Assembly: GCF_001886695.1 (NCBI RefSeq)
Contig: NZ_CP018097.1
Location: 1,135,001 to 1,199,000, forward strand
Origin: Aurantiacibacter gangjinensis
Lineage (GTDB): Bacteria > Pseudomonadota > Alphaproteobacteria > Sphingomonadales > Sphingomonadaceae
Reading direction: 5' to 3'
Length of the DNA stretch: 64,000 bases
This document shows positions 1 through 64,000 of this stretch, piece after piece; positions within the stretch are counted from its first letter, which is position 1; each line of letters opens with the position of its first letter. The translations under genes and the position numbers were made by a program. The notes under the pieces are model-generated. The model ran no database searches. It saw only the letters and a list, made by a program, of their open reading frames with translations, and was not told the DNA's origin.

Positions 1-708
1 GCTTTGGTCGAGCTGGCTGACGGTCGCAAGCTGGTAGCGAAGGGCGGACCGCTGGTAGAGCGCGAGGCCGATATGCTGCGCGCCATCGCGGCGAGCGGGG
101 TACCTGCGCCGGAGGTCCACCACGCTGCCGATGGCCTGCTGCTGATGGATCATGTCGAAGCGGACGGCGCGAAGGGCTGGGACAGCCTGGCCGAAGCGCT
201 GCATCGGCTGCACGCGCCGCGCGCTGCAACCTATGGCTGGGACGTCGACTACGCTTTCGGCCCTCTGGCCATTCCGAACACGCCGCAGGACAACTGGCCC
301 GAATTCTGGGCGCGCCACCGCCTGCTTTGCCATGGCGAAAAGGTGGATGGCTCGATCACTGCGCGCCTCGAAAAGCTGGCGAAGCGGCTGTCGGAATTGC
401 TGCCTGTCAGCCCGCCGCCGGCTCTGCTGCATGGCGATCTGTGGGGCGGCAATGTGCTGTTCCACCAAGGCAAGCTGGCGGCACTGATAGATCCTGCGAG
501 CTATGTCGGACACCGCGAGGGGGATGTCGCCATGCTGACCCTGTTCGACAACCCGCCGGACAGCTTTTTCGATGCACTCGATCTGGAAGCCGGTTGGCGC
601 GAGCGATTGCCGATCTACCGCCTCTGGCCCTTACTGGTGCATCTGCGCCTGTTCGGCCACAGCTATCGCGGCTCGGTGGTCTCTGCGCTGGATGCGCTTG
701 GCGCTTAG
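1..708 (+). CDS. Fructosamine kinase family protein (5' end outside window)
   Basis: The reading frame is open to the left edge, so the N-terminus is missing. The visible 234 or so residues match the fructosamine/ketosamine-3-kinase family, a small-molecule kinase fold related to aminoglycoside phosphotransferases. HGDLWGGN at about residues 143-150 is the catalytic loop with its Asp. LIDPASYVGHREGD at about 161-174 is the DFG-equivalent metal-binding segment plus the family-specific GHREGD. Members phosphorylate protein-bound or free ketosamines and are thought to start deglycation; the substrate cannot be told from sequence. The gene converges on, and overlaps by 4 bases, the hydrolase gene on the opposite strand. 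Confidence 0.85.
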   Translation, partial: ALVELADGRKLVAKGGPLVEREADMLRAIAASGVPAPEVHHAADGLLLMDHVEADGAKGWDSLAEALHRLHAPRAATYGWDVDYAFGPLAIPNTPQDNWPEFWARHRLLCHGEKVDGSITARLEKLAKRLSELLPVSPPPALLHGDLWGGNVLFHQGKLAALIDPASYVGHREGDVAMLTLFDNPPDSFFDALDLEAGWRERLPIYRLWPLLVHLRLFGHSYRGSVVSALDALGA

Positions 709-1760
709 ACCGCTTCGGGGAAGGGCGTCCATTCGCCGCCGGGAGGATCCTCGGCGAAGATTGCATCCAGAAGCGCATCGGAGACGCCTTCCGGTGTGTC
801 CGGATCCCATTGCGGATCGCCGGTCTTGTCGATCAGCAGGGCGCGCACGCCCTCAGCGAAGTCGTGGCGCAGCATCATGCGGCTGGCGATGCGATATTCC
901 ATGCGCATGTTCGCGGCGAAATCGGCGCAATCCGCATTGGCCACGAACTGTCGCAGCGCAACCTTGGAGGTCGTGGGGCATTTGGCGCGCACGGCCTTCA
1001 ATTCGGTCTCGGCCCACATGCCGCCATCATCGTGGAGCGCCGCAATAATGCCTTCCAGCGTATCGGCGGCGAACAGGCGGTCGATCGTTTCCGCATTGCC
1101 TGCGATCCTGGCCTCGGGCGCCGGGCTCGCCATGTCGTCCAGAACCATGCCCGCATCCTCGCCTGCGACGATGCGCGCCTTCGCCTCGGCGAGGCTTTCC
1201 GATGCAAGGTAATGGGTGGCAAGGCCCGCCCAGAGGCATTCCGCCCCGTCGAGCCGCGCGCCTGTAAGGGCGAGAAACTTGCCTGTCGCTCCGCGCAGGC
1301 GCGGCAGGTAGTGGCCCGCGCCCACATCCGGGAACAGCCCGATCGTGCCTTCGGGCATGGCGAACAGCGTGTTTTCGGTTGCGACCCGATATTTGCATGG
1401 CTGGGAAATGCCCACGCCGCCGCCCATCGTCACGCCATCCATGAAGGCTACAAGGGGCTTGGGATAGGTGAACATCAGATGGTTGAGGCGGTATTCCGCA
1501 TGGAAGAAGACCCGGCCCGATTTGCCATCGTCTTCCAAAGCCGACTTGCGCACCAGCTGCACGTCGCCGCCCGCGCAAAAGCCGCGGCCTTCGGCGTGAT
1601 CGAGGATGACGGCTGATACCGCCTCGTCCTCGCGCCAGCCCAGCAGCGCATCGGACATCCCTTCGCACATCTCCTGCGTCAGCGCGTGCAGGGCCTTGGG
1701 GCGGTTAAGGGAGATATGACCCGCAGCGCCGTGGGTGTGGATGTGGAGATCGTCAGTCAT
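705..1760 (-). CDS. 3-hydroxyisobutyryl-CoA hydrolase (enoyl-CoA hydratase/isomerase family)
   Basis: This 351-residue crotonase-fold protein is probably 3-hydroxyisobutyryl-CoA hydrolase, which releases 3-hydroxyisobutyrate from its CoA ester in valine breakdown. FCAGGDV (about 61-67) and GGGVGIS (113-119) form the oxyanion hole. PEGTIGLFPDVGA (136-148) carries the Glu and Asp typical of the hydrolase subgroup, and the length is typical of that subgroup rather than of short hydratases. I chose the ATG at 1760 because GAGGA lies just upstream; a GTG at 1772 overlapping the previous stop is the alternative. It follows an isobutyryl-CoA dehydrogenase gene, an earlier step of the same pathway, which supports the call over a generic enoyl-CoA hydratase. 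Confidence 0.88.
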   Translation of the reverse strand: MTDDLHIHTHGAAGHISLNRPKALHALTQEMCEGMSDALLGWREDEAVSAVILDHAEGRGFCAGGDVQLVRKSALEDDGKSGRVFFHAEYRLNHLMFTYPKPLVAFMDGVTMGGGVGISQPCKYRVATENTLFAMPEGTIGLFPDVGAGHYLPRLRGATGKFLALTGARLDGAECLWAGLATHYLASESLAEAKARIVAGEDAGMVLDDMASPAPEARIAGNAETIDRLFAADTLEGIIAALHDDGGMWAETELKAVRAKCPTTSKVALRQFVANADCADFAANMRMEYRIASRMMLRHDFAEGVRALLIDKTGDPQWDPDTPEGVSDALLDAIFAEDPPGGEWTPFPEAV

Positions 1761-1768
1761 GGTCGTCC

Positions 1769-2914
1769 TCACTGCCGCAGCATGTCGCGGCCCACGATCA
1801 TGCGCATCACCTGATTGGTGCCCTCCAGGATCGAGTGCACGCGCAAATCGCGCCAGAAGCGTTCGATGGGATAATCCTTCAAATAGCCGTAGCCGCCGAA
1901 GATCTGGAGCGCATCGTTCACGACCTTGCTGCCGCTATCCGTGGCGAGACGCTTGGCCATGGCGGAAAAGCGCGTCTTGTCGGGCGCATTGTCGCTCACC
2001 TTGGCGGCGGCGAGGTAAAGCAGCGCGCGCGCGGCTTCGAGGTCGGTCGCCATATCGGCAAGCATGAACTGCGTGTTCTGGAAATCGGCAATCGGCGCGC
2101 CGAATTGCTGGCGATCCTTGGCATAGGCCACCGCCTCGTCGAGGCAGCGCTGCGCGCCGCCTAGCGAGCAGGCACCGATGTTTAAGCGACCGCCGTCAAG
2201 CCCCGCCATGGCGAAGCGGAAACCTTCGCCCTCCGCGCCCACGCGATTGGCGACGGGCACGCGCGCATCCTCGAAAATGACCTGCGCGGTGGGGGAGGCA
2301 TTCCAGCCCAGCTTCTTTTCTGGCGCGCCGAAGCTGACGCCGGGCGTATCCTTGTCCACCACCACGCAGGTGATGCCGCGCGTCTTGTGGTCGTCCGTGC
2401 GCAACATCACAACATAGACATCGTTCACCCCGCCGCCGGAGATGAACTGCTTGGTGCCGTTGATGATATAATCGTCACCATCCACGCGCGCGGTGGTCTT
2501 CAATGCCGCCGCATCCGATCCGCTGCCCGGTTCGGTGAGGCAATAGCTCGCCAACCTCTCCATCGAAATCAGGTCAGGCAGGTAGCGATCCTTCAGCTCC
2601 TGTCCGCCGAAAGTGTCGATCATCCACGCGGCCATGTTGTGGATGGATATGAAGGCGCTGGTGGTGGGGCAGCCATAGGCCATGGCTTCCATGATCAGCG
2701 CCGCTTCGAGCCGCCCGAGGCCGATGCCGCCGCTTTCCTCGCTCACATAGATCGCACCGAAGCCCAGCTCCGCCGTGCTTTTGATCGTATCGACGGGGAA
2801 ATGCGACTTCGCGTCCCATTCGGCAGCGTGCGGCGTGATGTTGTCGGCGGTGAAGCGCTGCGCCATTTCCTGGATGGCAAGCTGGTCTTCATTCAGCTGG
2901 AACTGGCCGGTCAC
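1769..2914 (-). CDS. Isobutyryl-CoA dehydrogenase-like acyl-CoA dehydrogenase
   Basis: A 381-residue FAD-dependent acyl-CoA dehydrogenase with the usual three domains. SYCLTEPGSGSD is the flavin-binding segment, and FGGYGYLKDYPIER with ILEGTNQ near the C-terminus are family signatures. E364 in LEGTNQ is in the usual catalytic-base position. The N-terminal FQLNEDQLAIQEMAQRF and the RLASYCLTEPG stretch resemble the isobutyryl-CoA (ACAD8) group. It would oxidise isobutyryl-CoA to methacrylyl-CoA in valine catabolism. Translation appears to start at a GTG (2914) preceded by GGAGGA, and that start overlaps the stop of the upstream lipoprotein gene as GTGA. The partner 3-hydroxyisobutyryl-CoA hydrolase gene follows at once. 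Short/branched-chain specificity is inferred from context. Confidence 0.88.
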   Translation of the reverse strand: MTGQFQLNEDQLAIQEMAQRFTADNITPHAAEWDAKSHFPVDTIKSTAELGFGAIYVSEESGGIGLGRLEAALIMEAMAYGCPTTSAFISIHNMAAWMIDTFGGQELKDRYLPDLISMERLASYCLTEPGSGSDAAALKTTARVDGDDYIINGTKQFISGGGVNDVYVVMLRTDDHKTRGITCVVVDKDTPGVSFGAPEKKLGWNASPTAQVIFEDARVPVANRVGAEGEGFRFAMAGLDGGRLNIGACSLGGAQRCLDEAVAYAKDRQQFGAPIADFQNTQFMLADMATDLEAARALLYLAAAKVSDNAPDKTRFSAMAKRLATDSGSKVVNDALQIFGGYGYLKDYPIERFWRDLRVHSILEGTNQVMRMIVGRDMLRQ

Positions 2915-3387
2915 TGGTATTCCTCCGCGCAGCGCGGACGCACGGTGCCGCCGGTCTCGCGTTCGATACCTTCATCGGTGACCCGGAAACGTTCGGTGCT
3001 TTCCCATGTTTCGCCTTCACCGGACATGGCCAGTGCAAACTCGGTCCATTCCCCTTGCGTGCTGGCGACCTGTATCTCGCCGACGCTCTCATGAAACTCC
3101 ACGCGCTGCGGCGTGATTTCGAGCCGGCCATCCGACAAGCCCTGACAACTGAGCTCGTCGCCCCACACGCCAAGCATCGTTTCCGGTATGCCGTTTATCA
3201 GAGCCGGTTCTGCCGACGATGCTGCATCCGCCGTTGGCGCCGTTTCATTGGAGACGGACTGCTGCGCCAACGGACCGGCACTGTTTTCTCCCGATGCGGG
3301 CTCGGCCGTATCGGGAGAGCATGCTGAGAGGAAAAGGCCGACGCAGAGCGGCAGCGCGAGGGGTGTGGCCATACGGGTGATCATCAT
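2911..3387 (-). CDS. Hypothetical lipoprotein
   Basis: A protein of about 158 residues with a lipoprotein signal peptide: a short positive N-terminus, a hydrophobic stretch and the lipobox LSAC, followed by a Ser/Pro/Ala-rich linker. The mature part has a pair of cysteines (SCQG and PRCA) and a small beta-rich look (LEITPQRVEFHESVGEIQV), as in small periplasmic domains. I do not recognise a family. Three start codons lie in a row (GTG 3390, ATG 3387, ATG 3384); the first ATG is used here. It is the first gene of the valine-catabolism run and overlaps the dehydrogenase start by four bases. That is an arrangement only and gives no evidence of a metabolic role. Confidence 0.7.
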   Translation of the reverse strand: MMITRMATPLALPLCVGLFLSACSPDTAEPASGENSAGPLAQQSVSNETAPTADAASSAEPALINGIPETMLGVWGDELSCQGLSDGRLEITPQRVEFHESVGEIQVASTQGEWTEFALAMSGEGETWESTERFRVTDEGIERETGGTVRPRCAEEYQ

Positions 3388-3449
3388 CACCCCATGTCAA
3401 AAACCGATTGCAGGTGCAACCGGTTCGCGCCTGTGCGTGTCGCGAAGGG

Positions 3450-3812
3450 CTAGTCCTCCGCGCCCCAGTCGTCTTCATCCATCGGAGCGGGATCGAAACC
3501 CGAGGCATCGTCCATCGGCTCGGCAGCGAAGCCTTCCGTTGTGTCGATCAGGCTTTCTGGCTCGGCATCGACGTAGACGGTTTCGCCTTCCGTATCGCGT
3601 TCCTCCCGCCCGGTATCCTCGTCATCGGAGAATGTCGCCGTGGTCGCGGCAGGCCGGGGAGCGTCGCGGCGCGAAGGCTGTTCGATCGTTACGCGGCTGG
3701 GTTCGTGCCGCGAAGCCATTACCGCCTCATTGCGCGATTCCAGATCGTCACCGCACGCAGAGAGCGCCAGCGCGGTTGCGCACAGCGCGAAGCCGAGGCT
3801 GCGGCTAGCCAC
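3450..3812 (-). CDS. Hypothetical small acidic lipoprotein
   Basis: A 120-residue protein with a signal peptide ending in the lipobox LSACG, then a low-complexity, strongly acidic C-terminal half rich in Asp and Glu, ending DEDDWGAED. No folded domain is recognised. The start is a GTG at 3812 that overlaps the end of the preceding I78-like gene by 8 bases, so the two are probably co-transcribed and coupled. No clear Shine-Dalgarno sequence precedes it, which fits coupling. Function is unknown. Confidence 0.6.
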   Translation of the reverse strand: MASRSLGFALCATALALSACGDDLESRNEAVMASRHEPSRVTIEQPSRRDAPRPAATTATFSDDEDTGREERDTEGETVYVDAEPESLIDTTEGFAAEPMDDASGFDPAPMDEDDWGAED

Positions 3813-4131
3813 AGGTAATCCGTTCTATCATGTAATCGCCATCGTAGGTGACGGTCAGCCGGTCGGGCCGGTAATCCATCGTAACGACCGTGTCCGGCGG
3901 CACCCAGCGCAGCGTGCGCGCGCCGGTCATTTCCAGCAGGCGCGTGCCAACCTCTTGCGTGGCGCGCTCTCCGATCATGTCCTGCGCGGCATCGGCATTG
4001 CACATGGCGGTCTCCTCCCGCACGCGCGGATTGCCGTCCTCGTCGAATGGCGGCTGGGTCGTGGCGGCGCAGGCGGCAAGGGCCGGCAGGCAAAGCGCCG
4101 ACAGGGCGAGAGAGGCAAAGGCGTGTTTCAT
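3805..4131 (-). CDS. I78 family peptidase inhibitor-like lipoprotein
   Basis: A 108-residue exported protein with a signal peptide and lipobox LAAC. The mature part has CNADAAQDMIGERATQEVG followed by a basic strand, then ARTLRWVPPDTVVTMDYRPD and a C-terminal LTVTYD..MIERITCG. That is the layout of the inhibitor I78 (potato inhibitor I-like) family: one Cys near the N-terminal helix, a reactive loop after the RxLRW segment, and a terminal Cys that could pair with the first. The N-terminal extension to 4152 is less likely because MKHAF at 4131 starts a good signal peptide. It may inhibit serine proteases in the periplasm; that role is inferred from the family. Confidence 0.75.
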   Translation of the reverse strand: MKHAFASLALSALCLPALAACAATTQPPFDEDGNPRVREETAMCNADAAQDMIGERATQEVGTRLLEMTGARTLRWVPPDTVVTMDYRPDRLTVTYDGDYMIERITCG

Positions 4132-4194
4132 GCGCGCTATCCTAGCTTCCATCCGGCCTGCACGCTAGGGACCATCCCTGAAGGAGTGATTACC

Positions 4195-4650
4195 ATGGCC
4201 GGATTGTGGTTCGAGGATTTCAGCGTGGGGCAGGTGTTCGACCACCCGCTGCGCCGCACGGTGACCGAGACCGATAATATCCTCATGACCACGATGACGC
4301 ACAATCCCGCCGCGCTGCACCTCGATGCCGAATATATGAAAGGCACCGATTATGGGCGCGTGCTGGTGAATAGCTGCTTCACGCTCAGCCTGATGGTGGG
4401 CATCAGCGTGAACGATACGACGCAGGGCACGGCTGTCGCCAATCTGGGCTGGGACGAGGTGCGCTTTCCAGCGCCCGTTTTCATAGGCGACACGCTGCGG
4501 ATCGAGACCGAGGTGCTGGCCCTGCGCGGCAGCAAGTCACGGCCCGACCAAGGCATCGTCACCCTCGCGCATCGGGCTTACAACCAGGACGACACGCTCG
4601 TGGCCAGCTGCCAGCGTACCAGCCTGCAACGCCGCCGCCCGGACGAATAA
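4195..4650 (+). CDS. MaoC family dehydratase
   Basis: A 151-residue single hot-dog domain protein. FEDFSVGQVFDHPLRRTVTE is the usual N-terminal entry, and DNILMTTMTHNPAALHLDAEY contains the hydratase-2 motif with Asp/His-type catalytic positions (N, H). VRFPAPVFIGDTLRIETEVL is the central hot-dog strand region. Members hydrate enoyl-CoA or mesaconyl-CoA type substrates. The ATG at 4195 is preceded by AAGGAG at ideal spacing, so the longer open frame to the left is not used. It stands divergent from the lipoprotein genes and convergent with the response regulator. The exact acyl-CoA substrate is unknown; a link to branched-chain acyl-CoA breakdown is possible from the neighbourhood. Confidence 0.85.
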   Translation: MAGLWFEDFSVGQVFDHPLRRTVTETDNILMTTMTHNPAALHLDAEYMKGTDYGRVLVNSCFTLSLMVGISVNDTTQGTAVANLGWDEVRFPAPVFIGDTLRIETEVLALRGSKSRPDQGIVTLAHRAYNQDDTLVASCQRTSLQRRRPDE

Positions 4651-4656
4651 AAGCAA

Positions 4657-5319
4657 TCAGTCGATCTTCAGCTGCCCCGAACGGATGGCGGTATAGACCG
4701 CTTCCCCGCGCGAGTGGACGGCGAGCTTGCGGTAGATGGACTTGACGTGATTGCCGACCGTCAGCGGCGAAATGTCGAGCGCGCGGGCGGCTTCCTTGTA
4801 GCTCATGCCTTTTGCAAAAACCTCCAACAGCTCGACCTCGCGCGCCGTGAGCGGTGCGGCATCGGGATCGTCGCTGGTGCTGGTGGCCTGCGGACCGTCA
4901 CCCTGCAGGCGCTCCAGCAAGTAGGTGGCGGCAGACGGGCTGATCGGCGCGCCGCCATCCAGCGTGGCGGCAATGCCATCGAGGATGGAGGCTGGCGTCG
5001 AATCCTTCAGCAGATAGCCGTCCGCCCCCGCTTCGAGCGCGCGCACCACCGTCTCGCGGTCGCCGAAACTGGTGATCATCAGCACCTTGCAGTCGCGCTG
5101 CTGCTTGGCAAAGCCGATGAAATCTATGCCGCTGCCATCGGGCAGTCCCACATCCACCAGAAACAGGTCCGGCTGCTTTCGCACGACCAAATCCCTGGCC
5201 CGGGCGATAGTGGGCGCTGTGCCGGCAAGATCGTAATCCGGGCAGGAGGTGACGATTTCGGTCAGGTGCTCCCTGATCGCCGGATCATCATCGAGAATAG
5301 CGACGCGCGCATTAGCCAT
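4657..5319 (-). CDS. NarL/LuxR-type response regulator
   Basis: A 220-residue two-domain regulator. The receiver domain shows the acidic pair DDD (about 10-12), the phospho-acceptor D56 in FLVDVGLPDGSG, and the conserved Lys in GYLLKDS near 105. The C-terminal LuxR-type helix-turn-helix (about 150-205) contains PLTAREVELLEVFAKGMSYKEAA and the recognition helix SPLTVGNHVKSIYRKL. The chosen ATG at 5319 overlaps the histidine kinase stop by 8 bases and gives a normal receiver start (MANARVAILDDD). It is the output half of the two-component system encoded with the upstream gene and should bind DNA when phosphorylated. The target genes are not evident. Confidence 0.93.
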   Translation of the reverse strand: MANARVAILDDDPAIREHLTEIVTSCPDYDLAGTAPTIARARDLVVRKQPDLFLVDVGLPDGSGIDFIGFAKQQRDCKVLMITSFGDRETVVRALEAGADGYLLKDSTPASILDGIAATLDGGAPISPSAATYLLERLQGDGPQATSTSDDPDAAPLTAREVELLEVFAKGMSYKEAARALDISPLTVGNHVKSIYRKLAVHSRGEAVYTAIRSGQLKID

Positions 5320-7249
5320 CGGTCTTGTCCCCCAAAGTGCTGTCGGGCAGCTGGATGCGGGCAACGGTCCAGTCGCATTCCCGCTGCAAGGTAAACTCTC
5401 CGCCAATCATCTCCGCCCGTGCTGCCATATTTTCAAGGCCTCGTCCGCCCGCGCGAACCTTGCCCACAGATGAACCGTTATCGCGCACGGCAATGCTGCG
5501 CGATGCCACATCTACGGTGATCGTGTCGCCATCGGAATGTTTGAGAGCATTGGTCACAGCCTCCTGCAACACCCGGAAAACCTGCAACACAGGTCGCGGC
5601 TGGAGCAGTGGTAGGGTCGTATCGCTAGGCTGGTGCCACGCAAAGGCGAAACCGGCATCGGTGACGCGGCTTTGCGCCCTTTCGCGAAAAAGCACCAGCG
5701 CCGCACCGAGCGACTCGCCCACTGAATCCATGGAATCGATCATCAGGCGCATCTCGTCGATGGCCGATTGCAGGCCGCGCGCTACGGCTTCAGGCTCCGC
5801 ATTGCCGCGCCGGGCGGAAAGCAGCATGCTCATGAGGTTGGAGCCCATGCCATCGTGCATGTCCGCCATGATCCGGCGGCGCTCTTCCTGATGGGCCTGT
5901 TCGCGCAGCAAGGTCTTTTCGCGCGCATGGGCCGCGCCGAGCTCCGCCGTGCGCTCGTCCAGCTTCACTTTTAGCAGTCCGGCAATGTCTTCTGCAGAGC
6001 GGAACAGGCGGATATTGCGCGCGACGAAAGCGGCGACCAGCGCCAGCAGCAGGATCGGCACGGCGTAATTGGTGGGCATGCCCGTGCCCGTGCCGAAAAT
6101 CTGCCAAACCGCCATCGCCACGGCGATGGTAGCCAGCAGCAGGAAAACCGCCGCTTCCCAATGCCTCTCGCGCCCGATGGCGGGCAGGTTCCAGACGATC
6201 AGTGCCGAATAGATAAAAGCGTAGAGGGCAGTTGTGGCGAACAGCACCCATTCGGCTGGCCCGCCCATACCGCGCTCGGCGATGAGGATGGACGATGCCG
6301 TGATGGCGGCCACCCAGATTGCGAGGCTGGCGGGCAACAGGCGCGGTATGCTGCGCGGCCCCCAATTGTTGGCAAGGTTCACTCCGGCGAGCGGTATGAC
6401 CATGCCGACCACGGAATTGAGGTGGATCCACGGCCCGGCCGCAAGCGGCGGCGCATCCGTCATCATCATCAAAAGCGACAGGCCCCAACTGCCCGACAGC
6501 ATGCCCATCCAGAACAGGAAGGGATTACGCCCGCTGCGCAGCCAGCCGAGCAGGGCAATCAGGCCGACCGAGAGACCAATGGTGACGCTGGCGACAAGAT
6601 ATTCGTCACGCAGGAAGGCCTGCATCTGCTGGGTTTCGTAAACCGGCTTATACGGCCCGATCACAGGATCGTGCACATAGATCCCATGCCCTCCCGCGCC
6701 GGCGGCGGCGACATAGGTGATTGTGTTCGTGCCTTCGCGCAGAAGCGCGGGCGGGATGCGCCGTACGGGTCGTTCGGCATAGCTATGCATGGTGGAAAGG
6801 CCCGGCTCCACCGATCCCCGCCCGAAAGCGAGTTCACCGTTTACGTAGGTGAAGACATTGTCTGCATGGGCGTGGGAGACTTCGCCGAGCCCATCTGCGG
6901 GTACGGTGTCGACCTGGAATGTCAGGCGGAACGCATAGAGCGCGCTCTCGCAACATAGATCGACCGGTAGCGCCGTCTTTTCGAAACTTGCCTGCGACAG
7001 CCCAGCCGCGCCTGCCGTTTCAAGCTGGGCAATTTCGACCCGCTCGATCGCAAATTGCTCGGCCGGTCTTGGGACGGGATAGAACGCCGGGGCGATCAGC
7101 AGCCAGTATGCCGCCTGCACCACGCCAATGGCGAGCAGCAAATGCGGCCATTCGCGCCAGCGCGCATCCGCGCCGACCTTCGCGCGAAACCTGTAGAAGC
7201 TAATCCCGACCATCTGCCCCAAATATGGCAGGCGGCTTTGGCGCAGCAT
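5312..7249 (-). CDS. Membrane sensor histidine kinase (HisKA_3/NarX-like)
   Basis: A 645-residue sensor. A first membrane segment near residues 37-57 is followed by a roughly 160-residue outside domain resembling a 7TMR-DISM extracellular jelly-roll (YAFRLTFQVDT...TYVNGELAFGRG). A block of about seven hydrophobic helices then runs to about residue 420. The dimerisation/phosphotransfer segment EERRRIMADMHDGMGSNLM carries the acceptor H465. The ATPase domain has QEAVTNALKHSDG (N box) and GGRGLENMAARAEMIGG (G box). The catalytic part is of the NarX/DesK type, matching the NarL-type regulator downstream, with which it overlaps by 8 bases. The signal sensed is unknown. Confidence 0.92.
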   Translation of the reverse strand: MLRQSRLPYLGQMVGISFYRFRAKVGADARWREWPHLLLAIGVVQAAYWLLIAPAFYPVPRPAEQFAIERVEIAQLETAGAAGLSQASFEKTALPVDLCCESALYAFRLTFQVDTVPADGLGEVSHAHADNVFTYVNGELAFGRGSVEPGLSTMHSYAERPVRRIPPALLREGTNTITYVAAAGAGGHGIYVHDPVIGPYKPVYETQQMQAFLRDEYLVASVTIGLSVGLIALLGWLRSGRNPFLFWMGMLSGSWGLSLLMMMTDAPPLAAGPWIHLNSVVGMVIPLAGVNLANNWGPRSIPRLLPASLAIWVAAITASSILIAERGMGGPAEWVLFATTALYAFIYSALIVWNLPAIGRERHWEAAVFLLLATIAVAMAVWQIFGTGTGMPTNYAVPILLLALVAAFVARNIRLFRSAEDIAGLLKVKLDERTAELGAAHAREKTLLREQAHQEERRRIMADMHDGMGSNLMSMLLSARRGNAEPEAVARGLQSAIDEMRLMIDSMDSVGESLGAALVLFRERAQSRVTDAGFAFAWHQPSDTTLPLLQPRPVLQVFRVLQEAVTNALKHSDGDTITVDVASRSIAVRDNGSSVGKVRAGGRGLENMAARAEMIGGEFTLQRECDWTVARIQLPDSTLGDKTDG

Positions 7250-7269
7250 GCCATAGGGATGGTGGGTCG

Positions 7270-8286
7270 CTAGAGGCGCGCGGCCACCGGCGGGTCTTCC
7301 CCGCTGGCGATGGTCTCGCCTTTCCAGAGTCGGTGCAGGCGGTCCTCCAATATATCGCCCGGACCGCTGACGAAGCGCGGCTGGCCGAAATGTTGCATGA
7401 CGCGGTGCTGCTTTTCAAGAGCGCGCCGGTCCTGCGCGACCACGGGATTAAGGAAGAGCCGGATCGCCCCCTGCTTCAGCCATGACGGCGCGAACCCTTT
7501 CGGCGTAGAGAACCGTGCGAACGGCGTGAAAGTGCCATCCGTTGCGGGTGTGAAGATTGCGGTGACGCACAGGGTCAACTTCGTCTCGCCTTCCCAGCGC
7601 GCCTGCACGGTGGTGGGCGGATAATAATGGCTGACCGAGCAGGTGCGATCCCGCTCCAGCGCGCGCGACATGATGCCGTGGTCGGGCGCGCTCTGGTGGA
7701 TCGTCATGGCGATGGAATTGCCATGGCTTTCCACCACCAGCTCCACCGGATGGCGTTTGTCGCGGCGGCGGATGAAGCCATGATGCAGGTGGCCGGTATG
7801 GAACGGGTCCATCACATTCTCGATGGCATCGAATGCACGGCCTTGCCACGTGCCCTGCTGCCACCAGAAATGATCGAGATCGGGGTTGCCGAAATCGGGC
7901 GGCAGCGGCGGCGCGGCGGGGGCTGCGTCGCCGAATGTGACGAAGATCGCACCGTGGCGCTCGCAGACGCGCAGTGCCTTTGCGGAGAGGCGGCTGATGT
8001 CGACATTGTCGAGACTGCATCCCGGCACATCGCGGCAGGTGCCGTCACGCTCGAACCGCCAGCCGTGATAAGGGCATTCCAGCGTGCCGTCGCGCACCGA
8101 TCCCTCCGAAAGCGGGTAATTGCGATGGGGGCAGCGATCGACCAGCGCGCCTAGCCCCTCGCCATTGCGGAATAGCGCGATCGGCGTGTCCATCAGCGTG
8201 ATCTTGCGCGCTTGGCCGCGCCGCACATCGCTCGACAGCGCGACCATGTGCCACGCCTCGCGCACGGCCTGCGGAAATTCGCTCAT
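7270..8286 (-). CDS. Rieske non-heme iron oxygenase, alpha-subunit-like
   Basis: A 338-residue oxygenase. The Rieske [2Fe-2S] ligands are C52, H54 (CPHRNYPL) and C71, H74 (CPYHGW). The mononuclear iron site is ENVMDPFHTGHLHH with D160, H163 and H168. The length and the lone alpha subunit place it with the vanillate/phenylpropionate-type and terpenoid/lipid-modifying Rieske oxygenases rather than two-subunit aromatic dioxygenases. No ferredoxin or reductase gene lies nearby, so electron donors must come from elsewhere. It is the last gene of the six-gene overlapping operon that begins at 13454; its ATG overlaps the ATP-grasp stop as ATGA. In context it probably hydroxylates, demethylates or desaturates the operon's product. 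Confidence 0.9.
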   Translation of the reverse strand: MSEFPQAVREAWHMVALSSDVRRGQARKITLMDTPIALFRNGEGLGALVDRCPHRNYPLSEGSVRDGTLECPYHGWRFERDGTCRDVPGCSLDNVDISRLSAKALRVCERHGAIFVTFGDAAPAAPPLPPDFGNPDLDHFWWQQGTWQGRAFDAIENVMDPFHTGHLHHGFIRRRDKRHPVELVVESHGNSIAMTIHQSAPDHGIMSRALERDRTCSVSHYYPPTTVQARWEGETKLTLCVTAIFTPATDGTFTPFARFSTPKGFAPSWLKQGAIRLFLNPVVAQDRRALEKQHRVMQHFGQPRFVSGPGDILEDRLHRLWKGETIASGEDPPVAARL

Positions 8287-9407
8287 GCTAGATCCTCCCC
8301 GTTCCATTCGATATCGCGAGTGGTGGCCGCGGTGGCGGTAATGCCGCGCCGAATGCCGCTGGCGGTAAAGCGCGCCCCATCCAGCATCGCGCCTATCGCC
8401 GCGCGCCGGTCACCACCGCGTCCAGTCACATCGCGCCCCGCGCGCATGGTCGCACGCCATTCGGCCAAGCGGTTTTTGCGGAAGGCCATGGGAAGACCGT
8501 AAGCGAGCATGGCGGGGCCGATAAAGGCGGGCTGTGGGTCGGCATGCGCGAGCGATGCACCTTCCGCGATGGCCCGGGCGAGATCGCCGCGCCCCGTCAA
8601 CAGGTGCACCCCGCTGGTGGCGCGCGGGTTGCATTCGATCAGATGCGGCTGGCCGTGCGCATCGATGATTGCGTCACAGGCGAATTGCCCGGTGAGCTGG
8701 GCAGCTTCGGCGAGGCGTTGAGCCATCTCACGAGGCTTCCCCGCCGCCTGCCCATCCAGCGGCGCGAAGGCGAACCCAGCCCCGCCGCCAAGCCGCCACG
8801 GCGTGGTGTACCCGCTGAACGCGGTCACCTGGCCGCGATGCGCCACCGCGTAAAAGCATGCTTCCTGCCCGCATATGCGGCGCTGCATCAGCCAGCCCTT
8901 CTGCGGCGGCGGGGCTGTGCGAGGGCCGACCAGCACCTGTTCGCCAAACCGGCTGAAGCGCGGCTTGAAAACCCATTCGCGCGGATCGGTCGGGGGCAGA
9001 TCGTATCGCAGCGTCTCCGGTGCAGAGATGCCTGCCGCTGCTGCAAAGCTTGCGAAAGCCAGTTTGTCGTGAAGCGTCGTCAGCGTTTGAAGGCTCGGCG
9101 CGTAAAGCCGCCCCATCTTGCCATCCGCCTCGGCCCAAGCGGCAAGATGAAACACCTCCTCGCAAGCGGGCAGGATGATCGCCGGATCGACTTGCTGGAC
9201 CAGCCTGCGCATGTCGGCGCGAAAGGCCTGACGCTCGAAGGCGGGCGAAGAATAGCGGTGTAGCGCCGCATCCAGCCGCGACCAGCGCACCATTCGGGCA
9301 TCGACGCTGTCCGCCAGATGCACCTCCCACCCGGCAGCCTTGAAGTCACGCGCCAGATCCAGCGCGGCAGCGGCGCGGGCACCGGTGATGAGGATGCGCT
9401 CAGCCAT
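8283..9407 (-). CDS. ATP-grasp domain ligase of unknown specificity
   Basis: A 374-residue protein starting MAERILITGARAAAALDLAR, a carbamoyl-phosphate-synthase-like N-terminal Rossmann half. A central ATP-grasp domain follows: WVFKPRFSRFGEQVLVG for the ATP lysine and loop, GWLMQRRICGQEACFYAVA, and the metal-binding end HLIECNPRATSGVHLL. ATP-grasp ligases of this type join a carboxylate to an amine through an acyl phosphate. I chose the ATG at 9407, which overlaps the upstream adenylating-enzyme stop by 8 bases. Located between an adenylating enzyme and a Rieske oxygenase, it probably performs an amide or ester-type ligation in the same pathway. The substrate cannot be read from the sequence. 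Confidence 0.85.
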   Translation of the reverse strand: MAERILITGARAAAALDLARDFKAAGWEVHLADSVDARMVRWSRLDAALHRYSSPAFERQAFRADMRRLVQQVDPAIILPACEEVFHLAAWAEADGKMGRLYAPSLQTLTTLHDKLAFASFAAAAGISAPETLRYDLPPTDPREWVFKPRFSRFGEQVLVGPRTAPPPQKGWLMQRRICGQEACFYAVAHRGQVTAFSGYTTPWRLGGGAGFAFAPLDGQAAGKPREMAQRLAEAAQLTGQFACDAIIDAHGQPHLIECNPRATSGVHLLTGRGDLARAIAEGASLAHADPQPAFIGPAMLAYGLPMAFRKNRLAEWRATMRAGRDVTGRGGDRRAAIGAMLDGARFTASGIRRGITATAATTRDIEWNGEDLA

Positions 9408-10626
9408 GCCAGACCACTTTGCGGCGTTTCGGTCCGGGCCATGGCGGCAGGTCACGTCGTAGCTCGACGGCGACGGGGACGAGCGCCTGTAGCGCCTCTC
9501 GGGCGCCCTCAGCCTGCTCTCGCACGCCGCGAGGGTCGGTACGAAGCGTTACGTGTTCGGGGCTGGCGATAGCCTGCCAGCGCGTTGCGCCGCCGAGCAC
9601 CTTCTCGACCGCGTCCACCACCTCGCGCGGCAGGATAGACGTCTCTCCGAAGCGCCAGATGTCGCCGACACGGCTCTGTGGCGCACGGATAATGCGCCCT
9701 GCAAAACCGCACGAACATTTCGCGCCCGGTAGACGCTCTACCACATCGTCTCCACGCAGCCGCACGACCGGCTGGCTACGGCGGCGCAGATCGGTGATAA
9801 CCGGGCGACAGGCCAAGGTGCCGGGGATCGGTTCCAGCTCGATGGCCATCGAATGATCGTTCAGATGCAGCCGGCCATGCGCGCATTCGGCGGCAAGGAA
9901 GCCCTCGGTCGCTTGCCAGATCGCGCGCGGCGGCAGGGCGAAATGCGCGAAGATCACAGCACGTTCGGCCTCGCTCATCGGCTCGCTGCCATGGAAGAGA
10001 TAGCGCATCCTTGGCAGCCGCAGTCCGGCATCGACGAAGCCCAGCAGGCGATGCGCGGGGGCGATGAGGATAGTGGGAGCGAAGGCATGAAGCTGCTGCG
10101 CGGTGTCGGCAATATCGCCCGACAGCGGGAAATGGCGGAAGGAAATGCGACGCTGCCCTACATCGCTGTAGAGATCGCTTCCCGCGCGCAGGTGCAGGGC
10201 GATGCGCTGCGGTCGGAGAAGGGCGTGCCATGGTAGCAGGCGCGCAAGGCTCTGGCCGATATAGTCCACCCGCTCCGTAGCGTCGGCCACGAACAGGCCG
10301 CGCGTTCCGCCGCCCGAACCTGTCGACCATCCCGCGCTGACATCGCCGGTCGTCTCGCTCGCCTCTGCGGCATCCGCCATGGCGCGAAGCGCTTCATCGG
10401 ACAGGCCGAGACTACTCCACTGCCCGTAATTGGCGCGCATCTCGGCAATCTCGGTGACGGGATAGCAAGGCAGCGGCTTGCCTGCGTGACCGGCAAGGGC
10501 GGGCGTTGCTGCCATCGCATCCGACAGCGCTTCAAATTGCGCCTGCCTGTGCCGATGCAATGCGCGCGCGGACATGCGCATGGCCCGCTTTGTCCGCCAC
10601 CAGGATCGCAGGATTTCAGTCCGCAT
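9400..10626 (-). CDS. Adenylate-forming enzyme related to PaaK / F390 synthetase
   Basis: A 408-residue protein with the ANL-type phosphate loop STGSGGGTRGLF at about 101-112. FHGSEPMSEAER and AIWQATEGFLAAECAHG correspond to the adenine/acyl-binding part (the canonical YGxTE is TEG here). A C-terminal VRLRGDDVVERLPGAKCSCG segment also appears in coenzyme-F390 synthetase and PaaK relatives. Such enzymes activate carboxylates as acyl-AMP. The C-terminal lid is short. The start MRTEIL at 10626 overlaps the preceding hydrolase stop by 11 bases; the upstream in-frame extension to 10689 would overlap more and lacks support. In the operon it would activate an acid made by the ketosynthase and reductase. 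Confidence 0.8.
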   Translation of the reverse strand: MRTEILRSWWRTKRAMRMSARALHRHRQAQFEALSDAMAATPALAGHAGKPLPCYPVTEIAEMRANYGQWSSLGLSDEALRAMADAAEASETTGDVSAGWSTGSGGGTRGLFVADATERVDYIGQSLARLLPWHALLRPQRIALHLRAGSDLYSDVGQRRISFRHFPLSGDIADTAQQLHAFAPTILIAPAHRLLGFVDAGLRLPRMRYLFHGSEPMSEAERAVIFAHFALPPRAIWQATEGFLAAECAHGRLHLNDHSMAIELEPIPGTLACRPVITDLRRRSQPVVRLRGDDVVERLPGAKCSCGFAGRIIRAPQSRVGDIWRFGETSILPREVVDAVEKVLGGATRWQAIASPEHVTLRTDPRGVREQAEGAREALQALVPVAVELRRDLPPWPGPKRRKVVWHG

Positions 10627-11464
10627 CCTCGCCTCGGAACCGTGCGGCGCGAACGGGACAGTGGGCGGGTAGGATGGCGAGATCGGCACCCTTGCCGTCC
10701 GCTTCCCGCAATCGCGCGAGCGTGGCGTGATAGGTCGGTGTGTCGCCTAGCAGATTGGTGACGAAGCGCGGCGGCGGGCGGTTCTCGTCGATGGCGCGGC
10801 CCGAATAGACGGCATCGCCCGCGAGCAACACCGCCTGCCCTTCCTCGGTGACGAAAGCGAGGCCCCAATGCCCCTTGCAATGGCCGGGCAATTCCACCGC
10901 CAGCAGGCTGCCATCGCCGAGAATGTCGCGGCCAGATGTGAACGGCGCGAACTCGGCAGGCAGGGGCCGTTCCGGCATGTCCTCGAAGAAGAGCGCTTTG
11001 TCATCCATCGCTTCCGGCACCAGTCCGGGCAACAGGCCTTTGCGCACCCGCGCGAAGCGGCCACCACTGCGCAGAGTGTCGAGCCCGGCGCGCGCGCAAT
11101 ACATCGGCAGATGCGCCATGCGGCTGGCGCCCGCCACGTGGTCGCCATGGAAATGCGAAACGAGAAGGCCCGCGAGGCTGTCCTCGGCAATGTCGTTCGC
11201 GGCGAGCCATTCCCGCCATTCGTCGCCCGCGCCAATCTGTGCAGGCGTCGTCCAGCGATAGAAGCGTTCGGGAAAGGTCTCGGTCGCCTCCACGAAGAAC
11301 GGATCGTAGCCTGTGTCGAACAGAAAATGCCCGCGAGTCGGATGCGCGATGACGCCGACCATTGCAGGAAATGTCACCGGGCACAGGCTCCCGCCCCGGA
11401 TCATGCCAAGCTCGGGATGGCGACACGATCCACGCCTCAGCCAGCGAAAGCCTACGCGCTTCAT
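10616..11464 (-). CDS. MBL-fold metallo-hydrolase
   Basis: A 282-residue metallo-beta-lactamase fold protein. The zinc motif HFHGDH is complete at residues 104-109. GHCKGHWGL provides the next His, VLLAGDAVYSG the bridging Asp, and PAHCPVR near the end the last His. The N-terminal LFDTGYDPF strand is typical of lactonase-type members (AHL lactonase-like), although many other esters are cleaved by this fold. Its ATG overlaps the SDR stop as ATGA. It may be a lactone or thioester hydrolase in the operon; in the architecturally similar olefin (Ole) pathway the corresponding fourth enzyme is an unrelated alpha/beta hydrolase, so the role is open. Confidence 0.87.
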   Translation of the reverse strand: MKRVGFRWLRRGSCRHPELGMIRGGSLCPVTFPAMVGVIAHPTRGHFLFDTGYDPFFVEATETFPERFYRWTTPAQIGAGDEWREWLAANDIAEDSLAGLLVSHFHGDHVAGASRMAHLPMYCARAGLDTLRSGGRFARVRKGLLPGLVPEAMDDKALFFEDMPERPLPAEFAPFTSGRDILGDGSLLAVELPGHCKGHWGLAFVTEEGQAVLLAGDAVYSGRAIDENRPPPRFVTNLLGDTPTYHATLARLREADGKGADLAILPAHCPVRAARFRGEDAD

Positions 11465-12462
11465 GCGCTGTTCCGCATGGCCGCCGCCTGCTCCAGCAGC
11501 GTGGCGACGGCATCGTATCGCGGCTCGTAACCGAGCAGCATCTTCGCCGGTGCGAGATCGAAAGTCTGCGAATAGCCGAGCGTCGATAGCGTATAGCGCG
11601 TCAGCGGCGGCTCCTTCTGCAGGCGGAGGGCGCGCGCGCCATATTCCAACAGCCGCGCGACGCCATGCGCGAGCGGCAGGGGCAGGTTCGCAAATTTGGG
11701 CGAGAGACCTAGAGCGTCCGCTGCCTTTCGCGCCAGCTCCCCCACGGCAATCGGTTTGCCGCCTGAAATGTTGATCGCCACCGGACTGGTGGCGGGCGCG
11801 CGCTCTTCCGCTTCGAGGCAGGCCCAGGCCGCATCGCGCAGATCGGTCAGCTCGATCATGGCTTTCCCGTGGCGCGGCAGCGGAACCCGCTTGCGGGCGG
11901 CAATTTCGGCGAGGCGGGGCAGGATGACCTGGTCGCCATCGCCTACCAATGCGCGCGGACGGATCGCGACGGTGGCGAAGTTCTCGTCAGCAGCCGCGAG
12001 GACGAGGCGCTCGGCCGCCAGCTTGGTGCTGGCATAATGGTTGAGCGGCGGATCGCCGGGCGCTGCATCTGCCGTGATCTTTGTGCGATCACGCAGGCTG
12101 GCGAAGATCGATGGCGAGGAGATGACGACGAAGCGGCTGCATCCCGCCGCTCTAGCCGCTTCGACGATTACGCGCGTGCCGTCGACATTCACACGCTCAA
12201 ATTGCTCGCGCGGACCCCAGCTGGCGGAGAGCCCGGCGGCGTGGATCACGCTGTCGCAGCCCTGCACCAGGTCGAAAACATCGGCGGCGGGATCGGCAAG
12301 GTCGCACCAGCGAAACTCGGCGCCCATGGCCGCGAGTTCGTCGCCAATCGTGCATTTGCGCCCCGTGGCCCGCACACCGTGGCCGCGCGCCAGCGCTTCA
12401 CGCACCAGCGCCTTGCCAAGCCCGCCGGTCGCGCCGGTGATAAGAATGGTTCGCTTGCTCAT
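11461..12462 (-). CDS. Extended SDR / NAD-dependent epimerase-reductase (OleD-like)
   Basis: A 333-residue extended short-chain dehydrogenase. The nucleotide-binding GATGGLG is at 10-16, and the catalytic YASTK motif gives Y143 and K147. ISSPSIF precedes it and IHAAGLS marks the fourth strand. The overall pattern (GCDSVIHAAGLSASWGPREQF and the later ALVGDGDQVILPRL) resembles 3-beta-hydroxysteroid dehydrogenase and OleD-type 2-alkyl-3-oxoacid reductases. Next to a thiolase-fold condensing enzyme, reduction of a 3-oxo acid or ester is the simplest reading. Its ATG overlaps the ketosynthase stop as ATGA and its own stop overlaps the hydrolase ATG the same way, so the three genes are translationally coupled. 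Confidence 0.85.
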   Translation of the reverse strand: MSKRTILITGATGGLGKALVREALARGHGVRATGRKCTIGDELAAMGAEFRWCDLADPAADVFDLVQGCDSVIHAAGLSASWGPREQFERVNVDGTRVIVEAARAAGCSRFVVISSPSIFASLRDRTKITADAAPGDPPLNHYASTKLAAERLVLAAADENFATVAIRPRALVGDGDQVILPRLAEIAARKRVPLPRHGKAMIELTDLRDAAWACLEAEERAPATSPVAINISGGKPIAVGELARKAADALGLSPKFANLPLPLAHGVARLLEYGARALRLQKEPPLTRYTLSTLGYSQTFDLAPAKMLLGYEPRYDAVATLLEQAAAMRNSA

Positions 12463-13454
12463 ATCCGCACTACCATAGCACCTGCGCTGATCCCTGCAGC
12501 CGTTCCCAGCAGCAAAACATGGTCGCCCGGCTTTGCGCGGCCTTCATCCAGCGCATAAGCGAGGCAGGTCGGGATGGATGCTGCAATCTGGTTGCCATGG
12601 GTGGCGAAGATATCGACCACGCGATCCTCATGCGGCGCGAACAGGCGTTTCACATGCTCCACGCCCGGCGCGCTGGCCTGGTGACAGATAATGCATGCCA
12701 GGTCGTTTCTGGCGATGTCCGCATCCTGCAAAGCTCCCTCGATCACGCCCGGCAGCGCCTTGGCTGCGGCCTTGAAAATACCGAAGGCGTCCATCTCGAA
12801 GCGCGATCCGGCGACAAGCGCATCATAGCCTTCCTCGACCCGCAATTTCGTGCCGCCAGCGCGCAATTGCGCCAGTTCGTGATGCGCGCCGTTGGTGACG
12901 AAGCGGCTGGCAGCGATGCCGCGTTCGCCGCTGTCATCGGCCTCGATGGCGACGGCAGCCGCGCCGTCTCCGAAGATGGAGCGCGCCTTGGCATTGGCCG
13001 GATCGAGGCTGCAGGAAGCGATGTCGGACGCAAACACGAGCACGCGTTTCCAGCGCCCGGTCGCAATGCCCATGCCGACCACATCCAGCGCGGTCATGAA
13101 GCCGAGGCATGTCTGGTTCACATCGAAAGCGACGATGCCCGACTGGCCGAGGCCAAGCCTATCCTGCACCAGCGCGGCGGTGGAGGGGATGGGCTGTTCC
13201 ATCACGCCGCATCCGCCGATAATCGCGTCGAAGTCCGCCTCGTCCCAACCGGCCATGGCGAGAGCCGCGCGCGCCGCCTGTGCGGCCATCATCGAACTCG
13301 TTTCATCCGGCGCGGCCACATGGCGGCTGGCAATGCCGAATTGTTCCTCGGTCCAGCCCTCGGCCTCTCCGTATCGCGCATCCAGCGCCGCTGAACGCAC
13401 TGCCATGCGCGGGCGGTATGCGCCCCATCCTGCAATCGTGAAACCACTCAACAT
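12459..13454 (-). CDS. 3-oxoacyl-ACP synthase III / OleA-like condensing enzyme
   Basis: A 331-residue thiolase-fold ketosynthase of the FabH group. The triad is visible: C116 in DVNQTCLGFM, H258 in ICHQASAPG and N288 in THGNQIAAS. FGDGAAAVAIE and LLLGTAAGISAGAMV complete the fold. It starts at ATG 13454 after AGGGAG. It differs from housekeeping FabH: the nucleophile context is NQTCLGF and no fatty-acid synthesis genes are nearby. It is the first gene of the six-gene operon and lies behind a divergent TetR regulator, so it probably makes the first carbon-carbon bond of a secondary metabolite or unusual lipid. The choice between OleA-like and FabH-like chemistry is open. Confidence 0.85.
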   Translation of the reverse strand: MLSGFTIAGWGAYRPRMAVRSAALDARYGEAEGWTEEQFGIASRHVAAPDETSSMMAAQAARAALAMAGWDEADFDAIIGGCGVMEQPIPSTAALVQDRLGLGQSGIVAFDVNQTCLGFMTALDVVGMGIATGRWKRVLVFASDIASCSLDPANAKARSIFGDGAAAVAIEADDSGERGIAASRFVTNGAHHELAQLRAGGTKLRVEEGYDALVAGSRFEMDAFGIFKAAAKALPGVIEGALQDADIARNDLACIICHQASAPGVEHVKRLFAPHEDRVVDIFATHGNQIAASIPTCLAYALDEGRAKPGDHVLLLGTAAGISAGAMVVRI

Positions 13455-13488
13455 CGTGGTCGTCTCCCTCTGATTCACTGTTAGCATC

Positions 13489-13541
13489 GCGCAAAACTAG
13501 ACACTGTTCAATTAAAAATTACACAACGTTCAATTTTGCGC
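13489..13541. promoter_or_regulatory. Shared intergenic control region with direct and inverted repeats
   Basis: The gap between the ketosynthase and the TetR gene is AT-rich and structured. GTTCAATT occurs twice as a direct repeat at 13506-13513 and 13528-13535, 22 bases apart (two helical turns). An outer inverted repeat, GCGCAAAA at 13489-13496 and TTTTGCGC at 13534-13541, frames the region. This is where a TetR dimer pair controlling both directions would be expected to bind. The binding itself is inferred. Confidence 0.55.
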
Positions 13542-13555
13542 TTATCCACATCTCC

Positions 13556-14161
13556 ATGGGAAGACGGTCCGATCACACGCCCGATGAGCTGCGCACCTTG
13601 CTGCTGGAGGAGGGGCACGCCCTGCTGGCAGAGCGGGGTTTCGCGAAATTCTCCGCACGCGAAGCGGCGCGGCGGGCGGGTTATTCGGTGGGCACGTTCT
13701 ACAATGTGTTCGGCTCGCTCGATGCCTACCTGCTCGCGGTCAATAGCTGCACGTTCCGCCGCTGGAGCGACTGGCTGGAGGCCGCGCTGGACGGCACGCC
13801 GTCAAACGGGACCGCGCGGATCGAGGCGCTGGTGCTCGCCTATTTCAGCTTCGCGATGAAGCACGCCAACCTCTGGCTCGCCATCTACGACCACCGGATC
13901 GACAAACAGGTCGATATCGCGCCCGAGGATGTCGGCGCGCGCGAGGGCCTGACGGCCATCGTGGACCGGGAAGTGACACGGTGGATGGGGCTGGGCGAGC
14001 CCGACGAGAAGACCAAGCGACTGGTGCGATCGCTCATCGCGGTGGTCCACGGCCATTGCGCTTTATGGCTATCGGGCAGCTTTGCCCTGATGCAGGAAAC
14101 CGATCCGGCAGGTCAGGCGTTGGAGCGTGTGCTGGAGGTGCTGGAGGCGCAAACAGATTGA
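13556..14161 (+). CDS. TetR family transcriptional regulator
   Basis: A 201-residue regulator. The N-terminal DNA-binding domain (about 10-60) includes LLEEGHALLAERGFAKFSAR and the helix-turn-helix AARRAGYSVGTFYNVFGSL, the usual TetR signature. The C-terminal part is an all-helical ligand domain. The ATG at 13556 follows ATCTCC without a strong Shine-Dalgarno sequence. It is divergent from the six-gene biosynthetic operon and shares the 100-base intergenic region with its repeats, so it most likely represses that operon and itself, released by a pathway-related ligand. That regulatory assignment is inferred from arrangement only. Confidence 0.9.
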   Translation: MGRRSDHTPDELRTLLLEEGHALLAERGFAKFSAREAARRAGYSVGTFYNVFGSLDAYLLAVNSCTFRRWSDWLEAALDGTPSNGTARIEALVLAYFSFAMKHANLWLAIYDHRIDKQVDIAPEDVGAREGLTAIVDREVTRWMGLGEPDEKTKRLVRSLIAVVHGHCALWLSGSFALMQETDPAGQALERVLEVLEAQTD

Positions 14162-14199
14162 CCTGCGCGGTGCCATAAGTCAGGGCATCGTCCGCAAAT

Positions 14200-14273
14200 G
14201 CGGGTGTAGCTCAATGGTAGAGCAGCAGCTTCCCAAGCTGACGACGAGGGTTCGATTCCCTTCACCCGCTCCA
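14200..14273 (+). tRNA. tRNA-Gly (anticodon CCC)
   Basis: A 74-base tRNA including the encoded CCA end. The acceptor stem GCGGGTG pairs with CACCCGC, the D arm is GCTC/GAGC, and the T arm is GAGGG-TTCGATT-CCCTT. The anticodon loop is TTCCCAA with CCC at 14232-14234. It follows the TetR gene by 38 bases. Confidence 0.97.
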
Positions 14274-14369
14274 TGCGTTTTCGCCGGGTGGGCGGGTTCG
14301 GTTCCGTTGGCCGCGCTTCGCGCAGCCATCTTCGCTTTCGCTCCTATTCCACCCGCTCCAGATTGAACA

Positions 14370-14930
14370 ATGCCCGCATTTTTCCTCACCTTCATCGCCG
14401 TAGCGGCTGCCATGCTGGCAGGCCGCGACGCCGTGCGGGTAGCGCGGCTGAAGGCGAGCCTTGGCTGGACCGCGCCGTTGCTGGTCATCATCTTCGTCGC
14501 GGCTTTGCTGGGAGCGGCGCTGGCGGCGTGGATCGCGGGCAGCCTCGCCCCGCTGATCGCGCCGAGTTACAAGCCTGTGGTCGTGGCCGTGGCGCTGGGA
14601 TTGGCCGGGCTTGAGCTGTTGCTGCGATCCCCGCCGGCCAAACCGCGCGAGCCGACCCGCTCTATGGGTGCGATCACGCTGGTCCTGCTGCTGGGCATGG
14701 TGACCGATGCGAGCGGCTTTATCATCCTCTCCATGGCCATCGCGACCGGAGAGCTGGCGCTGGCGGCAGCGGGCGGCGCTACCGCTGCCATCGCGGTGCT
14801 TGTGGCGGCGCTGGTCGCGGCGGAGGATTGGGACACGCTGCCGCTCGATCCCGTGCGCAGGATCGTCGCTGCCGCGCTGATACTCGCTGCCGTAGTAATC
14901 GTTCTGGTCGGTCGTAACCTCATCGGCTGA
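14370..14930 (+). CDS. Conserved integral membrane protein, possibly a degenerate TMEM165/GDT1 relative
   Basis: A 186-residue protein of about six hydrophobic helices arranged as two similar halves, separated by a charged loop near residues 85-97 (RSPPAKPREPTRS). The first helix is followed by AGRDAVRVARL and the second half by TDASGFIILSMA. These are the places where GDT1-family cation exchangers carry ExGDK(T/S), but the acidic motif is not conserved here. I therefore call it a membrane protein of unknown function with a possible distant relation to GDT1. It starts shortly after the tRNA gene. Confidence 0.6.
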   Translation: MPAFFLTFIAVAAAMLAGRDAVRVARLKASLGWTAPLLVIIFVAALLGAALAAWIAGSLAPLIAPSYKPVVVAVALGLAGLELLLRSPPAKPREPTRSMGAITLVLLLGMVTDASGFIILSMAIATGELALAAAGGATAAIAVLVAALVAAEDWDTLPLDPVRRIVAAALILAAVVIVLVGRNLIG

Positions 14931-14965
14931 TCGGCGCAGTCGATGACACTGACATCCCCACTTCG

Positions 14966-14991
14966 TGAAACGCGCGCGTGGTTTGTCCGTT
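14966..14991 (+). promoter_or_regulatory. Putative EcfG-type stress promoter for dps
   Basis: TGAAAC at 14966-14971, a 16-base spacer and CGTT at 14988-14991 resemble the alphaproteobacterial EcfG promoter GGAAC-N16/17-CGTT, with one mismatch in the -35 core. The -10 element lies 32 bases before the Dps start codon. Dps is a common member of this stress regulon. Confidence 0.55.
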
Positions 14992-15023
14992 GAGAAGGAA
15001 ACACACTCGAAAGGACGACACAC

Positions 15024-15485
15024 ATGGCCGATTCCGGCGACAATTCGAAAACCGCACTGATCGACGGGCTGAACGGCTTGCTGGCAGACTACACCGCGCT
15101 CTATTTCAAGACCAAGCATTTTCATTGGCATGTGACGGGGCCGCGCTTTCGCGACCTGCACCTTCTGTTCGACGAGCATGCCATCGAAATCCGCGACCAG
15201 ATCGACATCATCGGAGAGCGGGTGCGCAAGAATGGCGCGATGACGCTGACTTCCATCGGCTCGGTCGCCAAGGCGACGCAGATCGCCGACCAGGACCGCA
15301 CCGATCTTTCAGCAGAAGACATGGTCCGCGAATTGCGTGACGACAATGCCAAGCTCGTGAAGAGCCTGAAGGAACTCAAGACGCACGCTGAAGAGGTTGG
15401 CGACAATGCCACTGACGGCCTGATCGACGACTGGACCGACCAGGCCGAAGAGCGTGTCTGGTTCCTCAGTTCGACGCTGCAATAG
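15024..15485 (+). CDS. dps: Dps family DNA-binding ferritin-like protein
   Basis: A 153-residue four-helix protein. The Dps signature TKHFHWHVTGPRFRDLH...FDEH lies at about residues 30-52, with the His/Asp/Glu ligands of the intersubunit ferroxidase site. A lysine-containing C-terminal helix region follows, but there is no long basic N-terminal tail, so DNA binding may be weak. Dps forms 12-subunit shells that oxidise iron with peroxide and protect DNA in stress. A Shine-Dalgarno GAAAGGA precedes the ATG. An EcfG-like promoter upstream suggests general-stress control. The gene is followed 47 bases later by 6-phosphogluconolactonase. Confidence 0.95.
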   Translation: MADSGDNSKTALIDGLNGLLADYTALYFKTKHFHWHVTGPRFRDLHLLFDEHAIEIRDQIDIIGERVRKNGAMTLTSIGSVAKATQIADQDRTDLSAEDMVRELRDDNAKLVKSLKELKTHAEEVGDNATDGLIDDWTDQAEERVWFLSSTLQ

Positions 15486-15532
15486 AAAGAGCGCTTGCCT
15501 GCCATGCGGCGGCGGGTCTACCGACTGGCCGC

Positions 15533-16153
15533 ATGGCAGACATCCACATTATCGAAGGCGCATCCGACTCCGAAATCGCCGCTTTCATCGAAGCTGCGCT
15601 GGCGGAAGCGCTGGCAGTCAACCAAGCGCCTGTTGCCATCAGCGTGCCTGGCGGCTCCACGCCGTTCCCGATCATGGAAGAGCTGGTGAAAGCCGATCTC
15701 GACTGGGCGCGCGTGACCGTGTGGCCCGGCGATGACCGCGTGGTGCCCGAGGATCACGAGGCCAGCAATACGGGGAAAATCCGCGCGCTGTTCGAGCCGG
15801 CCGGCGCGCAGGTCGCCACGCTGACGGTGATGGAGCAGGTGCCGCATTTCGCGCTGGTCTGGCTTGGCATGGGCGCGGATGGACACATTGCTTCGCTGTT
15901 CCCCAACTTCGATCCGAAAGTGGACGAGGACGCCAGCATCAAGCGCTTGACGCCCGATCCGCTCCCGCCCGAAGCGCCATTCGACCGTATTACTCTCACC
16001 ATGCCCGCTCTGCTGGATAGCGATGCGCTGATGTTCGTGATCCGCGGCGACGACAAGCGGGCTGTTTTCGATGCGGCGGTTGAGGGTGAGCATGATCTGC
16101 CGGTTGCCCGGGTGCTGGGTGCGGCTGAGCAGAAGGTCACGTGCTTCACCTGA
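15533..16153 (+). CDS. pgl: 6-phosphogluconolactonase
   Basis: A 206-residue NagB-fold hydrolase. ISVPGGSTPFPIME is the phosphate-binding loop, VWPGDDRVVPEDHEASN the second conserved segment and WLGMGADGHIASLFP the catalytic loop with the Asp/His pair. It hydrolyses 6-phosphogluconolactone in the oxidative pentose phosphate or Entner-Doudoroff route. The protein is a little shorter than the usual 230-250 residues but all motifs are present. Its end overlaps the NUDIX gene start by 13 bases, so the two are probably translated together. No zwf or edd gene is in the window. Confidence 0.92.
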   Translation: MADIHIIEGASDSEIAAFIEAALAEALAVNQAPVAISVPGGSTPFPIMEELVKADLDWARVTVWPGDDRVVPEDHEASNTGKIRALFEPAGAQVATLTVMEQVPHFALVWLGMGADGHIASLFPNFDPKVDEDASIKRLTPDPLPPEAPFDRITLTMPALLDSDALMFVIRGDDKRAVFDAAVEGEHDLPVARVLGAAEQKVTCFT

Positions 16154-16608
16154 TCCCCGCGCCCGCGCACCGCATTGCGCTGCGCGTCGCCTACCGGCTG
16201 CGCCGCCGGTACCGCCGCATGGCGCGGCCCGATATTGCCGGTGTTGCCGTCATCTTGCGAGACGAGGCGGAGCGCGTGCTACTGGTCCGCCACTCCTACG
16301 GCCCCGAAGGTTGGGCCATCCCCGGCGGCGGGCTGGGCGAGAGTGAGGATCCTGCCGAGGCTGCGCGCCGCGAAATTGCCGAGGAGCTGGGCGTCGGTCT
16401 GATCGACCTCGAATTGCTCGACACCGTGACAGAGCAGCTTTCCCGCTCCAGCCATACCGCCTATATTTTCACAGCGCGCCCGGATGGAGAGCCTCGCGTC
16501 GACGGACGCGAAATCGTGGAAGCGCGCTGGTTCGCCGTGGCGGCGCTGCCCGGACTGACCATCACGCCGATCTCGAAGCGCCGTTTGCGCGAACGCGGAA
16601 TGCTATAG
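16141..16608 (+). CDS. NUDIX hydrolase
   Basis: A 155-residue NUDIX domain protein. GGGLGESEDPAEAARREIA followed by EELGV fits the NUDIX box Gx5Ex7REUxEExGU. The preceding strand WAIPGG is typical. An N-terminal basic helix (RIALRVAYRLRRRYRRM) could be a membrane-associated or RNA-facing extension. The start is a GTG at 16141 inside the end of pgl, giving a 13-base overlap. It hydrolyses a nucleoside diphosphate linked to some group; the substrate is not predictable. Its 3' end overlaps the end of dinB on the opposite strand by 6 bases. Confidence 0.9.
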   Translation: MLHLIPAPAHRIALRVAYRLRRRYRRMARPDIAGVAVILRDEAERVLLVRHSYGPEGWAIPGGGLGESEDPAEAARREIAEELGVGLIDLELLDTVTEQLSRSSHTAYIFTARPDGEPRVDGREIVEARWFAVAALPGLTITPISKRRLRERGML

Positions 16609-17727
16609 CAGCGAAAGCTGGCTATCGTCGCGTCTGCGGGCAGGCTCGCCATCCTTGCGCTCCAGATTGCTGAGCGTCAGCCCCATGAGCCGGATCGGCA
16701 TGGGAAGCGGCAATTCGCCTTCCAGTATCTCCCGAGCGACCTCGGCAAAACGATCCTTGTCACCGACCGGCTGGGGCAGGGACCGCGCACGCGTGGCAAT
16801 CTGGAAATCGTTGAATTTCAGCTTCAACGTTACCGTGCGCCCGCGCGCTTCCTTTGCCGCGATCCGTTCCCACACGATATCGATGATCCGCTCCAGCGTT
16901 TCGCGCAGTTCGGCATCGGTTGAGATGTCTTCGCTGAACGTCCGCTCCCCGCCAATGCTTTTGCGCGTGCGATTGGTGCGCACCGGGCGCAGATCGATCC
17001 CGCGCGCGGCGCGGTAGAGATAGTCGCCGAAACTGCCGAAATGCTGGCCCAGCCACTCGCGATCTTTCGCCGCAAGATCCGCCCCCGTGGCAATGCCCAG
17101 CCGCGCCATCTTCTCCGCGCCCTTGGGCCCGATGCCATGGAAGCGCCGCACCGGCAGACTTTGCACGAAGGCTGCACCTTCGCCCGGCCTGATGACGCAA
17201 ATCCCGTTGGGCTTGTTCTGGTCGCTCGCCAGCTTGGCGAGGAACTTGTTGTAGGAAACGCCTGCGCTCGCCGTCAGCTGCGTGGTCTCGAAAATGGCCT
17301 TGCGGATAGCCTGCGCGATGGCGGTAGCAGAGCCGATACCGTGCCGGTCTTCGGTCACGTCGAGATAGGCTTCGTCGAGGCTGAGCGGCTCGACATCCGG
17401 TGTGTAATGATGGAAGATCGCGCGGATTTTCTCGCTCGCCTCGCGATAGGCATCGAAGCGGCTTTTGACGAAGATCAGGTCCGGGCATTTGCGTTTGGCA
17501 GTGACGCTGGGCATCGCGCTGCGCACGCCGAACCTGCGTGCTTCATAGCTGGCTGCGGCCACGACGCCGCGCCCGCTCGATCCGCCAACGGCGACGGGCT
17601 TCCCGCGTAGTTCCGGATTGTCGCGCTGCTCCACGCTGGCGAAGAAGGCGTCCATATCGACATGGATGATCTTTCGCAGGCCATCGGCTTCGCCACCATC
17701 CTCGGCATTGTCAGGCTGCGCGTCCAT
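16603..17727 (-). CDS. dinB: DNA polymerase IV (Y-family translesion polymerase)
   Basis: A 374-residue Y-family polymerase. HVDMDAFFASVEQ gives the first catalytic Asp and the steric gate region, PLSLDEAYLDVT the second catalytic Asp-Glu, and SAGVSYNKFLAKLASDQNKP the palm/fingers motif. FHGIGPKGAEKMARLGI is the helix-hairpin-helix of the thumb. The last residues DSQLSLL form a beta-clamp binding peptide. I chose ATG 17727 because GAAGGGG precedes it; an ATG at 17745 lacks a Shine-Dalgarno sequence. It copies past DNA lesions with low fidelity. No LexA box was identified upstream. Confidence 0.97.
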   Translation of the reverse strand: MDAQPDNAEDGGEADGLRKIIHVDMDAFFASVEQRDNPELRGKPVAVGGSSGRGVVAAASYEARRFGVRSAMPSVTAKRKCPDLIFVKSRFDAYREASEKIRAIFHHYTPDVEPLSLDEAYLDVTEDRHGIGSATAIAQAIRKAIFETTQLTASAGVSYNKFLAKLASDQNKPNGICVIRPGEGAAFVQSLPVRRFHGIGPKGAEKMARLGIATGADLAAKDREWLGQHFGSFGDYLYRAARGIDLRPVRTNRTRKSIGGERTFSEDISTDAELRETLERIIDIVWERIAAKEARGRTVTLKLKFNDFQIATRARSLPQPVGDKDRFAEVAREILEGELPLPMPIRLMGLTLSNLERKDGEPARRRDDSQLSLL

Positions 17728-17792
17728 CGCCCCTTCTATAGTCATTCTGCAGCGCGCCTGCGACCCCGGCCAGAAGTCGCTTCCCTTTTGTC

Positions 17793-19073
17793 GTGTCGCG
17801 GCGCACAGACGCCCTCGTGAGTTCTACGAAATCGAAAATTGCGTTGAAACCGCGCGCGCTGGGGGAGCGCGAGCTGATTGTGCTGATGGCGTTGCTGATG
17901 AGCCTGCAGGCTTTCGGCATCGATGCCATGCTGCCTGCGCTAGGCCAGATGGCGGAAGAAATGGGTGCCGACGGCAATCGCCGCCAATGGGTCATCGCCG
18001 CCTATTTTCTGGGAGCGGGCGTTGGTGCATTCTTCCCCGGCGCATTTGCCGACAAGTTCGGCAGGCGGCCCATTCTCGGGCTGGCGCTGATCGCCTATGT
18101 GTCGCTCTCGCTCGCCTGCGCGCTTGCGACCGATTACGATGTGCTGCTGGCAATTCGGCTGGCACAAGGCGTGCTGTGTGCAGGGCTTAGCGTGGTGCCC
18201 GCTGCCATCGTGCGCGATCACGTAGGCGGCGATCGCATGGCGCGGCTGATGAGCCTTATCATGATGATCTTCCTGATCGTGCCCATCCTCGCGCCTGCCA
18301 TCGGTCAGGCGATCATGTATTTTGCCGGCTGGCGGGCGATCTTCGGCGCGATGGCGGTGATGGGCACGGGCGTTGGCCTGTGGGTTTGGGGGCGGTTGCC
18401 CGAAACGCTGCAGGACGATAACCGGCAGGATATCGATCCGCGCACCATCCTGCGCAACATGGGCACTGCGCTGACCGACCGTGGAGCCATCGGCTATGTG
18501 GTGGGCAGTGCGCTGGTCTTCGGCTCCCTGTTCGGCTTCCTCAATTCCAGCCAACAACTGATTGCCGAAACATTCGGCATGGGCGACTATTTCGCACTGA
18601 TCTTCGGCGGCGCGGTGCTGGGCATGGTGGCGGCCAATTTCACCAATTCGCGCATCGTGGAACGCTTCGGAGCGCGCCGGGTGAGCCATGTAGCACTGCT
18701 GGTTTTCATCGGCATCTCGATCGGACAATTGCTCAGCGCGCGCGCGCAGCCACAAAGCCTTGCAGAGTTCATCGTCTTGATGAGCATATCCATGGCCATG
18801 CTCGGCTTCATCGGCGCCAATTTCGCGTCCATCGCCATGCAACCCTTCTACCATATCGCAGGAGCCGCCAGCAGTGCGCAAACGGCCGTGCGCATGAGCA
18901 CGGGCGCGGTGTTGGGAGCGCTGATCGGCAACCTTTACGATGGCACCGCGTTGCCGCTGGCGGCGAGCATGTTCAGCTGCGGGTTGCTGGCATTGGCCAT
19001 CGTCCTGTTCAGTGAGCGCGGCAAGCTGTTCCGCCGCAAGACGCCGCCGGGCACATCGGCCCCCATACCCTAA
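17793..19073 (+). CDS. MFS drug-resistance transporter, Bcr/CflA type
   Basis: A 426-residue, 12-helix major facilitator. Motif A appears as GAFADKFGRRPILG after helix 2. Motif C-like sequence (LIVPILAPAIGQAIMYFAGW) in helix 5 marks the drug:H+ antiporter Bcr/CflA subgroup. A GTG at 17793 starts the listed frame; a second GTG 24 bases downstream (17817) would also give a full first helix. The gene is divergent from dinB with a gap of 65 bases, and its stop overlaps the aldo/keto reductase stop on the other strand. Substrates are unknown; multidrug or sulfonamide-type export is a family-level guess. Confidence 0.9.
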   Translation: MSRRTDALVSSTKSKIALKPRALGERELIVLMALLMSLQAFGIDAMLPALGQMAEEMGADGNRRQWVIAAYFLGAGVGAFFPGAFADKFGRRPILGLALIAYVSLSLACALATDYDVLLAIRLAQGVLCAGLSVVPAAIVRDHVGGDRMARLMSLIMMIFLIVPILAPAIGQAIMYFAGWRAIFGAMAVMGTGVGLWVWGRLPETLQDDNRQDIDPRTILRNMGTALTDRGAIGYVVGSALVFGSLFGFLNSSQQLIAETFGMGDYFALIFGGAVLGMVAANFTNSRIVERFGARRVSHVALLVFIGISIGQLLSARAQPQSLAEFIVLMSISMAMLGFIGANFASIAMQPFYHIAGAASSAQTAVRMSTGAVLGALIGNLYDGTALPLAASMFSCGLLALAIVLFSERGKLFRRKTPPGTSAPIP

Positions 19074-19972
19074 GGCAGTGGCTCTCCGCGTGCTGCGGTG
19101 TAGACGCCGTACCATTCGGCCCGCGTCCAGCGCATTCCCATTGCCTGTGCGGCTTCGGTGATGCGCACAGGATCTTGCGATCCCACGATAGGCACGATGC
19201 CCGCCGGATGCGCCATCAGCCAGCCATAGGCGGCGACTGCGCGAGAGACTGCGTGCTGTTCCGCAACCGAATCCAAAGCCTCTGCGACCGCCAGTTCCCG
19301 CGCGGTCTGCGGCTGCATCAGCCGGCCACCGGCGAGCGGGCTCCACGCCATGGGCAGCAAGCCCAGCTCCATCGCCTGATCCATTTCGCCATTGGTAAGC
19401 GGTTCGATCCGCAAGGGGCTGATTTCGGGCTGCGTAACGGACAGCGGAGCATCCAGCATCGCATCGAGCGTGGCGATCTGAGCGGTGGTGAAATTGGAGA
19501 CGCCGAATGCGCGGACTTTTCCGCTTGCCACCGCATCGTCCAGAAAGCGCGCCAGCTCCTGCGGGTGGGTGAGGATATCCGGACGATGGATCAGGTAAAT
19601 GTCGATCCTGTCGGTGCCCAGCCGTCCAAGCGACGCATCGAGCGCGCTTTCCATGTAGTCGCGCGACTGGTCATAGGGCTTGGGTAAACAGATGCCGCCC
19701 TTCGTGACCAGAGTGATACGATCGCGCATGCCCGGTTCGCCGCGCAGAACCTCGCCCAGCAAGGCTTCGATATCGCCGAACCCGCCGGAACCGGTCCAGC
19801 CGTAGATATCGGCTGTGTCGATCAGGTCGATCCCGGCGTCGAGCGCCGCGTGGAGCAGCGTTGCCGTTTCATCCACGCTGCCGCCCGTGCGCCACATACC
19901 CCAGCCCAGCGGGCTGGGTGTGATACCGGTTGTGCCGAGACGGCGACGGCGCGGGGCGGGGAGGTGGGTCAT
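19070..19972 (-). CDS. Aldo/keto reductase
   Basis: A 300-residue (beta/alpha)8 reductase. The catalytic tetrad is visible: D52 and Y57 in IDTADIYG, K91 in LVTKGG and H129 in YLIHRPD. GVSNFTTAQI and the C-terminal PIVGSQDPVRITEA bind NADP(H). The pattern resembles the YdhF-type oxidoreductases, which act on small carbonyls. It overlaps the end of the MFS gene by four bases in convergent orientation. The natural substrate is unknown. Confidence 0.9.
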   Translation of the reverse strand: MTHLPAPRRRRLGTTGITPSPLGWGMWRTGGSVDETATLLHAALDAGIDLIDTADIYGWTGSGGFGDIEALLGEVLRGEPGMRDRITLVTKGGICLPKPYDQSRDYMESALDASLGRLGTDRIDIYLIHRPDILTHPQELARFLDDAVASGKVRAFGVSNFTTAQIATLDAMLDAPLSVTQPEISPLRIEPLTNGEMDQAMELGLLPMAWSPLAGGRLMQPQTARELAVAEALDSVAEQHAVSRAVAAYGWLMAHPAGIVPIVGSQDPVRITEAAQAMGMRWTRAEWYGVYTAARGEPLP

Positions 19973-19986
19973 GTACCGCCCTCTAT

Positions 19987-20079
19987 CCGCTCACCCTGTG
20001 CTTGTCGAAGGGTCGTTCTTCACCTCTTAAGTACGCTGCAGAAGAAGAAACGATGCTTCGACAAGCTCAGCATGAGCGG
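19987..20079. repeat. Imperfect inverted repeat (REP-like) with TGCTTGTCGAAG core
   Basis: Two arms of about 29 bases, 19987-20015 and 20051-20079, are imperfect inverted copies. Each contains CTTGTCGAAG or its complement CTTCGACAAG flanked by CCGCTCA/TGAGCGG. The pair fills the gap between the aldo/keto reductase and the carboxylase gene and could fold into one large stem. It looks like a dispersed palindromic intergenic repeat; whether it ends transcription is unknown. Confidence 0.65.
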
Positions 20080-20086
20080 GTTAGGT

Positions 20087-21979
20087 TTACTCGCCCGAAG
20101 CCTCAACCCGCGCGAGTAGCGCCTCGACCTGCACCTGCCCCCCTTCGCTGGCGGAAAGTTCGGTAACCGTCCCATCGAACGGCGCGGTGAGCGCGTGTTC
20201 CATCTTCATCGCCTCGAGCACCATCAGGCGCTGGCCTGCGGCGACGGTATCGCCTTTTGCCACATCGACTGCGATGACCTTGCCCGGCATCGGCGCGAGG
20301 ATATCGCCGTCGGCAGCAGAGGCTGCAGAACCACCACGATCCGGCCGGGGTGCAAAATGCCAGTCCCGGCCGCGCTCGGTCACCAGAACGGTATGGTCAG
20401 GGTTGCCATAGCTCGCCAGCAATCCGTATTGATCGGTTCGCGCGCTGTAATGCTGGCCTGCCGACCAGATATCGGCTGTAATCCGCCGCTCCGCGTTGAG
20501 GCGAAAGCCGTGCAATTCCTGCACAAGCTGGACTTCTCTCGGAGCGCGCCAATCGAAGTAATCGCTGCGCAATCGTGCGCCCGCAACATCTGCGGCGTGC
20601 TGGCTCGGCTGCGCCGATGGCATCAGCGCTTCTCCCGCACGCTCGATCAGGCCGGTATCGAGCTTGCCCGCTGCAAAATCGGGGTGTTCCAGGCACTCGT
20701 ATAGAAAGCCCTTATTGGTCCTGACCGGATGGACGAGGCTCTCGTTCAGCGTCGTTTTGAGCGATCGCAGCGCTTCTTCACGGTTTTCATGGTGAACGAT
20801 GACCTTGGCTATCATCGGGTCGTAGAAAGGCGAGACGGCGTCTCCGGCTTCGACGCCGGTGTCGATGCGGGCTTCCGCTTCATCGAGAACTAGGTCGTCC
20901 AGACGTCCCGTACTCGGCAGGAATCCGCTGGCCGGGTCTTCCGCATAGAGCCGGGCCTCTATCGCATGACCCGTAATGCTCAGTTCTTCCTGCTTCAGCG
21001 GGATCGGCTCGCCGCTCGCCACGCGCAGCTGCCATTCCACCAGATCGACCCCGGTGATCTCCTCGGTAACAGGGTGTTCCACCTGGAGCCGTGTGTTCAT
21101 TTCCATGAAAAAGATGCGGTCGGCGCGCAGGCCCTCGCTGGCGTCGGCGATGAATTCGATCGTGCCTGCGCCCTCGTAATCGACCGCTTTCGCCGCGCGC
21201 ACGGCGGCGGCGCAGATTTCCTCGCGGGTTGCCTCGTCCATGCCGGGGGCGGGCGCTTCCTCGATCACCTTCTGGTGGCGGCGCTGGAGCGAGCAGTCGC
21301 GTTCGAACAGGTGGACGACATTGCCGTGGCTGTCGCCAAAGACCTGCACCTCGATATGGCGGGGCGAGGTGATCCACTTTTCCAGCAGCACTTCGTCATT
21401 GGAGAAGCTGGCCTTGGCCTCGCGCCGGCAGCTTTCCAGTGCGGCTTCGAAATCCGCAGCCGCATCCACCTTGCGCATGCCCTTACCGCCGCCGCCCGCA
21501 ACGGCCTTGATGAGTACGGGATAGCCGATGGCATCGCCCTCTTTGCGAAGGCGCTCGACTGACTGGCCCTCGCCTTCATAGCCGGGCGTTACCGGCACGC
21601 CCGCCTCGCGCATCAGCTTCTTGGCGGCATCCTTAAGTCCCATGGCCTCAATGCTTGAAGGCTTGGGGCCGACCCAGATGAGGCCCGCATCGATAACGGC
21701 CTGCGCAAAGGCGGCATTCTCGGACAGGAAGCCGTAGCCTGGATGGATCGCCTCGGCGCCTGTCTCCTTGGCCGCGGCGATGATCTTCTCGCCGACGAGG
21801 TAGCTTTCGGCAGCAGGGGAAGGGCCGATATGCACCGCTTCGTCGGCAGAGCGCACATGCAGGGCCTTGGCGTCGGCATCGGAATAGACGGCCACCGTCG
21901 CCACGCCCATTTCGCGCGCGGTGCGGATGATGCGGCAGGCAATCTCGCCGCGATTGGCGATGAGGAGTTTATCTATCAC
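20087..21979 (-). CDS. Biotin-dependent acyl-CoA carboxylase alpha subunit (methylcrotonyl-CoA carboxylase-like)
   Basis: A 630-residue protein with biotin carboxylase and biotin carrier domains. KLLIANRGEIACRIIRTARE starts the carboxylase, AVAGGGGKGMRKV is the ATP loop, FMEMNTRLQVEHPVTE is the catalytic Glu/Asn/Arg segment, and LEAMKMEH carries the biotinylated K592. About 120 residues between the two domains form the BT-type linker of MCC/PCC alpha chains. It would carboxylate biotin for a beta subunit that is not in the window. 3-Methylcrotonyl-CoA (leucine breakdown) is the likeliest substrate by size and subunit type, but propionyl- or geranyl-CoA cannot be excluded. Its start overlaps the next upstream gene by 11 bases. 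Confidence 0.9.
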   Translation of the reverse strand: MIDKLLIANRGEIACRIIRTAREMGVATVAVYSDADAKALHVRSADEAVHIGPSPAAESYLVGEKIIAAAKETGAEAIHPGYGFLSENAAFAQAVIDAGLIWVGPKPSSIEAMGLKDAAKKLMREAGVPVTPGYEGEGQSVERLRKEGDAIGYPVLIKAVAGGGGKGMRKVDAAADFEAALESCRREAKASFSNDEVLLEKWITSPRHIEVQVFGDSHGNVVHLFERDCSLQRRHQKVIEEAPAPGMDEATREEICAAAVRAAKAVDYEGAGTIEFIADASEGLRADRIFFMEMNTRLQVEHPVTEEITGVDLVEWQLRVASGEPIPLKQEELSITGHAIEARLYAEDPASGFLPSTGRLDDLVLDEAEARIDTGVEAGDAVSPFYDPMIAKVIVHHENREEALRSLKTTLNESLVHPVRTNKGFLYECLEHPDFAAGKLDTGLIERAGEALMPSAQPSQHAADVAGARLRSDYFDWRAPREVQLVQELHGFRLNAERRITADIWSAGQHYSARTDQYGLLASYGNPDHTVLVTERGRDWHFAPRPDRGGSAASAADGDILAPMPGKVIAVDVAKGDTVAAGQRLMVLEAMKMEHALTAPFDGTVTELSASEGGQVQVEALLARVEASGE

Positions 21980-22370
21980 AGAAACCTTGGTCCCATTGTC
22001 TTGGAATGTCGCTCTGGCGGCCGGCGAGGTAGTCGGCGAAAATCCGCTGCACCTGCTCCAGCGTAAAAGCGCATTCCGATGTCAGGATATTGTCTGACAA
22101 GAGAAGCTTCTCCCACCAGCGCCGCTCCGGTCGCGGTGCGGGAGGCGGCAGTTCGGCATGGCGGGGCACGGCGTGAAAATGCGTGTCCTCCCCGCCGCCA
22201 TCGCGCCGCTCGATCACGAAGCCGTTATCGAAGACGGCGGTTTGGATGTAAGTAGTGTCGTCCGCACTGAGTATGGCGCGCCCGTTGTCTTCGCCGAGCC
22301 GCGCCAGTTCCGCGTGAAGCTGCTCTGGCGAAACATCCGCGATGGTGATGCGATCGGTTTCCAGCCTCAT
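21969..22370 (-). CDS. Hypothetical protein
   Basis: A 133-residue protein without signal peptide or membrane helices. It begins MRLETDRITIADVSPEQLHAE, has a strand-rich middle (TTYIQTAVFDNGFVIERRDG), a proline-rich hinge and an aromatic ERRWWEKLLLSD segment, and ends with a helix containing LEQVQRIFADYLAGR. I do not recognise the family. The middle part resembles small immunity- or Imm-type folds, but this is only an impression. The ATG at 22370 overlaps the upstream gene stop as ATGA and its end overlaps the carboxylase start by 11 bases, so it belongs to the carboxylase operon. Confidence 0.6.
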   Translation of the reverse strand: MRLETDRITIADVSPEQLHAELARLGEDNGRAILSADDTTYIQTAVFDNGFVIERRDGGGEDTHFHAVPRHAELPPPAPRPERRWWEKLLLSDNILTSECAFTLEQVQRIFADYLAGRQSDIPRQWDQGFCDR

Positions 22371-22876
22371 CGGTTGGCTGGCTCCATGCAACCCTCTTCG
22401 ACATGGCTGTAAGTGACGCTGGCGATACGCCAGTCCGCTCCGGTGTCGACGAGGTTGAAGATATTGACGCCGCAATGGCTGAACGCGCCATCGCGGTAAT
22501 AGATGAACGGGGCCCACACTATGGCGACCGGCCCTTCGAGAATCGGATACTCGCCGAATAGCGGCTCCAGCACCGTGCCTTCAGCAGCAGCGAGTGCATC
22601 GATCACGGCGTCCATTTCCATGTTGCGCACGATGTTGCCATCGCCTGTCTGGCGCACGACCGTAACTGACGCTCCGTCGATCACCTGCGCGCGCATGGCT
22701 TCGGCATCACGCGCCTCAAGACCGTCCATGAATGCATAGACGGTGGCCATCACCCGGTTCGCATCCGGATCGGCATAATCGCCGCGGTGATCGTCTTCGC
22801 CTGCATCTTGGGCGGCCACGTTTAGGGGCGCAACCGCAAGCACGACAGCTGCAAAATATCGCAAAAGCATTTTCAT
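22367..22876 (-). CDS. Exported SnoaL/NTF2-like protein
   Basis: A 169-residue protein with a cleavable signal peptide (MKMLLRYFAAVVLAVAPLNVAAQDA). The mature part has the NTF2/SnoaL pattern: a first helix VMATVYAFMDGLEARDAEAMRAQV, then VRNMEMDAVIDALAA, PLFGEYPILEGPVAIVWAPF and WRIASVTYSH. Such domains are cone-shaped pockets found in many small enzymes and carriers. ATG 22876 is used because GGAGA lies upstream. It overlaps the next gene as ATGA. The substrate is unknown. Confidence 0.75.
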   Translation of the reverse strand: MKMLLRYFAAVVLAVAPLNVAAQDAGEDDHRGDYADPDANRVMATVYAFMDGLEARDAEAMRAQVIDGASVTVVRQTGDGNIVRNMEMDAVIDALAAAEGTVLEPLFGEYPILEGPVAIVWAPFIYYRDGAFSHCGVNIFNLVDTGADWRIASVTYSHVEEGCMEPANR

Positions 22877-22943
22877 GCCGGGCCATCTCCTCTGGCGAAG
22901 CGGATGCCCGTGCGCGATTGCAATTGCAACTGCCGCGCAAGCG

Positions 22944-24044
22944 TCAGTCGTCCTTGCGGCGCACGCCTTCATCGCGGATCGGCGTGTTGGGCACGCCAGC
23001 GGCTGGGCCTGCCATTCGGGCCATGACCAGCAGCTTGCCGCGCGTCCATTCACGCTCCTGCTGCGGTTCGAACGAGCCGGAGACCGACTCTTTCAGCGCC
23101 GCCACGACGTGCCCCAATTTCTCGAGAGCAGTCGTGTGGACGCGGTTGTCCCACGCCAGTTCCGCCTGTCGCACCACTTCCTCGCCGATGGCACCATAGA
23201 TATTGGCGGCGGAGAGGATGGCCCAGCGGCGCCGGAACGGCAGGCGGCCCGCGCCGATGCGGGCATGCGCATCGTGGATTTCGGCCATATCGATCAGCCG
23301 CTTGGCCATCTTGACCAGCGCGGTGCGATGCTGCGGCTTCATGTGCTCGCCGGGCGGAATGTCGAACTCCGCCAGCCATTCCTGCGGCAAATAGCAGCGC
23401 CCTGCGGCATCATCCTCGGCAATGTCGCGGGCGATATTGTTGAGCTGGAAAGCAAGGCCAAGATCGCAAGCGCGGTCCAGCGTATCCTCTGCATCGGACG
23501 GCACGCCCATTACCTTGGCCATCATCACACCGACGGCGCCTGCCACGTGATAGCAATAGCGCATCAGGTCGCCCGTCGTGCGCGGCATCCAGCCTTCGGC
23601 ATCCAGCTGGAAACCGTCGATCACATCGTCGCACATGTCGCGAGTGATGCCGGCTTCGGCAGCGACGAGGCCAAGGGCATCGAAGGCGACATCGGCCGTC
23701 GGCTGGCCATCGAGCGCACGGTGGGTGAGGATGCGGATCGCCTCCACCCGGTCCTGCGCACTGGCATTGTCGAGCTTTAGCTCTCCGCCATGGTCCTGCC
23801 CGTCGGCAATGTCGTCGCACCGTCGGCACCAAGCATAGAGCAGGTGGGTGCGGTCGCGCGTCGGCTTGTCGAAGAGGTAGCTGGCGACATTGAAGCTCTT
23901 TGAGCCGTTGGCGATGCTGTCACGCGCCTTGCCGATCAGGGCGAAGCGATCGCGCCCGCCGCCCATCTGGCGCGGCGTATTGCGCACGACCTGGCTTGCG
24001 ACGAGGGGCCGGGGCCGGACGCGCTGGAGCGTGCCGCGTGTCAC
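22944..24044 (-). CDS. crtB: Phytoene synthase
   Basis: A protein of about 366 residues of the squalene/phytoene synthase family. SKSFNVASYLFDKPTRDRTH is the N-terminal signature. WCRRCDDIADG and ARDIAEDDAAGRCYLP carry the two Asp-rich motifs that bind the diphosphate-linked magnesium ions. It joins two geranylgeranyl diphosphates into phytoene, the first carotenoid step. Translation probably starts at the GTG at 24044, which overlaps the LOG-gene stop as GTGA; the ATG at 23966 is the alternative and would remove an N-terminal 26-residue basic stretch. crtI and crtY lie upstream on the same strand, interrupted by two unrelated genes. Confidence 0.93.
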   Translation of the reverse strand: MTRGTLQRVRPRPLVASQVVRNTPRQMGGGRDRFALIGKARDSIANGSKSFNVASYLFDKPTRDRTHLLYAWCRRCDDIADGQDHGGELKLDNASAQDRVEAIRILTHRALDGQPTADVAFDALGLVAAEAGITRDMCDDVIDGFQLDAEGWMPRTTGDLMRYCYHVAGAVGVMMAKVMGVPSDAEDTLDRACDLGLAFQLNNIARDIAEDDAAGRCYLPQEWLAEFDIPPGEHMKPQHRTALVKMAKRLIDMAEIHDAHARIGAGRLPFRRRWAILSAANIYGAIGEEVVRQAELAWDNRVHTTALEKLGHVVAALKESVSGSFEPQQEREWTRGKLLVMARMAGPAAGVPNTPIRDEGVRRKDD

Positions 24045-24631
24045 AAATCGTCCACGCGCATCTGCACGATCGTCTTGGCGGGCCGGTGTTCGGCCATTTT
24101 GCCAAGCAGGCCATCGATAGTCCGGTCGATGATCATGATATTGCGGTGCGCTTCCCTCACAAAGCCGATGTCGGCCATATGCCGGTTGAACGCAACAAGC
24201 CCGTCGAAGTATCCCAGCGCATTGAGAAGGCCGACAGGCTTCTGGTGATAGCCCAGCTGCGCCCAGCTGATCGCTTCCCACAATTCGTCCATCGTGCCCA
24301 CGCCGCCCGGCAGCGTCACGAACCCGTCGGAAAGGTCGGTAAAGGCCTGCTTTCGCTGATGCATCGTGTCGACCACGTGCAGCTCTGTGCAGTCCTTGTT
24401 CGCGACTTCCATGTCGACCAGCGCCTGCGGGATCACGCCGATCACCTCGCCGCCCGCTTCCAGCGCGGATGATGCGATCGCGCCCATCAAACCGGCCTTC
24501 CCGCCGCCATAAACGACACCGATCCCGCGCTCCGCCAGCGTGCGGCCCACATGGCGTGCCAGCTGCATGTAAGCGGGATCGGCAGGCGTGGCGGAGCCGC
24601 AATAGACAGCGAGGCGTTTGAAAGATGTCAT
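24041..24631 (-). CDS. LOG family (TIGR00730) Rossmann protein
   Basis: A 196-residue single-domain Rossmann protein. GVVYGGGKAGLMGAIA near residue 40 and LPGGVGTMDELWEAISWAQL near residue 106 are the signatures of the LOG/lysine-decarboxylase-like family. Members cleave nucleoside 5'-monophosphates to the free base and ribose 5-phosphate, the cytokinin-activating reaction in plants and some bacteria. Its ATG overlaps the DUF559 gene stop and its stop overlaps the crtB GTG, so it is translated within the carotenoid operon. A functional link to carotenoids is not known to me; it may be a passenger. Confidence 0.92.
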   Translation of the reverse strand: MTSFKRLAVYCGSATPADPAYMQLARHVGRTLAERGIGVVYGGGKAGLMGAIASSALEAGGEVIGVIPQALVDMEVANKDCTELHVVDTMHQRKQAFTDLSDGFVTLPGGVGTMDELWEAISWAQLGYHQKPVGLLNALGYFDGLVAFNRHMADIGFVREAHRNIMIIDRTIDGLLGKMAEHRPAKTIVQMRVDDL

Positions 24632-25050
24632 ACATCCTCCCCGAGACGGGGAGGGGGACCATCCGCAGGATGGTGGAGGGGTTCGGTCAAACTAGGGCTC
24701 CTGCTGTCACAAATCTGGACGACGCGCGTAACAACCGCCTCGATATCGTCAAGTATCGCCTGCGCAGGAATGCGCGTCGTGGCAATGCCACGCGACCGCA
24801 GGAAGGCGGATCGGTTGTGGTCTTTCGAGCTCGCAGCCACGCTGTCGTGTGCGCGTCCGTCGACCTCGATTGCGAGCCTGGCCTTCGCACAATAAAAGTC
24901 GAGCACGTAGTCGCCCGCCGGATGCTGCCTGCGGAACTTGAAATCGCTGGGACGCTTTCTGAGTTCTCGCCAGAGGAGCGTTTCGGGCAGTGTCATCTCG
25001 CCACGTAACTTACGGGCGAGTTTAACTGTCGATCGCGGTCCGGTAATCAC
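24628..25050 (-). CDS. DUF559 (Vsr-like endonuclease fold) protein
   Basis: About 140 residues. MTLPETLLWRELRKRPSDFK starts the DUF559 domain, followed by RRQHPAGDYVLDFYCAKARL, IEVDGRAHDS and RSRGIATTRIPA. The D...E..D...H arrangement is that of the very-short-patch-repair-like PD-(D/E)XK endonuclease fold. The start is uncertain: TTG 25128, GTG 25050 or ATG 24996; GTG 25050 is given because it leaves a full domain. Both ends lie in inverted palindromic repeats, and the last 17 or so residues (EPLHHPADGPPPRLGED) are encoded by one of them. The gene sits between crtI and the LOG gene, overlapping the latter as ATGA, which suggests insertion into the carotenoid operon. Confidence 0.8.
   Translation of the reverse strand: MITGPRSTVKLARKLRGEMTLPETLLWRELRKRPSDFKFRRQHPAGDYVLDFYCAKARLAIEVDGRAHDSVAASSKDHNRSAFLRSRGIATTRIPAQAILDDIEAVVTRVVQICDSRSPSLTEPLHHPADGPPPRLGEDV
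24636..24681. repeat. Double-hairpin palindromic repeat, left copy
   Basis: Two adjacent stems: CCTCCCCG-AGA-CGGGGAGG at 24636-24654 and ACCATCC-GCA-GGATGGT at 24658-24674, followed by GGAGGGG. An inverted counterpart lies at 25059-25105, so the pair brackets the DUF559 gene. The element is within the 3' coding end of that gene. Confidence 0.8.
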
Positions 25051-25058
25051 CTTCGGTG

Positions 25059-25105
25059 CCCCTCCACCATGCTGCGCATGGTCCCCCTCCCCCGGTGGGG
25101 GAGGA
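25059..25105. repeat. Double-hairpin palindromic repeat, right copy (inverted)
   Basis: CCCCTCC, then the stem ACCATGC-TGC-GCATGGT (25066-25082) and the stem CTCCCCC-GGT-GGGGGAG (25087-25103). It is the inverted partner of the element at 24636-24681. The loop bases differ but stem positions keep pairing, which points to selection for structure. It begins just upstream of the crtI stop. Confidence 0.8.
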
Positions 25106-25108
25106 TTA

Positions 25109-26605
25109 TCATACAGACAAGTCCTCAACCATCAGTCCTGCGGTCGCCTTCGCGCTGCCGACAACGCCGGGAATGCCTGCGCCCGGATGCGTGCCGGCGC
25201 CCACAAGGTAGAAATTGTCGATCACATCGTCGCGGTTGTGGCCGCGGAACCAGGCGCTTTGCCACAGCACGGGCTCGAGGCTGAAGGCGCTGCCCATATG
25301 CGCATTGAGATCGGCGGCAAAGTTCTTTGGCGCGTAGTGGAACTTGGTCACGATCCGGTCATGGATATCCGGAATCAGGCGCCGCCCGACCTCGTCGAGG
25401 ATGCGCTTTTCCAGCTGCGGGCCGACTTCGTCCCAGTTGATCGGCATCTTGCCCATGTGGCTGACTGGCACCAGCGCGTAAAACGTGCTCTGCCCCTCGG
25501 GCGCCATGCTGGGGTCGGTGACACTGGGGTGGTGCAGGTAGATGGAGAAATCGGCAGGCAGGATGCCCTTGTGGTAGATGTCGTCCACCAGCCCCTTATA
25601 GCGCGGGCCGAAAAGGATCATGTGGTGCGGAATGCCAGGCCACCTGCCCTCGACGCCGAAATGCACGACGAAGAGCGAGGGCGAGAAACTCTTCTTGGTG
25701 AGCGATTTGCCGTAGCTTTTGCCGCGATGGCTGTCGCCCAGCAGATCTTTGTAGGAATGCACGATATCCGCATTGCTGGCGACCGCATCGAAGCGCTGGC
25801 TCCAGCCGCTGGCGGTGTGCACGGCCTTGGCGCGCTTGCCTTCGGTTTCTACGCGGGTCACGGCATCGCCCACCCGCATCGTGCCGCCCAGCCGCTCGAA
25901 ATGGCGGACCATGCCGGCGATCAGGCGATTGGTGCCACCGCGCGTCCACCATACGCCGCCATCCTTTTCCAGCTTGTGGATGAGCGCGTAGATGCTGCTC
26001 GTCTTCATCGGGCTGCCGCCCACCAGCAGCGTGTGGAAGGATAGCGCCTCGCGGATCTTCTCGTTCTTGATGTAGCTGGAGACCATGGAATAGACGCTGC
26101 GCCATGCCTGCTTCTTCGCCAGCGCGGGCGCGGCCTTCATCATGCTCTTGAAATCGAGGAATGGCACGGTGCCTAGCTTCACGTAGCCTTCCTCGTACAC
26201 CTCGGCGGCATATTGCAGGAAGCGTTCATAGCCTTCGACGTCCTGCGGCTCGAGCTTCATGATCTCCTTGCGCAGGTCTTCTTCATCGTTCGAATAGTCG
26301 AAATTGGTGCCGTCGGGCCAGTTGAGCCGGTAGAAGGGCATGACCTTCATCAGCTCCAGGTCTTCATCCATGTCGTGGCCGGTCAGCTCCCACAATTCGC
26401 GCAGGCAATCGGGGTCGGTCACCACGGTGGGGCCGGCATCGAAAGTGAAGCCGTCCTTCTCCCAGAAATAGGCGCGGCCGCCGGGCTTGTCGCGACTTTC
26501 GACCACGGTGGTGGCGATACCGGCGCTTTGCAGGCGGATGGCGAGCGCCATGCCGCCGAATCCTGCGCCGATGACGCATGCGGTTCTGCCTTCGGGCGTG
26601 CTCAT
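25109..26605 (-). CDS. crtI: Phytoene desaturase
   Basis: A 498-residue FAD-dependent desaturase. The N-terminal dinucleotide fold ACVIGAGFGGMALAIRLQSAG and ESRDKPGGRAYFW start the flavin site, and the C-terminal NFYLVGAGTHPGAGIPGV is the CrtI signature that closes it. It converts phytoene to lycopene by successive desaturations at the membrane. The ATG at 26605 overlaps the crtY stop as ATGA, so crtY and crtI are coupled; an in-frame extension further upstream runs through crtY and is not real. Downstream lie the palindromic repeat and the DUF559 gene. Confidence 0.96.
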   Translation of the reverse strand: MSTPEGRTACVIGAGFGGMALAIRLQSAGIATTVVESRDKPGGRAYFWEKDGFTFDAGPTVVTDPDCLRELWELTGHDMDEDLELMKVMPFYRLNWPDGTNFDYSNDEEDLRKEIMKLEPQDVEGYERFLQYAAEVYEEGYVKLGTVPFLDFKSMMKAAPALAKKQAWRSVYSMVSSYIKNEKIREALSFHTLLVGGSPMKTSSIYALIHKLEKDGGVWWTRGGTNRLIAGMVRHFERLGGTMRVGDAVTRVETEGKRAKAVHTASGWSQRFDAVASNADIVHSYKDLLGDSHRGKSYGKSLTKKSFSPSLFVVHFGVEGRWPGIPHHMILFGPRYKGLVDDIYHKGILPADFSIYLHHPSVTDPSMAPEGQSTFYALVPVSHMGKMPINWDEVGPQLEKRILDEVGRRLIPDIHDRIVTKFHYAPKNFAADLNAHMGSAFSLEPVLWQSAWFRGHNRDDVIDNFYLVGAGTHPGAGIPGVVGSAKATAGLMVEDLSV

Positions 26606-27816
26606 TGGGGAGTTTTCCTTGTGGGATCGAGGAGCGGGGGGGATTCGGAAAGGATGGCGGAAATGGCGCGACGGACGGGAACCGGAGGCTTGCCGGCCAG
26701 AACCCGCAACTTGTCGGTGAACCGGCTTGTTCCCGCATAAAAGCGTTCGATGAGCCCTTCGCGCAGGCGATAGAAGCGGGAGAAAATGCGGTATCGCTGC
26801 GCCGGGTCGGCGGCGCCGAACAGCATGGTGCCGAGCAGGCGGTAAAAGCCCATGCGCTTCCAGTGGCGGCGCGCCTCGGCTTCGATCTTGGCGGCCAGTT
26901 GCTCGCCCGGCAGGTCCGCATCCTCGGCTATGGAGAGTGCCACGCGCACGGCGATGGGCAGGGTATAGCTGGTGAGCGGATGCACCAGGCCCGCCCGCGC
27001 GCCCGCAAGCACCACGCCGGGCGTGCGGTGCGCTTCGGTGTAAGCGCCGAAATCGCCGCCGGTGATCACGGGCAGCACGCCGGTCTCGAAACCGACAGGC
27101 TCGCCCTTGATGCCGATGGCATGGCAATATTGGTCGATCCGGCCCGAAAGCGCGCTGCGGTCGAGCGTCGGCTTGTCGGCGTAATAAGTGTCCTCGATGA
27201 AGAGATCATGCGCGCCCAGCGGCAGGACGTATACGAAACGGTACGCACCGCCATTGCCGGACGGGGCCAACTGGTCGACGGCGGCATCCATGATGACAGG
27301 GCGCGCAATGCCGTGCGGTTCGGCGGTGCGCAGGTGGCGGCCCATGAAGACCTGCCAGCCGCCCGTCAGGTCGCCCGTGGTGGCAAAGCCGCGGCAATCG
27401 ATCACGGTGCGCGCAGTGATGATCGCTCCGTCGCGAAGGGTGACGCTGCCCGCATCCAGCTTCGCCACTTCCGCGCCGGTCAGGATCGCGTCATCAGCCA
27501 GCTCTCGCTGAAGGCGCGCGGCAAAGTCCTCGCTGGCGAGCGAGCGGTATGCGCCGCGCAGCTTGCGGCGATAACCGGGGAAGCGGACATGGTATCCATC
27601 ATCCCATTTCGCCTTGCGAAAACCTTCCATCAGCGATGTGCCGTCCGGCGAAAGGTCGCTGGCGAACCAACTCCAGCGGTGATTGCCGCCAATGGCAGGT
27701 CCTGCCTCTATCAGGCGGACGGTGATGTCGGGCCGATGCCGCGCCAGCGCCAGCGCGATAAGTCCGCCCGAAAGGCCGCCGCCGACAATGGCAATATCGC
27801 AAGTGCGCCCGGTCAT
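26602..27816 (-). CDS. crtY: Lycopene beta-cyclase
   Basis: A 404-residue protein of the CrtY family. CDIAIVGGGLSGGLIALALA is the dinucleotide-binding fold, GGNHRWSWF the following family segment, and FVYVLPLGAHDLFIEDTYYAD the catalytic-region motif with conserved Glu. GARAGLVHPLTSYTLPIAV is a further signature. It closes beta-ionone rings on lycopene. The ATG at 27816 gives a normal N-terminus. It is the first gene of the carotenoid run and is divergent from the MipA gene. No crtZ, crtW or crtG is in the window, so the final pigment cannot be predicted. Confidence 0.94.
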   Translation of the reverse strand: MTGRTCDIAIVGGGLSGGLIALALARHRPDITVRLIEAGPAIGGNHRWSWFASDLSPDGTSLMEGFRKAKWDDGYHVRFPGYRRKLRGAYRSLASEDFAARLQRELADDAILTGAEVAKLDAGSVTLRDGAIITARTVIDCRGFATTGDLTGGWQVFMGRHLRTAEPHGIARPVIMDAAVDQLAPSGNGGAYRFVYVLPLGAHDLFIEDTYYADKPTLDRSALSGRIDQYCHAIGIKGEPVGFETGVLPVITGGDFGAYTEAHRTPGVVLAGARAGLVHPLTSYTLPIAVRVALSIAEDADLPGEQLAAKIEAEARRHWKRMGFYRLLGTMLFGAADPAQRYRIFSRFYRLREGLIERFYAGTSRFTDKLRVLAGKPPVPVRRAISAILSESPPLLDPTRKTPQ

Positions 27817-27948
27817 ACTGCCAACGGCCTTAGCGGAATGCGGGAGGCGCGCAATCACCGCCAATGGTCCGGTATTGAAATGAAACTCGCCGGGGAACCG
27901 CGTTATGGCCAAGTCGTTGCGAAGCAAAAGGATAGAGGGATAAGCCAC

Positions 27949-28842
27949 ATGACCATTCGCTCCACCGCTGCCATCATGCTGGCGGCCACGGCCCTGATTG
28001 CAGCGCCTGCCTATGCGCAGGAAGATATCGAGCCTGCGGTGCCGAATATCGATCTCGACGATGCGGTGTTCTCCGGCGACTTCGTGACCGTGGGCGTAGG
28101 CGGAGCCTACACACCATCCTATCAGGGGTCGGACGATTACGTTCTGTCCGTGCTTCCGGTCATCATCGGCTCCTATGGCGGGATCGACGTGAACCCGCGC
28201 GCCGGTGGCATCACTGTCGATTTCGTGCCCGACAACGATAGCGGCCTCAGTTTCGATGCAGGTATTGCCGCGCGCTTTCGCGGCGACCGCGCCAGCCAGA
28301 TCGAGGACGAGGTCGTCGAGCAGTTCGGCGAGCTGGATACCGCGATCGAAGTCGGCCCGAGCGTCGGCGTGAATATCGACGGCGTGCTCAATCCCTTCGA
28401 TACCGTAAGCTTCGGCACGGCAGTGATGTGGGACGTGGCGGGCGCGCATGAAGGCATGGTGGTCAATCCGGTGGCATCCTATACCACGCCGCTATCGCGC
28501 GCGGTGATTGGAAACCTGTCGCTCTCTGCCGAATGGGCGGACGAGGACTATCACGACTATTATTTCCGCGTCGATCCGATTAACAATGTGAATGTCGCCC
28601 CCAACAGCGATGCTTTGCCCGGCTTCGAACCCGATAGCGGCGGCTTCAAGTCGCTGTCGGCCACCATGCTGGTGGGTATCGACCTTGACGGCAACGCATT
28701 GAATGGCGGCTGGGGCATAGTGGTGCTGGGCGGTTATACGCGCCTCGTCGGCGATGCGGCGGACACGCCTTTCACCAGCATTCGCGGTTCCGCCGACCAA
28801 TGGCTGGGCGCATTGGGCATTACCTACACGTTCGGCCTGTAA
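27949..28842 (+). CDS. MipA/OmpV family outer-membrane protein
   Basis: A 297-residue protein with a cleaved signal peptide (AAIMLAATALIAAPAYAQ) followed by an acidic linker. The body is made of short amphipathic strands ending in phenylalanine (GALGITYTFGL). VGVGGAYTPSYQGSDDYVLS and LPVIIGSYGGIDVNPRAGGI are the MipA/OmpV signatures. It is expected to form a small outer-membrane barrel; MipA itself scaffolds murein synthesis, but many relatives have no such evidence. AGAGGGA lies upstream of the ATG. It is convergent with the winged-helix regulator. Confidence 0.92.
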   Translation: MTIRSTAAIMLAATALIAAPAYAQEDIEPAVPNIDLDDAVFSGDFVTVGVGGAYTPSYQGSDDYVLSVLPVIIGSYGGIDVNPRAGGITVDFVPDNDSGLSFDAGIAARFRGDRASQIEDEVVEQFGELDTAIEVGPSVGVNIDGVLNPFDTVSFGTAVMWDVAGAHEGMVVNPVASYTTPLSRAVIGNLSLSAEWADEDYHDYYFRVDPINNVNVAPNSDALPGFEPDSGGFKSLSATMLVGIDLDGNALNGGWGIVVLGGYTRLVGDAADTPFTSIRGSADQWLGALGITYTFGL

Positions 28843-28847
28843 TCGGA

Positions 28848-29162
28848 TTAACCGGCGGCCAGCCCTTCCTGCGCGCTGGCCACAAGCTCCTGCAACGCTC
28901 GCATATGGGCGGCGAAGGCGCGTTTTCCCTCGCCGGTAAAGCGCGCCCAGGTGCGCTGCCTGCCATCGCGCGCGGCCTTTTCCAGCTTCACGTAGCCTGC
29001 CTCTGCCATGGCGGAGAGGTGCTTGGACAACACGCTGTCGCTCACATCCACCAGTTCACGAAGCCGCGCGAATTCCACGTCATCCGTGTTGGACAGCACG
29101 GCGCTGATCTGCAGCCGGGCGGGATGGTGCAGCACGGGGTCGATCTCAGCTGCGCCGCTCAT
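28848..29162 (-). CDS. Winged-helix transcriptional regulator
   Basis: A 104-residue single-domain regulator. IDPVLHHPARLQISAVLSNT leads into the helix-turn-helix FARLRELVDVSDSVLSKHLS and the wing AGYVKLEKAARDGRQRTWARF. This is the small MarR/ArsR-like group (HTH_27) that often sits next to a membrane protein gene. The ATG at 29162 overlaps the membrane-protein stop as ATGA. Three palindromes CTTTCC-N5-GGAAAG upstream of the pair are the likely operators, so autoregulation is probable. Confidence 0.88.
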   Translation of the reverse strand: MSGAAEIDPVLHHPARLQISAVLSNTDDVEFARLRELVDVSDSVLSKHLSAMAEAGYVKLEKAARDGRQRTWARFTGEGKRAFAAHMRALQELVASAQEGLAAG

Positions 29163-29608
29163 TGTGCCGCTGCCTCGCGCAATTCGCGCTTGTAGGCCGA
29201 TTGCCACCAAATGCTGCCCAGCGTGCAGACGATGAAAGTGGCAAGCCCTGCCAGCAAGGCCAGGGGGGCAGGGACAGGCTCCCCGCGCGTTGTCCATGAC
29301 AGTCCGGCGAGCGCGACCACGACAACAGTCATGCCCAACGTGATCAGCCGGGGCTTTTGCCCATGCCAGCCGGACACGAACATGCCGTACCGCTTCTTGT
29401 CATCGGTGAAGAGCCAGATGATGAGCGCGAAGGCCAGCAATGCCGAAATGCCAAAATAAAGCGTGGGCAGCGAGATGCCGATGACGAAAAGCGTTTCCGC
29501 CACGCCAAACAGCGCATGTCGCCACAGCGGCCACTGCGTGGTTTCAGCCATCCGGCTTCTGGTCTGCGCCACGGCATCCAGCGCGGCGTGTGCTTCATTG
29601 CGGTCCAT
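29159..29608 (-). CDS. Conserved membrane protein paired with the winged-helix regulator
   Basis: A 149-residue protein with a cytoplasmic N-terminal helix (AHAALDAVAQTRSRMAETTQ) followed by about four membrane helices in two pairs, split by the basic loop TDDKKRYGMFVSGWHGQKPR. The C-terminus is a basic helix. I do not recognise a named family. It is the first gene of a two-gene operon with a small winged-helix regulator, an arrangement in which the membrane protein and regulator often act in one stress or membrane response. Function is unknown. Confidence 0.75.
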   Translation of the reverse strand: MDRNEAHAALDAVAQTRSRMAETTQWPLWRHALFGVAETLFVIGISLPTLYFGISALLAFALIIWLFTDDKKRYGMFVSGWHGQKPRLITLGMTVVVVALAGLSWTTRGEPVPAPLALLAGLATFIVCTLGSIWWQSAYKRELREAAAQ

Positions 29609-29622
29609 GTCGGGCTCCTTCG

Positions 29623-29691
29623 CTTTCCAATATGGAAAGAGATAGCCTTCACTTTCCGATTCGGCAAGTGATAACTTTCCGCATTGGAAAG
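29623..29691. promoter_or_regulatory. Three tandem operators CTTTCC-N5-GGAAAG
   Basis: Palindromes occur at 29623-29639 (CTTTCCAATATGGAAAG), 29652-29668 (CTTTCCGATTCGGCAAG, one half imperfect) and 29675-29691 (CTTTCCGCATTGGAAAG). Centres are 29 and 23 bases apart. They lie directly upstream of the membrane-protein/regulator operon, so they are probably bound by the winged-helix protein encoded there. Confidence 0.75.
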
Positions 29692-29715
29692 TTAATCTCC
29701 CGCGCGCATGAAAAA

Positions 29716-29741
29716 GGGGAGCGACCGGTCGGCCGCTCCCC
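29716..29741 (-). terminator. Rho-independent terminator of the S9 peptidase gene
   Basis: On the minus strand, the stem GGGGAGCG/CGCTCCCC with a 10-base loop is followed by TTTTT. It starts 25 bases after the peptidase stop codon. Confidence 0.85.
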
Positions 29742-29765
29742 TCATATTCAGTCGGAAAGAGGCGC

Positions 29766-31796
29766 TCAGTCCTCTTCGATATTCAGTTCCGGACGCGGCG
29801 GCGGCAGCGGGGCATTGCGGTCGCCGGTCATCAGGTAGGTGTCGAACCAGCGCATCATGCGCAGGTTGTAATCATACTGCGCGGCGGCGCGCGCATTGCC
29901 ATGGCCTTCACCCGGATAGGTGACGAGGCGCAGCGGCGTATCGGGCGCACGCACGCGCATGTGGCGGTACAGCTCGTAGCTCTGCGAAGGCGCGACGCGG
30001 GTATCTTCCTCGCCATGCATGATCAGCAGCGGCGTGGTGGCGCGATCGACATAGTAGATCGGGCTGACCTGCAACTGGCCGAGCCAGTCTTCCCACGGCC
30101 ATTCGCGGGCGTGGACGAGGTACATTTCCATCGGAATGTCGCTGGTGCCGAACTTGCTGATCTGGTTGGAGATACCCACGAACATCACGCCAGCGGCGAA
30201 ATGTTCTGAATTGTAGGTGCTGCTCCATGCTGTGGCATAGCCGCCATAGGAACCGCCGGTGATGCCCACACGGTCCGGATCGGCGATGCCCGCTTCGACC
30301 AGCGCATTCTTGCCGTCCACCAGATCCTCGAACTCGGGATCGGTGTAATTGCCCTGATGCTGTTTGGAGAAATCGGTGCCGTACGCGGTGGAGCCGCGAT
30401 AATTCGGTTGGAACACGGCGTAGCCTGCGCCTGCCGCGACCTGGCCGGGACCGCCGTAATTGGTGGTCCAGCCATTGCTGTCATGCGCTTCGGGGCCGCC
30501 ATGCACATCGAAAATGGTCGGTGCGCCGCCTTCGGGCACACCGCCCACGGGCAGCACCAGCACGCCTTCGATTTCCTGGCCGTCCGACGCAGTAAAGGTG
30601 AACGTGCGTTGCTCGCCGAAAGTGATATCGGCCAGCCACGGATTGTGGTTGGTCCAGCGGGTGAACTCGCCATTGTTGAAGCTGAACAGCTCGTTGGGGT
30701 GGGTGGGGGCGTTGGCTTCCACCACCAGGCGGTTGCCGCCCTGCTCAAGGCTGGTGAGGATCAGCCCGTCGGGATCGTATTCACGCAGCTCTTCGCCATC
30801 GTTCGAATAGAAGCGTAGCACGCTTTGCGCGCCGACATGGATGATGGTGGCGAGGCGTCCGTCCGACATCCATTCCGCATCCACGGCCGCTTCGGGCGCG
30901 CCCTGGTTCAGAGCGCGATATTCGCCGGTCGATACATCGACGAGGTGCAGCGTGGTGTCTGCCGGATCGTTTTCGTCGATCCCGGCAATCATGGAAAGCT
31001 GCGTGCTGTCGGGCGAGATCTCGATATCGCCCACCTTGCCCGGCGTTTCCACGGTGACGAGGTTGCCGGTGGTGAGGTTGAGGATATGCGCGCGCTTCGA
31101 CGTGTAGGCATCGTCGATCAGCGGGGTAGGCGCGCTGGTGATCATGGCGAACTGGCCATTGGGCGCGATTTCGAACGCATCGACATAGCCGGGCACGGCT
31201 ACCTCCAGCGGCTCTGCATCCACTTCGGTGCCAACATTGGCCACGAACATGCGGTTGAGGCGCGGCTCTTCTTCGTAGACGACCGAGTTGAACCCGGCTT
31301 CGCGCTGCGAATTGCGATCTTCATCGGGCGCGGCGCTGGCCAGCAGATACGCGCGGCTGCCATCGGGGCTGAAGGCGTAGTCGCTTACCGCAGCATCTTC
31401 CACGGTCGCCAGCATGCGATAGGCACCGCCATCGACCGGCACGCCGTAGAGCGAGCGGTCGCCGCCATCGTCGCTCCATAGGAAGGTGATCATGGAATTG
31501 TCAGGCGTGAAACCGATGCCGGAGATACGCATGTCTTCGGGCAGGTAGGCTTCGACGTCCATCGGCCCTTCGGCCAGCATCAGCTGCTGGCTGGTCGTGC
31601 CGTTTTCCTCTCCGCGCGTTACGTCGGGCTTGTGCGCGCGGGTGTAGATGACATGGCTGCCATCGCTGGAAATCTCGATCGTGCCGGTGCTTTCGACGCG
31701 GGCGACATCTTCGGGCGTCATCACGCGCTGGGCCAGGGCCGGTGTGGCCGGCAATGTCAGCGCGGTGGCGAGCAGTGCATAGCGGAGCATGGTCAT
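29766..31796 (-). CDS. Exported S9 family prolyl oligopeptidase-type peptidase
   Basis: A 676-residue protein with a signal peptide (MLRYALLATALTLPATPALAQ). An N-terminal beta-propeller region holds repeated WSDDGGDRSLY- and FSPDGSRAYLL-type blades. A C-terminal alpha/beta hydrolase holds S516 in ITGGSYGGYAT, D598 in MHGEEDTRV and H632 in PGEGHGN. This is the acylaminoacyl-peptidase/DPP-like S9C layout. It should cut short peptides in the periplasm. ATGs at 31796 and 31790 both precede the signal peptide. A clear terminator follows. Related Sphingomonadales enzymes are often encoded near TonB receptors, but none is seen here. Confidence 0.93.
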   Translation of the reverse strand: MTMLRYALLATALTLPATPALAQRVMTPEDVARVESTGTIEISSDGSHVIYTRAHKPDVTRGEENGTTSQQLMLAEGPMDVEAYLPEDMRISGIGFTPDNSMITFLWSDDGGDRSLYGVPVDGGAYRMLATVEDAAVSDYAFSPDGSRAYLLASAAPDEDRNSQREAGFNSVVYEEEPRLNRMFVANVGTEVDAEPLEVAVPGYVDAFEIAPNGQFAMITSAPTPLIDDAYTSKRAHILNLTTGNLVTVETPGKVGDIEISPDSTQLSMIAGIDENDPADTTLHLVDVSTGEYRALNQGAPEAAVDAEWMSDGRLATIIHVGAQSVLRFYSNDGEELREYDPDGLILTSLEQGGNRLVVEANAPTHPNELFSFNNGEFTRWTNHNPWLADITFGEQRTFTFTASDGQEIEGVLVLPVGGVPEGGAPTIFDVHGGPEAHDSNGWTTNYGGPGQVAAGAGYAVFQPNYRGSTAYGTDFSKQHQGNYTDPEFEDLVDGKNALVEAGIADPDRVGITGGSYGGYATAWSSTYNSEHFAAGVMFVGISNQISKFGTSDIPMEMYLVHAREWPWEDWLGQLQVSPIYYVDRATTPLLIMHGEEDTRVAPSQSYELYRHMRVRAPDTPLRLVTYPGEGHGNARAAAQYDYNLRMMRWFDTYLMTGDRNAPLPPPRPELNIEED

Positions 31797-31971
31797 GGGA
31801 TGAAGCGATCCTCTCTCGTGGATGGTTATCTGTTGCAGGCGCTCATAGCGATAATGCCGCAACAGGCAAACCGTGCCCCGCTATCGACAGGCTGAAGCAA
31901 ATTGTAACCGGGCGCTGTTTCCGGCCGAAAGCATGGCCGACACCAGAACACCGACACAGGGACTACAAAGC

Positions 31972-32562
31972 ATGAATCCGTCACAACTCATCGCGGCGCG
32001 CGTCGCCGTCATCGCGCTGATCGCCACGGTGGCGACGCAGCTTGTCTATATCGGCCTTTCAAGCATGGGCGGCACGGTCAATCGCGACATCATCTGGGCG
32101 GTCGAAGTGCTGCTGTTTGCAGTGGTGGCGGTTGCTGGCTTCGCGCTGATCTCCACGCGCCCCATCATGGGCAGCGCCATCGGCACCTTCGGCGTGCTCA
32201 ACACCATGCAGGCTGGTATCGGGCTGGTGATGTTCGGCCCGCTGTTCGAAGGCGGAGAGGCGCTGGCGCCCGTCGCGGGCGCGGTGCTGGCGCTGGCATT
32301 TTTGCTCTACTTTGCCGCCAAGCTGGCGATCGGGCTAGGCGCTCTGACTGCCGGGCTGCTGCTCTATCGCCACACGGGTGGCGGCGTGCGCATACTCGGC
32401 CTGCTGACCGCGATTGCGGGCGGTATTGCCGTGGTGCTGAACGGCCTCGCCATCTTCCCGCAGACCGATCTCACCTATCCCGCAGGCGGTGCGGGCACGG
32501 TGGCGACGCTGCTGCTGGCGCTGGCTCTCGTGCCTACCGGCCGCGCCGATACCCGGCATTGA
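31972..32562 (+). CDS. Hypothetical integral membrane protein
   Basis: A 196-residue hydrophobic protein with about six membrane helices (for example VAVIALIATVATQLVYIGL, IIWAVEVLLFAVVAVAGF and AGAVLALAFLLYFAAKLAIG) and few charged residues outside the ends. It shows small-residue-rich helices but no motif I recognise. It starts at ATG 31972; another in-frame ATG at 31933 would add 13 polar residues. It is divergent from the S9 peptidase with a gap of 175 bases and converges on the 2OG-oxygenase-like gene. Function is unknown. Confidence 0.65.
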   Translation: MNPSQLIAARVAVIALIATVATQLVYIGLSSMGGTVNRDIIWAVEVLLFAVVAVAGFALISTRPIMGSAIGTFGVLNTMQAGIGLVMFGPLFEGGEALAPVAGAVLALAFLLYFAAKLAIGLGALTAGLLLYRHTGGGVRILGLLTAIAGGIAVVLNGLAIFPQTDLTYPAGGAGTVATLLLALALVPTGRADTRH

Positions 32563-32577
32563 TCCTTACGGGCGCGC

Positions 32578-33261
32578 TCAGCGCCCGCGCAGGAACATGT
32601 TGATCGTCAACCGCCCGCTTGCCGGATCGCCGGTCAGCGCGGCGGGATCGGGGATGACGCCCGAATGCAGCAAGCGCCCGCGATAGAGGATGAGCCTGTC
32701 GGGCCGCGCCTCGATCTCGCCGATCAGTTCGTAGCGCTCGTCATCACCGTGGAAATAGGCGGCTGGCGGAATGCCGTATGTCGCCTCGTCCGCTTGCAGC
32801 CCCGCATCATAGGCCGCCTCGCGCTCGGGCGTGATCGTCTCGAAGCCGGTGCGTTTGTGGCGGTAGAAGGCGGTGCCGCCGGTTTCCGGCCCCAGCAGGT
32901 AGTGCATCACGGCGATCAGCTGGCCTTCGGAATGATCGTAATGCGGAATGCGCTGAATGGGCGAGAGGTCCTCCGGCGCTTTGGTGACGAGCGAGAAGGT
33001 CGAGGCTTCGCACGACACGCCTTGCTGGAAGCCGAAGACATGCACCATGGCCTGCATCATCAGCTCGCGGCGGCGCTCGAGATAGGTCGGCTCGATCCAT
33101 GACCTGATACCGGGATAGGCCGCGCCGCCCTCCTGGTATTGCGCTTGCCGTCCTGCCTTCAGCAACTCGTCCACCATGCCGCTGAACTCGTCGATCTGTA
33201 CGACGGGTTCGCGCTCGGTCCCGAACTGGTGGACTTTGATCGGCGGAAGGCTCTGCGACAC
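32578..33261 (-). CDS. DUF6445-like 2-oxoglutarate/Fe(II) oxygenase-type protein
   Basis: About 227 residues with a double-stranded beta-helix pattern. IPHYDHSEGQLIAVMHYLL supplies an HxD-type iron motif, GPETGGTAFYRHKRTG a following strand, and LILYRGRLLHSGVI the distal His. GRLTINMFLRGR supplies the Arg that would hold 2-oxoglutarate. The family is poorly described (DUF6445). The start is uncertain: GTG 33261 gives MSQSLPPIKVHQFG, a normal family N-terminus, while TTG 33297 overlaps the SRAP stop as TTGA. The overlap or near-overlap suggests co-expression with the SRAP-like gene. Its target is unknown. Confidence 0.75.
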   Translation of the reverse strand: MSQSLPPIKVHQFGTEREPVVQIDEFSGMVDELLKAGRQAQYQEGGAAYPGIRSWIEPTYLERRRELMMQAMVHVFGFQQGVSCEASTFSLVTKAPEDLSPIQRIPHYDHSEGQLIAVMHYLLGPETGGTAFYRHKRTGFETITPEREAAYDAGLQADEATYGIPPAAYFHGDDERYELIGEIEARPDRLILYRGRLLHSGVIPDPAALTGDPASGRLTINMFLRGR

Positions 33262-33293
33262 GCCTGCGACCGTGCGAGCACTGGCGCCGCGTG

Positions 33294-33920
33294 TCAATCG
33301 CGTGGCTGTTCTCGCAACAGTGAGCTGGAATAGGGCTGCAGCAGAGCTTCTGCCTTGTCCCAGCCAGCGTGCAGCCACGTCGCCCATGCCCCGCGATCGG
33401 GCGGCAGGATGGCGGGCATGGCGTCGCGCCCGATCCGTTTGACCGCCGCATTGGGCTCGGCAGAGAGGAGAGCGAAGCCGGGCACTTCGCTGTCTTTCCA
33501 GATGGCGGCGAGGGCGAAAATCGGCTGGTCGGCAAGAGTGAACCAGTGGCGATGCCGCTTGCCCTCGCGGTCCAGTCCGGCGCCCCATGCCATGAAGGCC
33601 GTGGCGGGCACCAGGCAGCGGAACTCAGGATTGCGCAGATTACCGATCCAGAACGGGCTCTCACGGTTGCGCACGCTCAATATGGGTCGCGCGATATCGC
33701 CTGCAGCCGGAGGCGGCGGCACACCCCACAGGCGCGGCACCATGCGCCATGGCTGGCGGCCCGGGTTCGGCCCAGCGATGAACTCCCGCCCCGCCGTGAT
33801 GACGGGCGCGAAGCTGCCGGGCGCCACATGTCCACCCGGCCATGGGTCGTTTCCCATCGCGATGCCGAAGCGGCGCGCTATGGCAGCCGCATCGGCATCG
33901 CAGCGGTAAAGGACTGTCAT
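33294..33920 (-). CDS. SRAP (YedK/HMCES-like) family protein lacking catalytic residues
   Basis: A 208-residue protein clearly related to SOS-response-associated peptidases: APGSFAPVI, SVRNRESPFWIGNLRNPEFR, CLVPATAFMAWG, WFTLADQPIFALAAIWK and EPNAAVKRIGRDAMPAILP. The residues that make SRAP proteins work are replaced. The position-2 Cys, which crosslinks abasic DNA, is Thr. The Asn of the NxR motif is Ser82, the Glu of the FxEW motif is Ala111, and the His of the IHxxMPxIL motif is Gly164. The length and fold motifs are intact, so this is a divergent or inactive paralogue and not a broken gene. It neighbours a 2OG-oxygenase-like gene. Confidence 0.85.
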   Translation of the reverse strand: MTVLYRCDADAAAIARRFGIAMGNDPWPGGHVAPGSFAPVITAGREFIAGPNPGRQPWRMVPRLWGVPPPPAAGDIARPILSVRNRESPFWIGNLRNPEFRCLVPATAFMAWGAGLDREGKRHRHWFTLADQPIFALAAIWKDSEVPGFALLSAEPNAAVKRIGRDAMPAILPPDRGAWATWLHAGWDKAEALLQPYSSSLLREQPRD

Positions 33921-33940
33921 CGTGTGTGAAGCCGCTCCGC

Positions 33941-35539
33941 TTAGGGAGTATAGAAAGTCGGCGAACCCGGCCCCACGGGAATGCCGAACACGAAGGTCCA
34001 GAGGTAGAAGAACACGCTCCAGATTGTGATGAAGAAGATCGTATAGGGCAGCATCATCGCGATCATCGTGCCGACGCCCAGATCCTTCTGGTAGCGCGTC
34101 GCCCAGGCGAGGATCAGGCCGAAATAGCTCATCATCGGAGTGATGATATTCGTTGTGCTGTCACCGATACGATAGGCCGCCTGGATCGCCTCGGGCGAAT
34201 AGCCGATCAGCATCAGCATGGGCACGAAGATGGGCGCGGTTACGGCCCATTGCGCGCTCGCGCTGCCCAGCGACAGGTTGATGATCGCGCATAGGAGGAT
34301 GAACAGGAAGAAGACCGCAGGACCGGTCATGCCGGTCTCGACCAGGAAATTCGCGCCCGTCACCGCGGTGATCGCGCCGAGATTCGTCCAGCCAAAGAAT
34401 GCCACGAATTGCGCGGCGAAGAACACCAGCACGATATAGAGGCCAAGGCTGGAAAGCGCCGCCGACATCGCATCGATCACGTCGCGGTCCGTCTTCATGG
34501 TGCCGGTCACGCGGCCATAGGCGTAGCCGATGGCGACGAAGAAGATGAAGATCCAAACCACAAAGCCATCGAAGAACGGCGAGTCCATCCGGTCGCCCGT
34601 TTCGGCATTTCGCAGGATGCCCCATTCGGGGATCAGCGTCAGCGCCATCAGGCCCAGCACGCCCAATAGGGCAATGCCTGCCCAGCGCAGCCCCTTGCGC
34701 TCCGTATCGGTCAGCGGCTGCATCATGCCCTCGTCGAGGATGGTCGGGTCCGCCTTGCTGGCGTCGTATTTGCCCAGCTTGGGCTCGACGATGTAGATGC
34801 TCACCGCCGAACCGATGATCGCGATCAGGAAGGTAGAAGCGAACATGAAATACCAGTTCGCGGTCGCCAGCACGGTGTAATCGGGGTCGATCAGCTGCGC
34901 GGCTTCCTGCGTGATGCCCGCCAGCAAGGGGTCGATCGTGCCGATCAGCAGGTTCGCCGAATAGCCGCCCGAGACCCCCGCAAAGGCCGCCGCCATGCCC
35001 GCCAGCGGATGGCGGCCCAAAGCGTAGTAAATCGCGCCGCCGAGCGGGATCAGAACCACATAGCCCACTTCGCTGGCGGTGTTGGAGATGATCCCTGCAA
35101 ACACGATGGCCACCGTCACCAGCTTGGGCGGTGCACCCATCACCAGGCTGCGCACGGCCGCACTCAGCAAGCCGGATTTTTCCGCAACGCCCACGCCCAG
35201 CATGGCGACCAGCACCACGCCCAGCGGGGCAAAGCCGGTGAAATTGTCGACCAGCCCTGTAAAGATGCGCCGTACACCGTCGCCATCCAGCAGGCTGACG
35301 GCGCGGATCATGCCGTCCTCTGCCACACCGTTGGCTCCGGCAGGGCGGGGGTCTTCCACCGCGACGCCCATCCAGCCCATCATGCCCGACAGCAACACGA
35401 TGCCGAAAGCCAGCAGCGCGAACAGCGTAACCGGATGCGGCAGCAGGTTCCCCAGCCATTCCACCCCGTCGAGGAAGCGGGTGAAGGCGTTGCGCTTGCC
35501 TTCCTTGTACTCGGTGGTGGGGGTGGGAAATTCTGTCAT
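33941..35539 (-). CDS. AbgT family transporter
   Basis: A 532-residue membrane protein with about 11-13 helices. GNLLPHPVTLFALLAFGIVL near the N-terminus, LLVAMLG-type helix LGVVLVAMLGVGVAEKSG, IISNTASEVGYVVLIPLGG, VSGGYSANLLIGTIDPLLAG and SASAQWAVTAPIFVPMLML are AbgT signatures. AbgT proteins take up p-aminobenzoyl-glutamate or export sulfonamide-type drugs. ATG 35539 gives the normal MTEFPTP start. It lies 20 bases upstream of the SRAP-like gene on the same strand. Substrate is not predictable between the two family activities. Confidence 0.94.
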   Translation of the reverse strand: MTEFPTPTTEYKEGKRNAFTRFLDGVEWLGNLLPHPVTLFALLAFGIVLLSGMMGWMGVAVEDPRPAGANGVAEDGMIRAVSLLDGDGVRRIFTGLVDNFTGFAPLGVVLVAMLGVGVAEKSGLLSAAVRSLVMGAPPKLVTVAIVFAGIISNTASEVGYVVLIPLGGAIYYALGRHPLAGMAAAFAGVSGGYSANLLIGTIDPLLAGITQEAAQLIDPDYTVLATANWYFMFASTFLIAIIGSAVSIYIVEPKLGKYDASKADPTILDEGMMQPLTDTERKGLRWAGIALLGVLGLMALTLIPEWGILRNAETGDRMDSPFFDGFVVWIFIFFVAIGYAYGRVTGTMKTDRDVIDAMSAALSSLGLYIVLVFFAAQFVAFFGWTNLGAITAVTGANFLVETGMTGPAVFFLFILLCAIINLSLGSASAQWAVTAPIFVPMLMLIGYSPEAIQAAYRIGDSTTNIITPMMSYFGLILAWATRYQKDLGVGTMIAMMLPYTIFFITIWSVFFYLWTFVFGIPVGPGSPTFYTP

Positions 35540-35691
35540 GGAGGGCCCTCGGAAGGTCTGAAAACGATCGCGCACATGCGTAGCGGCATTGCACCCTTTC
35601 TCAAGGGGGCATCCTTGCGGGAAGCTGACTGGCCATAGTCCGGAGCATGATCGCGCTTGCCAAACGCGGTGCGTGCCATCACCAAAGCGGC

Positions 35692-36288
35692 ATGGGGACT
35701 CTCAAGCCGGACCGCCGCGCGCTCGTCATCGCGCTCGGCATAACCACTGTCACCGTGGTCATCCTGCTGGCGATGAACCGTCCGCCCATCTGCGAATGCG
35801 GCTATGTGAAGCTGTGGCACGGGCAGATCAACGATAGCGGCAACAGCCAGCATATCGCCGACTGGTACACGCCCAGCCACATCATCCACGGCATGATATT
35901 CTACGCGCTCGCCTGGTGGCTGTTCGTGAAGAGAGAGGCCGGCGGGCTGAGCGCAGTGCGCTGGGGCCTGCCGCTCGCCGTGCTGCTGGAGGCGGCGTGG
36001 GAAGTGCTGGAGAACACGGAGCTGGTCATCAACCGCTTCCGCGACGTCACCGCCAATTTCCGCTATTCGGGCGACAGCGTACTCAATTCCTTCGCCGATA
36101 TCGGCTGGATGAGCTTCGGCTTCTGGTTGGCCCTGCGACTGCCGGTAAAGGTCACCGTGGCGCTGGCACTGATCGGTGAGGTTGTGGCGGCGCTGGTGGT
36201 GCGCGACAATCTGACGCTCACCGTCATCATGCTGCTTTTCCCGATAGACGCGATTGCCGAATGGCAGGCGGCAGGCGACGTGCGCTAG
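35692..36288 (+). CDS. DUF2585 (UPF0314) membrane protein
   Basis: About 198 residues with four or five membrane helices. RPPICECGYVKLWHGQINDS, GNSQHIADWYTPSHIIHGMI and ENTELVINRFRDVTANFRYSGDSVLNS are conserved UPF0314 blocks, rich in His, Asp and Asn facing one side of the membrane. A possible earlier ATG lies at 35647 but gives an atypical N-terminus. It overlaps the end of the beta-propeller lipoprotein gene on the opposite strand by 4 bases. The family has no established function that I can name. Confidence 0.9.
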   Translation: MGTLKPDRRALVIALGITTVTVVILLAMNRPPICECGYVKLWHGQINDSGNSQHIADWYTPSHIIHGMIFYALAWWLFVKREAGGLSAVRWGLPLAVLLEAAWEVLENTELVINRFRDVTANFRYSGDSVLNSFADIGWMSFGFWLALRLPVKVTVALALIGEVVAALVVRDNLTLTVIMLLFPIDAIAEWQAAGDVR

Positions 36289-38330
36289 TCGATAAAGGCG
36301 AGGTCGCTCAATCGCAGGCGCACCACGAATGCATCGAACGACCCTGCACTCGGTCCGCCCAGCGCGGCCTCCGTCATGCCTGCCACCACCACGGTGTTGC
36401 CGAGGATCGAAAGATAGCCGCGCTCTTCATGCGGAGAGCCGAACTGGCGGCTGGCCAGCACATTCAGGTTCGTATCGAAGCGATAGACAATCACGTCGCC
36501 AGTCTCGCGCGCGCCATCGGCATTGGTTCCGGCAAGGTCGCCATAGCTGTGCCCGACCGCGACCAGCGTGCCGTCATCGGCAATGGCGAGCTTTCGGAAG
36601 GCATCCGCCTGCGCGCTGCCGATCTGGTTGATTGCCAGCAGGTTCAGATCGCTATCGTATTTTGCAATGAAGGCATCGCCGTTGCCCCGGTGCCCGCCTT
36701 CCAGATTGCCTGCGGTGAAGCCCGCCACATAGACGTTGCCTGCCGCATCGGTGACATTGTCCAGCACCCAGTCAGGCTCGGTCCCCGCGCTGGTCAGCAC
36801 CGTTCCACGGCTTCGCGTCGGAGCCGCACTTGCAAGGCCGGTATAGCGTTCCAGCCACGCAGCCGCGCCGCCCGATCCATTACCGAAGAACCAGCCTGCA
36901 CTGGTGAGCGTGCCTTCGCCCGCCGCGCCGCCGGTTGTCGCGCGAAAATCCAGCCCGCCCCATGCTTCGGACACCAGCACGCCGGTCGCAGGCGGCTCGA
37001 TCAGCACGCGCCAGACATTGGCCAGGTCGCTCGCGCGGTGCTTGGCGACAAGGTGCTGCGGATCGGTGCCCATAGCACTCGCAGGGCTGCCCTGGCCCGA
37101 CACGAACAGATTGCCCGCATTGTCGAAGATGATGTTGCCATAGCCATCCAGCCCGCGATTGCCGAACTGGTTGCTGGCGACCAGCGCACCGTCCGACAGT
37201 CGCAGCTTCAGGATTATGCCGTCCCACGCTCCGCCAGAGGTAAAGCCCGGCAGCGCGCCATGCGTGCGTCCGGCGACATAGAGATGCGCTGCATCCGTTA
37301 CGCCGTCGAACGGCAGGGCGCCATCGGGCAATTCGGTCTCGTACGTCCAGCCGCGCGAGCCGTCGGGCCGGATCTGCGCCACGAAGATGCGATTGTCCGC
37401 TCGCGCGCCGCCTGTCAGGCTGCCATCGCTCTGGCCCAGCACATAAATATTGCCCGCCGCATCGACGGCTTGCCCGCCGACGATTTCCTTGCCCGCGCTG
37501 CCGAACTGCGCCAGCGCCTGCGGCACGGCGGTGGCGGTGGATACGGGGCTGGCGAAGCGGAACTGGTTGGCATTCGATAGCGACAGCTGCTTGCTTGCAT
37601 TGCACAGCGCTTCGGGATTGTTGGGCGGATTGCCGCTGACGGGCAAGGGCACGAAATCGCAAGGGAAGATGAAGGCGATCAGGTCCAGCTCGCTCGGGCG
37701 GCTGTCGAACAGGTAGTAGCCATCCGTCGCGCAGCCATCGGACGCATCGCAAAAGACCAGCTCGTAATCGCTTGCCGATCCGCGCAGCTGGATATGGCCC
37801 GCGTCGTAATCGAAATTCTGGATGACGGCGTAATCATTGTCCACGCCATCCGCGCCGCGCGCGAAAAACGGCGTCGCGATCTCAGCCGTGCCTAGGATGA
37901 AGCGGTCGCCCCCCTGCGCGGAATAGGCAAGGTCCAGATCGACATTGCCCGTGCCGCGCACGATCTTGATCCGGTCCGCGCCCGGCACCGGCGCGCTGGG
38001 ATCGACGGGCAGGAAGGTGTCGTAGCCAGTTGTCTCGCCATCGATGAAATCGGTGTCGATCATGGTGTAGGCCAGATCGTTATTCGGCACGCCCGAGCCG
38101 AAAGTCAGGTCGCTCTCCCCGGTCAGCCGGCCGATATCGGGCGTTTCGACGGGCATTGCGGGAAAGGTCGCAGCATAGGCAAGTGCGCTGGCTGGCGTGG
38201 GTGTGGGCGTCGGTGTGGGAGAGGGGGCGCCAATAATCGGTCCGCCGCTATCGTCATCGCCCCCGCACGCGGCAAGGGAAAGAGCCAGCGCACCGGCAAG
38301 GGCGAAACGACAAACGCGGTATCCGGGCAT
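36285..38330 (-). CDS. Beta-propeller (SBBP-type) lipoprotein
   Basis: A 681-residue protein with a lipoprotein signal peptide and lipobox LAACG, then a Gly/Asp stretch and a PTPTPTPTP linker. The second half contains repeated blades of the form DAAGNIYVLGQSDGSL, DNAGNLFVSGQGS, DAAGNVYVAGFTAGNL and DDGTLVAVGHSYGDL, with AFIAKYD or VVRLRLSD between them, as in seven-bladed SBBP-type propellers. The first third is a different beta-rich domain with two Cys pairs. GAGGAGGA precedes the ATG at 38330. It is likely held at the outer membrane; the ligand is unknown. Confidence 0.85.
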   Translation of the reverse strand: MPGYRVCRFALAGALALSLAACGGDDDSGGPIIGAPSPTPTPTPTPASALAYAATFPAMPVETPDIGRLTGESDLTFGSGVPNNDLAYTMIDTDFIDGETTGYDTFLPVDPSAPVPGADRIKIVRGTGNVDLDLAYSAQGGDRFILGTAEIATPFFARGADGVDNDYAVIQNFDYDAGHIQLRGSASDYELVFCDASDGCATDGYYLFDSRPSELDLIAFIFPCDFVPLPVSGNPPNNPEALCNASKQLSLSNANQFRFASPVSTATAVPQALAQFGSAGKEIVGGQAVDAAGNIYVLGQSDGSLTGGARADNRIFVAQIRPDGSRGWTYETELPDGALPFDGVTDAAHLYVAGRTHGALPGFTSGGAWDGIILKLRLSDGALVASNQFGNRGLDGYGNIIFDNAGNLFVSGQGSPASAMGTDPQHLVAKHRASDLANVWRVLIEPPATGVLVSEAWGGLDFRATTGGAAGEGTLTSAGWFFGNGSGGAAAWLERYTGLASAAPTRSRGTVLTSAGTEPDWVLDNVTDAAGNVYVAGFTAGNLEGGHRGNGDAFIAKYDSDLNLLAINQIGSAQADAFRKLAIADDGTLVAVGHSYGDLAGTNADGARETGDVIVYRFDTNLNVLASRQFGSPHEERGYLSILGNTVVVAGMTEAALGGPSAGSFDAFVVRLRLSDLAFID

Positions 38331-38464
38331 CGGCAATCCTCCTCGACACAAGAAGGCGCTGCCTATCGGCGGAATGTCGCAGAATTATCGCGGATCGGCG
38401 CAGTTTTGTCGCCAATTGTAACGGACTTGCACCGCGCCGGACCGGATGCCTCAGGAACGGGAAA

Positions 38465-38491
38465 CGGGCCGCGACACATGATCGCGGCCCG
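38465..38491 (-). terminator. Probable terminator after the adhesin gene
   Basis: The stem CGGGCCGCGA/TCGCGGCCCG with a 7-base loop lies 23 bases beyond the adhesin stop on the minus strand. It is followed by only TTTCCC, so strength is uncertain. Confidence 0.6.
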
Positions 38492-38513
38492 TCCCCTCAT
38501 CAAGGCGTCGTCC

Positions 38514-40055
38514 TTAGAACTGGAAGCCGACGCCTCCACTCACACCGGCATAGCCGCGCGTGTCGATGCTGGCACCGAATTTGACGACGCCGTTGCCTTC
38601 GTCGAACGTGGCTGAGGCACCGACGGCAAAGGCCGTTTCGCCGCGGAAATGGCCGACACCTGCACCGACCATCGTTCTGCCGGGCTGGAAGGCCTGCGGC
38701 AGGCCGGCCACCGCGAGGGCGCCTGCCGTTCCGGCGAAGCTGTCCTCTCGCAAGGCGTCGAGGTCGAAGTCCAGGCTGGCGAGGCGTTCATCCGTGTAAA
38801 GCTGCGCCTCGGCAAGGGTTGCGTCCAGTTCGCTGCGCAGCTGGCCGAGATTGACCGCATCGGTAGCCGCGACCGCCGGAGCGACATTCGTCAGGCGAAC
38901 AGGTTCTGCCGCAGCGCCGGCCAATCGCACGGTGTTGGTGCGCGTAGGGCTGGGTTGTGATGGATCGCCATCCTGCACGAATTCGAGCGCTTGGGGACCG
39001 ATATTGCCCACCTGATCTTGCAGTGCGGCGATGTCGGACGTGTTGGTCGTTACTCTGCCATCCAGCGCCGCAACCTCTCCCGCATTGTTCGATACCTGAC
39101 CCTGTAATCCGCCAAGCGCGGCCTCGTTGGCGGACACCCGCTCATTCGTGGCGAAAAGCTGCGAACCGTTTACGGCATCGCTGGACGTGGCCGAAACCGC
39201 TCCATCCGCGACATTGGTCACAGTCGTGCCGTCGGCGCCGCCGAGCGTTACGGTAGACTGCGTGGCATCGTCATATTGCACGGCAAGGTTGTCCAGGGCG
39301 GCAAGGCCGTCTGCCACTTCCTGTACTTGGCCGACATTGGCGGCATCGGTCGCTGCCGTGCCGTCTGCCACATTGGTGATCTGGCGTTCCGCTCCCGGCG
39401 CGCCGACGGAAAACTCGCCTGCCGATCCTGCTTGCGGCCCGCGCGTGGCGGTCGATCCCGCACCGATGGCCACGCTATTGGGCGCTGTGACGGATGAATC
39501 CGCGCCGATGGCGATACTGCCCGTCGCGCCGGGTCCTGCTTGCGCGCGGTTGCCGAAGGCGATGGCGTCGATATCGGCTGCGCTCGCCTCATTCCCGTTC
39601 TCGCCGAGGCCGGAGATGCGGTTGCCGCCGATGGCTATGCCGCCTTCCTCGTCCAGCTGGAAACTGTCGGCAGTGGCATCGCACTGATCGGCCGGACCGA
39701 CGACATTGCCGTCGCTGTCGAGAACTTGGAGCGTCACCGGATCGCCAGCGGCCGCTTGCGCCAGCAGGTCTGCCACATCGATCGACAGATTGTCGGGCAA
39801 TGGCGTGCCGATAGGCAGGCCAAGGCCGGTGGCGATGATGGCATTCACGGCGTCTTCGGTAGGCGTAACCACCCCGTTTACCACCGGGCCGAGAATGTCG
39901 GTGACAGTGGAGGGCGGCAAGCTTACGCCGGAACAGACGCTGACGACCGGATCGGTCGCCTGTGCTTGGGCCGAAACGGCAGAGAGCCCCGCGACCGCGA
40001 TGGCGGCTGTCGACACGCAGGACCGGATGGCGAAACTATTGATTCGGATAGACAT
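38514..40055 (-). CDS. YadA-like trimeric autotransporter adhesin
   Basis: A 513-residue protein. A signal peptide (ending SAVSAQAQA) leads to an N-terminal region of unknown fold, then head repeats of the AIAFGNRAQAGPGATGSIAIG type, neck motifs (ITNVADGTAATDAANVGQVQE and a second VTNVADGAVSATSSDAVNG), a coiled-coil stalk (NERVSANEAALGGLQ...) and a final neck (AVAATDAVNLGQLRSELD). It ends with the four-stranded membrane anchor finishing in VGFQF. Three copies would form one outer-membrane pore with a surface fibre. It is one of the shorter members of the family. A terminator-like hairpin follows it. Confidence 0.93.
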   Translation of the reverse strand: MSIRINSFAIRSCVSTAAIAVAGLSAVSAQAQATDPVVSVCSGVSLPPSTVTDILGPVVNGVVTPTEDAVNAIIATGLGLPIGTPLPDNLSIDVADLLAQAAAGDPVTLQVLDSDGNVVGPADQCDATADSFQLDEEGGIAIGGNRISGLGENGNEASAADIDAIAFGNRAQAGPGATGSIAIGADSSVTAPNSVAIGAGSTATRGPQAGSAGEFSVGAPGAERQITNVADGTAATDAANVGQVQEVADGLAALDNLAVQYDDATQSTVTLGGADGTTVTNVADGAVSATSSDAVNGSQLFATNERVSANEAALGGLQGQVSNNAGEVAALDGRVTTNTSDIAALQDQVGNIGPQALEFVQDGDPSQPSPTRTNTVRLAGAAAEPVRLTNVAPAVAATDAVNLGQLRSELDATLAEAQLYTDERLASLDFDLDALREDSFAGTAGALAVAGLPQAFQPGRTMVGAGVGHFRGETAFAVGASATFDEGNGVVKFGASIDTRGYAGVSGGVGFQF

Positions 40056-42511
<2,456 letters not shown>

Positions 42512-42520
42512 TCCCGCGTC

Positions 42521-43912
42521 GTGGACTACCCAAAAGAGAAGACACATGACCTCATTGAGCAGCTCTTCTCAGAACTCGGTGAATTCGCGCGACTAGCTTC
42601 AGCAGATTTCCAAAGCATTCGTGACGAGCTAGATCCTTGGTACTCACTACCGCACCAGTCGGGATCAGGTTCAATCCTTACGAGCAAGAAGGCAAGCACG
42701 ATGCTCGACGAACTTGTGGAGCGTGCACTTCACCTGCGAAATCTCGAAGCACGTGTCAGCCATGCGGATCTGAAAAAAGATATTGGGGAGGGAGCGGTCC
42801 AACGGTTTCTGACGGAAAGGAGGCCGATTGATCGCCGACAAGCAGATCGACTATTATCTTGGGCCGCGAAGCGCGCAGATGGCCGGTGTGGCGAGTATAC
42901 CTATTTTTATCCTATTCGCTTCACGTTCCAAGACGAACCTCGTGAAATCGATCTAGGCCCGGTTAGGTTGAAATGGCTGCGAGCGTTCCATGCCAATCTT
43001 TTCCGGTACGCGAAAAAATATCTATCTGATCAAAAGGATGAAAAATCTCTTGAATGGGCTCGAAAGCAGCTTCGCGAAGCGGTCGATTACTACAAGAGCT
43101 ATAAGTGGTTCGCTGAGGTAACTGTCAAAGGATGCGATGCAAAGCGCGCCGAGGACGCGGCATACGAGCTGGCTACTTCCGCGCTGGATTGTCTCTATTT
43201 TCTAATCGGGCGTCAGGGCACCTACCGGGTCGAGATTGGTCGTTTTAAGTTAGCAAGCGATAATCGGGCGCTAGCTTGGGTATCGCCAGATAACTCCCTG
43301 ATGGTTCAAACATCTTATGGCAGCCTCGATGCCATGGGATTTAAGGATGGATGGTCAAAGGACCTTCAGCGCCCCGACGTAAAAGAGTCTCTAGATCTGA
43401 TTAGAACCGTGATTGAAGCGAAGGCTGATCTGCGCATTCGTCGTCCTCTCGCTAACCGCTTTCTTGAGGCCGCGCGCTGGTTTGGGGAAGGGGTCAGAGA
43501 TCGAAAGTCCCACTCTAAGATAGTCAAATTCATAACGGCAATTGAGCGATTAGTAGTCGCTGGCAAATCAGATGATATATCGGAAACAGTTGCGACCCGT
43601 GTGGCTGACTTAACGATTGAGTCCGACGACGTCGCCGATTGGGAAAGGAAAAAGGCGTGTGTCAAGAAAGCGTACGGTGTGCGGTCTGATTTAGTTCATG
43701 GGAGCGTTTCGCCCTTTTCTGACTCCGTTCTGAAGAGCGTTTCATCCTGTGGCGACCTTGCTGAGGAGACACTTTACACGATCCTCCATCGCATTCGAAA
43801 GGACGGCCTTATCGCTCCGGATGTTTCTGAGAAGCAATACGCTGAGTGGCTCGAAGGTGTCAGGCATTGGGTCACTGATATTCACGGTCGACATCAATCA
43901 GAGAATTCGTGA
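42521..43912 (+). CDS. HEPN-like protein of unknown function (possibly horizontally acquired)
   Basis: A 463-residue protein with no signal peptide or membrane helix. The C-terminal third has a helical domain ending KKAYGVRSDLVHGSVSPFSD. R388 and H393 form the Rx4H motif seen in ApeA-type HEPN domains, which are often RNases in defence and stress systems. The N-terminal two thirds are helix- and strand-mixed (EYTYFYPIRFTFQDEPREID) and not recognised. The DNA is visibly richer in A and T (TTA, ATA and AGT codons) than its neighbours, suggesting transfer. The GTG start at 42521 follows thiC by 9 bases. RNase activity is inferred from the motif only. Confidence 0.7.
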   Translation: MDYPKEKTHDLIEQLFSELGEFARLASADFQSIRDELDPWYSLPHQSGSGSILTSKKASTMLDELVERALHLRNLEARVSHADLKKDIGEGAVQRFLTERRPIDRRQADRLLSWAAKRADGRCGEYTYFYPIRFTFQDEPREIDLGPVRLKWLRAFHANLFRYAKKYLSDQKDEKSLEWARKQLREAVDYYKSYKWFAEVTVKGCDAKRAEDAAYELATSALDCLYFLIGRQGTYRVEIGRFKLASDNRALAWVSPDNSLMVQTSYGSLDAMGFKDGWSKDLQRPDVKESLDLIRTVIEAKADLRIRRPLANRFLEAARWFGEGVRDRKSHSKIVKFITAIERLVVAGKSDDISETVATRVADLTIESDDVADWERKKACVKKAYGVRSDLVHGSVSPFSDSVLKSVSSCGDLAEETLYTILHRIRKDGLIAPDVSEKQYAEWLEGVRHWVTDIHGRHQSENS

Positions 43913-44010
43913 AGGGTTCTAGCGTTAAGCCAACTCAAGGAGATTCCGGGGACAGTATACTTCACTCGCCGCCACCTTGTTTTTTGCTAAGTCAGCGTTA
44001 TAACACCCGT

Positions 44011-44238
44011 ATGAACGCGCCGCTCAAAGTCACCAAGATCGGCAACTCTGCCGGAGTCATCCTGCCCAAGGAGGTGCTTGCGCATCTCGGGATCAAAGTT
44101 GGGGAAGAACTGACTCTCGTCCTCAAGCCGGGCGGGATCGAGCTGGTTTCGGGCGAGCCGGATTTCGAGGAGCAGATGGCCGTCGCGCGCAAGGTCATGG
44201 CCGAGCGCAAGCGCGCGCTGCGCGAATTGGCGAAGTGA
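44011..44238 (+). CDS. AbrB/MazE-type antitoxin
   Basis: A 75-residue protein. The N-terminal swapped-hairpin domain LKVTKIGNSAGVILPKEVLA is the SpoVT-AbrB fold that binds DNA as a dimer, followed by LGIKVGEELTLVL. The C-terminal helix (FEEQMAVARKVMAERKRALRE) would wrap the toxin. The ATG at 44011 is used; the frame is open further left but has no support. The next gene is a Doc toxin, so the two form a type II toxin-antitoxin module. The pair is separated by a 100-base palindromic repeat, which is unusual for such operons. Confidence 0.9.
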   Translation: MNAPLKVTKIGNSAGVILPKEVLAHLGIKVGEELTLVLKPGGIELVSGEPDFEEQMAVARKVMAERKRALRELAK

Positions 44239-44242
44239 CCTT

Positions 44243-44342
44243 CCCCTCCTTTTCAAAGGAGGGGACTGAGGGGTGGTTGCGAGGCGACAGCCTTGCGCGC
44301 GCCATCCACCACCCGCAACCCCCTCTTCTGAAGAAGAGGGGG
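44243..44342. repeat. Compound palindromic repeat inside the toxin-antitoxin operon
   Basis: Three stems occur in a row: CCCCTCCTTT-TC-AAAGGAGGGG (44243-44264), a larger imperfect stem joining GGGTGGTTGCG and CGCAACC/ACCACCC, and CCCCCTCTTC-TGAA-GAAGAGGGGG (44319-44342). The block fills the space between antitoxin stop and toxin start. It has the look of a dispersed intergenic palindrome. Confidence 0.75.
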
Positions 44343-44346
44343 CTTA

Positions 44347-44733
44347 ATGGCTGATTGGATATGGGTCGCCACCGAGGTGGCGCTTGCTGCGCATGCCGAA
44401 CAACTCGCAGAGCATGGCGGTGGGGACGGCATACGTGATGCGGGAATGCTCGACAGCGCCATGGCGCGTCCGCGCAATCTTGCCGATTATGGCGAGCCGG
44501 ACCTAGCGGCGCTGGCCGCAGCCTATGCATTCGGCATTGCGCGCAACCATCCATTCGTTGACGGCAACAAGCGCACTGCGGCGGTGGTCAGCGAGACCTT
44601 TTTGGCGTTGAACGGCTTCAGTCTTGGTGCCAGCGACGCCGAACTGGTCGTAGCCTTCGTGGCTCTCGCCGCTGGCGAGCTGTCCGAGGACGAGTTGGCC
44701 GACTGGTTCCGGCAACACGCTTCCCAACAATAA
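44347..44733 (+). CDS. doc: Doc (death-on-curing) family toxin
   Basis: A 128-residue Fic-fold protein. HPFVDGNKRT at residues 68-77 is the complete Fic/Doc active site, with catalytic H68 and the anion-binding DGNK loop. GGGDGIRDAGMLDSAMARP near residues 24-42 is the conserved Doc N-terminal segment. Doc proteins phosphorylate and stop elongation factor Tu. The partner antitoxin is the AbrB-type protein encoded upstream. ATG 44347 follows the palindromic repeat at once, so the usual overlap with the antitoxin gene has been lost. Confidence 0.93.
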   Translation: MADWIWVATEVALAAHAEQLAEHGGGDGIRDAGMLDSAMARPRNLADYGEPDLAALAAAYAFGIARNHPFVDGNKRTAAVVSETFLALNGFSLGASDAELVVAFVALAAGELSEDELADWFRQHASQQ

Positions 44734-44739
44734 GCTGGA

Positions 44740-44758
44740 CCCCGGATCAAGTCCGGGG
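44740..44758. repeat. Short palindrome CCCCGGA-N5-TCCGGGG
   Basis: CCCCGGATCAAGTCCGGGG at 44740-44758 is a perfect stem just after the doc stop codon. The same kind of sequence is a common dispersed palindrome in sphingomonads. It may act as a weak terminator for the toxin-antitoxin operon, although no T-run follows. Confidence 0.6.
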
Positions 44759-44820
44759 TGACGAGCATGGGTGGTGGCACCCCCTTTCCTACTCCGCCGA
44801 AATCTGCCTCATCCTCGCGG

Positions 44821-45447
44821 ATGACCAACACATCCCCCACACGCTCGCTCGCCGCGCACATTTGCGAGGCCGCTCCCGCAACCACCACGCCAACCGCAAC
44901 CCCCGCCAAGCGCCACGATGGCTGGACCGTCCAGCGCCAGTCCGTCTTCCTGCGCGAGCTGGCTGCATCGCATTCGGTCAAGCAGGCCGCGCGGGCAGCG
45001 GGCATGTCTCGACAGTCGGCCTATGCCTTGCGCGCGCGCTTGAAAGGCGAGCCGTTCGATCTTGCCTGGAACGCCGCGCTGCGCTGCCGCTTCGATGCGC
45101 TGGCGGAGGAGGCGATGGACCGCGCGATGAACGGCGTCGAGGTACCGCATTTCTATCGCGGCGAGTTGGTCGGCACGTCGCGCCGCTATGACGAGCGGCT
45201 GACCGTCGCCCTGCTCGCCATGCGCGAGAGCTTTCGCCCCCGCCAGCACTCACGCTCGCATCCCTCCTCCGATTACGCACCGGATGAATTCGGCAACCTC
45301 CTCAGCCGCGTCGAAACCGGTCCGGAAACATGGCTGGAGGAGCGATATGCCAATGCCGAGGCGTATGCGGACGAGGACTGCGCGAGCCTTGGCTGGGGCG
45401 ATGTCGAGGATAGCGACGAGACCTGCGAGGATGGCGACCTTGCCTAG
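44821..45447 (+). CDS. Hypothetical helix-turn-helix protein
   Basis: About 209 residues. After a Thr/Pro/Ala-rich N-terminus comes WTVQRQSVFLRELAASHSVK, then QAARAAGMSRQSAYALRARL, a clear helix-turn-helix as in transposase or terminase-small-subunit-like proteins. The middle (FDLAWNAALRCRFDALAEEA) includes a conserved-looking segment, and PHFYRGELVGTSRRYDERLT follows. The C-terminus is very acidic (ASLGWGDVEDSDETCEDGD). Such proteins are common in sphingomonads as single genes of unknown role. ATG 44821 was chosen; an earlier ATG at 44764 lies within repeat-like DNA. Confidence 0.7.
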   Translation: MTNTSPTRSLAAHICEAAPATTTPTATPAKRHDGWTVQRQSVFLRELAASHSVKQAARAAGMSRQSAYALRARLKGEPFDLAWNAALRCRFDALAEEAMDRAMNGVEVPHFYRGELVGTSRRYDERLTVALLAMRESFRPRQHSRSHPSSDYAPDEFGNLLSRVETGPETWLEERYANAEAYADEDCASLGWGDVEDSDETCEDGDLA

Positions 45448-45598
45448 TCGGGACCATCCTGTCTTCTTTCGCAGAGTGTCAACTTCGCGCGATAGCCCGC
45501 AAAGCCGCAGCCAGCGCGGGTTTGCGCGCCGAAAAGGCGGTGCAGGGCGTGTCAACTGTGTCAACTTCGCAGAAACCCCCGACAGCGCACGATTTGCA

Positions 45599-45624
45599 GG
45601 AACCGCCCAGCCAAGCCGACCGTT
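45599..45624 (+). promoter_or_regulatory. EcfG-type stress promoter for the hibernation factor gene
   Basis: GGAAC (45599-45603), a 17-base spacer and CGTT (45621-45624) match the EcfG consensus exactly. The -10 element is 41 bases before the start codon of the HPF/RaiA-like gene. Confidence 0.75.
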
Positions 45625-45664
45625 GATTTTGCGACACAGAAGCTACTGAAAGGCTCCCCCTGAA

Positions 45665-46009
45665 ATGCAATTCCAGTTCAACTCCGACAGCTCCGTCATG
45701 GGCACCGAAAACGTCGCCGAGCGGATCGAGACCGCCGTGCGCGAAAAGCTGTCGCGGTTCGAGGATCGGCTCACCCGGCTGGAAGTGCATGTGTCCGACG
45801 AGAACGGCGCAAAGGGCGGCGGCAATGACAAGAGCTGCACGATCGAGGCGCGGCCTGCGGGCGGCAAACCCCTGGGCGTGACCGAACATGCCGCCAAGGT
45901 AGACGATGCCGCGCGCCGCGCTGCAGGCACGCTCGCCCAGCGGCTGGAGCGGCATTTCGGCAAAAGCGACAAGCACAAGCACGACGCCCGCCCCGACAAG
46001 GTACTGTGA
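45665..46009 (+). CDS. hpf: HPF/RaiA family ribosome hibernation factor (short form)
   Basis: A 114-residue protein. MQFQFNSDSSVMGTENVAERIETAV is a divergent beta-alpha start of the S30AE fold, and LEVHVSDENGAKGGGNDKSC with IEARPAGGKPLGVTEHA form the middle strands. The fold and helix DAARRAAGTLAQRLERHFGK complete it. It lacks the long C-terminal dimerisation tail, so it is a short HPF/YfiA-type protein that would bind the small ribosomal subunit in stationary phase. A perfect EcfG promoter upstream supports stress control. The sequence is divergent from standard HPF. Confidence 0.85.
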   Translation: MQFQFNSDSSVMGTENVAERIETAVREKLSRFEDRLTRLEVHVSDENGAKGGGNDKSCTIEARPAGGKPLGVTEHAAKVDDAARRAAGTLAQRLERHFGKSDKHKHDARPDKVL

Positions 46010-46299
46010 TGGCGGCCCGCTCCCGGCCCGATGTTACGCAGCTGGCATTCCAGAGCTGGATGCTCGGCTGCGAGGCGGGCTGGGTGATGTGGCTGCGCAC
46101 CATGCGCATCATGTCCGGCGGCGCGCTGGCGGAGCGGGAAGTGCAGCGCATGGTCTCTGAAAAGTTCGTCGCAAATGCGATGCTGTGGCCCGCACTGATG
46201 ATGGGCGGAGCGGGCCAGTCGGCCGAAACACTCGGCGCGCGAACGCTCAGCCATTACGGCAAGCGGGTGCGGGCGAACCGCAGGCGCCTGTCGCGCTAG
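46009..46299 (+). CDS. Hypothetical protein
   Basis: A 96-residue mostly helical protein with Trp and Met rich helices (AFQSWMLGCEAGWVMWLRTM, FVANAMLWPALMMGGAG) and a basic C-terminus (HYGKRVRANRRRLSR). No domain is recognised; the pattern slightly recalls phasin-like or small granule-associated proteins, which I cannot confirm. Its ATG shares the last base of the preceding gene's TGA (TGATG), so it is co-translated with the hibernation factor. Confidence 0.6.
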   Translation: MAARSRPDVTQLAFQSWMLGCEAGWVMWLRTMRIMSGGALAEREVQRMVSEKFVANAMLWPALMMGGAGQSAETLGARTLSHYGKRVRANRRRLSR

Positions 46300-46311
46300 G
46301 GCGAGGGCGGA

Positions 46312-46731
46312 TCAGGGCGTAACTTCGCCCTGTTCGCGTCCCTCCCACCAGGCGATGCGGTCGGGGGTGACCTCGATCAGGATAAGTCCATCGGTATCGA
46401 GACCGTTCTCGAACCACTTTTCAAGATCGGGCTTCCAGCGCTTTTCCAGCGTCGCGCGGTCGCGGTGCAATTTGCCTTTGGCCTGCACGGCGCAATAAAA
46501 TTCGCCGTCGACATAGGTGGCACCGCATTCTTCCGAACGCTGCAGGTCGTCGTCGATCCGCCCGTCATCGGTGGAGAAGTGGAAGGTGGTGCCGTGCTCG
46601 CGGCTCACATCCTTGTTGTTCGACATGGGCCGCGCGGCAATCGCGCCTTCGCTGCCGGTCTTGGTGACGAGCATGGCAATGTCGATAGATGCAAGCTTTT
46701 GGGCGATGTCGGAAAGGGAGCGGTCGGCCAC
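46312..46731 (-). CDS. Pyridoxamine 5'-phosphate oxidase-family stress protein
   Basis: A 139-residue split-barrel flavin-binding type protein of the 'general stress protein 26' group. IAMLVTKTGSEGAIAARPMS is the N-terminal hallmark, followed by GTTFHFSTDDGR, ATYVDGEFYCAVQAKGKLHR and LILIEVTPDRIAWWEG. It starts at GTG 46731 after CGGAG. A weak EcfG-like site (GGCAC-N16-CGTT, minus strand, 46766-46790) lies upstream. The cofactor could be FMN, F420 or haem; this cannot be decided. Confidence 0.85.
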   Translation of the reverse strand: MADRSLSDIAQKLASIDIAMLVTKTGSEGAIAARPMSNNKDVSREHGTTFHFSTDDGRIDDDLQRSEECGATYVDGEFYCAVQAKGKLHRDRATLEKRWKPDLEKWFENGLDTDGLILIEVTPDRIAWWEGREQGEVTP

Positions 46732-46817
46732 GTATGATCTCCGGTTGGGAAATGGATGTGGCAAGAACGGTCGGCTGCGGGAAAGGTGCCGAAGCGTGGT
46801 GAGCGGGCACTAGAAAC

Positions 46818-46847
46818 GAGCGCCGACGCCCCCACACGCCGGCGCTC
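46818..46847 (-). terminator. Probable terminator of the six-repeat lipoprotein gene
   Basis: The stem GAGCGCCG/CGGCGCTC with a 14-base loop lies 27 bases past the stop on the minus strand and is followed by TTTC. Confidence 0.6.
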
Positions 46848-46874
46848 TTCCGAGGCTCTGGAGAACGGGCGGTG

Positions 46875-47375
46875 TTAGCCGCCGCGGCCCCGGCCAGCGG
46901 GATCGGCGTAGCGGCCAGAGTCGCTGTCGGTCACGCCGCGACCACGACCGCCGCCGGCAGGGTCTGCGTTGCGCCCGCTATCACTGTCGGTGTAGCCGTT
47001 GGACGGACGCCCGCGTCCGCGCCCCGCGGGGTCGGCATGGCGGCCTGAATCGCTGTCGGTGAGGCCGGAGGGCCTGCCGCGGCCCTGTCCGGCGGGATCG
47101 GCATAGCTGCCGCTGTCGCTGTCGGTCACGCCGTTGGAATAGCCGCTATTGCCGCGTCCGCGCCCGGCGGGATCGGCATATTGTCCGCTATCGGCGTCGG
47201 TCACGCCGCCATGGCCGCGGCCATAGCCGCCTCCGCCCGCCGGATCGGCATAGCGGCCCACATCGCTGTCGGTATAGCCGGTGGTCATACATCCGCCGAG
47301 GCCGGTGCTGGCCGCAGCCGCGCCGGCGACGCGCGCCAGAAAGGAACGACGGTTGGTGCGCAATGCACGTTTCAT
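46875..47375 (-). CDS. Tat-exported lipoprotein made of six TDSDSG-ADPAG repeats
   Basis: A 166-residue protein. The N-terminus TNRRSFLARVAGAAAAS is a twin-arginine signal ending in the lipobox-like LGGC. Nearly all of the rest is six copies of a 20-25 residue repeat, (G/Y)(V/L)TDSDSGRYADPAGRGRG, separated by Gly/Ser/Pro spacers; the first copy is TDSDVGRYADPAG. Asp clusters alternate with Arg/Gly, which could bind calcium or nucleic acid, but no known domain is recognised. GGGGAG precedes ATG 47375. Function is unknown; the folded state expected for a Tat substrate is at odds with this apparently disordered protein. Confidence 0.75.
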   Translation of the reverse strand: MKRALRTNRRSFLARVAGAAAASTGLGGCMTTGYTDSDVGRYADPAGGGGYGRGHGGVTDADSGQYADPAGRGRGNSGYSNGVTDSDSGSYADPAGQGRGRPSGLTDSDSGRHADPAGRGRGRPSNGYTDSDSGRNADPAGGGRGRGVTDSDSGRYADPAGRGRGG

Positions 47376-47455
47376 GTGAACTCCCCTGTTCAACGTCAGC
47401 CCCGACGTGGGGCTTTGGTGGCACGGGGAAACTGAACGGATTCCGAACGCTACGT

Positions 47456-47800
47456 TCAGGAGCGCTTCGGCGGCGCGACGCCGGCTTTTTCGAGCTCCAC
47501 GCCGAGCCGCCCGCCAAGCCAGAGGAAGAACATGCGAAAGTCCGCAAGAAGGCTCCATCCCGGATAGGTGAAGGTCGCCGGGCGGTTCTTCTCGACCGTC
47601 AAATGCGCCAGCCAAGCAAAGAAGTAACCCGCCAGCGGCATGGCGAGCAGCCACCAGAAGCGCCCGGTCACCAGCGCGAAGATCGCAACGGCAAAAACCA
47701 GCCCGGTGCCGACATAATGCAAGGCACGGGTGCGCGGCAGCGAGTGCTCGCGCAGGTAATGCGGCCAGAATTCGGCAAATGTTTTGTACTGGCGGGCCAT
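47456..47800 (-). CDS. DUF962 / Mpo1-like membrane protein
   Basis: A 114-residue protein. FAEFWPHYLREHSLPRTRALHYVG is the DUF962 signature with conserved His residues (EHS and LHYVG). Two to three membrane helices follow, then GYFFAWLAHLTVEKNRPATF, which carries a further conserved His, and TYPGWSLLADFRMFFLWL. The yeast relative Mpo1 is an iron-dependent dioxygenase for 2-hydroxy fatty acids; bacterial activity is inferred. An alternative ATG lies at 47809. Confidence 0.85.
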   Translation of the reverse strand: MARQYKTFAEFWPHYLREHSLPRTRALHYVGTGLVFAVAIFALVTGRFWWLLAMPLAGYFFAWLAHLTVEKNRPATFTYPGWSLLADFRMFFLWLGGRLGVELEKAGVAPPKRS

Positions 47801-47888
47801 CTTTACCATGCTGCGCCAAAGCGGGGCGGGAGCCAAGGGATGGGACTATTGGAGGGCCGGCATCGCAAGTCCGCTCTCGCCTGTCGCG

Positions 47889-49097
47889 TTACGAAAAACC
47901 GGCCGTATCGAGAATATCTGGGATGGCCTTGCGAACTCGGTAGAAACCCGCGCGGGCTTCGGGCCAGGTTTGACGGGCGAGTTCGGGGAGGATTTGCGTC
48001 AGGCGGTCGCTATTTGCAAGTGGTTCGAGTCGTGGCCAGAGGCTGTCGCGCGTCCAACCAACCGGCAGGTAGGGCGCCACGACGTAGTCGATTTCCTGGG
48101 CTTGCAGAATGTCTTCGGGCCTATCGCCATGCCCCCAGTCGACGGACGGACACTCGAACGCCTCGCTTGCCGAGACGACGCCTTTGGCCACGGCTTGCAA
48201 AGCAAAATCGCGCGCCTTGTCGCCTATGGGGAGCGGTGATCGCGCATCCGGACGAGCGGCACCGATGACGAGAGCAGGCGGTTGCTCAAGAGCGAGAGGC
48301 GCATGGCTAGCGGCTTCGTCGTGCAGCAGTAAGGCATAGCGCCCTTGCGGCAGATCACCGTCCGGCAGGTCGAGATCGCGGCGGGGATGGTCGCGGTCTT
48401 CCTCCAGCGCCGGGGCTTCGCTTGTTAAGCCATCGGCTTCGAGCGAACCCTCGGGATGATCGGATGTGTATCGGGTGATGTTGCCCTGCCGCGCCAGGTA
48501 TGTCTTGCCCTTCGTGTGCAGCCCGGCCACCCAGCGCCAGTTGAGCGTGTTGGAAGCTGCATCGCCATCCATCAGGTGGCGAAGGAAGAAATCGGCACCC
48601 AGAGTCCAGTCGAGCTTCAGCGTGAAGATCCAGATGCTGGCAAACCACATACGTGCATGGTTGTGCAGGTAGCCAGTCTCCACCAGCTCGCGCGCCCAGT
48701 GATCGAAGGCGGCGATGCCCGTCCGGCCTTCCACCGCTTCGTTATAAGCGGTGCGTCGTCCTGCATTGTCATCGAGATCGGCAAGCGCCGCATCGCGATC
48801 GTCGCAATAGGCTCTCCAGATCGAGGGGTGCTGTTCCAGAAAGCCTTTGAAATAGATGCGCCAGAACACTTCGCTGACGAACTTCTCGGCTTGTGAAGGG
48901 GAATGGTGGGTGAGGACCGCCGCCAGCACTTCGCGCTCGCTTAGCAAGCCGGCGTGAAGCCACGGCGATAATTGCGATACATTGCTGCGGCCCGGACCGG
49001 TATCGTGGTTGCGCGAGGAGGCGTAGCGGCGACCGGCATCCGGAGCGAACTCTTGCAAGCGGCGAAGTGCGGTCGAGCGGTCTGCGGTCCAATCCAT
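47889..49097 (-). CDS. Photolyase/cryptochrome-family flavoprotein with swapped domain order
   Basis: A 402-residue protein. The first half is the FAD-binding helical domain of DNA photolyases: VSQLSPWLHAGLLSEREVLA, FVSEVFWRIYFKGFLEQHP, LVETGYLHNHARMWFASIWI, then DWTLGADFFLRHLMDGDAAS and WRWVAGLHTKGKTYL. The usual N-terminal alpha/beta domain is missing from the front. The C-terminal 170 residues (GRYALLLHDEAASHAPLAL through VVAPYLPVGWTRDSLWPRL) look like an alpha/beta domain in that role, so the order appears permuted. It may repair DNA with light or be a blue-light sensor; neither is shown. ATG 49097. Confidence 0.8.
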   Translation of the reverse strand: MDWTADRSTALRRLQEFAPDAGRRYASSRNHDTGPGRSNVSQLSPWLHAGLLSEREVLAAVLTHHSPSQAEKFVSEVFWRIYFKGFLEQHPSIWRAYCDDRDAALADLDDNAGRRTAYNEAVEGRTGIAAFDHWARELVETGYLHNHARMWFASIWIFTLKLDWTLGADFFLRHLMDGDAASNTLNWRWVAGLHTKGKTYLARQGNITRYTSDHPEGSLEADGLTSEAPALEEDRDHPRRDLDLPDGDLPQGRYALLLHDEAASHAPLALEQPPALVIGAARPDARSPLPIGDKARDFALQAVAKGVVSASEAFECPSVDWGHGDRPEDILQAQEIDYVVAPYLPVGWTRDSLWPRLEPLANSDRLTQILPELARQTWPEARAGFYRVRKAIPDILDTAGFS

Positions 49098-49163
49098 GGC
49101 TTACCAACAGCGCGGCCTGATCGCTGTTCCGGCGCATGGACCAAAGCACTCTGCGATGCGAAA

Positions 49164-49195
49164 GGCCCGGCCAATCGTAGTGGATGGGCCGGGCC
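49164..49195 (-). terminator. Probable terminator of the small exported-protein gene
   Basis: The stem GGCCCGGCC/GGCCGGGCC with a 14-base loop lies 49 bases past the stop on the minus strand and is followed by TTTCGC. It separates this gene from the photolyase-like gene. Confidence 0.65.
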
Positions 49196-49243
49196 GTCCG
49201 CAGTTTCGCGGTCGGGGGGAACGCTTCGACCGCGCAGATAGCG

Positions 49244-49567
49244 TCAGCGATTGGGGCGCTGGCGGTCGCGGTTCTGGCGGAAGATTTGCCGGCTGGCACG
49301 GTCCTGGCGGTTTTCCAGGCGTACACGCTCGACGCGGTTCAGGCCGTTGCCATCGGCACGGTTGCGCGTTTCGAAGCGCTCGATCCTGCGCTGCTGCGCA
49401 TCGAGGCGGGCGGTTTCGCGCGCTGTCAGCCGGCCGGCTTCCACGCCGCGGTCGATCCGCTCTGCCTGCCGGTCCTGCCGGTTGTCGACGCGCTGCTGCG
49501 CTTCGGCACTGGCGGGCACGGCTATTGCTGCGATGATGGCAGCGAATGCGAAATATGTCTTGTTCAT
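49244..49567 (-). CDS. Hypothetical exported basic protein
   Basis: A 107-residue protein with a clear signal peptide (AFAAIIAAIAVPASAEAQ). The mature part is helical, Arg- and Gln-rich and repetitive (RVDNRQDRQAERIDRGVEAG, then LTARETARLDAQQRRIERFE and RVRLENRQDRASRQIF), recalling the EF-hand-free 'LTxxE...RL' helices of small periplasmic proteins. AAAGGAG precedes the ATG. Proteins of this kind are frequent in sphingomonads; function is unknown. A hairpin terminator follows. Confidence 0.75.
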   Translation of the reverse strand: MNKTYFAFAAIIAAIAVPASAEAQQRVDNRQDRQAERIDRGVEAGRLTARETARLDAQQRRIERFETRNRADGNGLNRVERVRLENRQDRASRQIFRQNRDRQRPNR

Positions 49568-49768
49568 GAGAGGCTCCTTTCGATGCAATACGGCCGCGAC
49601 GGGTGCGACCGGAACCGAAAAGGAGGCTCGCACGCCTGAACGGTAGCTTTCGAAGAACGCCAGCGCGACAAAGTGCGACAATGGATTACGCGGGTGAGAT
49701 GCCAGCATCGCGGCCTGCGACAGAATTGCACACGGATTACGGTTTTTCGTCACAATTTGGCCTTTATT

Positions 49769-49794
49769 GGAACCTTGGGGCGGGTGCCTTCGTA
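49769..49794 (+). promoter_or_regulatory. Putative EcfG-type promoter for the FAS1 gene
   Basis: GGAAC (49769-49773), a 17-base spacer and CGTA (49791-49794), one base off the CGTT consensus, lie 80 bases before the start codon of the fasciclin-domain gene. The 307-base gap upstream of that gene holds no other recognisable feature. Confidence 0.6.
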
Positions 49795-49874
49795 GGTTTG
49801 GTAACGAGGCAGGGTTTTCGCGCCGTCCGGCGTGCGCCGATGACCTCGCATATGCAGACCATGAGGACTGACAC

Positions 49875-50453
49875 ATGAAGAAGTTTACCATCGCACTCGC
49901 TTCCGCCGCATCGCTGGCTATCGCCGCATGTTCGCCCGCAGACGAGACCACTGTCGACGACGATACCGCCATGGCCGACGAAGGCACTAACGCCGATACC
50001 GGCCCTGGCACCATCGTCGATGTTGCATCGAACAACGAAGATTTCTCGACGCTGGTGACGGCGGTAACGACCGCCGAGCTGGGCGAAACCCTGTCGGGTG
50101 AAGGCCCGTTCACCGTCTTCGCGCCGAATAATGGTGCATTCGATGCCGTGCCGGAAGATACGATGACCACGCTGCTGAGCGAAGAAGGGCGCGAACAGCT
50201 GACCAGCATTCTCACCTACCACGTCGTAGAAGGTGAAACCATGGCAGCAGACCTCGTCTCGGCCATCGAAGGTGCCGGTGAAGAAGGCTACTCGATCCCG
50301 ACCGTCGGTGGCGGCACGCTGACCGCCATGATGGGCGATAACGGCCCGACGCTGACCGATGCCGCCGGCAACACCGTGAACATCGTCTCGACCGATGTGG
50401 ACGCCTCCAATGGCGTGATCCATGTCATCGATGGCGTGCTGATGCCCGAGTAA
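49875..50453 (+). CDS. Fasciclin (FAS1) domain lipoprotein
   Basis: A 192-residue protein with a lipoprotein signal (lipobox IAACS), an acidic Thr/Asp linker and one FAS1 domain. IVDVASNNEDFSTLVTAVTT, LSGEGPFTVFAPNNGAFDAV, ILTYHVVEGETMAADL and VNIVSTDVDASNGVIHVIDG are the H1, central YH and H2 segments. FAS1 domains mediate adhesion between cells or to matrix. An EcfG-like promoter lies upstream and a terminator downstream, so it is a single-gene unit. Confidence 0.94.
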   Translation: MKKFTIALASAASLAIAACSPADETTVDDDTAMADEGTNADTGPGTIVDVASNNEDFSTLVTAVTTAELGETLSGEGPFTVFAPNNGAFDAVPEDTMTTLLSEEGREQLTSILTYHVVEGETMAADLVSAIEGAGEEGYSIPTVGGGTLTAMMGDNGPTLTDAAGNTVNIVSTDVDASNGVIHVIDGVLMPE

Positions 50454-50480
50454 TCGTTCTACGATACTGGAATGACAAGA

Positions 50481-50508
50481 GGGGCGGGCCTGCGGGCCTG
50501 CCCCTTTT
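50481..50508 (+). terminator. Rho-independent terminator after the FAS1 gene
   Basis: GGGGCGGGCC pairs with GGCCTGCCCC (one G-T pair) and is followed by TTTTTC. It ends the FAS1 transcript before the DUF3429 gene. Confidence 0.85.
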
Positions 50509-50530
50509 TCGATGGCCGGAAAGGATTTCG

Positions 50531-50995
50531 ATGACCGCGAACAGAACACCGCGCCTCGCGCTATGGCTGGGCTTTGCCGGCCTTCTGCCGCAGCTCGCCT
50601 GTCTCGCGGCAGTAATTTGGGGCGGGGACGAGTGGCGCTGGACGGCGCTGGCACTGGCTTGGGCCTATGCCGCGCTGATCTTCAGCTTTCTCGGTGGATT
50701 GTGGTGGGGGCTTGCAGCGGCGGCCTCTGCGCGGATCGAGGAAGTCGACGGATGGGTCTGGATCGCGGCAGTGTTTCCCAGCCTGTTCGCGTTGGCGACA
50801 TACTATCCCTGGATCATAGGCGAGCCGTGGCCGGGGCCGTCGCTGCTGGTGCTGGGAGCCGCGATCATGATAAGCCCAATTGTCGATTACGCATTGAAAC
50901 GTCTGCGGCCCCCATGGTGGATGGCGCTGCGCATACCCTTATCGCTCGGCCTGGGCGGCGCGACAATCACATTGGGGGTGCTGGCAGGGCCTTGA
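50531..50995 (+). CDS. DUF3429 membrane protein
   Basis: A 154-residue protein with about five membrane helices. TPRLALWLGFAGLLPQLACL opens it, and AYAALIFSFLGGLWWGLAA is the DUF3429 hallmark. GWVWIAAVFPSLFALATYYP and the basic loop DYALKRLRPPWWMALRIPLS follow. ATG 50531 follows GGAAAGGA. It stands alone between a terminator and convergent genes. Function is unknown for the family. Confidence 0.9.
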   Translation: MTANRTPRLALWLGFAGLLPQLACLAAVIWGGDEWRWTALALAWAYAALIFSFLGGLWWGLAAAASARIEEVDGWVWIAAVFPSLFALATYYPWIIGEPWPGPSLLVLGAAIMISPIVDYALKRLRPPWWMALRIPLSLGLGGATITLGVLAGP

Positions 50996-51007
50996 GGCCG
51001 CTGCCAT

Positions 51008-51598
51008 TTAACGCTGGCGGTTCAATTCCGCTTCCACATCGATTGTGCGCGGCTCAACCTGCGTTGCGGCAGCGATCGTCACCGGTTCGCGCGTATCGAG
51101 CGGTTTGATCGCCTCGCCCGTCGCATAGCGACCGGTATCGGCACGTTCCATCGCAGCGTAATGCGGCGCTTCGATGCGTCGCTGGGCGGCGTCGTAGATA
51201 TTATCCTGCCGACGAATGATCGGTTGCTGTGCGTCCAAGCGCCGCGCGGTGCGGTAGCTTGACGTATCTTCGTTCCATCCCGCTTCAAGGCGCGCGAGTT
51301 CGGCTTCGATTTCGCGCTCGTAAGCGCGTGCAGCCTGCCAGCGATCGCGATCCTGGCCGCGCATGGCCAATTCGTGCACCTCGACGAGCCCGTCCGGCGT
51401 TTCCATGGCGTAATGATCGGGTAGGCGGGCCTGTGTTTTCGGCGCGGCGTCTGCCTTTGCGAAGTTCGAATGATCAGGGATCGACGCGGTCACATCGGTG
51501 ACGGTGCCAATGGGGTCGGTATCCATGCTGGCGCCGGCAATTGCTCCGGCGAGTGGCACACAGATAGCGGCGCCCACAATCCAGGGCGTGAACTTCAT
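51008..51598 (-). CDS. Hypothetical exported protein, paralogue A
   Basis: A 196-residue protein with an N-terminal hydrophobic signal/anchor (PWIVGAAICVPLAGAIAGAS). The middle contains LPDHYAMETPDGLVEVHELA, then MRGQDRDRWQAARAYER. A nearly identical segment is found in the gene just upstream, so the two are tandem duplicates. The C-terminal half is charged and helical (EIEAELARLEAGWNEDTSSY) and unlike the paralogue. No family is recognised. Confidence 0.7.
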   Translation of the reverse strand: MKFTPWIVGAAICVPLAGAIAGASMDTDPIGTVTDVTASIPDHSNFAKADAAPKTQARLPDHYAMETPDGLVEVHELAMRGQDRDRWQAARAYEREIEAELARLEAGWNEDTSSYRTARRLDAQQPIIRRQDNIYDAAQRRIEAPHYAAMERADTGRYATGEAIKPLDTREPVTIAAATQVEPRTIDVEAELNRQR

Positions 51599-51607
51599 TA
51601 TCGAACC

Positions 51608-52189
51608 TCATTTCGAAACTTTCTTTGCCCCATCAACGCTCTGCTGCACCGCGTGGTTCCGGATGGAAGGCTCGGTCTGGTCCTGTTCGACATTGTCTTG
51701 GCGCAACGTCTCCGCCGCAGGACCCGATGAGGGCTGATCGGCGATGTCCAGCACGGCATAGCGGGTGTCCTCTTGATCCGGTCCTGCTGGGATATCGGCT
51801 GCTTGCAGCTCGTCTTCCGCCGATATGGCGGTGAACTCGACATCCGGATTGGCTTCGCGGTGAGCGCGATATCGCTGGTGCGCCTGCCAGCGCCGGTGGT
51901 CGCGGCCATACATTGCGAGTTCTTCGACCTCGACGCGGCCAGCCGGGGTTTCCATCGCATAGTGATCGGGCAGGCCTTCAATCTGCGCTGCCAGCGATCC
52001 TGTAGCGGTTGCGGCGCGCGCCGCCGGCAGCGTTTCGCGCACATCGGCAATTTCGCGCAGCGCGTCGGGCTCCATTGCGGCGCCGATGGCCGCGCCGCCC
52101 ATGGCCGATGCCATGCAAAGCGCAGCGAAACATCCCAATGCCCGTGCGGGCGTGATCCGTGCCAGAATGGCGACCCCAAGCGTCCTCAT
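51608..52189 (-). CDS. Hypothetical exported protein, paralogue B
   Basis: About 193 residues with a hydrophobic N-terminal segment (RALGCFAALCMASAMGGAAI). LPDHYAMETPAGRVEVEELA followed by MYGRDHRRWQAHQRYRAHRE matches the same block in paralogue A, 10 bases downstream. The remainder is acidic and low in complexity. The ATG at 52189 is preferred; longer starts at 52216 and 52222 would run into the divergent lipoprotein gene. The two genes form one operon. Function is unknown. Confidence 0.7.
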   Translation of the reverse strand: MRTLGVAILARITPARALGCFAALCMASAMGGAAIGAAMEPDALREIADVRETLPAARAATATGSLAAQIEGLPDHYAMETPAGRVEVEELAMYGRDHRRWQAHQRYRAHREANPDVEFTAISAEDELQAADIPAGPDQEDTRYAVLDIADQPSSGPAAETLRQDNVEQDQTEPSIRNHAVQQSVDGAKKVSK

Positions 52190-52238
52190 AGCGCCTGCAA
52201 GGATGACGCGGGCCATCCCCATGCGCTATGACGAGGTT

Positions 52239-52676
52239 ATGGCAGTTATACGATCAACGTTAGCAGGCGTTGCGGCGCTCTTCCTCACCGCATGCGGGGG
52301 CGGCGAAAATGCTGAGAACGTGCCCGGCGATGCGGCGGAAACCGCGGCCTATGCAGGCGTTGCCGAGGACGAGGTGCTGCGCTTCGGCGGGAACGAGCCG
52401 TTCTGGGGCGGACAAGTGGTCGGCAGCGAGCTGACCTACACGACGCCTGAAAATATCGATGGCACGACCATCATCGTCACCCGGTTTGCGGGGCGGGGCG
52501 GGCTGGGGTTCAATGGCACGCTGGAAGGGCGCAGCTTCGACCTGGCGATCACGCCCGGAGAATGCTCCGACACGATGAGCGACCGCACCTATCCCTTCGT
52601 CGCAACGCTGCAACTCGGCAACGAACAGCGCAATGGCTGCGCATGGCGCGAGGGAGACGATCTGGGCGAGCCATAA
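52239..52676 (+). CDS. COG3650-like lipoprotein
   Basis: About 145 residues with a lipoprotein signal and lipobox LTACGG. EVLRFGGNEPFWGGQVVGSE, LTYTTPENIDGTTIIVTRFA, then LGFNGTLEGRSFDLAITPGE and CSDTMSDRTYPFVATLQLGN followed by GCAW fit the COG3650 pattern of small heat-shock/META-like lipoproteins, in which two Cys residues pair. An upstream ATG at 52221 is possible but the signal peptide fits 52239. It is divergent from paralogue B and convergent with the S41 peptidase. Confidence 0.75.
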   Translation: MAVIRSTLAGVAALFLTACGGGENAENVPGDAAETAAYAGVAEDEVLRFGGNEPFWGGQVVGSELTYTTPENIDGTTIIVTRFAGRGGLGFNGTLEGRSFDLAITPGECSDTMSDRTYPFVATLQLGNEQRNGCAWREGDDLGEP

Positions 52677-52697
52677 CGGCCCGCCCATAATCGCGGG

Positions 52698-54116
52698 TCA
52701 GAACAGGCCCGGCGTATCGTGCTGGGCCGGTGTCCGTTCCTGCAGTTCGGGCTGCAAAAGGTCTACGCCGATGCGCTGCGTAGTGGCTGGTCCGCCAGCA
52801 ATAGGCGTGCAGGTGCGGCCCGCCAGGAAGTCGAGCGCGGTTGCCAGCATCTCTTCCTGCGGATCACCGAAATTGCGGAAGATGTCGTCTCGCGCGCGGC
52901 AGGTATTCGGCACGAAGTCCGCAAGGCCATTGTAATAGTCGCCCTGACCGTTCGCATTTTCCAGCTGGAGCGTGACGAGGCGCAGACGCGTATCGCAATC
53001 GCTGGACAAGTCGAAGGCCGACTGGCCCACCGGCTTGCCGAACGTGTTTTCACCGATAAGCGCGATGTTGTTGCCGAGATACGGGACCATCCCATTGATG
53101 ATCGCCTCGCTTGCCGAGGCCGACCCGCTCGAGGTGATGAAAGCAATCTTCGTAGGCGCGATGGATTGCGGACGTACCTGGAAGCGGTAGGTCTCGTTTC
53201 GCTCGCTCTTCGATGGGCGGAAAGCAACGGTCTCGAACACTTGGCCGCCCAGGTCGCGGCCCAGCATGTCGCCGAAGAACTCGTTCACATTGATGCCGCC
53301 ACCCCCGTTGTATCGCAGGTCGATCACCAGCTCGGTCACCCCCGCGGCGCGAAAATCGGCGAAGGCATCGGCGAGTTCGTCAATCGCCGGGTTGATGAAG
53401 TTGGTGAGGCGCAGATAGCCAACCTGCTTGCCGCCATCATTGATGATTTGCGCGCCGTAGCGAGGGACCGGATCGAGATCGTATTCCGTCTTGGATATGC
53501 TCACTTCACGGTCGTTTCCGTCGGCGTCCACAATATCGAGCACGCGGGTCACTCCGGGATCGGACGGGCCGAGTGCATCGACCACCGCCTGCGGTCCGCC
53601 GCTGGCCATCAGGCTGTTTACGGTCACTTGGTTGGTAGAGCTTGTCCCTATGGCAATGATCTCCGTGCCGCGTTCGATATTGGCGGCGAGCGCGGGCGTA
53701 TTGTCGAAGGTTTCAGCGATAAAAACCCGGCGATTGACCGTGTCGTAGATCAAGCGGAAGCCGAAGCCTGCGCTGGAGCCGCCGTTGAAAAAGGCGTTCT
53801 CCGCCTCGATCGAGGTAAGGTAGCTGAAGAAACGATCGCGGTTGTCTTCGCGTGCGGGGCGAACCAGCGCGTCGAGATAATCCTGCGCATCGTTGAAGTT
53901 GGACGCATTGACGCCGGTATCGACAAGGTTGGGGAACAGATACCATTCATTGACGACGCTGCGTACGAAAGTGCGCTGCGCATCAAGGCCGCAGCCAGAC
54001 GTTGTTGGCGGCGCCACGGTTGCTGTCGGCGATGGCGAATCGTCGCCTCCGCAAGCGGCAGTGGTGAATGTCATGGCCGCGCAGGCCATGGTGAGGGCGA
54101 TCTTTGAAGTGCGCAT
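52698..54116 (-). CDS. S41 family peptidase lipoprotein
   Basis: A 472-residue protein with lipobox TAAC and a Ser/Pro/Thr linker. An N-terminal helical domain (VNEWYLFPNLVDTGVNASNF) is followed by a PDZ-like domain (FIAETFDNTPALAANIERGT, then IIAIGTSS) and the S41 core. VGYLRLTNFINPAIDELADA, ELVIDLRYNGGGGIN, ITSSGSASASEAIINGM (catalytic Ser) and IGENTFGKPVGQS (catalytic Lys) belong to that core. It is a C-terminal-processing-type protease acting in the periplasm or at the outer membrane. The 270-base gap upstream shows no clear promoter. Confidence 0.93.
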   Translation of the reverse strand: MRTSKIALTMACAAMTFTTAACGGDDSPSPTATVAPPTTSGCGLDAQRTFVRSVVNEWYLFPNLVDTGVNASNFNDAQDYLDALVRPAREDNRDRFFSYLTSIEAENAFFNGGSSAGFGFRLIYDTVNRRVFIAETFDNTPALAANIERGTEIIAIGTSSTNQVTVNSLMASGGPQAVVDALGPSDPGVTRVLDIVDADGNDREVSISKTEYDLDPVPRYGAQIINDGGKQVGYLRLTNFINPAIDELADAFADFRAAGVTELVIDLRYNGGGGINVNEFFGDMLGRDLGGQVFETVAFRPSKSERNETYRFQVRPQSIAPTKIAFITSSGSASASEAIINGMVPYLGNNIALIGENTFGKPVGQSAFDLSSDCDTRLRLVTLQLENANGQGDYYNGLADFVPNTCRARDDIFRNFGDPQEEMLATALDFLAGRTCTPIAGGPATTQRIGVDLLQPELQERTPAQHDTPGLF

Positions 54117-54386
54117 AAATGGTCCCGTCCCGATGTTTTTGCAGCGCGCTGCCTTGGCCGGCCTTAGCGGATGCCGGTTCGCCTGACGGTCGCAACGCGA
54201 AGGGTGCGACAGTCGGGCAGGGCGCTGTAATTGCTTACGATAGCTCAGCCTTTGCCATAGGCAAGCCTTCGCATAGATGAACGGTCATGATCGTGGAAGG
54301 CCGCCCTTGAAAAGCCGCGCCACTATCGGCACACCGCGCGGGCAACAGGTAGCAAAGCGCCGGAACTGGCGCGCAAAGGATTTTCC

Positions 54387-55001
54387 ATGACAGATACGAC
54401 ACCCGGCTGGCTCGCACAGGCTATCGGTCCGTCGGCAAATGGCGGCAGCGGGCATTATGGTAAGCTGGTCGCCGCCCGGCTCGGCAATGAGAAGATGCTG
54501 GGCAAAAGCGGGTTTTCTCTCACCTCGGCCGCGTTCGAGGATCGCGGAGAACTGGACCCGTGCTTCACCGCGGACGAGGAAGACGCCGTCGCCCCGCCGC
54601 TGGAATGGACTTCGCCCCCTCCCGGCACGCAGGAAATTGCGCTGGTGGTCGAAGATGCCAATGCCAAGGGGGATGCGCCCTTCTGCCACTGGCTTGTCTG
54701 GGGCATGCCCGGCCAGAAGGGGCAGATCCTGGAAGGGGAAACGCCGCAGCGCGTGGGCAAGAACAGCTTCGGCAATTCCGAATGGCTGCTGCCCGATCCG
54801 CCCACGGGCGACGAACCGCACGATTTCGTCTTCCAGCTCTTCGCCCTCGACTTGCCGCTGGTGCTGATGCCCGGTGCGAGCCGCGAGGAACTGGTCAAGG
54901 AAATGCAAGGCCACGTCGTCGGATGCGCGATTCTCACCGCAAAATACGCCCGCGAAGAAGGCGGGGATTACGATTGGGACGATGCAGACGATGCCGAATG
55001 A
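54387..55001 (+). CDS. YbhB/YbcL family PEBP-like protein
   Basis: A 204-residue protein. The phosphatidylethanolamine-binding fold shows PPLEWTSPPPGTQEIALVVE, then DANAKGDAPFCHWLVWGMPG and the ligand-site loop PDPPTGDEPHDFVFQLFALD. Bacterial members are soluble and of unclear role; eukaryotic ones bind lipids and regulate kinases. The C-terminus is very acidic. It begins at ATG 54387, after GCAAAGGA, and is followed 49 bases later by the SWIB-domain gene. Confidence 0.92.
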   Translation: MTDTTPGWLAQAIGPSANGGSGHYGKLVAARLGNEKMLGKSGFSLTSAAFEDRGELDPCFTADEEDAVAPPLEWTSPPPGTQEIALVVEDANAKGDAPFCHWLVWGMPGQKGQILEGETPQRVGKNSFGNSEWLLPDPPTGDEPHDFVFQLFALDLPLVLMPGASREELVKEMQGHVVGCAILTAKYAREEGGDYDWDDADDAE

Positions 55002-55050
55002 AGGGTGCTATACCCTATCCGGCTTTTTTGACTGAAAGGATACCTTAGTA

Positions 55051-55302
55051 ATGGCTGCCAAGAACAACGCGCTGAACAAGCCCGTCAACCTCTCGCCCGA
55101 GCTGGAAAACGTGGTTGGCAAAGGCCCGATGACCCGCGCTCAGGTGACTAAGGGCGTATGGGACCACATCAAGGCCAACGACCTGCAGGATTCCAAGGAC
55201 AAGCGGATGATCAATCCCGACGCCAAGCTCGGCGCGGTGATCGGCAACGATCAGATCTCCATGTTCAAGATGACCGGTGCTGTTTCCAAACACATGAGCT
55301 AA
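55051..55302 (+). CDS. SWIB/MDM2 domain protein
   Basis: An 83-residue single-domain protein. NKPVNLSPELENVVGKGPMT, RAQVTKGVWDHIKANDLQDS and KRMINPDAKLGAVIGNDQIS cover the whole SWIB fold. The domain is widespread in eukaryotic chromatin proteins and in some bacteria (for example Chlamydiae and alphaproteobacteria), where its partner is unknown. A GAAAGGA site precedes the ATG and a strong terminator follows the stop. Confidence 0.95.
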   Translation: MAAKNNALNKPVNLSPELENVVGKGPMTRAQVTKGVWDHIKANDLQDSKDKRMINPDAKLGAVIGNDQISMFKMTGAVSKHMS

Positions 55303-55338
55303 GCGAACGGCGCTGTTCCTGAGGAACAGACCGAAATG

Positions 55339-55377
55339 GCGGGCGCGTGGCGATAAGCTGCGCGCCCGCTTTCTTTT
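55339..55377 (+). terminator. Rho-independent terminator of the SWIB gene
   Basis: GCGGGCGCG (55339-55347) pairs with CGCGCCCGC (55361-55369) and is followed by TTTCTTTT. A second small stem CTGTTCC-TGA-GGAACAG precedes it. Confidence 0.9.
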
Positions 55378-55379
55378 CG

Positions 55380-55820
55380 CTAATGACGCGACTTGCGCCC
55401 GAACGGCCAGCGGATGAGTTCGCCCGCCCATAATGTCGCCCAAATCAGGACTGGCTGCGCCATCAGGCGAGGCACGTGATAGGCAAGGCCCCAGCCGCCA
55501 TCGTCTCGCGCCATGTCGATCAACATATGGTTGAAGTTGGCCGGCCATACGCACAGCGCATAAAGCGCAAGTCCAATGGCTGCAGCCTTGCGCAATCGCA
55601 GCGAAAACGGCTGGAGAAGTGCGATAGCGCCAAGAATTTCCGCGATCCCGGTCCAGAAAATTACGCCGTCGGGCACCGCTACCCAGTTCGGTGTGATAGT
55701 GAGAAACGGTTCCGGGTTTACGATGTGGGCGCGTCCAGCAACCAGGTAGAGCACGCAGACCAGCCAGAGGATGGCTAACCTCACCCAGCGCCGCGAGTGG
55801 CCAGCTTCACTCCGATGCAT
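55380..55820 (-). CDS. DoxX family membrane protein
   Basis: About 146 residues with four membrane helices: LAILWLVCVLYLVAGRAHIV, ...VIFWTGIAEILGAIALLQ, AAAIGLALYALCVWPANFNH and VLIWATLWAGELI. GRAHIVNPEPFLTITPNWVA and TGIAEILGAIALL are DoxX/DoxD-type features. It overlaps the upstream exported-protein gene by 14 bases (ATG 55820), so the two are coupled. A redox or transport role is only a family guess. Confidence 0.8.
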   Translation of the reverse strand: MHRSEAGHSRRWVRLAILWLVCVLYLVAGRAHIVNPEPFLTITPNWVAVPDGVIFWTGIAEILGAIALLQPFSLRLRKAAAIGLALYALCVWPANFNHMLIDMARDDGGWGLAYHVPRLMAQPVLIWATLWAGELIRWPFGRKSRH

Positions 55821-56409
55821 TGCCTGCGGCAATTTCTGCGTCCAGGTCGATTACCGAACAGCTGTGGCCTTCCGCCGGGCGGAAGCCCCACATGGCGAGT
55901 TGATAAATCGGGTCCTGCCAAGTCTCGATCACCATTACGCCGGGCATCAAGACACAGACGCTGGTGCGTGCCGGGCCGCTATTCAGCGTGACGGCCAGGG
56001 CTGCATATTCCAGCAACGCGGGATATGCGCTCTTCACCGTCATCGTGATCGTCCCAGCCTCATGCGGGCCGAGATCGAAGAGAATTTCGCCTTCCGCGAG
56101 TTCGCTATTGCGCGCCTCGTCACCGCTGCGCACCAATTGTGGCTGCAGTGCTCCGTCGGTTTCGATCAGACGCACCGTCACGGCCTCGCCCGGCGTGAGC
56201 AAGACGTTGCCCTCTACGACCCATGGCAGTTCGGCATCGACCGGCACGCTAAAGCTCTCGCCGTCTCGTCCCTCGAAAACGTAATTTTCGATGTAACGGC
56301 AGGCGCCATCCGGCTCGCAGATATCGGAAGCATCCTGCGCGGCAACTGCACCTGAGCAGAAAAGCGCACCGAATGCCGCCGACACCGCCAGCATTTGTGA
56401 TTTGCTCAT
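55807..56409 (-). CDS. Hypothetical exported protein
   Basis: A 200-residue protein with a signal peptide (AAFGALFCSGAVAAQDAS). Two Cys near the start of the mature chain (ICEPDGACRY) and two later (TSVCVLMPG and HSCSVID) could form disulfides. The rest is beta-rich (ESFSVPVDAELPWVVEGNVL, AVTVRLIETDGALQPQLVRS). No family is recognised. It forms an operon with the DoxX-like gene downstream. Confidence 0.7.
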   Translation of the reverse strand: MSKSQMLAVSAAFGALFCSGAVAAQDASDICEPDGACRYIENYVFEGRDGESFSVPVDAELPWVVEGNVLLTPGEAVTVRLIETDGALQPQLVRSGDEARNSELAEGEILFDLGPHEAGTITMTVKSAYPALLEYAALAVTLNSGPARTSVCVLMPGVMVIETWQDPIYQLAMWGFRPAEGHSCSVIDLDAEIAAGNASE

Positions 56410-56528
56410 TTTCTAAAATCCCTGCGTCCCATCGATAGCAAGAAGGATTGCGGGAAGGGGCGAGGCAGGTCAAGCCGAGCCAAGAATGCGCCCCGTTGCA
56501 GCGCGAAGCCGGCGTCATGTGTCTGTAT

Positions 56529-56819
56529 TCAGCCTTCGCTGACTTCGACACCTTTCCAGAACGCTATGTGATCCTTGATTTCGGAAGCCGCGTCCTTCGG
56601 ATCGGGATAGTACCAGGCAGCGTCGGCGTTCTGCTCGCCGTTTGCGGTGATCGTGTAATAGCTCGCATCGCCCTTCCACGGACAATGGCTCGTCGTGTCG
56701 GACGCCACCAACATCATCTCGTCGACATCGGCGCGCGGGAAATAGTGATTGTTTTCCACCACCACGGTTTTGTCGCTCTTAGCGATCACCTTGCCGTTCC
56801 AGCTGGCTGTTACGGTCAT
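56529..56819 (-). CDS. DUF427 domain protein
   Basis: A 96-residue protein. WNGKVIAKSDKTVVVENNHY starts it, and FPRADVDEMMLVASDTTSHC with PWKGDASYYTI is the DUF427 signature, ending in AAWYYPDPKDAASEIKDHIA. The fold is a small mixed beta barrel common in proteobacteria; the Cys-Pro-Trp-Lys-Gly turn is invariant. It is the last of a run of small stress-type genes, 3 bases after the DUF3140 gene. Function unknown. Confidence 0.93.
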   Translation of the reverse strand: MTVTASWNGKVIAKSDKTVVVENNHYFPRADVDEMMLVASDTTSHCPWKGDASYYTITANGEQNADAAWYYPDPKDAASEIKDHIAFWKGVEVSEG

Positions 56820-56822
56820 TGG

Positions 56823-57158
56823 TCATTCGTCCTTCATGGGATCGTGGCCCCAATTCATCAGTGAATAGCGCCAGTCGGTTTCTTCGATATCGCCGTCAGG
56901 TTCTTGCGACAGGTGGCGGTGGATGTAGCCGATCACCTTGTCCATATGGTCCCACTGCTCGTCCGTGAGTTCGTCCTTATTGGTGCGCTTGATATCGACG
57001 ATGCGGCGCCCCGACTTATGGCCGGTGCTTTCGCCGTCATCGCTATCGCCGACGGATTTGCTCTCCTCGGTATCGAGCCATTCTTCCAGTTCCTTGGGCT
57101 GCATGTTCACGCAGTCGTAGAACTCGTCATAGGTTTCGTCGCGGTCACGATCGGCCAT
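56823..57158 (-). CDS. DUF3140 domain protein
   Basis: A 111-residue protein. DETYDEFYDCVNMQPKELEE followed by WLDTEESKSVG opens it; HKSGRRIVDIKRTNKDELTD and HMDKVIGYIHRHLSQEPDGD, then WRYSLMNWGHDP, complete the DUF3140 pattern. It is found across bacteria and fungi with DUF2945 and DUF3008-like genes, as it is here. Its ATG (57158) shares one base with the stop of the DUF3008 gene. Confidence 0.92.
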   Translation of the reverse strand: MADRDRDETYDEFYDCVNMQPKELEEWLDTEESKSVGDSDDGESTGHKSGRRIVDIKRTNKDELTDEQWDHMDKVIGYIHRHLSQEPDGDIEETDWRYSLMNWGHDPMKDE

Positions 57159-57349
57159 CAATCGTTCTCCGCCGTTTCCGGCAAGTCTTCGCGATCGGTC
57201 GAGGCCATGTCCTCAAGCTCGCTTTCGCTCATGGAATCGTACATTTGCTTAGAAGCGCCCTGCAGGTCGGACTCGTCGGTTTCGCCGCGCTTGGCGGCGA
57301 GCGCTGCGCCCGCCGCCTGCTGCTGCGCCTTGGACTTGGCTTTGGCCAT
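57158..57349 (-). CDS. DUF3008 domain protein
   Basis: A 63-residue highly charged small protein. AKSKAQQQAAGAALAAKRGE then LQGASKQMYDSMSESELEDM is the DUF3008 pattern, with a conserved AARxG and SM(S/T)ExELxD(F/M)A core. It is probably partly disordered. The ATG overlaps the DUF2945 stop by one base, so the genes are coupled. Confidence 0.92.
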   Translation of the reverse strand: MAKAKSKAQQQAAGAALAAKRGETDESDLQGASKQMYDSMSESELEDMASTDREDLPETAEND

Positions 57350-57582
57350 CAGTCTTTGTCCCAGTCGGACAGTTCGCTACCGCGCTTCAGCACTTCGTCG
57401 CCATCGTCCTGCTTGATCAGGTAGGCTGGGTTGTCTTCGTCACCATCCTTGGTGACTTCCTCACCTTGCAGTGTGCGTGTGACTTCACGCTCGAAGCGTT
57501 CCTTGATCTGGCCCTTGCCGGTGCCATTGCCCCAGTCCCATTTCACGTATTGATCGGTCTGGTAGCTATTGGAATTGCTCAT
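57349..57582 (-). CDS. DUF2945 (hypervirulence-associated TUDOR-like) protein
   Basis: A 77-residue protein. QYVKWDWGNGTGKGQIKERF, REVTRTLQGEEVTKDGDEDN and AYLIKQDDGDEVLKRGSEL match the DUF2945 / HVA1 family, a small barrel resembling TUDOR domains. It is the first of four closely packed small genes (DUF2945-DUF3008-DUF3140-DUF427), 57 bases downstream of a small membrane protein gene that has an EcfG-type promoter. Confidence 0.92.
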   Translation of the reverse strand: MSNSNSYQTDQYVKWDWGNGTGKGQIKERFEREVTRTLQGEEVTKDGDEDNPAYLIKQDDGDEVLKRGSELSDWDKD

Positions 57583-57639
57583 TCTCGTGGTCCTTGTCGG
57601 TTTTTCCCGTCCGACAATCCCTGGGGTATTCGTCCGGCC

Positions 57640-57921
57640 TTACTCGGTGCCGATATCGGGTTCCTCCGAACCGTCAACGGTGGCCACGGCGACAGGGATG
57701 TCGCCGGCTTCCGCGCCATCGACCTCTTCCTGGTTGGCCTGCATGGTGATCTCTTCTTCCACATCGCCTTGCGAGAACGCACCGAAGATCCAGATGGCAG
57801 AGAGCAGCGCGATGGCTGCAAACAAACTAACGGCAAGGATAACGCGCACATGGCCGTTCCCGCGACCGGCGCTGGCTTCCTGCTCGTCGATATGGATTTC
57901 GCCGTCTTTTTCGTAACTCAT
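57640..57921 (-). CDS. Small single-pass membrane protein
   Basis: A 93-residue protein with one membrane helix (VRVILAVSLFAAIALLSAIW) between an acidic N-terminus and an acidic C-terminal tail (GDVEEEITMQANQEEVDGAE). No family is recognised. It heads the stress-gene group and carries the EcfG-type promoter, so it is probably stress-induced. The high acidity suggests a role outside or at the membrane surface. Confidence 0.75.
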   Translation of the reverse strand: MSYEKDGEIHIDEQEASAGRGNGHVRVILAVSLFAAIALLSAIWIFGAFSQGDVEEEITMQANQEEVDGAEAGDIPVAVATVDGSEEPDIGTE

Positions 57922-57962
57922 GATATCTCGCCTTCCCTCGCGTCAAAAATCGTCAAACCATT

Positions 57963-57987
57963 TACGGCTTAAAGGGCCACAAGTTCC
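57963..57987 (-). promoter_or_regulatory. EcfG-type promoter for the stress-gene group
   Basis: On the minus strand, GGAAC (57987-57983), a 16-base spacer and CGTA (57966-57963) match the EcfG promoter with one -10 mismatch. The -10 element is 42 bases before the start of the small membrane protein gene. Confidence 0.65.
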
Positions 57988-58039
57988 GCATCCGCCGCGG
58001 GTTACAGCCTAAATCAGGTAATGAAATGCGCAGCGGTAA

Positions 58040-58879
58040 TCAGTCCCGCAAAAGCTCGTTAATGCCCGTCTTGGAGCGGGTCTGTGCATCGACCGTTTTC
58101 ACGATGACGGCGCAATAAAGGCCGGGCCCGGGCGACCCGTCTGCCAGCGGCTTCCCGGGCAGCGATCCGGGCACGACCACCGCATAGGGCGGCACTTCGC
58201 CGCGATGGATCTCGCCCGTTTCCCGGTCCACGATCTTGGTCGATGCGCCGAGATACACGCCCATGGAAAGGACAGCCCCTTCGCCCACGCGCACGCCTTC
58301 GGCCACTTCGCTGCGCGCACCGATAAATGCGCCATCGCCAATGATGACCGGGTCCGCCTGCAAGGGCTCAAGCACGCCGCCAATGCCCGCGCCGCCCGAT
58401 ATGTGCACATTCTTGCCGATCTGCGCGCAGGAGCCGACCGTCGCCCATGTATCGACCATCGTTCCTTCATCCACATAGGCGCCGATATTGACGAAACTGG
58501 GCATCAGCACCGTACCTGGCGCGATGTAGCTGCCGCGCCGCACGACGGCGCCGGGCACCACGCGAAAGCCCGCATCGGAGAAGCGATCCGCGCCCCATCC
58601 GGCGAATTTGCTGGGCACCTTGTCCCATGCGTCCGTGCCGGCGGATCCGCCTTTCGCGATGCGGTTATCGTTGAGGCGGAAGGAAAGGAGCACGGCCTTT
58701 TTCAGCCACTGGTTCACCACCCAACCACCGCTGTCGCCCGGTTCGGCCACCCGCGCTTCCCCGCTATCGAGCAGGCGCAGCGCGTCTTCCACAGGCCCGC
58801 GCACATCGGCGCTGGCCGGCGTCACCTCGCTGCGATTTTCCCAGGCGTCTTCGATGGCGGCGATAAGCTCTTGCGACAT
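58040..58879 (-). CDS. dapD: 2,3,4,5-tetrahydropyridine-2,6-dicarboxylate N-succinyltransferase
   Basis: A 279-residue left-handed beta-helix acyltransferase. [40 protein letters not shown] and [19 protein letters not shown] are the hexapeptide turns, with the DapD hallmarks [20 protein letters not shown] and [14 protein letters not shown]. It succinylates tetrahydrodipicolinate in lysine and diaminopimelate synthesis. ATG 58879 is used. The C-terminal tail ([16 protein letters not shown]) is complete. It stands as a single gene, 82 bases from the divergent S8 peptidase gap region. Confidence 0.97.
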
Positions 58880-59045
58880 GGGCGGTGCGGCTCCTGTATG
58901 CACGATGGGTCGACCCCAGCGGTTAGGGGCTTGCGCGCTCGCCCGCAAGACGGCACGTCCCATGGTGCTTGGCCGTTAATCCTGCGCATTCACTTGCGGT
59001 TATCTTGAGGTGCGATAGGGTTGCATCAAATCGAAAGGGATCGCT

Positions 59046-61439
59046 TTGGGACAGGATAAACGCGCAAATCGCTTCAGGACTTGGCACGGTGCAGGAATGG
59101 TGGCGGCCTTTGCGCTGCTGACGGCCTGCGGCGGAGGCGGATCGCCGCCGATCATCCGGGCACCTGCTCCGGCCCCTACGCCTACGCCTACCCCAACGCC
59201 GACACCTACGCCCACGCCTACGCCGCCTCCTTCGGGCAATTTTCCGGTCGTGGCTGCGCCTTCGGCGTTCAATACGTCGGAGTATCGCAGGTCGGACGGT
59301 CCATCCCAGCACAATGCTGCAAGCGCTTGGGCGAGCGGGCATACCGGCGACGGTGTCACGATTGCCGTCATCGATACCGGCATTGATCTTGACAATCCGG
59401 AATTTGCCGGCCGGCTATCGAATGCCTCGACGGACATCTTCGGTACGCGTCCGGTCGAAGGCCCGGACGACCATGGCAATCTTGTCTCCTTGGTTGCTGC
59501 TGCCGCGCGCGACAATACCGGTATTTTGGGCATCGCATACGACGCGACCGTGCTGGCAATTCGTGCGGATACTCCGGGCAGTTGCGGTGGTGACAATGCG
59601 GAGGATCCCTCGACCGATTGCACCTTCAGCAACACAGCCATCGCCAACAGTATCGATTACGCTGTGGCCAATGCCGCGAAGGTCATCAACATCTCGCTCG
59701 GGGGTGAGGGTGGGCTCAACCAGGCCTTGCGGGTTGCCATCGACAATGCGGTCGCCAACGGCGTTCTTATCATTGTTGCAGCCGGAAACGACGGACGCGC
59801 CGAACTCACTAACTTCGGCAGCGAATTCGCCGCGCGGGGTAATGGCGGTGTGCTTATCGTCGGGTCCGTCGATAAAGATTACGGAATCTCGGACTTCTCC
59901 AACAAGGCGGGGGCCAATCCGGATTTCTACATCGCCGCGCGCGGCGAAGAAGTCTGCTGCGTTTACGAGAATGGCGAGATTCTCGTCGAGACAATCGACG
60001 GCGATCAATTCGTGTATCTTTTCTCCGGCACGAGCTTTGCTTCGCCACAAGTCGCTGGCGCGGCAGCATTGCTTGCGCAGGCATTTCCAAATCTGACCGG
60101 TGCTGAAATCGCGGAAATCCTGCTGCGTTCGGCATTCGATGCGGGAGCGACCGGCGAAGATCCCGTCTTCGGCCAGGGCATCATGGATATCAACCGTGCC
60201 TTCCAGCCGATCGGCACGACGACGCTGGCAGCGGCCACCACCGCCTTTGCTCTTAGCGATACCAGCGGCATCGCTTCGCCCGCCATGGGCGACGCTTTCA
60301 GGACGGCATCGCTGCCCGCCGTCATCACCGATGAGTTCGACCGTGCCTTCGAGACGAACCTCGCAGGCACGCTGCGCGGTGCGGAAGTGCCGCAGCGCCT
60401 GAACGGCGCGCTTGCCGGCAATGCGCGGCATGTCGGTGGCGGGACGCAGGCGGCGAGCGTCGCCTTCTCCATCGATGCAAGCGGGGCGCAGCCGCCGCGA
60501 GCGCAGGCTTTGCAACTGACAAGCGAGCAATCCGAAGCAGCCCGCGTGCTGGCAGCGCGCGTCGCCATGCAGATTGCGCCGGGCACACAGTTCGGCTTCG
60601 CTTACCGCCAGGGTGCGGATGGGCTGGTGGCGACCTTGCAGGGGCAGGAACGTCCGGCCTTCATGATTGCCCGCGATGCCGCCGGTGAAAGCGGGATGAT
60701 AGCGCGCAGCGACACCGCCTTTGCGCTGCGTCACCGGCTTGGCGATTGGGGCCTCACCGTTAGCGCCCAGACCGGCGTCACCATCACCGCTGCGGAGCAG
60801 CGCCGCACAGCGCAATTGCTGGGTCGCCGCGCCGAAGAGGATCTGGCCAGCTTCGGCCTGTCGTTCGACCGTGATTTCGGGGACTTCGACACGGCGCTTG
60901 GCCTGACCTGGACTATGGAAGACAACACCGTCCTCGGTGCTCGCTTCCACGAAGGCTTTGGCATTGCGGGCAGCGACACTCTGTTCGTCGATGCCGAGAT
61001 GGGCTGGCGCATCGCCGATGGCTGGCGTCTTGGCGGCGCATACCGGCAGGGCTTCACGCGCGTGGCCGATGCGCCGCTGCTGGCAGACAATTCGCAGATC
61101 GGCAGCAATGCATGGTCGCTCGACATCCAGCGCGTCGGCGTCTTTGCCGGAGCCGATCGCATGGCGCTGCGCATTTCGCAGCCGCTGCGCGTGCAATCGG
61201 GCGGGCTGAATCTCAATCTGCCGGTCGCCTATGATTACGAGACGCTGACAGCCGAATACGGCCTGCGCACACTGAGCCTCACGCCGCAGGGGCGCGAAAT
61301 GACTGGCGAATTGTCGTGGATCGGCCAGCTATGGGGCGGCAGTGCTGCGGCGAGCCTATTCTACCGCCGCGATCCCGGCCATTTCGAAACCGTACCGGAC
61401 GATATGGGCGTGGGCCTGCGCTGGAGCCGCGACTTCTAA
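59046..61439 (+). CDS. S8 (subtilisin-like) autotransporter-type serine protease
   Basis: A 797-residue protein. A lipoprotein-like signal (LLTACGGGG) is followed by a PTPTPT linker, then the subtilisin domain. D110 (AVIDTGID), H143 (DDHGNLVS, a divergent form of HGTxVAG), N248 (AAGNDG) and S330 (FSGTSFASPQVAGAAAL) give the full catalytic set. After about residue 385 a Ser/Ala-rich spacer leads to a long C-terminal beta-barrel-like domain of about 280 residues ending in LRWSRDF, resembling autotransporter anchors. The start is a TTG at 59046 preceded by AAAGGGA. It probably ends up on the cell surface or is released from it. Confidence 0.92.
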   Translation: MGQDKRANRFRTWHGAGMVAAFALLTACGGGGSPPIIRAPAPAPTPTPTPTPTPTPTPTPPPSGNFPVVAAPSAFNTSEYRRSDGPSQHNAASAWASGHTGDGVTIAVIDTGIDLDNPEFAGRLSNASTDIFGTRPVEGPDDHGNLVSLVAAAARDNTGILGIAYDATVLAIRADTPGSCGGDNAEDPSTDCTFSNTAIANSIDYAVANAAKVINISLGGEGGLNQALRVAIDNAVANGVLIIVAAGNDGRAELTNFGSEFAARGNGGVLIVGSVDKDYGISDFSNKAGANPDFYIAARGEEVCCVYENGEILVETIDGDQFVYLFSGTSFASPQVAGAAALLAQAFPNLTGAEIAEILLRSAFDAGATGEDPVFGQGIMDINRAFQPIGTTTLAAATTAFALSDTSGIASPAMGDAFRTASLPAVITDEFDRAFETNLAGTLRGAEVPQRLNGALAGNARHVGGGTQAASVAFSIDASGAQPPRAQALQLTSEQSEAARVLAARVAMQIAPGTQFGFAYRQGADGLVATLQGQERPAFMIARDAAGESGMIARSDTAFALRHRLGDWGLTVSAQTGVTITAAEQRRTAQLLGRRAEEDLASFGLSFDRDFGDFDTALGLTWTMEDNTVLGARFHEGFGIAGSDTLFVDAEMGWRIADGWRLGGAYRQGFTRVADAPLLADNSQIGSNAWSLDIQRVGVFAGADRMALRISQPLRVQSGGLNLNLPVAYDYETLTAEYGLRTLSLTPQGREMTGELSWIGQLWGGSAAASLFYRRDPGHFETVPDDMGVGLRWSRDF

Positions 61440-62089
61440 CGCATCAGCTCGCGGGTGAAATCGACCAGCCCCGTCTGGCGGGCGCGCTTCATGCGTTCCG
61501 CTTTCAGGATGGTCAGCACCTTGGAAAAGCAGCTGTCGATATCGTCATTGATGACGACGTAATCATAGCCGTCCCAATGGCTGATTTCGAAGCGTGCGCG
61601 GTCCATCCTGCCCTGGATCACATCCTCGCTATCGGTGGCGCGGCTGCGTAGGCGATGCTCCAGTTCCTGGATGCTGGGCGGCAGCAGGAATACCCGCACG
61701 ACATCGGTTTCCATGCGCTGGTAGAGCTGCTGCGTGCCCTGCCAGTCGATGTCGAAGAGGAAATCGTCGCCCGCTTTCAGGCCCGCCTTGATCTGCGCTT
61801 TCGGCGTTCCGTAGCTATTGCCAAAAACGGTAGCCCATTCGAGGAATTCGCCGTCCGCCACCATCCGGTCGAATGTCGGCTGGTCGACGAAGTGATAATC
61901 GCGGCCATCCACTTCGCCCGGGCGCATGGCACGGGTCGTCACCGATACGGACATGCCGATTCCGTCGACATCGGCCAGCAATTTGCGTGCGATGGTCGTT
62001 TTCCCCGCGCCCGACGGCGAGGAAAGGATGAACATCAGCCCGCGGCGGGCCAACGGGGTCTTCGGATCGGAATGCGGGGAATCGGCCAT
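61436..62089 (-). CDS. gmk: Guanylate kinase
   Basis: A 217-residue nucleotide kinase. LSSPSGAGKTTIARKLL is the phosphate loop, SVTTRAMRPGEVDGRDYHFV the GMP-binding segment, and GNSYGTPKAQI with LFDIDWQGTQQL complete the site. It phosphorylates GMP to GDP with ATP and is essential for nucleotide supply. Its end overlaps the S8 protease end on the other strand by 4 bases. Confidence 0.98.
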   Translation of the reverse strand: MADSPHSDPKTPLARRGLMFILSSPSGAGKTTIARKLLADVDGIGMSVSVTTRAMRPGEVDGRDYHFVDQPTFDRMVADGEFLEWATVFGNSYGTPKAQIKAGLKAGDDFLFDIDWQGTQQLYQRMETDVVRVFLLPPSIQELEHRLRSRATDSEDVIQGRMDRARFEISHWDGYDYVVINDDIDSCFSKVLTILKAERMKRARQTGLVDFTRELMR

Positions 62090-62140
62090 GCACCGCTATT
62101 GCGCAGCGCTTGGTGTGCAATCAAGCCCTGCGCACCAGTC

Positions 62141-62608
62141 TCACACCATGGAATCGGGATCGGCCTGCTTGGACAGGAATGCTTCGCCAGCCTTGCGCGC
62201 AGCCCGGCGCGAGCGGCCACGGTCGAAAAGCAGCTTTCCGGCCGCAACGGAGCCGACGATCATCGCGCCCGGCACCGATTTCGTGGCGAACTTCGTCACT
62301 CCATAGGCTGCCAGCGAATGCATGATCGATTTGTTATCGATCGCCTCACGCGCGAACGCGCTGCCATAGCGCTTGCCCAGCATGGCCTTTTCGACCGTTT
62401 GGCGCGTTATTCGCCCAATCACGCGAATCACGATATCGGCCAGCAGCAGATTGGTTGCAGGATTGGTGGAAGGGCCCGGCACATCGCCGGGTGCGCCTGC
62501 CAGCTTGTCAGAAACGGTATCTGTCACATGGTCGCTGGTCGCGCCGCGACTCTTGCGGCGGCTGCGAACGAGACGGTGGATGGTTGCGCGGTCTGGCAGG
62601 TCTGTCAT
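62141..62608 (-). CDS. Hypothetical protein
   Basis: A 155-residue basic helical protein (TIHRLVRSRRKSRGATSDHV at the start, RGRSRRAARKAGEAFLSKQA at the end). The middle holds two weakly hydrophobic stretches (NLLLADIVIRVIGRITRQTV and AMIVGSVAAGKLLFDRG) that could lie on a membrane, as in DUF4235-type or small phage-shock-like proteins. No confident family. ATG 62608; 42 bases separate its start from the sspB stop. Both neighbours are housekeeping genes. Confidence 0.65.
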   Translation of the reverse strand: MTDLPDRATIHRLVRSRRKSRGATSDHVTDTVSDKLAGAPGDVPGPSTNPATNLLLADIVIRVIGRITRQTVEKAMLGKRYGSAFAREAIDNKSIMHSLAAYGVTKFATKSVPGAMIVGSVAAGKLLFDRGRSRRAARKAGEAFLSKQADPDSMV

Positions 62609-62649
62609 GGCGTGGCCCCTTCGGCGTGCGCCGGATTAGGGCGGACGCG

Positions 62650-63162
62650 TTATTTCTTGCGGCCGAAATCGACCGTGACGACATTGGAGCCGTCTTCAGT
62701 AGTGGCAACGTCCTCCACCTTGCGGCGTTCCTCGGCGGTGCCCCCGTCGTTCTCCGCATCCTCGTGCTCGGTCGCCGGATCGTCTTCCATCGCGGCTTGG
62801 AATTGCAGGCCGAAATCCACTGCCGGATCGACGAAAGCGGTGATTGCCGAATAGGGGATGGAGAGCTTGGAGGGGATCTGGTTGAAGCTGAGGCCGACCG
62901 AAAATCCGTCGTCGCGCACGTCCAGGTCCCAGAACTTGTTCTGCAAGACGATGGTCATCTCGTCCGGAAACCGTTCATGCAGGCTGGCGGGGATATCGAC
63001 GCCCGGTGCTGCCGTCTTGAATGTGATGTAGAAATGATGGTTGCCCGGCAGGGTACCGCCATCGGTCTGCACCTGGCCGAGCACGCGGCCCACGACGGCG
63101 CGCAGGGCTTCCTGCACGATTTCATCGTACGGGATCAGGCTATCGGGCGTATCGTCGCTCAT
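62650..63162 (-). CDS. sspB: ClpXP adaptor SspB
   Basis: A 170-residue protein. PYDEIVQEALRAVVGRVLGQ, NHHFYITFKTAAPGVDIPAS, LHERFPDEMTIVLQNKFWDL and FSVGLSFNQIPSKLSIPYSA are the alphaproteobacterial SspB domain that binds ssrA-tagged proteins. An acidic linker leads to the C-terminal EDGSNVVTVDFGRKK, the tail that docks on ClpX. It delivers substrates to the ClpXP protease. ATG 63162 gives the normal MSDDTPDSL start. It is divergent from hisB with a gap of 107 bases. Confidence 0.95.
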   Translation of the reverse strand: MSDDTPDSLIPYDEIVQEALRAVVGRVLGQVQTDGGTLPGNHHFYITFKTAAPGVDIPASLHERFPDEMTIVLQNKFWDLDVRDDGFSVGLSFNQIPSKLSIPYSAITAFVDPAVDFGLQFQAAMEDDPATEHEDAENDGGTAEERRKVEDVATTEDGSNVVTVDFGRKK

Positions 63163-63269
63163 GCGTGGTGTGGTGACGCCACGCGGGCGCAAAATCAAGC
63201 CGGAATCGCCGGAATTGCACGCCTCTCCCCGCTTGCGTGCGCGCGCCAGACGCTTATAGGCTGCCACCC

Positions 63270-63863
63270 ATGCGTACAGGGCGAATAGAGCGGAAAACGG
63301 CGGAAACCGATATCCTCGTCGAGGTGAATCTCGATGGTACGGGCCGCTACGACATTTCCACCGGCATCGGCTTTCTCGATCACATGGTGGAGCAGGTGAG
63401 CCGCCATTCGCTGATCGACATCACGATGAAGGTCGATGGCGACCTGCATGTGGACCAGCACCACACCACCGAAGACAGCGCCATCGCGCTGGGCCAGGCC
63501 TTTGCGCAGGCGCTGGGCGACAAGGCAGGCATCGGCCGATATGGCGAAGCACACAGCCCGATGGACGAGACGCTGGCACGCGTCGTGCTGGATATTTCAG
63601 GTAGGCCCTATCTGGTGTGGAAGGCCCGCTTCACGCAGGAAAAGCTGGGCGAATGGGATACAGAGCTGATCGAGCACTGGTTCCATTCCGTCGCGCAAAG
63701 CGCCGGGCTGACGCTGCATTGTCAGGTGCTGTATGGCAGCAACAACCACCACATTTGCGAGGCGCTGTATAAGGGTTTTGCCCGCGCCATGCGGCAGGCG
63801 GTCGAACTGGATGAGCGCAAGGGCGGCGCAGTGCCCAGCACAAAGGGTCAGCTTGGTGGCTAA
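63270..63863 (+). CDS. hisB: Imidazoleglycerol-phosphate dehydratase
   Basis: A 197-residue enzyme of histidine synthesis. [40 protein letters not shown] and the second metal-binding repeat [19 protein letters not shown], then [20 protein letters not shown], cover both manganese sites. This is the monofunctional form, without the phosphatase domain of E. coli HisB. ATG 63270 is used; an in-frame start at 63237 is less typical. The next his genes (usually hisH, hisA) would lie beyond the right edge. Confidence 0.97.
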
Positions 63864-63876
63864 TCGTCTGCTTTTC

Positions 63877-63896
63877 GCACGCCCATCCGGGCGTGC
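63877..63896. other. Hairpin after hisB and end of window
   Basis: GCACGCCC-ATCC-GGGCGTGC is a perfect stem 13 bases after the hisB stop, without a T-run. The remaining 100 bases to the window edge are GC-rich, with no gene start I can support. Confidence 0.5.
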
Positions 63897-64000
63897 GTCC
63901 TCGCTAGACGGCCTCCGCTGCGCTGCGGCCCCGCTGCGGGCGGGCGGTCGCCCTTGCGGTTGCTGCGCAACCGTGGGCCTCTGAAATGTCTCAAGCAATC

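Follow-up and report, generated by a model that had tools for sequence, protein, structure and literature searches.

A ketosynthase-SDR-hydrolase-adenylase gene core with variable partner genes in an operon of Aurantiacibacter gangjinensis

The ketosynthases CorB and MxnB, from the corallopyronin and myxopyronin pathways, join two carrier-bound chains into an alpha-pyrone. They operate with large polyketide assembly lines (PMC5724707), and the phylogenetic tree in PMC4578411 (Kresovic et al.) placed them within the FabH clade. A relative of these ketosynthases was found in a compact operon in the stretch of A. gangjinensis DNA analysed here (64,000 nucleotides, the window). The operon probably makes a molecule that resembles a modified fatty acid and is linked to an amino acid.

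No description of the pathway was found in the open-licence full-text literature, which omits most subscription journals, in line with the initial annotation, which had called the operon undescribed. The same open-licence literature contained no paper on TIGR02304, PRK07204, PRK06849 or the "F390 synthetase-related protein", the last being the NCBIfam name of TIGR02304; PRK06849 is named "hypothetical protein".

Gene layout and predicted regulation

Six minus-strand genes, with successive overlaps of 4, 4, 11, 8 and 4 bases (starts were picked to fit homologues), lie next to a divergent TetR gene (Table 1). This layout, proposed in the initial annotation, was confirmed from gene coordinates and from Pfam and NCBIfam assignments. 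Both databases agreed with the family assignments of the window genes, and the best NCBIfam model of every window protein scored below its curated cut-off. The six-gene operon contained no carrier-protein gene, and profiles of the proteins of the block in Pfam and NCBIfam revealed no ring-cleavage gene.

Table 1. Features of the operon and its flanks (positions in the window)
Feature	Position	Strand	Basis
Response regulator adjoining the sensor kinase	4657..5319	-	gene calls
Sensor kinase, downstream of the operon	5312..7249	-	gene calls
Rieske non-haem iron oxygenase, VanA_C type	7270..8286	-	Pfam, alignment
ATP-grasp ligase, PRK06849 type	8283..9407	-	profiles, structure model
PaaK/F390-synthetase-like adenylate-forming enzyme, TIGR02304 type	9400..10626	-	NCBIfam, alignment
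MBL-fold hydrolase, lactonase-like	10616..11464	-	profiles, alignment
Extended SDR, OleD the best curated model	11461..12462	-	profiles, alignment
Ketosynthase III (KS), CorB/MxnB-containing clade, C116/H258/N288	12459..13454	-	profiles, tree, alignment
Putative TetR operator copy 1, ATTGAACA-n-TGTCTAAT type	13497..13512		16/16 rows aligned
Second copy of the putative TetR operator, spaced 22 bases from the first	13518..13534		sequence repeat
Divergent TetR regulator	13556..14161	+	profiles; 101-base gap to operon

An alignment of relatives indicated that the tandem intergenic sites between the TetR and KS genes are conserved, and TetR probably controls the biosynthetic operon. Linkage of the sensor kinase to the operon was seen in some close relatives only.

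Conservation and spread of the core

The gene caller was crude at high G+C and skipped core genes, and therefore counts were taken from a profile search, covering the 78 loci L018-L095 only. At 74 of these loci, in several phyla, genes for KS, SDR and MBL enzymes lay no more than 7 kb from the gene for the adenylating enzyme; a block not conserved in relatives, named in the initial annotation as a refuting outcome, was therefore not what was observed. The core genes were all on the same strand at 77/78 loci; the single exception appears to be L032, with a second KS on the opposite strand. In four of four other genomes, retrieved because they matched the adenylating protein strongly, the six genes occurred in identical order. 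Taken together, the shared order, proximity and common strand indicate an arrangement beyond chance.

The set is not fixed at six genes, as had been assumed initially; a KS-SDR-MBL-adenylase core is accompanied by variable genes for the ATP-grasp ligase, a FemX/GNAT-fold protein (c7) and the Rieske enzyme. Across the 78 loci, Rieske genes co-occurred with an ATP-grasp gene in 45 of 45 cases and c7 in 20 of 20.

The core was found in Alpha-, Beta- and Gammaproteobacteria, Bacillota, Verrucomicrobiota, Myxococcota, Melainabacteria and Fusobacteriota, with transfer of the block to Halomonadaceae, and it occurred without a Rieske gene in Clostridium and in an Akkermansia metagenome-assembled genome. 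Gut bacteria are among its carriers. Among 5,426 complete genomes of E. coli, 671 (about one in eight) had a version with fatty acid hydroxylase and desaturase genes, and PAP2 is also a neighbour in this species. A DUF3419 gene adjoins the core on a Rhizobium plasmid, and a gene for an MFS-acyltransferase-AMP-binding protein does so at L026. Such lipid-gene neighbours were few and all came from lineages other than that of the window. With somewhat less than even confidence, we read the window operon as a variant of a pathway that is based on the four-gene core and has spread by horizontal transfer.

Judged by their length, some contigs were reached twice (L014/L022, L015/L042, L018/L161, L023/L163, L034/L162, L037/L165, L039/L166 and L063/L164). 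Six weak partial matches (27-46% identity) from the family search were left out of the orthologue set, and at one of them, L017 (G178), the operon was absent. The genome at L174 was without a KS, and approximately 5 kb separates the flanking genes there.

Ketosynthase and associated enzymes

The KS tree contained 10 FabH rows, with OleA and PpyS absent, and was rooted on one long-branch row (L124); the tree program warned of long branches meeting among the other KSIII rows. A cluster clade of 38 rows (support 99/98) contained CorB and MxnB and excluded all 10 FabH rows. Within it, CorB and MxnB were nested with Myxococcota rows (96/85), while the genome's own FabH (L099) was placed among the FabH rows. 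A grouping with housekeeping FabH, named at the outset as the outcome that would speak against a new pathway, was thus not obtained, and identity of the KS as housekeeping FabH was ruled out by the tree and the signature residues. The C-H-N triad was intact in 77/77 KS sequences, and Q87 and S261, which match CorB/MxnB and are absent from the FabH rows, were each present in all 77. The site of the OleA/PpyS catalytic glutamate, located via V94 of MxnB/CorB according to PMC4578411, was occupied by I in 63, L in 13 and V in 1 of the 77.

The best curated NCBIfam model for the SDR was OleD, at 197 bits and below its cut-off of 580, and S115, Y143 and K147 were invariant in 76 rows. In the MBL enzyme, H104, H106, D108, H109, H195 and D217 were conserved at 100% and H268 at 99% (76 rows).

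The adenylating protein had no match in Pfam and scored 141 bits against TIGR02304, below the cut-off of 251.9; its Clostridium (534) and Xenorhabdus (556) relatives score above this value. S101, G103, T240, E241, D294 and K400 were conserved at 100% (79 rows), and these residues represent the adenylation motifs, including the catalytic lysine near the C-terminus. By these motifs the protein is an adenylate-forming enzyme of the PaaK type. Its closest solved relatives were AjiA1 and PaaK-like ligases, the latter including enzymes for aromatic acids.

The structure model of the ATP-grasp enzyme (pLDDT 91.9) ranked PylC and L-amino acid ligase folds first, with PurK, GAR synthetase and biotin carboxylases scoring nearly equally. 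A comparison with PDB sequences gave no meaningful match, the best (E 0.96) being to an unrelated protein. The c7 product had a FemX/MprF/tandem-GNAT fold. The Rieske enzyme has the cluster ligands (two Cys, two His) and a 2-His-1-Asp iron site, and C52, H54, C71, H74, H163, H168 and D286 were conserved at 100% (46 rows); the operon encodes no reductase partner for it.

Proposed pathway and comparison with known systems

We tentatively propose, at a little under an even chance, that the core enzymes form a beta-hydroxy acid, probably acyl-derived, and activate it, after which the ligase adds an amino acid and the Rieske enzyme oxidises the molecule. The KS would condense an acyl thioester with malonyl or beta-ketoacyl as the activated thioester partner, the OleD-like SDR would reduce the beta-ketone, and the MBL enzyme would free the acid by hydrolysis. 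The PaaK-like enzyme would then re-activate the acid to an acyl-AMP or acyl-CoA. In the window version, the ATP-grasp enzyme would attach an amino acid or amine, and the Rieske enzyme would hydroxylate the conjugate. We infer all substrates, the order of steps and the fatty-acyl nature of the scaffold. This proposal draws on the conservation of the core, the KS clade and its invariant residues, the resemblance of the SDR to OleD, the ATP-grasp fold ranks and the c7 fold, the nesting of Rieske and c7 genes with ATP-grasp genes, the lipid-gene neighbours and the transfer to Halomonadaceae. Against it count the core itself, which gives no indication of an acyl substrate, the small number of lipid-gene neighbours and their origin in other lineages, the scores below cut-offs, the low sequence identity of the ATP-grasp fold matches and the close scores of PurK, GAR synthetase and biotin carboxylases, the aromatic-type adenylase relatives, the lack of a carrier-protein gene and of a Rieske reductase partner, and the tree in PMC4578411.

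The adenylase relatives would fit an aromatic signal or pigment resembling PQS, in which an aryl acid activated by the PaaK-like enzyme is extended by the KS, the MBL enzyme takes the part of PqsE, and the SDR, ATP-grasp and Rieske enzymes tailor the product. In the PQS pathway PqsD extends the aryl acid as ketosynthase and PqsE is the MBL counterpart; PqsD was among the KS matches here, and the MBL enzyme is lactonase-like. However, CorB/MxnB were far better KS matches than PqsD (4.6e-62 versus 3.1e-30), the SDR resembles OleD, and lipid genes adjoin the core in some lineages, so that we regard such a product as unlikely. Less likely still is an Ole-like route through a 2-alkyl-3-hydroxy acid to a beta-lactone or olefin, in which the PaaK-like enzyme would stand in for OleC and the MBL enzyme for OleB. 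The initial annotation had pointed to this analogy: its order of condensation, reduction and activation and the nearness of the SDR to OleD hold, but the KS does not have the OleA/PpyS glutamate and falls with CorB/MxnB in a tree containing no OleA. In line with that annotation, neither the OleC nor the OleB family was found among the block proteins by Pfam or NCBIfam, and the ATP-grasp and FemX-fold genes suggest amides. Membership of the plain Ole pathway was ruled out by the missing glutamate, the absence of both families and the OleD score below cut-off.

Catabolic pathways often contain members of the Rieske, PaaK-like, SDR and MBL families, and a divergent TetR is present here, as might be expected if a CoA ligase and Rieske, SDR and MBL enzymes degraded an acid of aromatic, steroid or lipid type. 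This is very improbable, since the condensing triad is kept in every KS, the ATP-grasp and FemX-fold enzymes would make amides, the block is without a ring-cleavage gene, and the core occurs without a Rieske gene in Clostridium and Akkermansia.

Extending the beta-hydroxy acid proposal, the core might, more doubtfully, lead to a class of bacterial lipids that has yet to be described, in which a CorB/MxnB-clade KS builds a chain-joined scaffold of the beta-hydroxy acid type and interchangeable modules finish it. With similar doubt, these modules may comprise ATP-grasp or FemX-type enzymes (adding an amino acid), DUF3419, a sulfotransferase, hydroxylases and desaturases. If true, a pathway without a known product extends over several phyla, gut bacteria and E. 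coli included, CorB/MxnB relatives have a role beyond large antibiotic assembly lines, and TIGR02304 and PRK06849 gain a biochemical context. The core, of just four genes, could be expressed in a laboratory strain.

Among known systems, FabH has the same fold and C-H-N triad as the window KS, but falls in a separate clade and differs at Q87, S261, T318, S323 and the F87 site. At this last site the window KS and CorB/MxnB have a small residue; they also have the clade, Q87, S261 and the triad in common, whereas the window KS belongs to a small operon, alongside SDR, MBL and PaaK-like genes. OleABCD shares with the window the OleD-like SDR and the order of reactions; the window differs by its KS without the glutamate, by having no OleB or OleC, and by its additional ATP-grasp and Rieske genes. 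PylC and L-amino acid ligases are the first-ranked folds for the ATP-grasp enzyme, yet only 14-17% identical to it. PaaK/F390-synthetase-like enzymes such as AjiA1 have an adenylation core in common with the window protein, but the sequence match is confined to the C-terminal half.

Organization and local conservation of the operon

The six minus-strand genes overlap successively by 4, 4, 11, 8 and 4 bases and are preceded by a divergent TetR gene, in agreement with the fully overlapping operon described in the initial annotation. The G+C content of the block (63.5-68.1% per kilobase) is slightly above the 61-65% found elsewhere in the first 30 kb.

Features of the operon and of related loci (window positions unless a fetched locus, L, is named; starts of the six minus-strand genes matched to homologues)
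Feature	Position	Strand	Remarks
Ketosynthase III (KS)	12459-13454	-	
Extended SDR	11461-12462	-	
MBL hydrolase	10616-11464	-	
PaaK/F390-like adenylating enzyme	9400-10626	-	
ATP-grasp	8283-9407	-	
Rieske	7270-8286	-	
TetR	13556-14161	+	divergent
tRNA-Gly (CCC)	14200-14273		38 bases past the TetR gene
Candidate TetR operator, copy 1	13497-13512		ATTGAACA-n-TGTCTAAT-like; 16-row alignment
Candidate TetR operator, copy 2	13518-13534		ATTGAACA-n-TGTCTAAT-like; 16-row alignment
c7 family, example	L066:12353-13483		about 340-390 aa; 10 further loci in alignment
E. coli version	L141:4001-10882 (NRG 857C chromosome); L127:2855-9736		core, then PAP2, fatty acid hydroxylase, fatty acid desaturase

Among 199 genomes of the family, the adenylating enzyme had matches at E 1e-3 or better in 11 and at 48% identity or more in five, including its own genome; at 1e-15 its profile matched three of 385 genomes of the class. 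All four other family genomes with at least 48% identity contained the six genes in the same order, two of them with TetR beside the operon, and the block is conserved in relatives. Within the genus, the KS was present in nine of 40 genomes and the gene adjoining the operon at 14370-14930 in 37 of 40. A homologue of this gene adjoins the operon in L161, as in the window, and lies at least 66 kb from the KS in five genomes (G622, G615, G596, G610 and G103). The opposite flank of the window's operon recurs in L162 and L163 (genes matching those at 3805 and 3450), and there the operons consist of the four core genes (KS, SDR, MBL and adenylase) only. The kinase/regulator pair at 4657-7249 adjoins the operon on two further contigs (L018/L161 and L039/L166); G587 (69% complete), which gave no KS in the search, has a 52% kinase as well. 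Because a TetR relative (L175:5265-5864, 77% identity) is retained beside the same neighbour gene as in the window, in a genome in which a search for the KS found none, it looks like the remnant of a lost operon.

Alignment of the TetR-KS gap (16 rows: the window, L013 and 14 loci with TetR directly adjoining the KS) identified two imperfect motif copies, 22 bases apart in the window and present with small changes in all 16 rows, which are likely candidate TetR operators. In a six-protein concatenated tree of 18 rows, three Halomonadaceae fell within Sphingomonadales (8-row clade 100/100, 5-row clade 96/99), and all six single-gene trees placed the three together beside sphingomonad rows, with support for the joining branch ranging from 35 (adenylase) to 94 (Rieske). 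Judged from these trees, the block was most likely transferred as one unit.

A conserved core with variable tailoring genes

Scanning of a species collection with the adenylase alignment yielded 190 pattern matches and 171 relatives; the best 80, in 78 loci, were kept, and gene content was called with self-built profiles. Since all 78 loci were chosen through the adenylase and many are closely related, the following counts are non-independent and uninformative on adenylase-free loci. In 74 of the 78, the KS, SDR and MBL genes were no more than 7 kb from the adenylase; the exceptions were L043, at a contig edge, and three Asticcacaulis loci (L067, L068 and L070) in which the adenylase directly follows the KS, without SDR or MBL between. 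Tailoring genes comprised ATP-grasp and Rieske in 33 loci, ATP-grasp, c7 and Rieske in 12, ATP-grasp and c7 in eight, ATP-grasp alone in six and none in 19 (12 of them Xenorhabdus), with five loci of the last two classes truncated by a contig end (L049, L050, L051, L058 and L076). The six-gene set of the initial annotation is not fixed; among the best 80 of 171 relatives, it is the core that persists. In these loci Rieske (45/45) and c7 (20/20) always occurred with ATP-grasp, a nesting which suggests that both may use the ATP-grasp product as substrate or work at a later step. Named hosts included Erythrobacter, Novosphingobium, Halomonas, Brevundimonas, Asticcacaulis, Xenorhabdus, Dyella, Janthinobacterium and Clostridium, and metagenome-assembled hosts, by name, Akkermansia, Sandaracinaceae and Gastranaerophilales. 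One block gene was matched in two pieces in L019 (ATP-grasp), L040 (SDR), L057 and L133 (both Rieske), reflecting sequencing error or decay.

Adenylase matches were found in 34 of 72,556 plasmid records, and profiles detected all four core genes in 14 of 16 opened regions; no KS was seen within the stretch opened of L129, and L132 had adenylase and ATP-grasp only. Three records (L135, L138 and L139) were arranged core-c7-Rieske with ATP-grasp on the opposite strand, and TetR and sulfotransferase genes adjoin the core in Paracoccus and Ketogulonicigenium records. On a Rhizobium plasmid (L130), with no ATP-grasp match within the stretch, a DUF3419 protein (146 bits; L130:8980-10053) adjoins c7 in the usual ATP-grasp place; this family includes the betaine-lipid enzyme BtaA. 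The E. coli version is located after narI and, in the one chromosome opened, before tRNA-Tyr; its seven-gene stretch matched 672 of 5,426 complete genomes, with 671 of the matches covering 80% or more of it, in a collection that samples the species unevenly. In L026, L027 and L046, TetR and KS are separated by an MFS-acyltransferase-AMP-binding protein of about 1,160 aa (domains checked in L026), and clustering grouped the L026 protein with homologues in L027, L046 and L091.

Enzyme families and proposed pathway

No protein of the block reached the curated cut-off of its top NCBIfam model: PRK07204 for the KS (312 bits, cut-off 402), OleD for the SDR (197, 580), 4-pyridoxolactonase for the MBL protein (44, 325; AHL lactonases second), TIGR02304 'F390 synthetase-related' for the adenylase (141, 251.9; no match in Pfam) and PRK06849 for ATP-grasp (221, 406). 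The Rieske protein has Rieske and VanA_C domains, and TetR matched FasR, CurR, AcuR and FabR weakly. Residues conserved at 100% were S115, Y143 and K147 in the SDR (76 rows); H104, H106, D108, H109, H195 and D217 in the MBL protein (76 rows; H268 at 99%); T240, E241, D294 and K400 in the adenylase (79 rows), together with C248, H254, C304 and C306, perhaps a metal site; K148, E258, N260 and R262 in ATP-grasp (59 rows); and C52, H54, C71, H74, H163, H168 and D286 in the Rieske protein (46 rows).

The AlphaFold2 model of ATP-grasp (pLDDT 91.9) had PylC, an L-amino acid ligase and again PylC as top Foldseek ranks; PurK, GAR synthetase and biotin carboxylases scored almost as high. The c7 protein of L066, a family without match in Pfam and NCBIfam searches, gave a model (pLDDT 89.5) nearest to aminoacyl-tRNA-dependent peptide synthases, MprF/L-PGS, FemX and tandem GNAT proteins. 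These predicted folds may point to amide formation by both.

The operon very probably encodes a real, conserved biosynthetic pathway. An acyl or lipid scaffold is somewhat favoured because of genes that adjoin the core elsewhere (in E. coli, in L130 and, as the MFS-acyltransferase-AMP-binding protein, in L026), the KS clade and the OleD likeness. In a tentative scheme based on the genes, the core would condense, reduce, hydrolyse and re-activate, after which ATP-grasp would add an amino acid, c7, in some loci, a further acyl or aminoacyl group, and the Rieske enzyme a hydroxyl.

The ketosynthase and known systems

C116, H258, N288, Q87 and S261 were each present in all 77 cluster KSs. The initial annotation had likened the operon to the Ole route. 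According to PMC4578411, E105 of PpyS is required for photopyrone production, E117 of OleA has a similar role, and MxnB and CorB have V94 at this site. The site, F87 in FabH, is I in 63, L in 13 and V in one of the cluster KSs, and by this catalytic-glutamate test an OleA/PpyS-like KS was rejected; the likeness to Ole is kept by the SDR and not by the KS. MxnB condenses two carrier-protein-bound chains (PMC5724707). Together with the clade and residues of the cluster KSs, this activity supports either a chain-joining or a malonyl-type condensation.

A tree of 55 rows separated the cluster KSs from housekeeping FabH, represented by 10 rows (93/99) that included the FabH of the window's own genome; Q87 and S261 also differ in the FabH rows. 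OleA and PpyS have a catalytic glutamate where the cluster KSs have I, L or V. CorB and MxnB share with the cluster KSs a 38-row clade (99/98), in which they grouped with two Myxococcota rows (96/85), as well as Q87 and S261 and a small residue at the F87 site (V in CorB and MxnB; I, L or V in the cluster).
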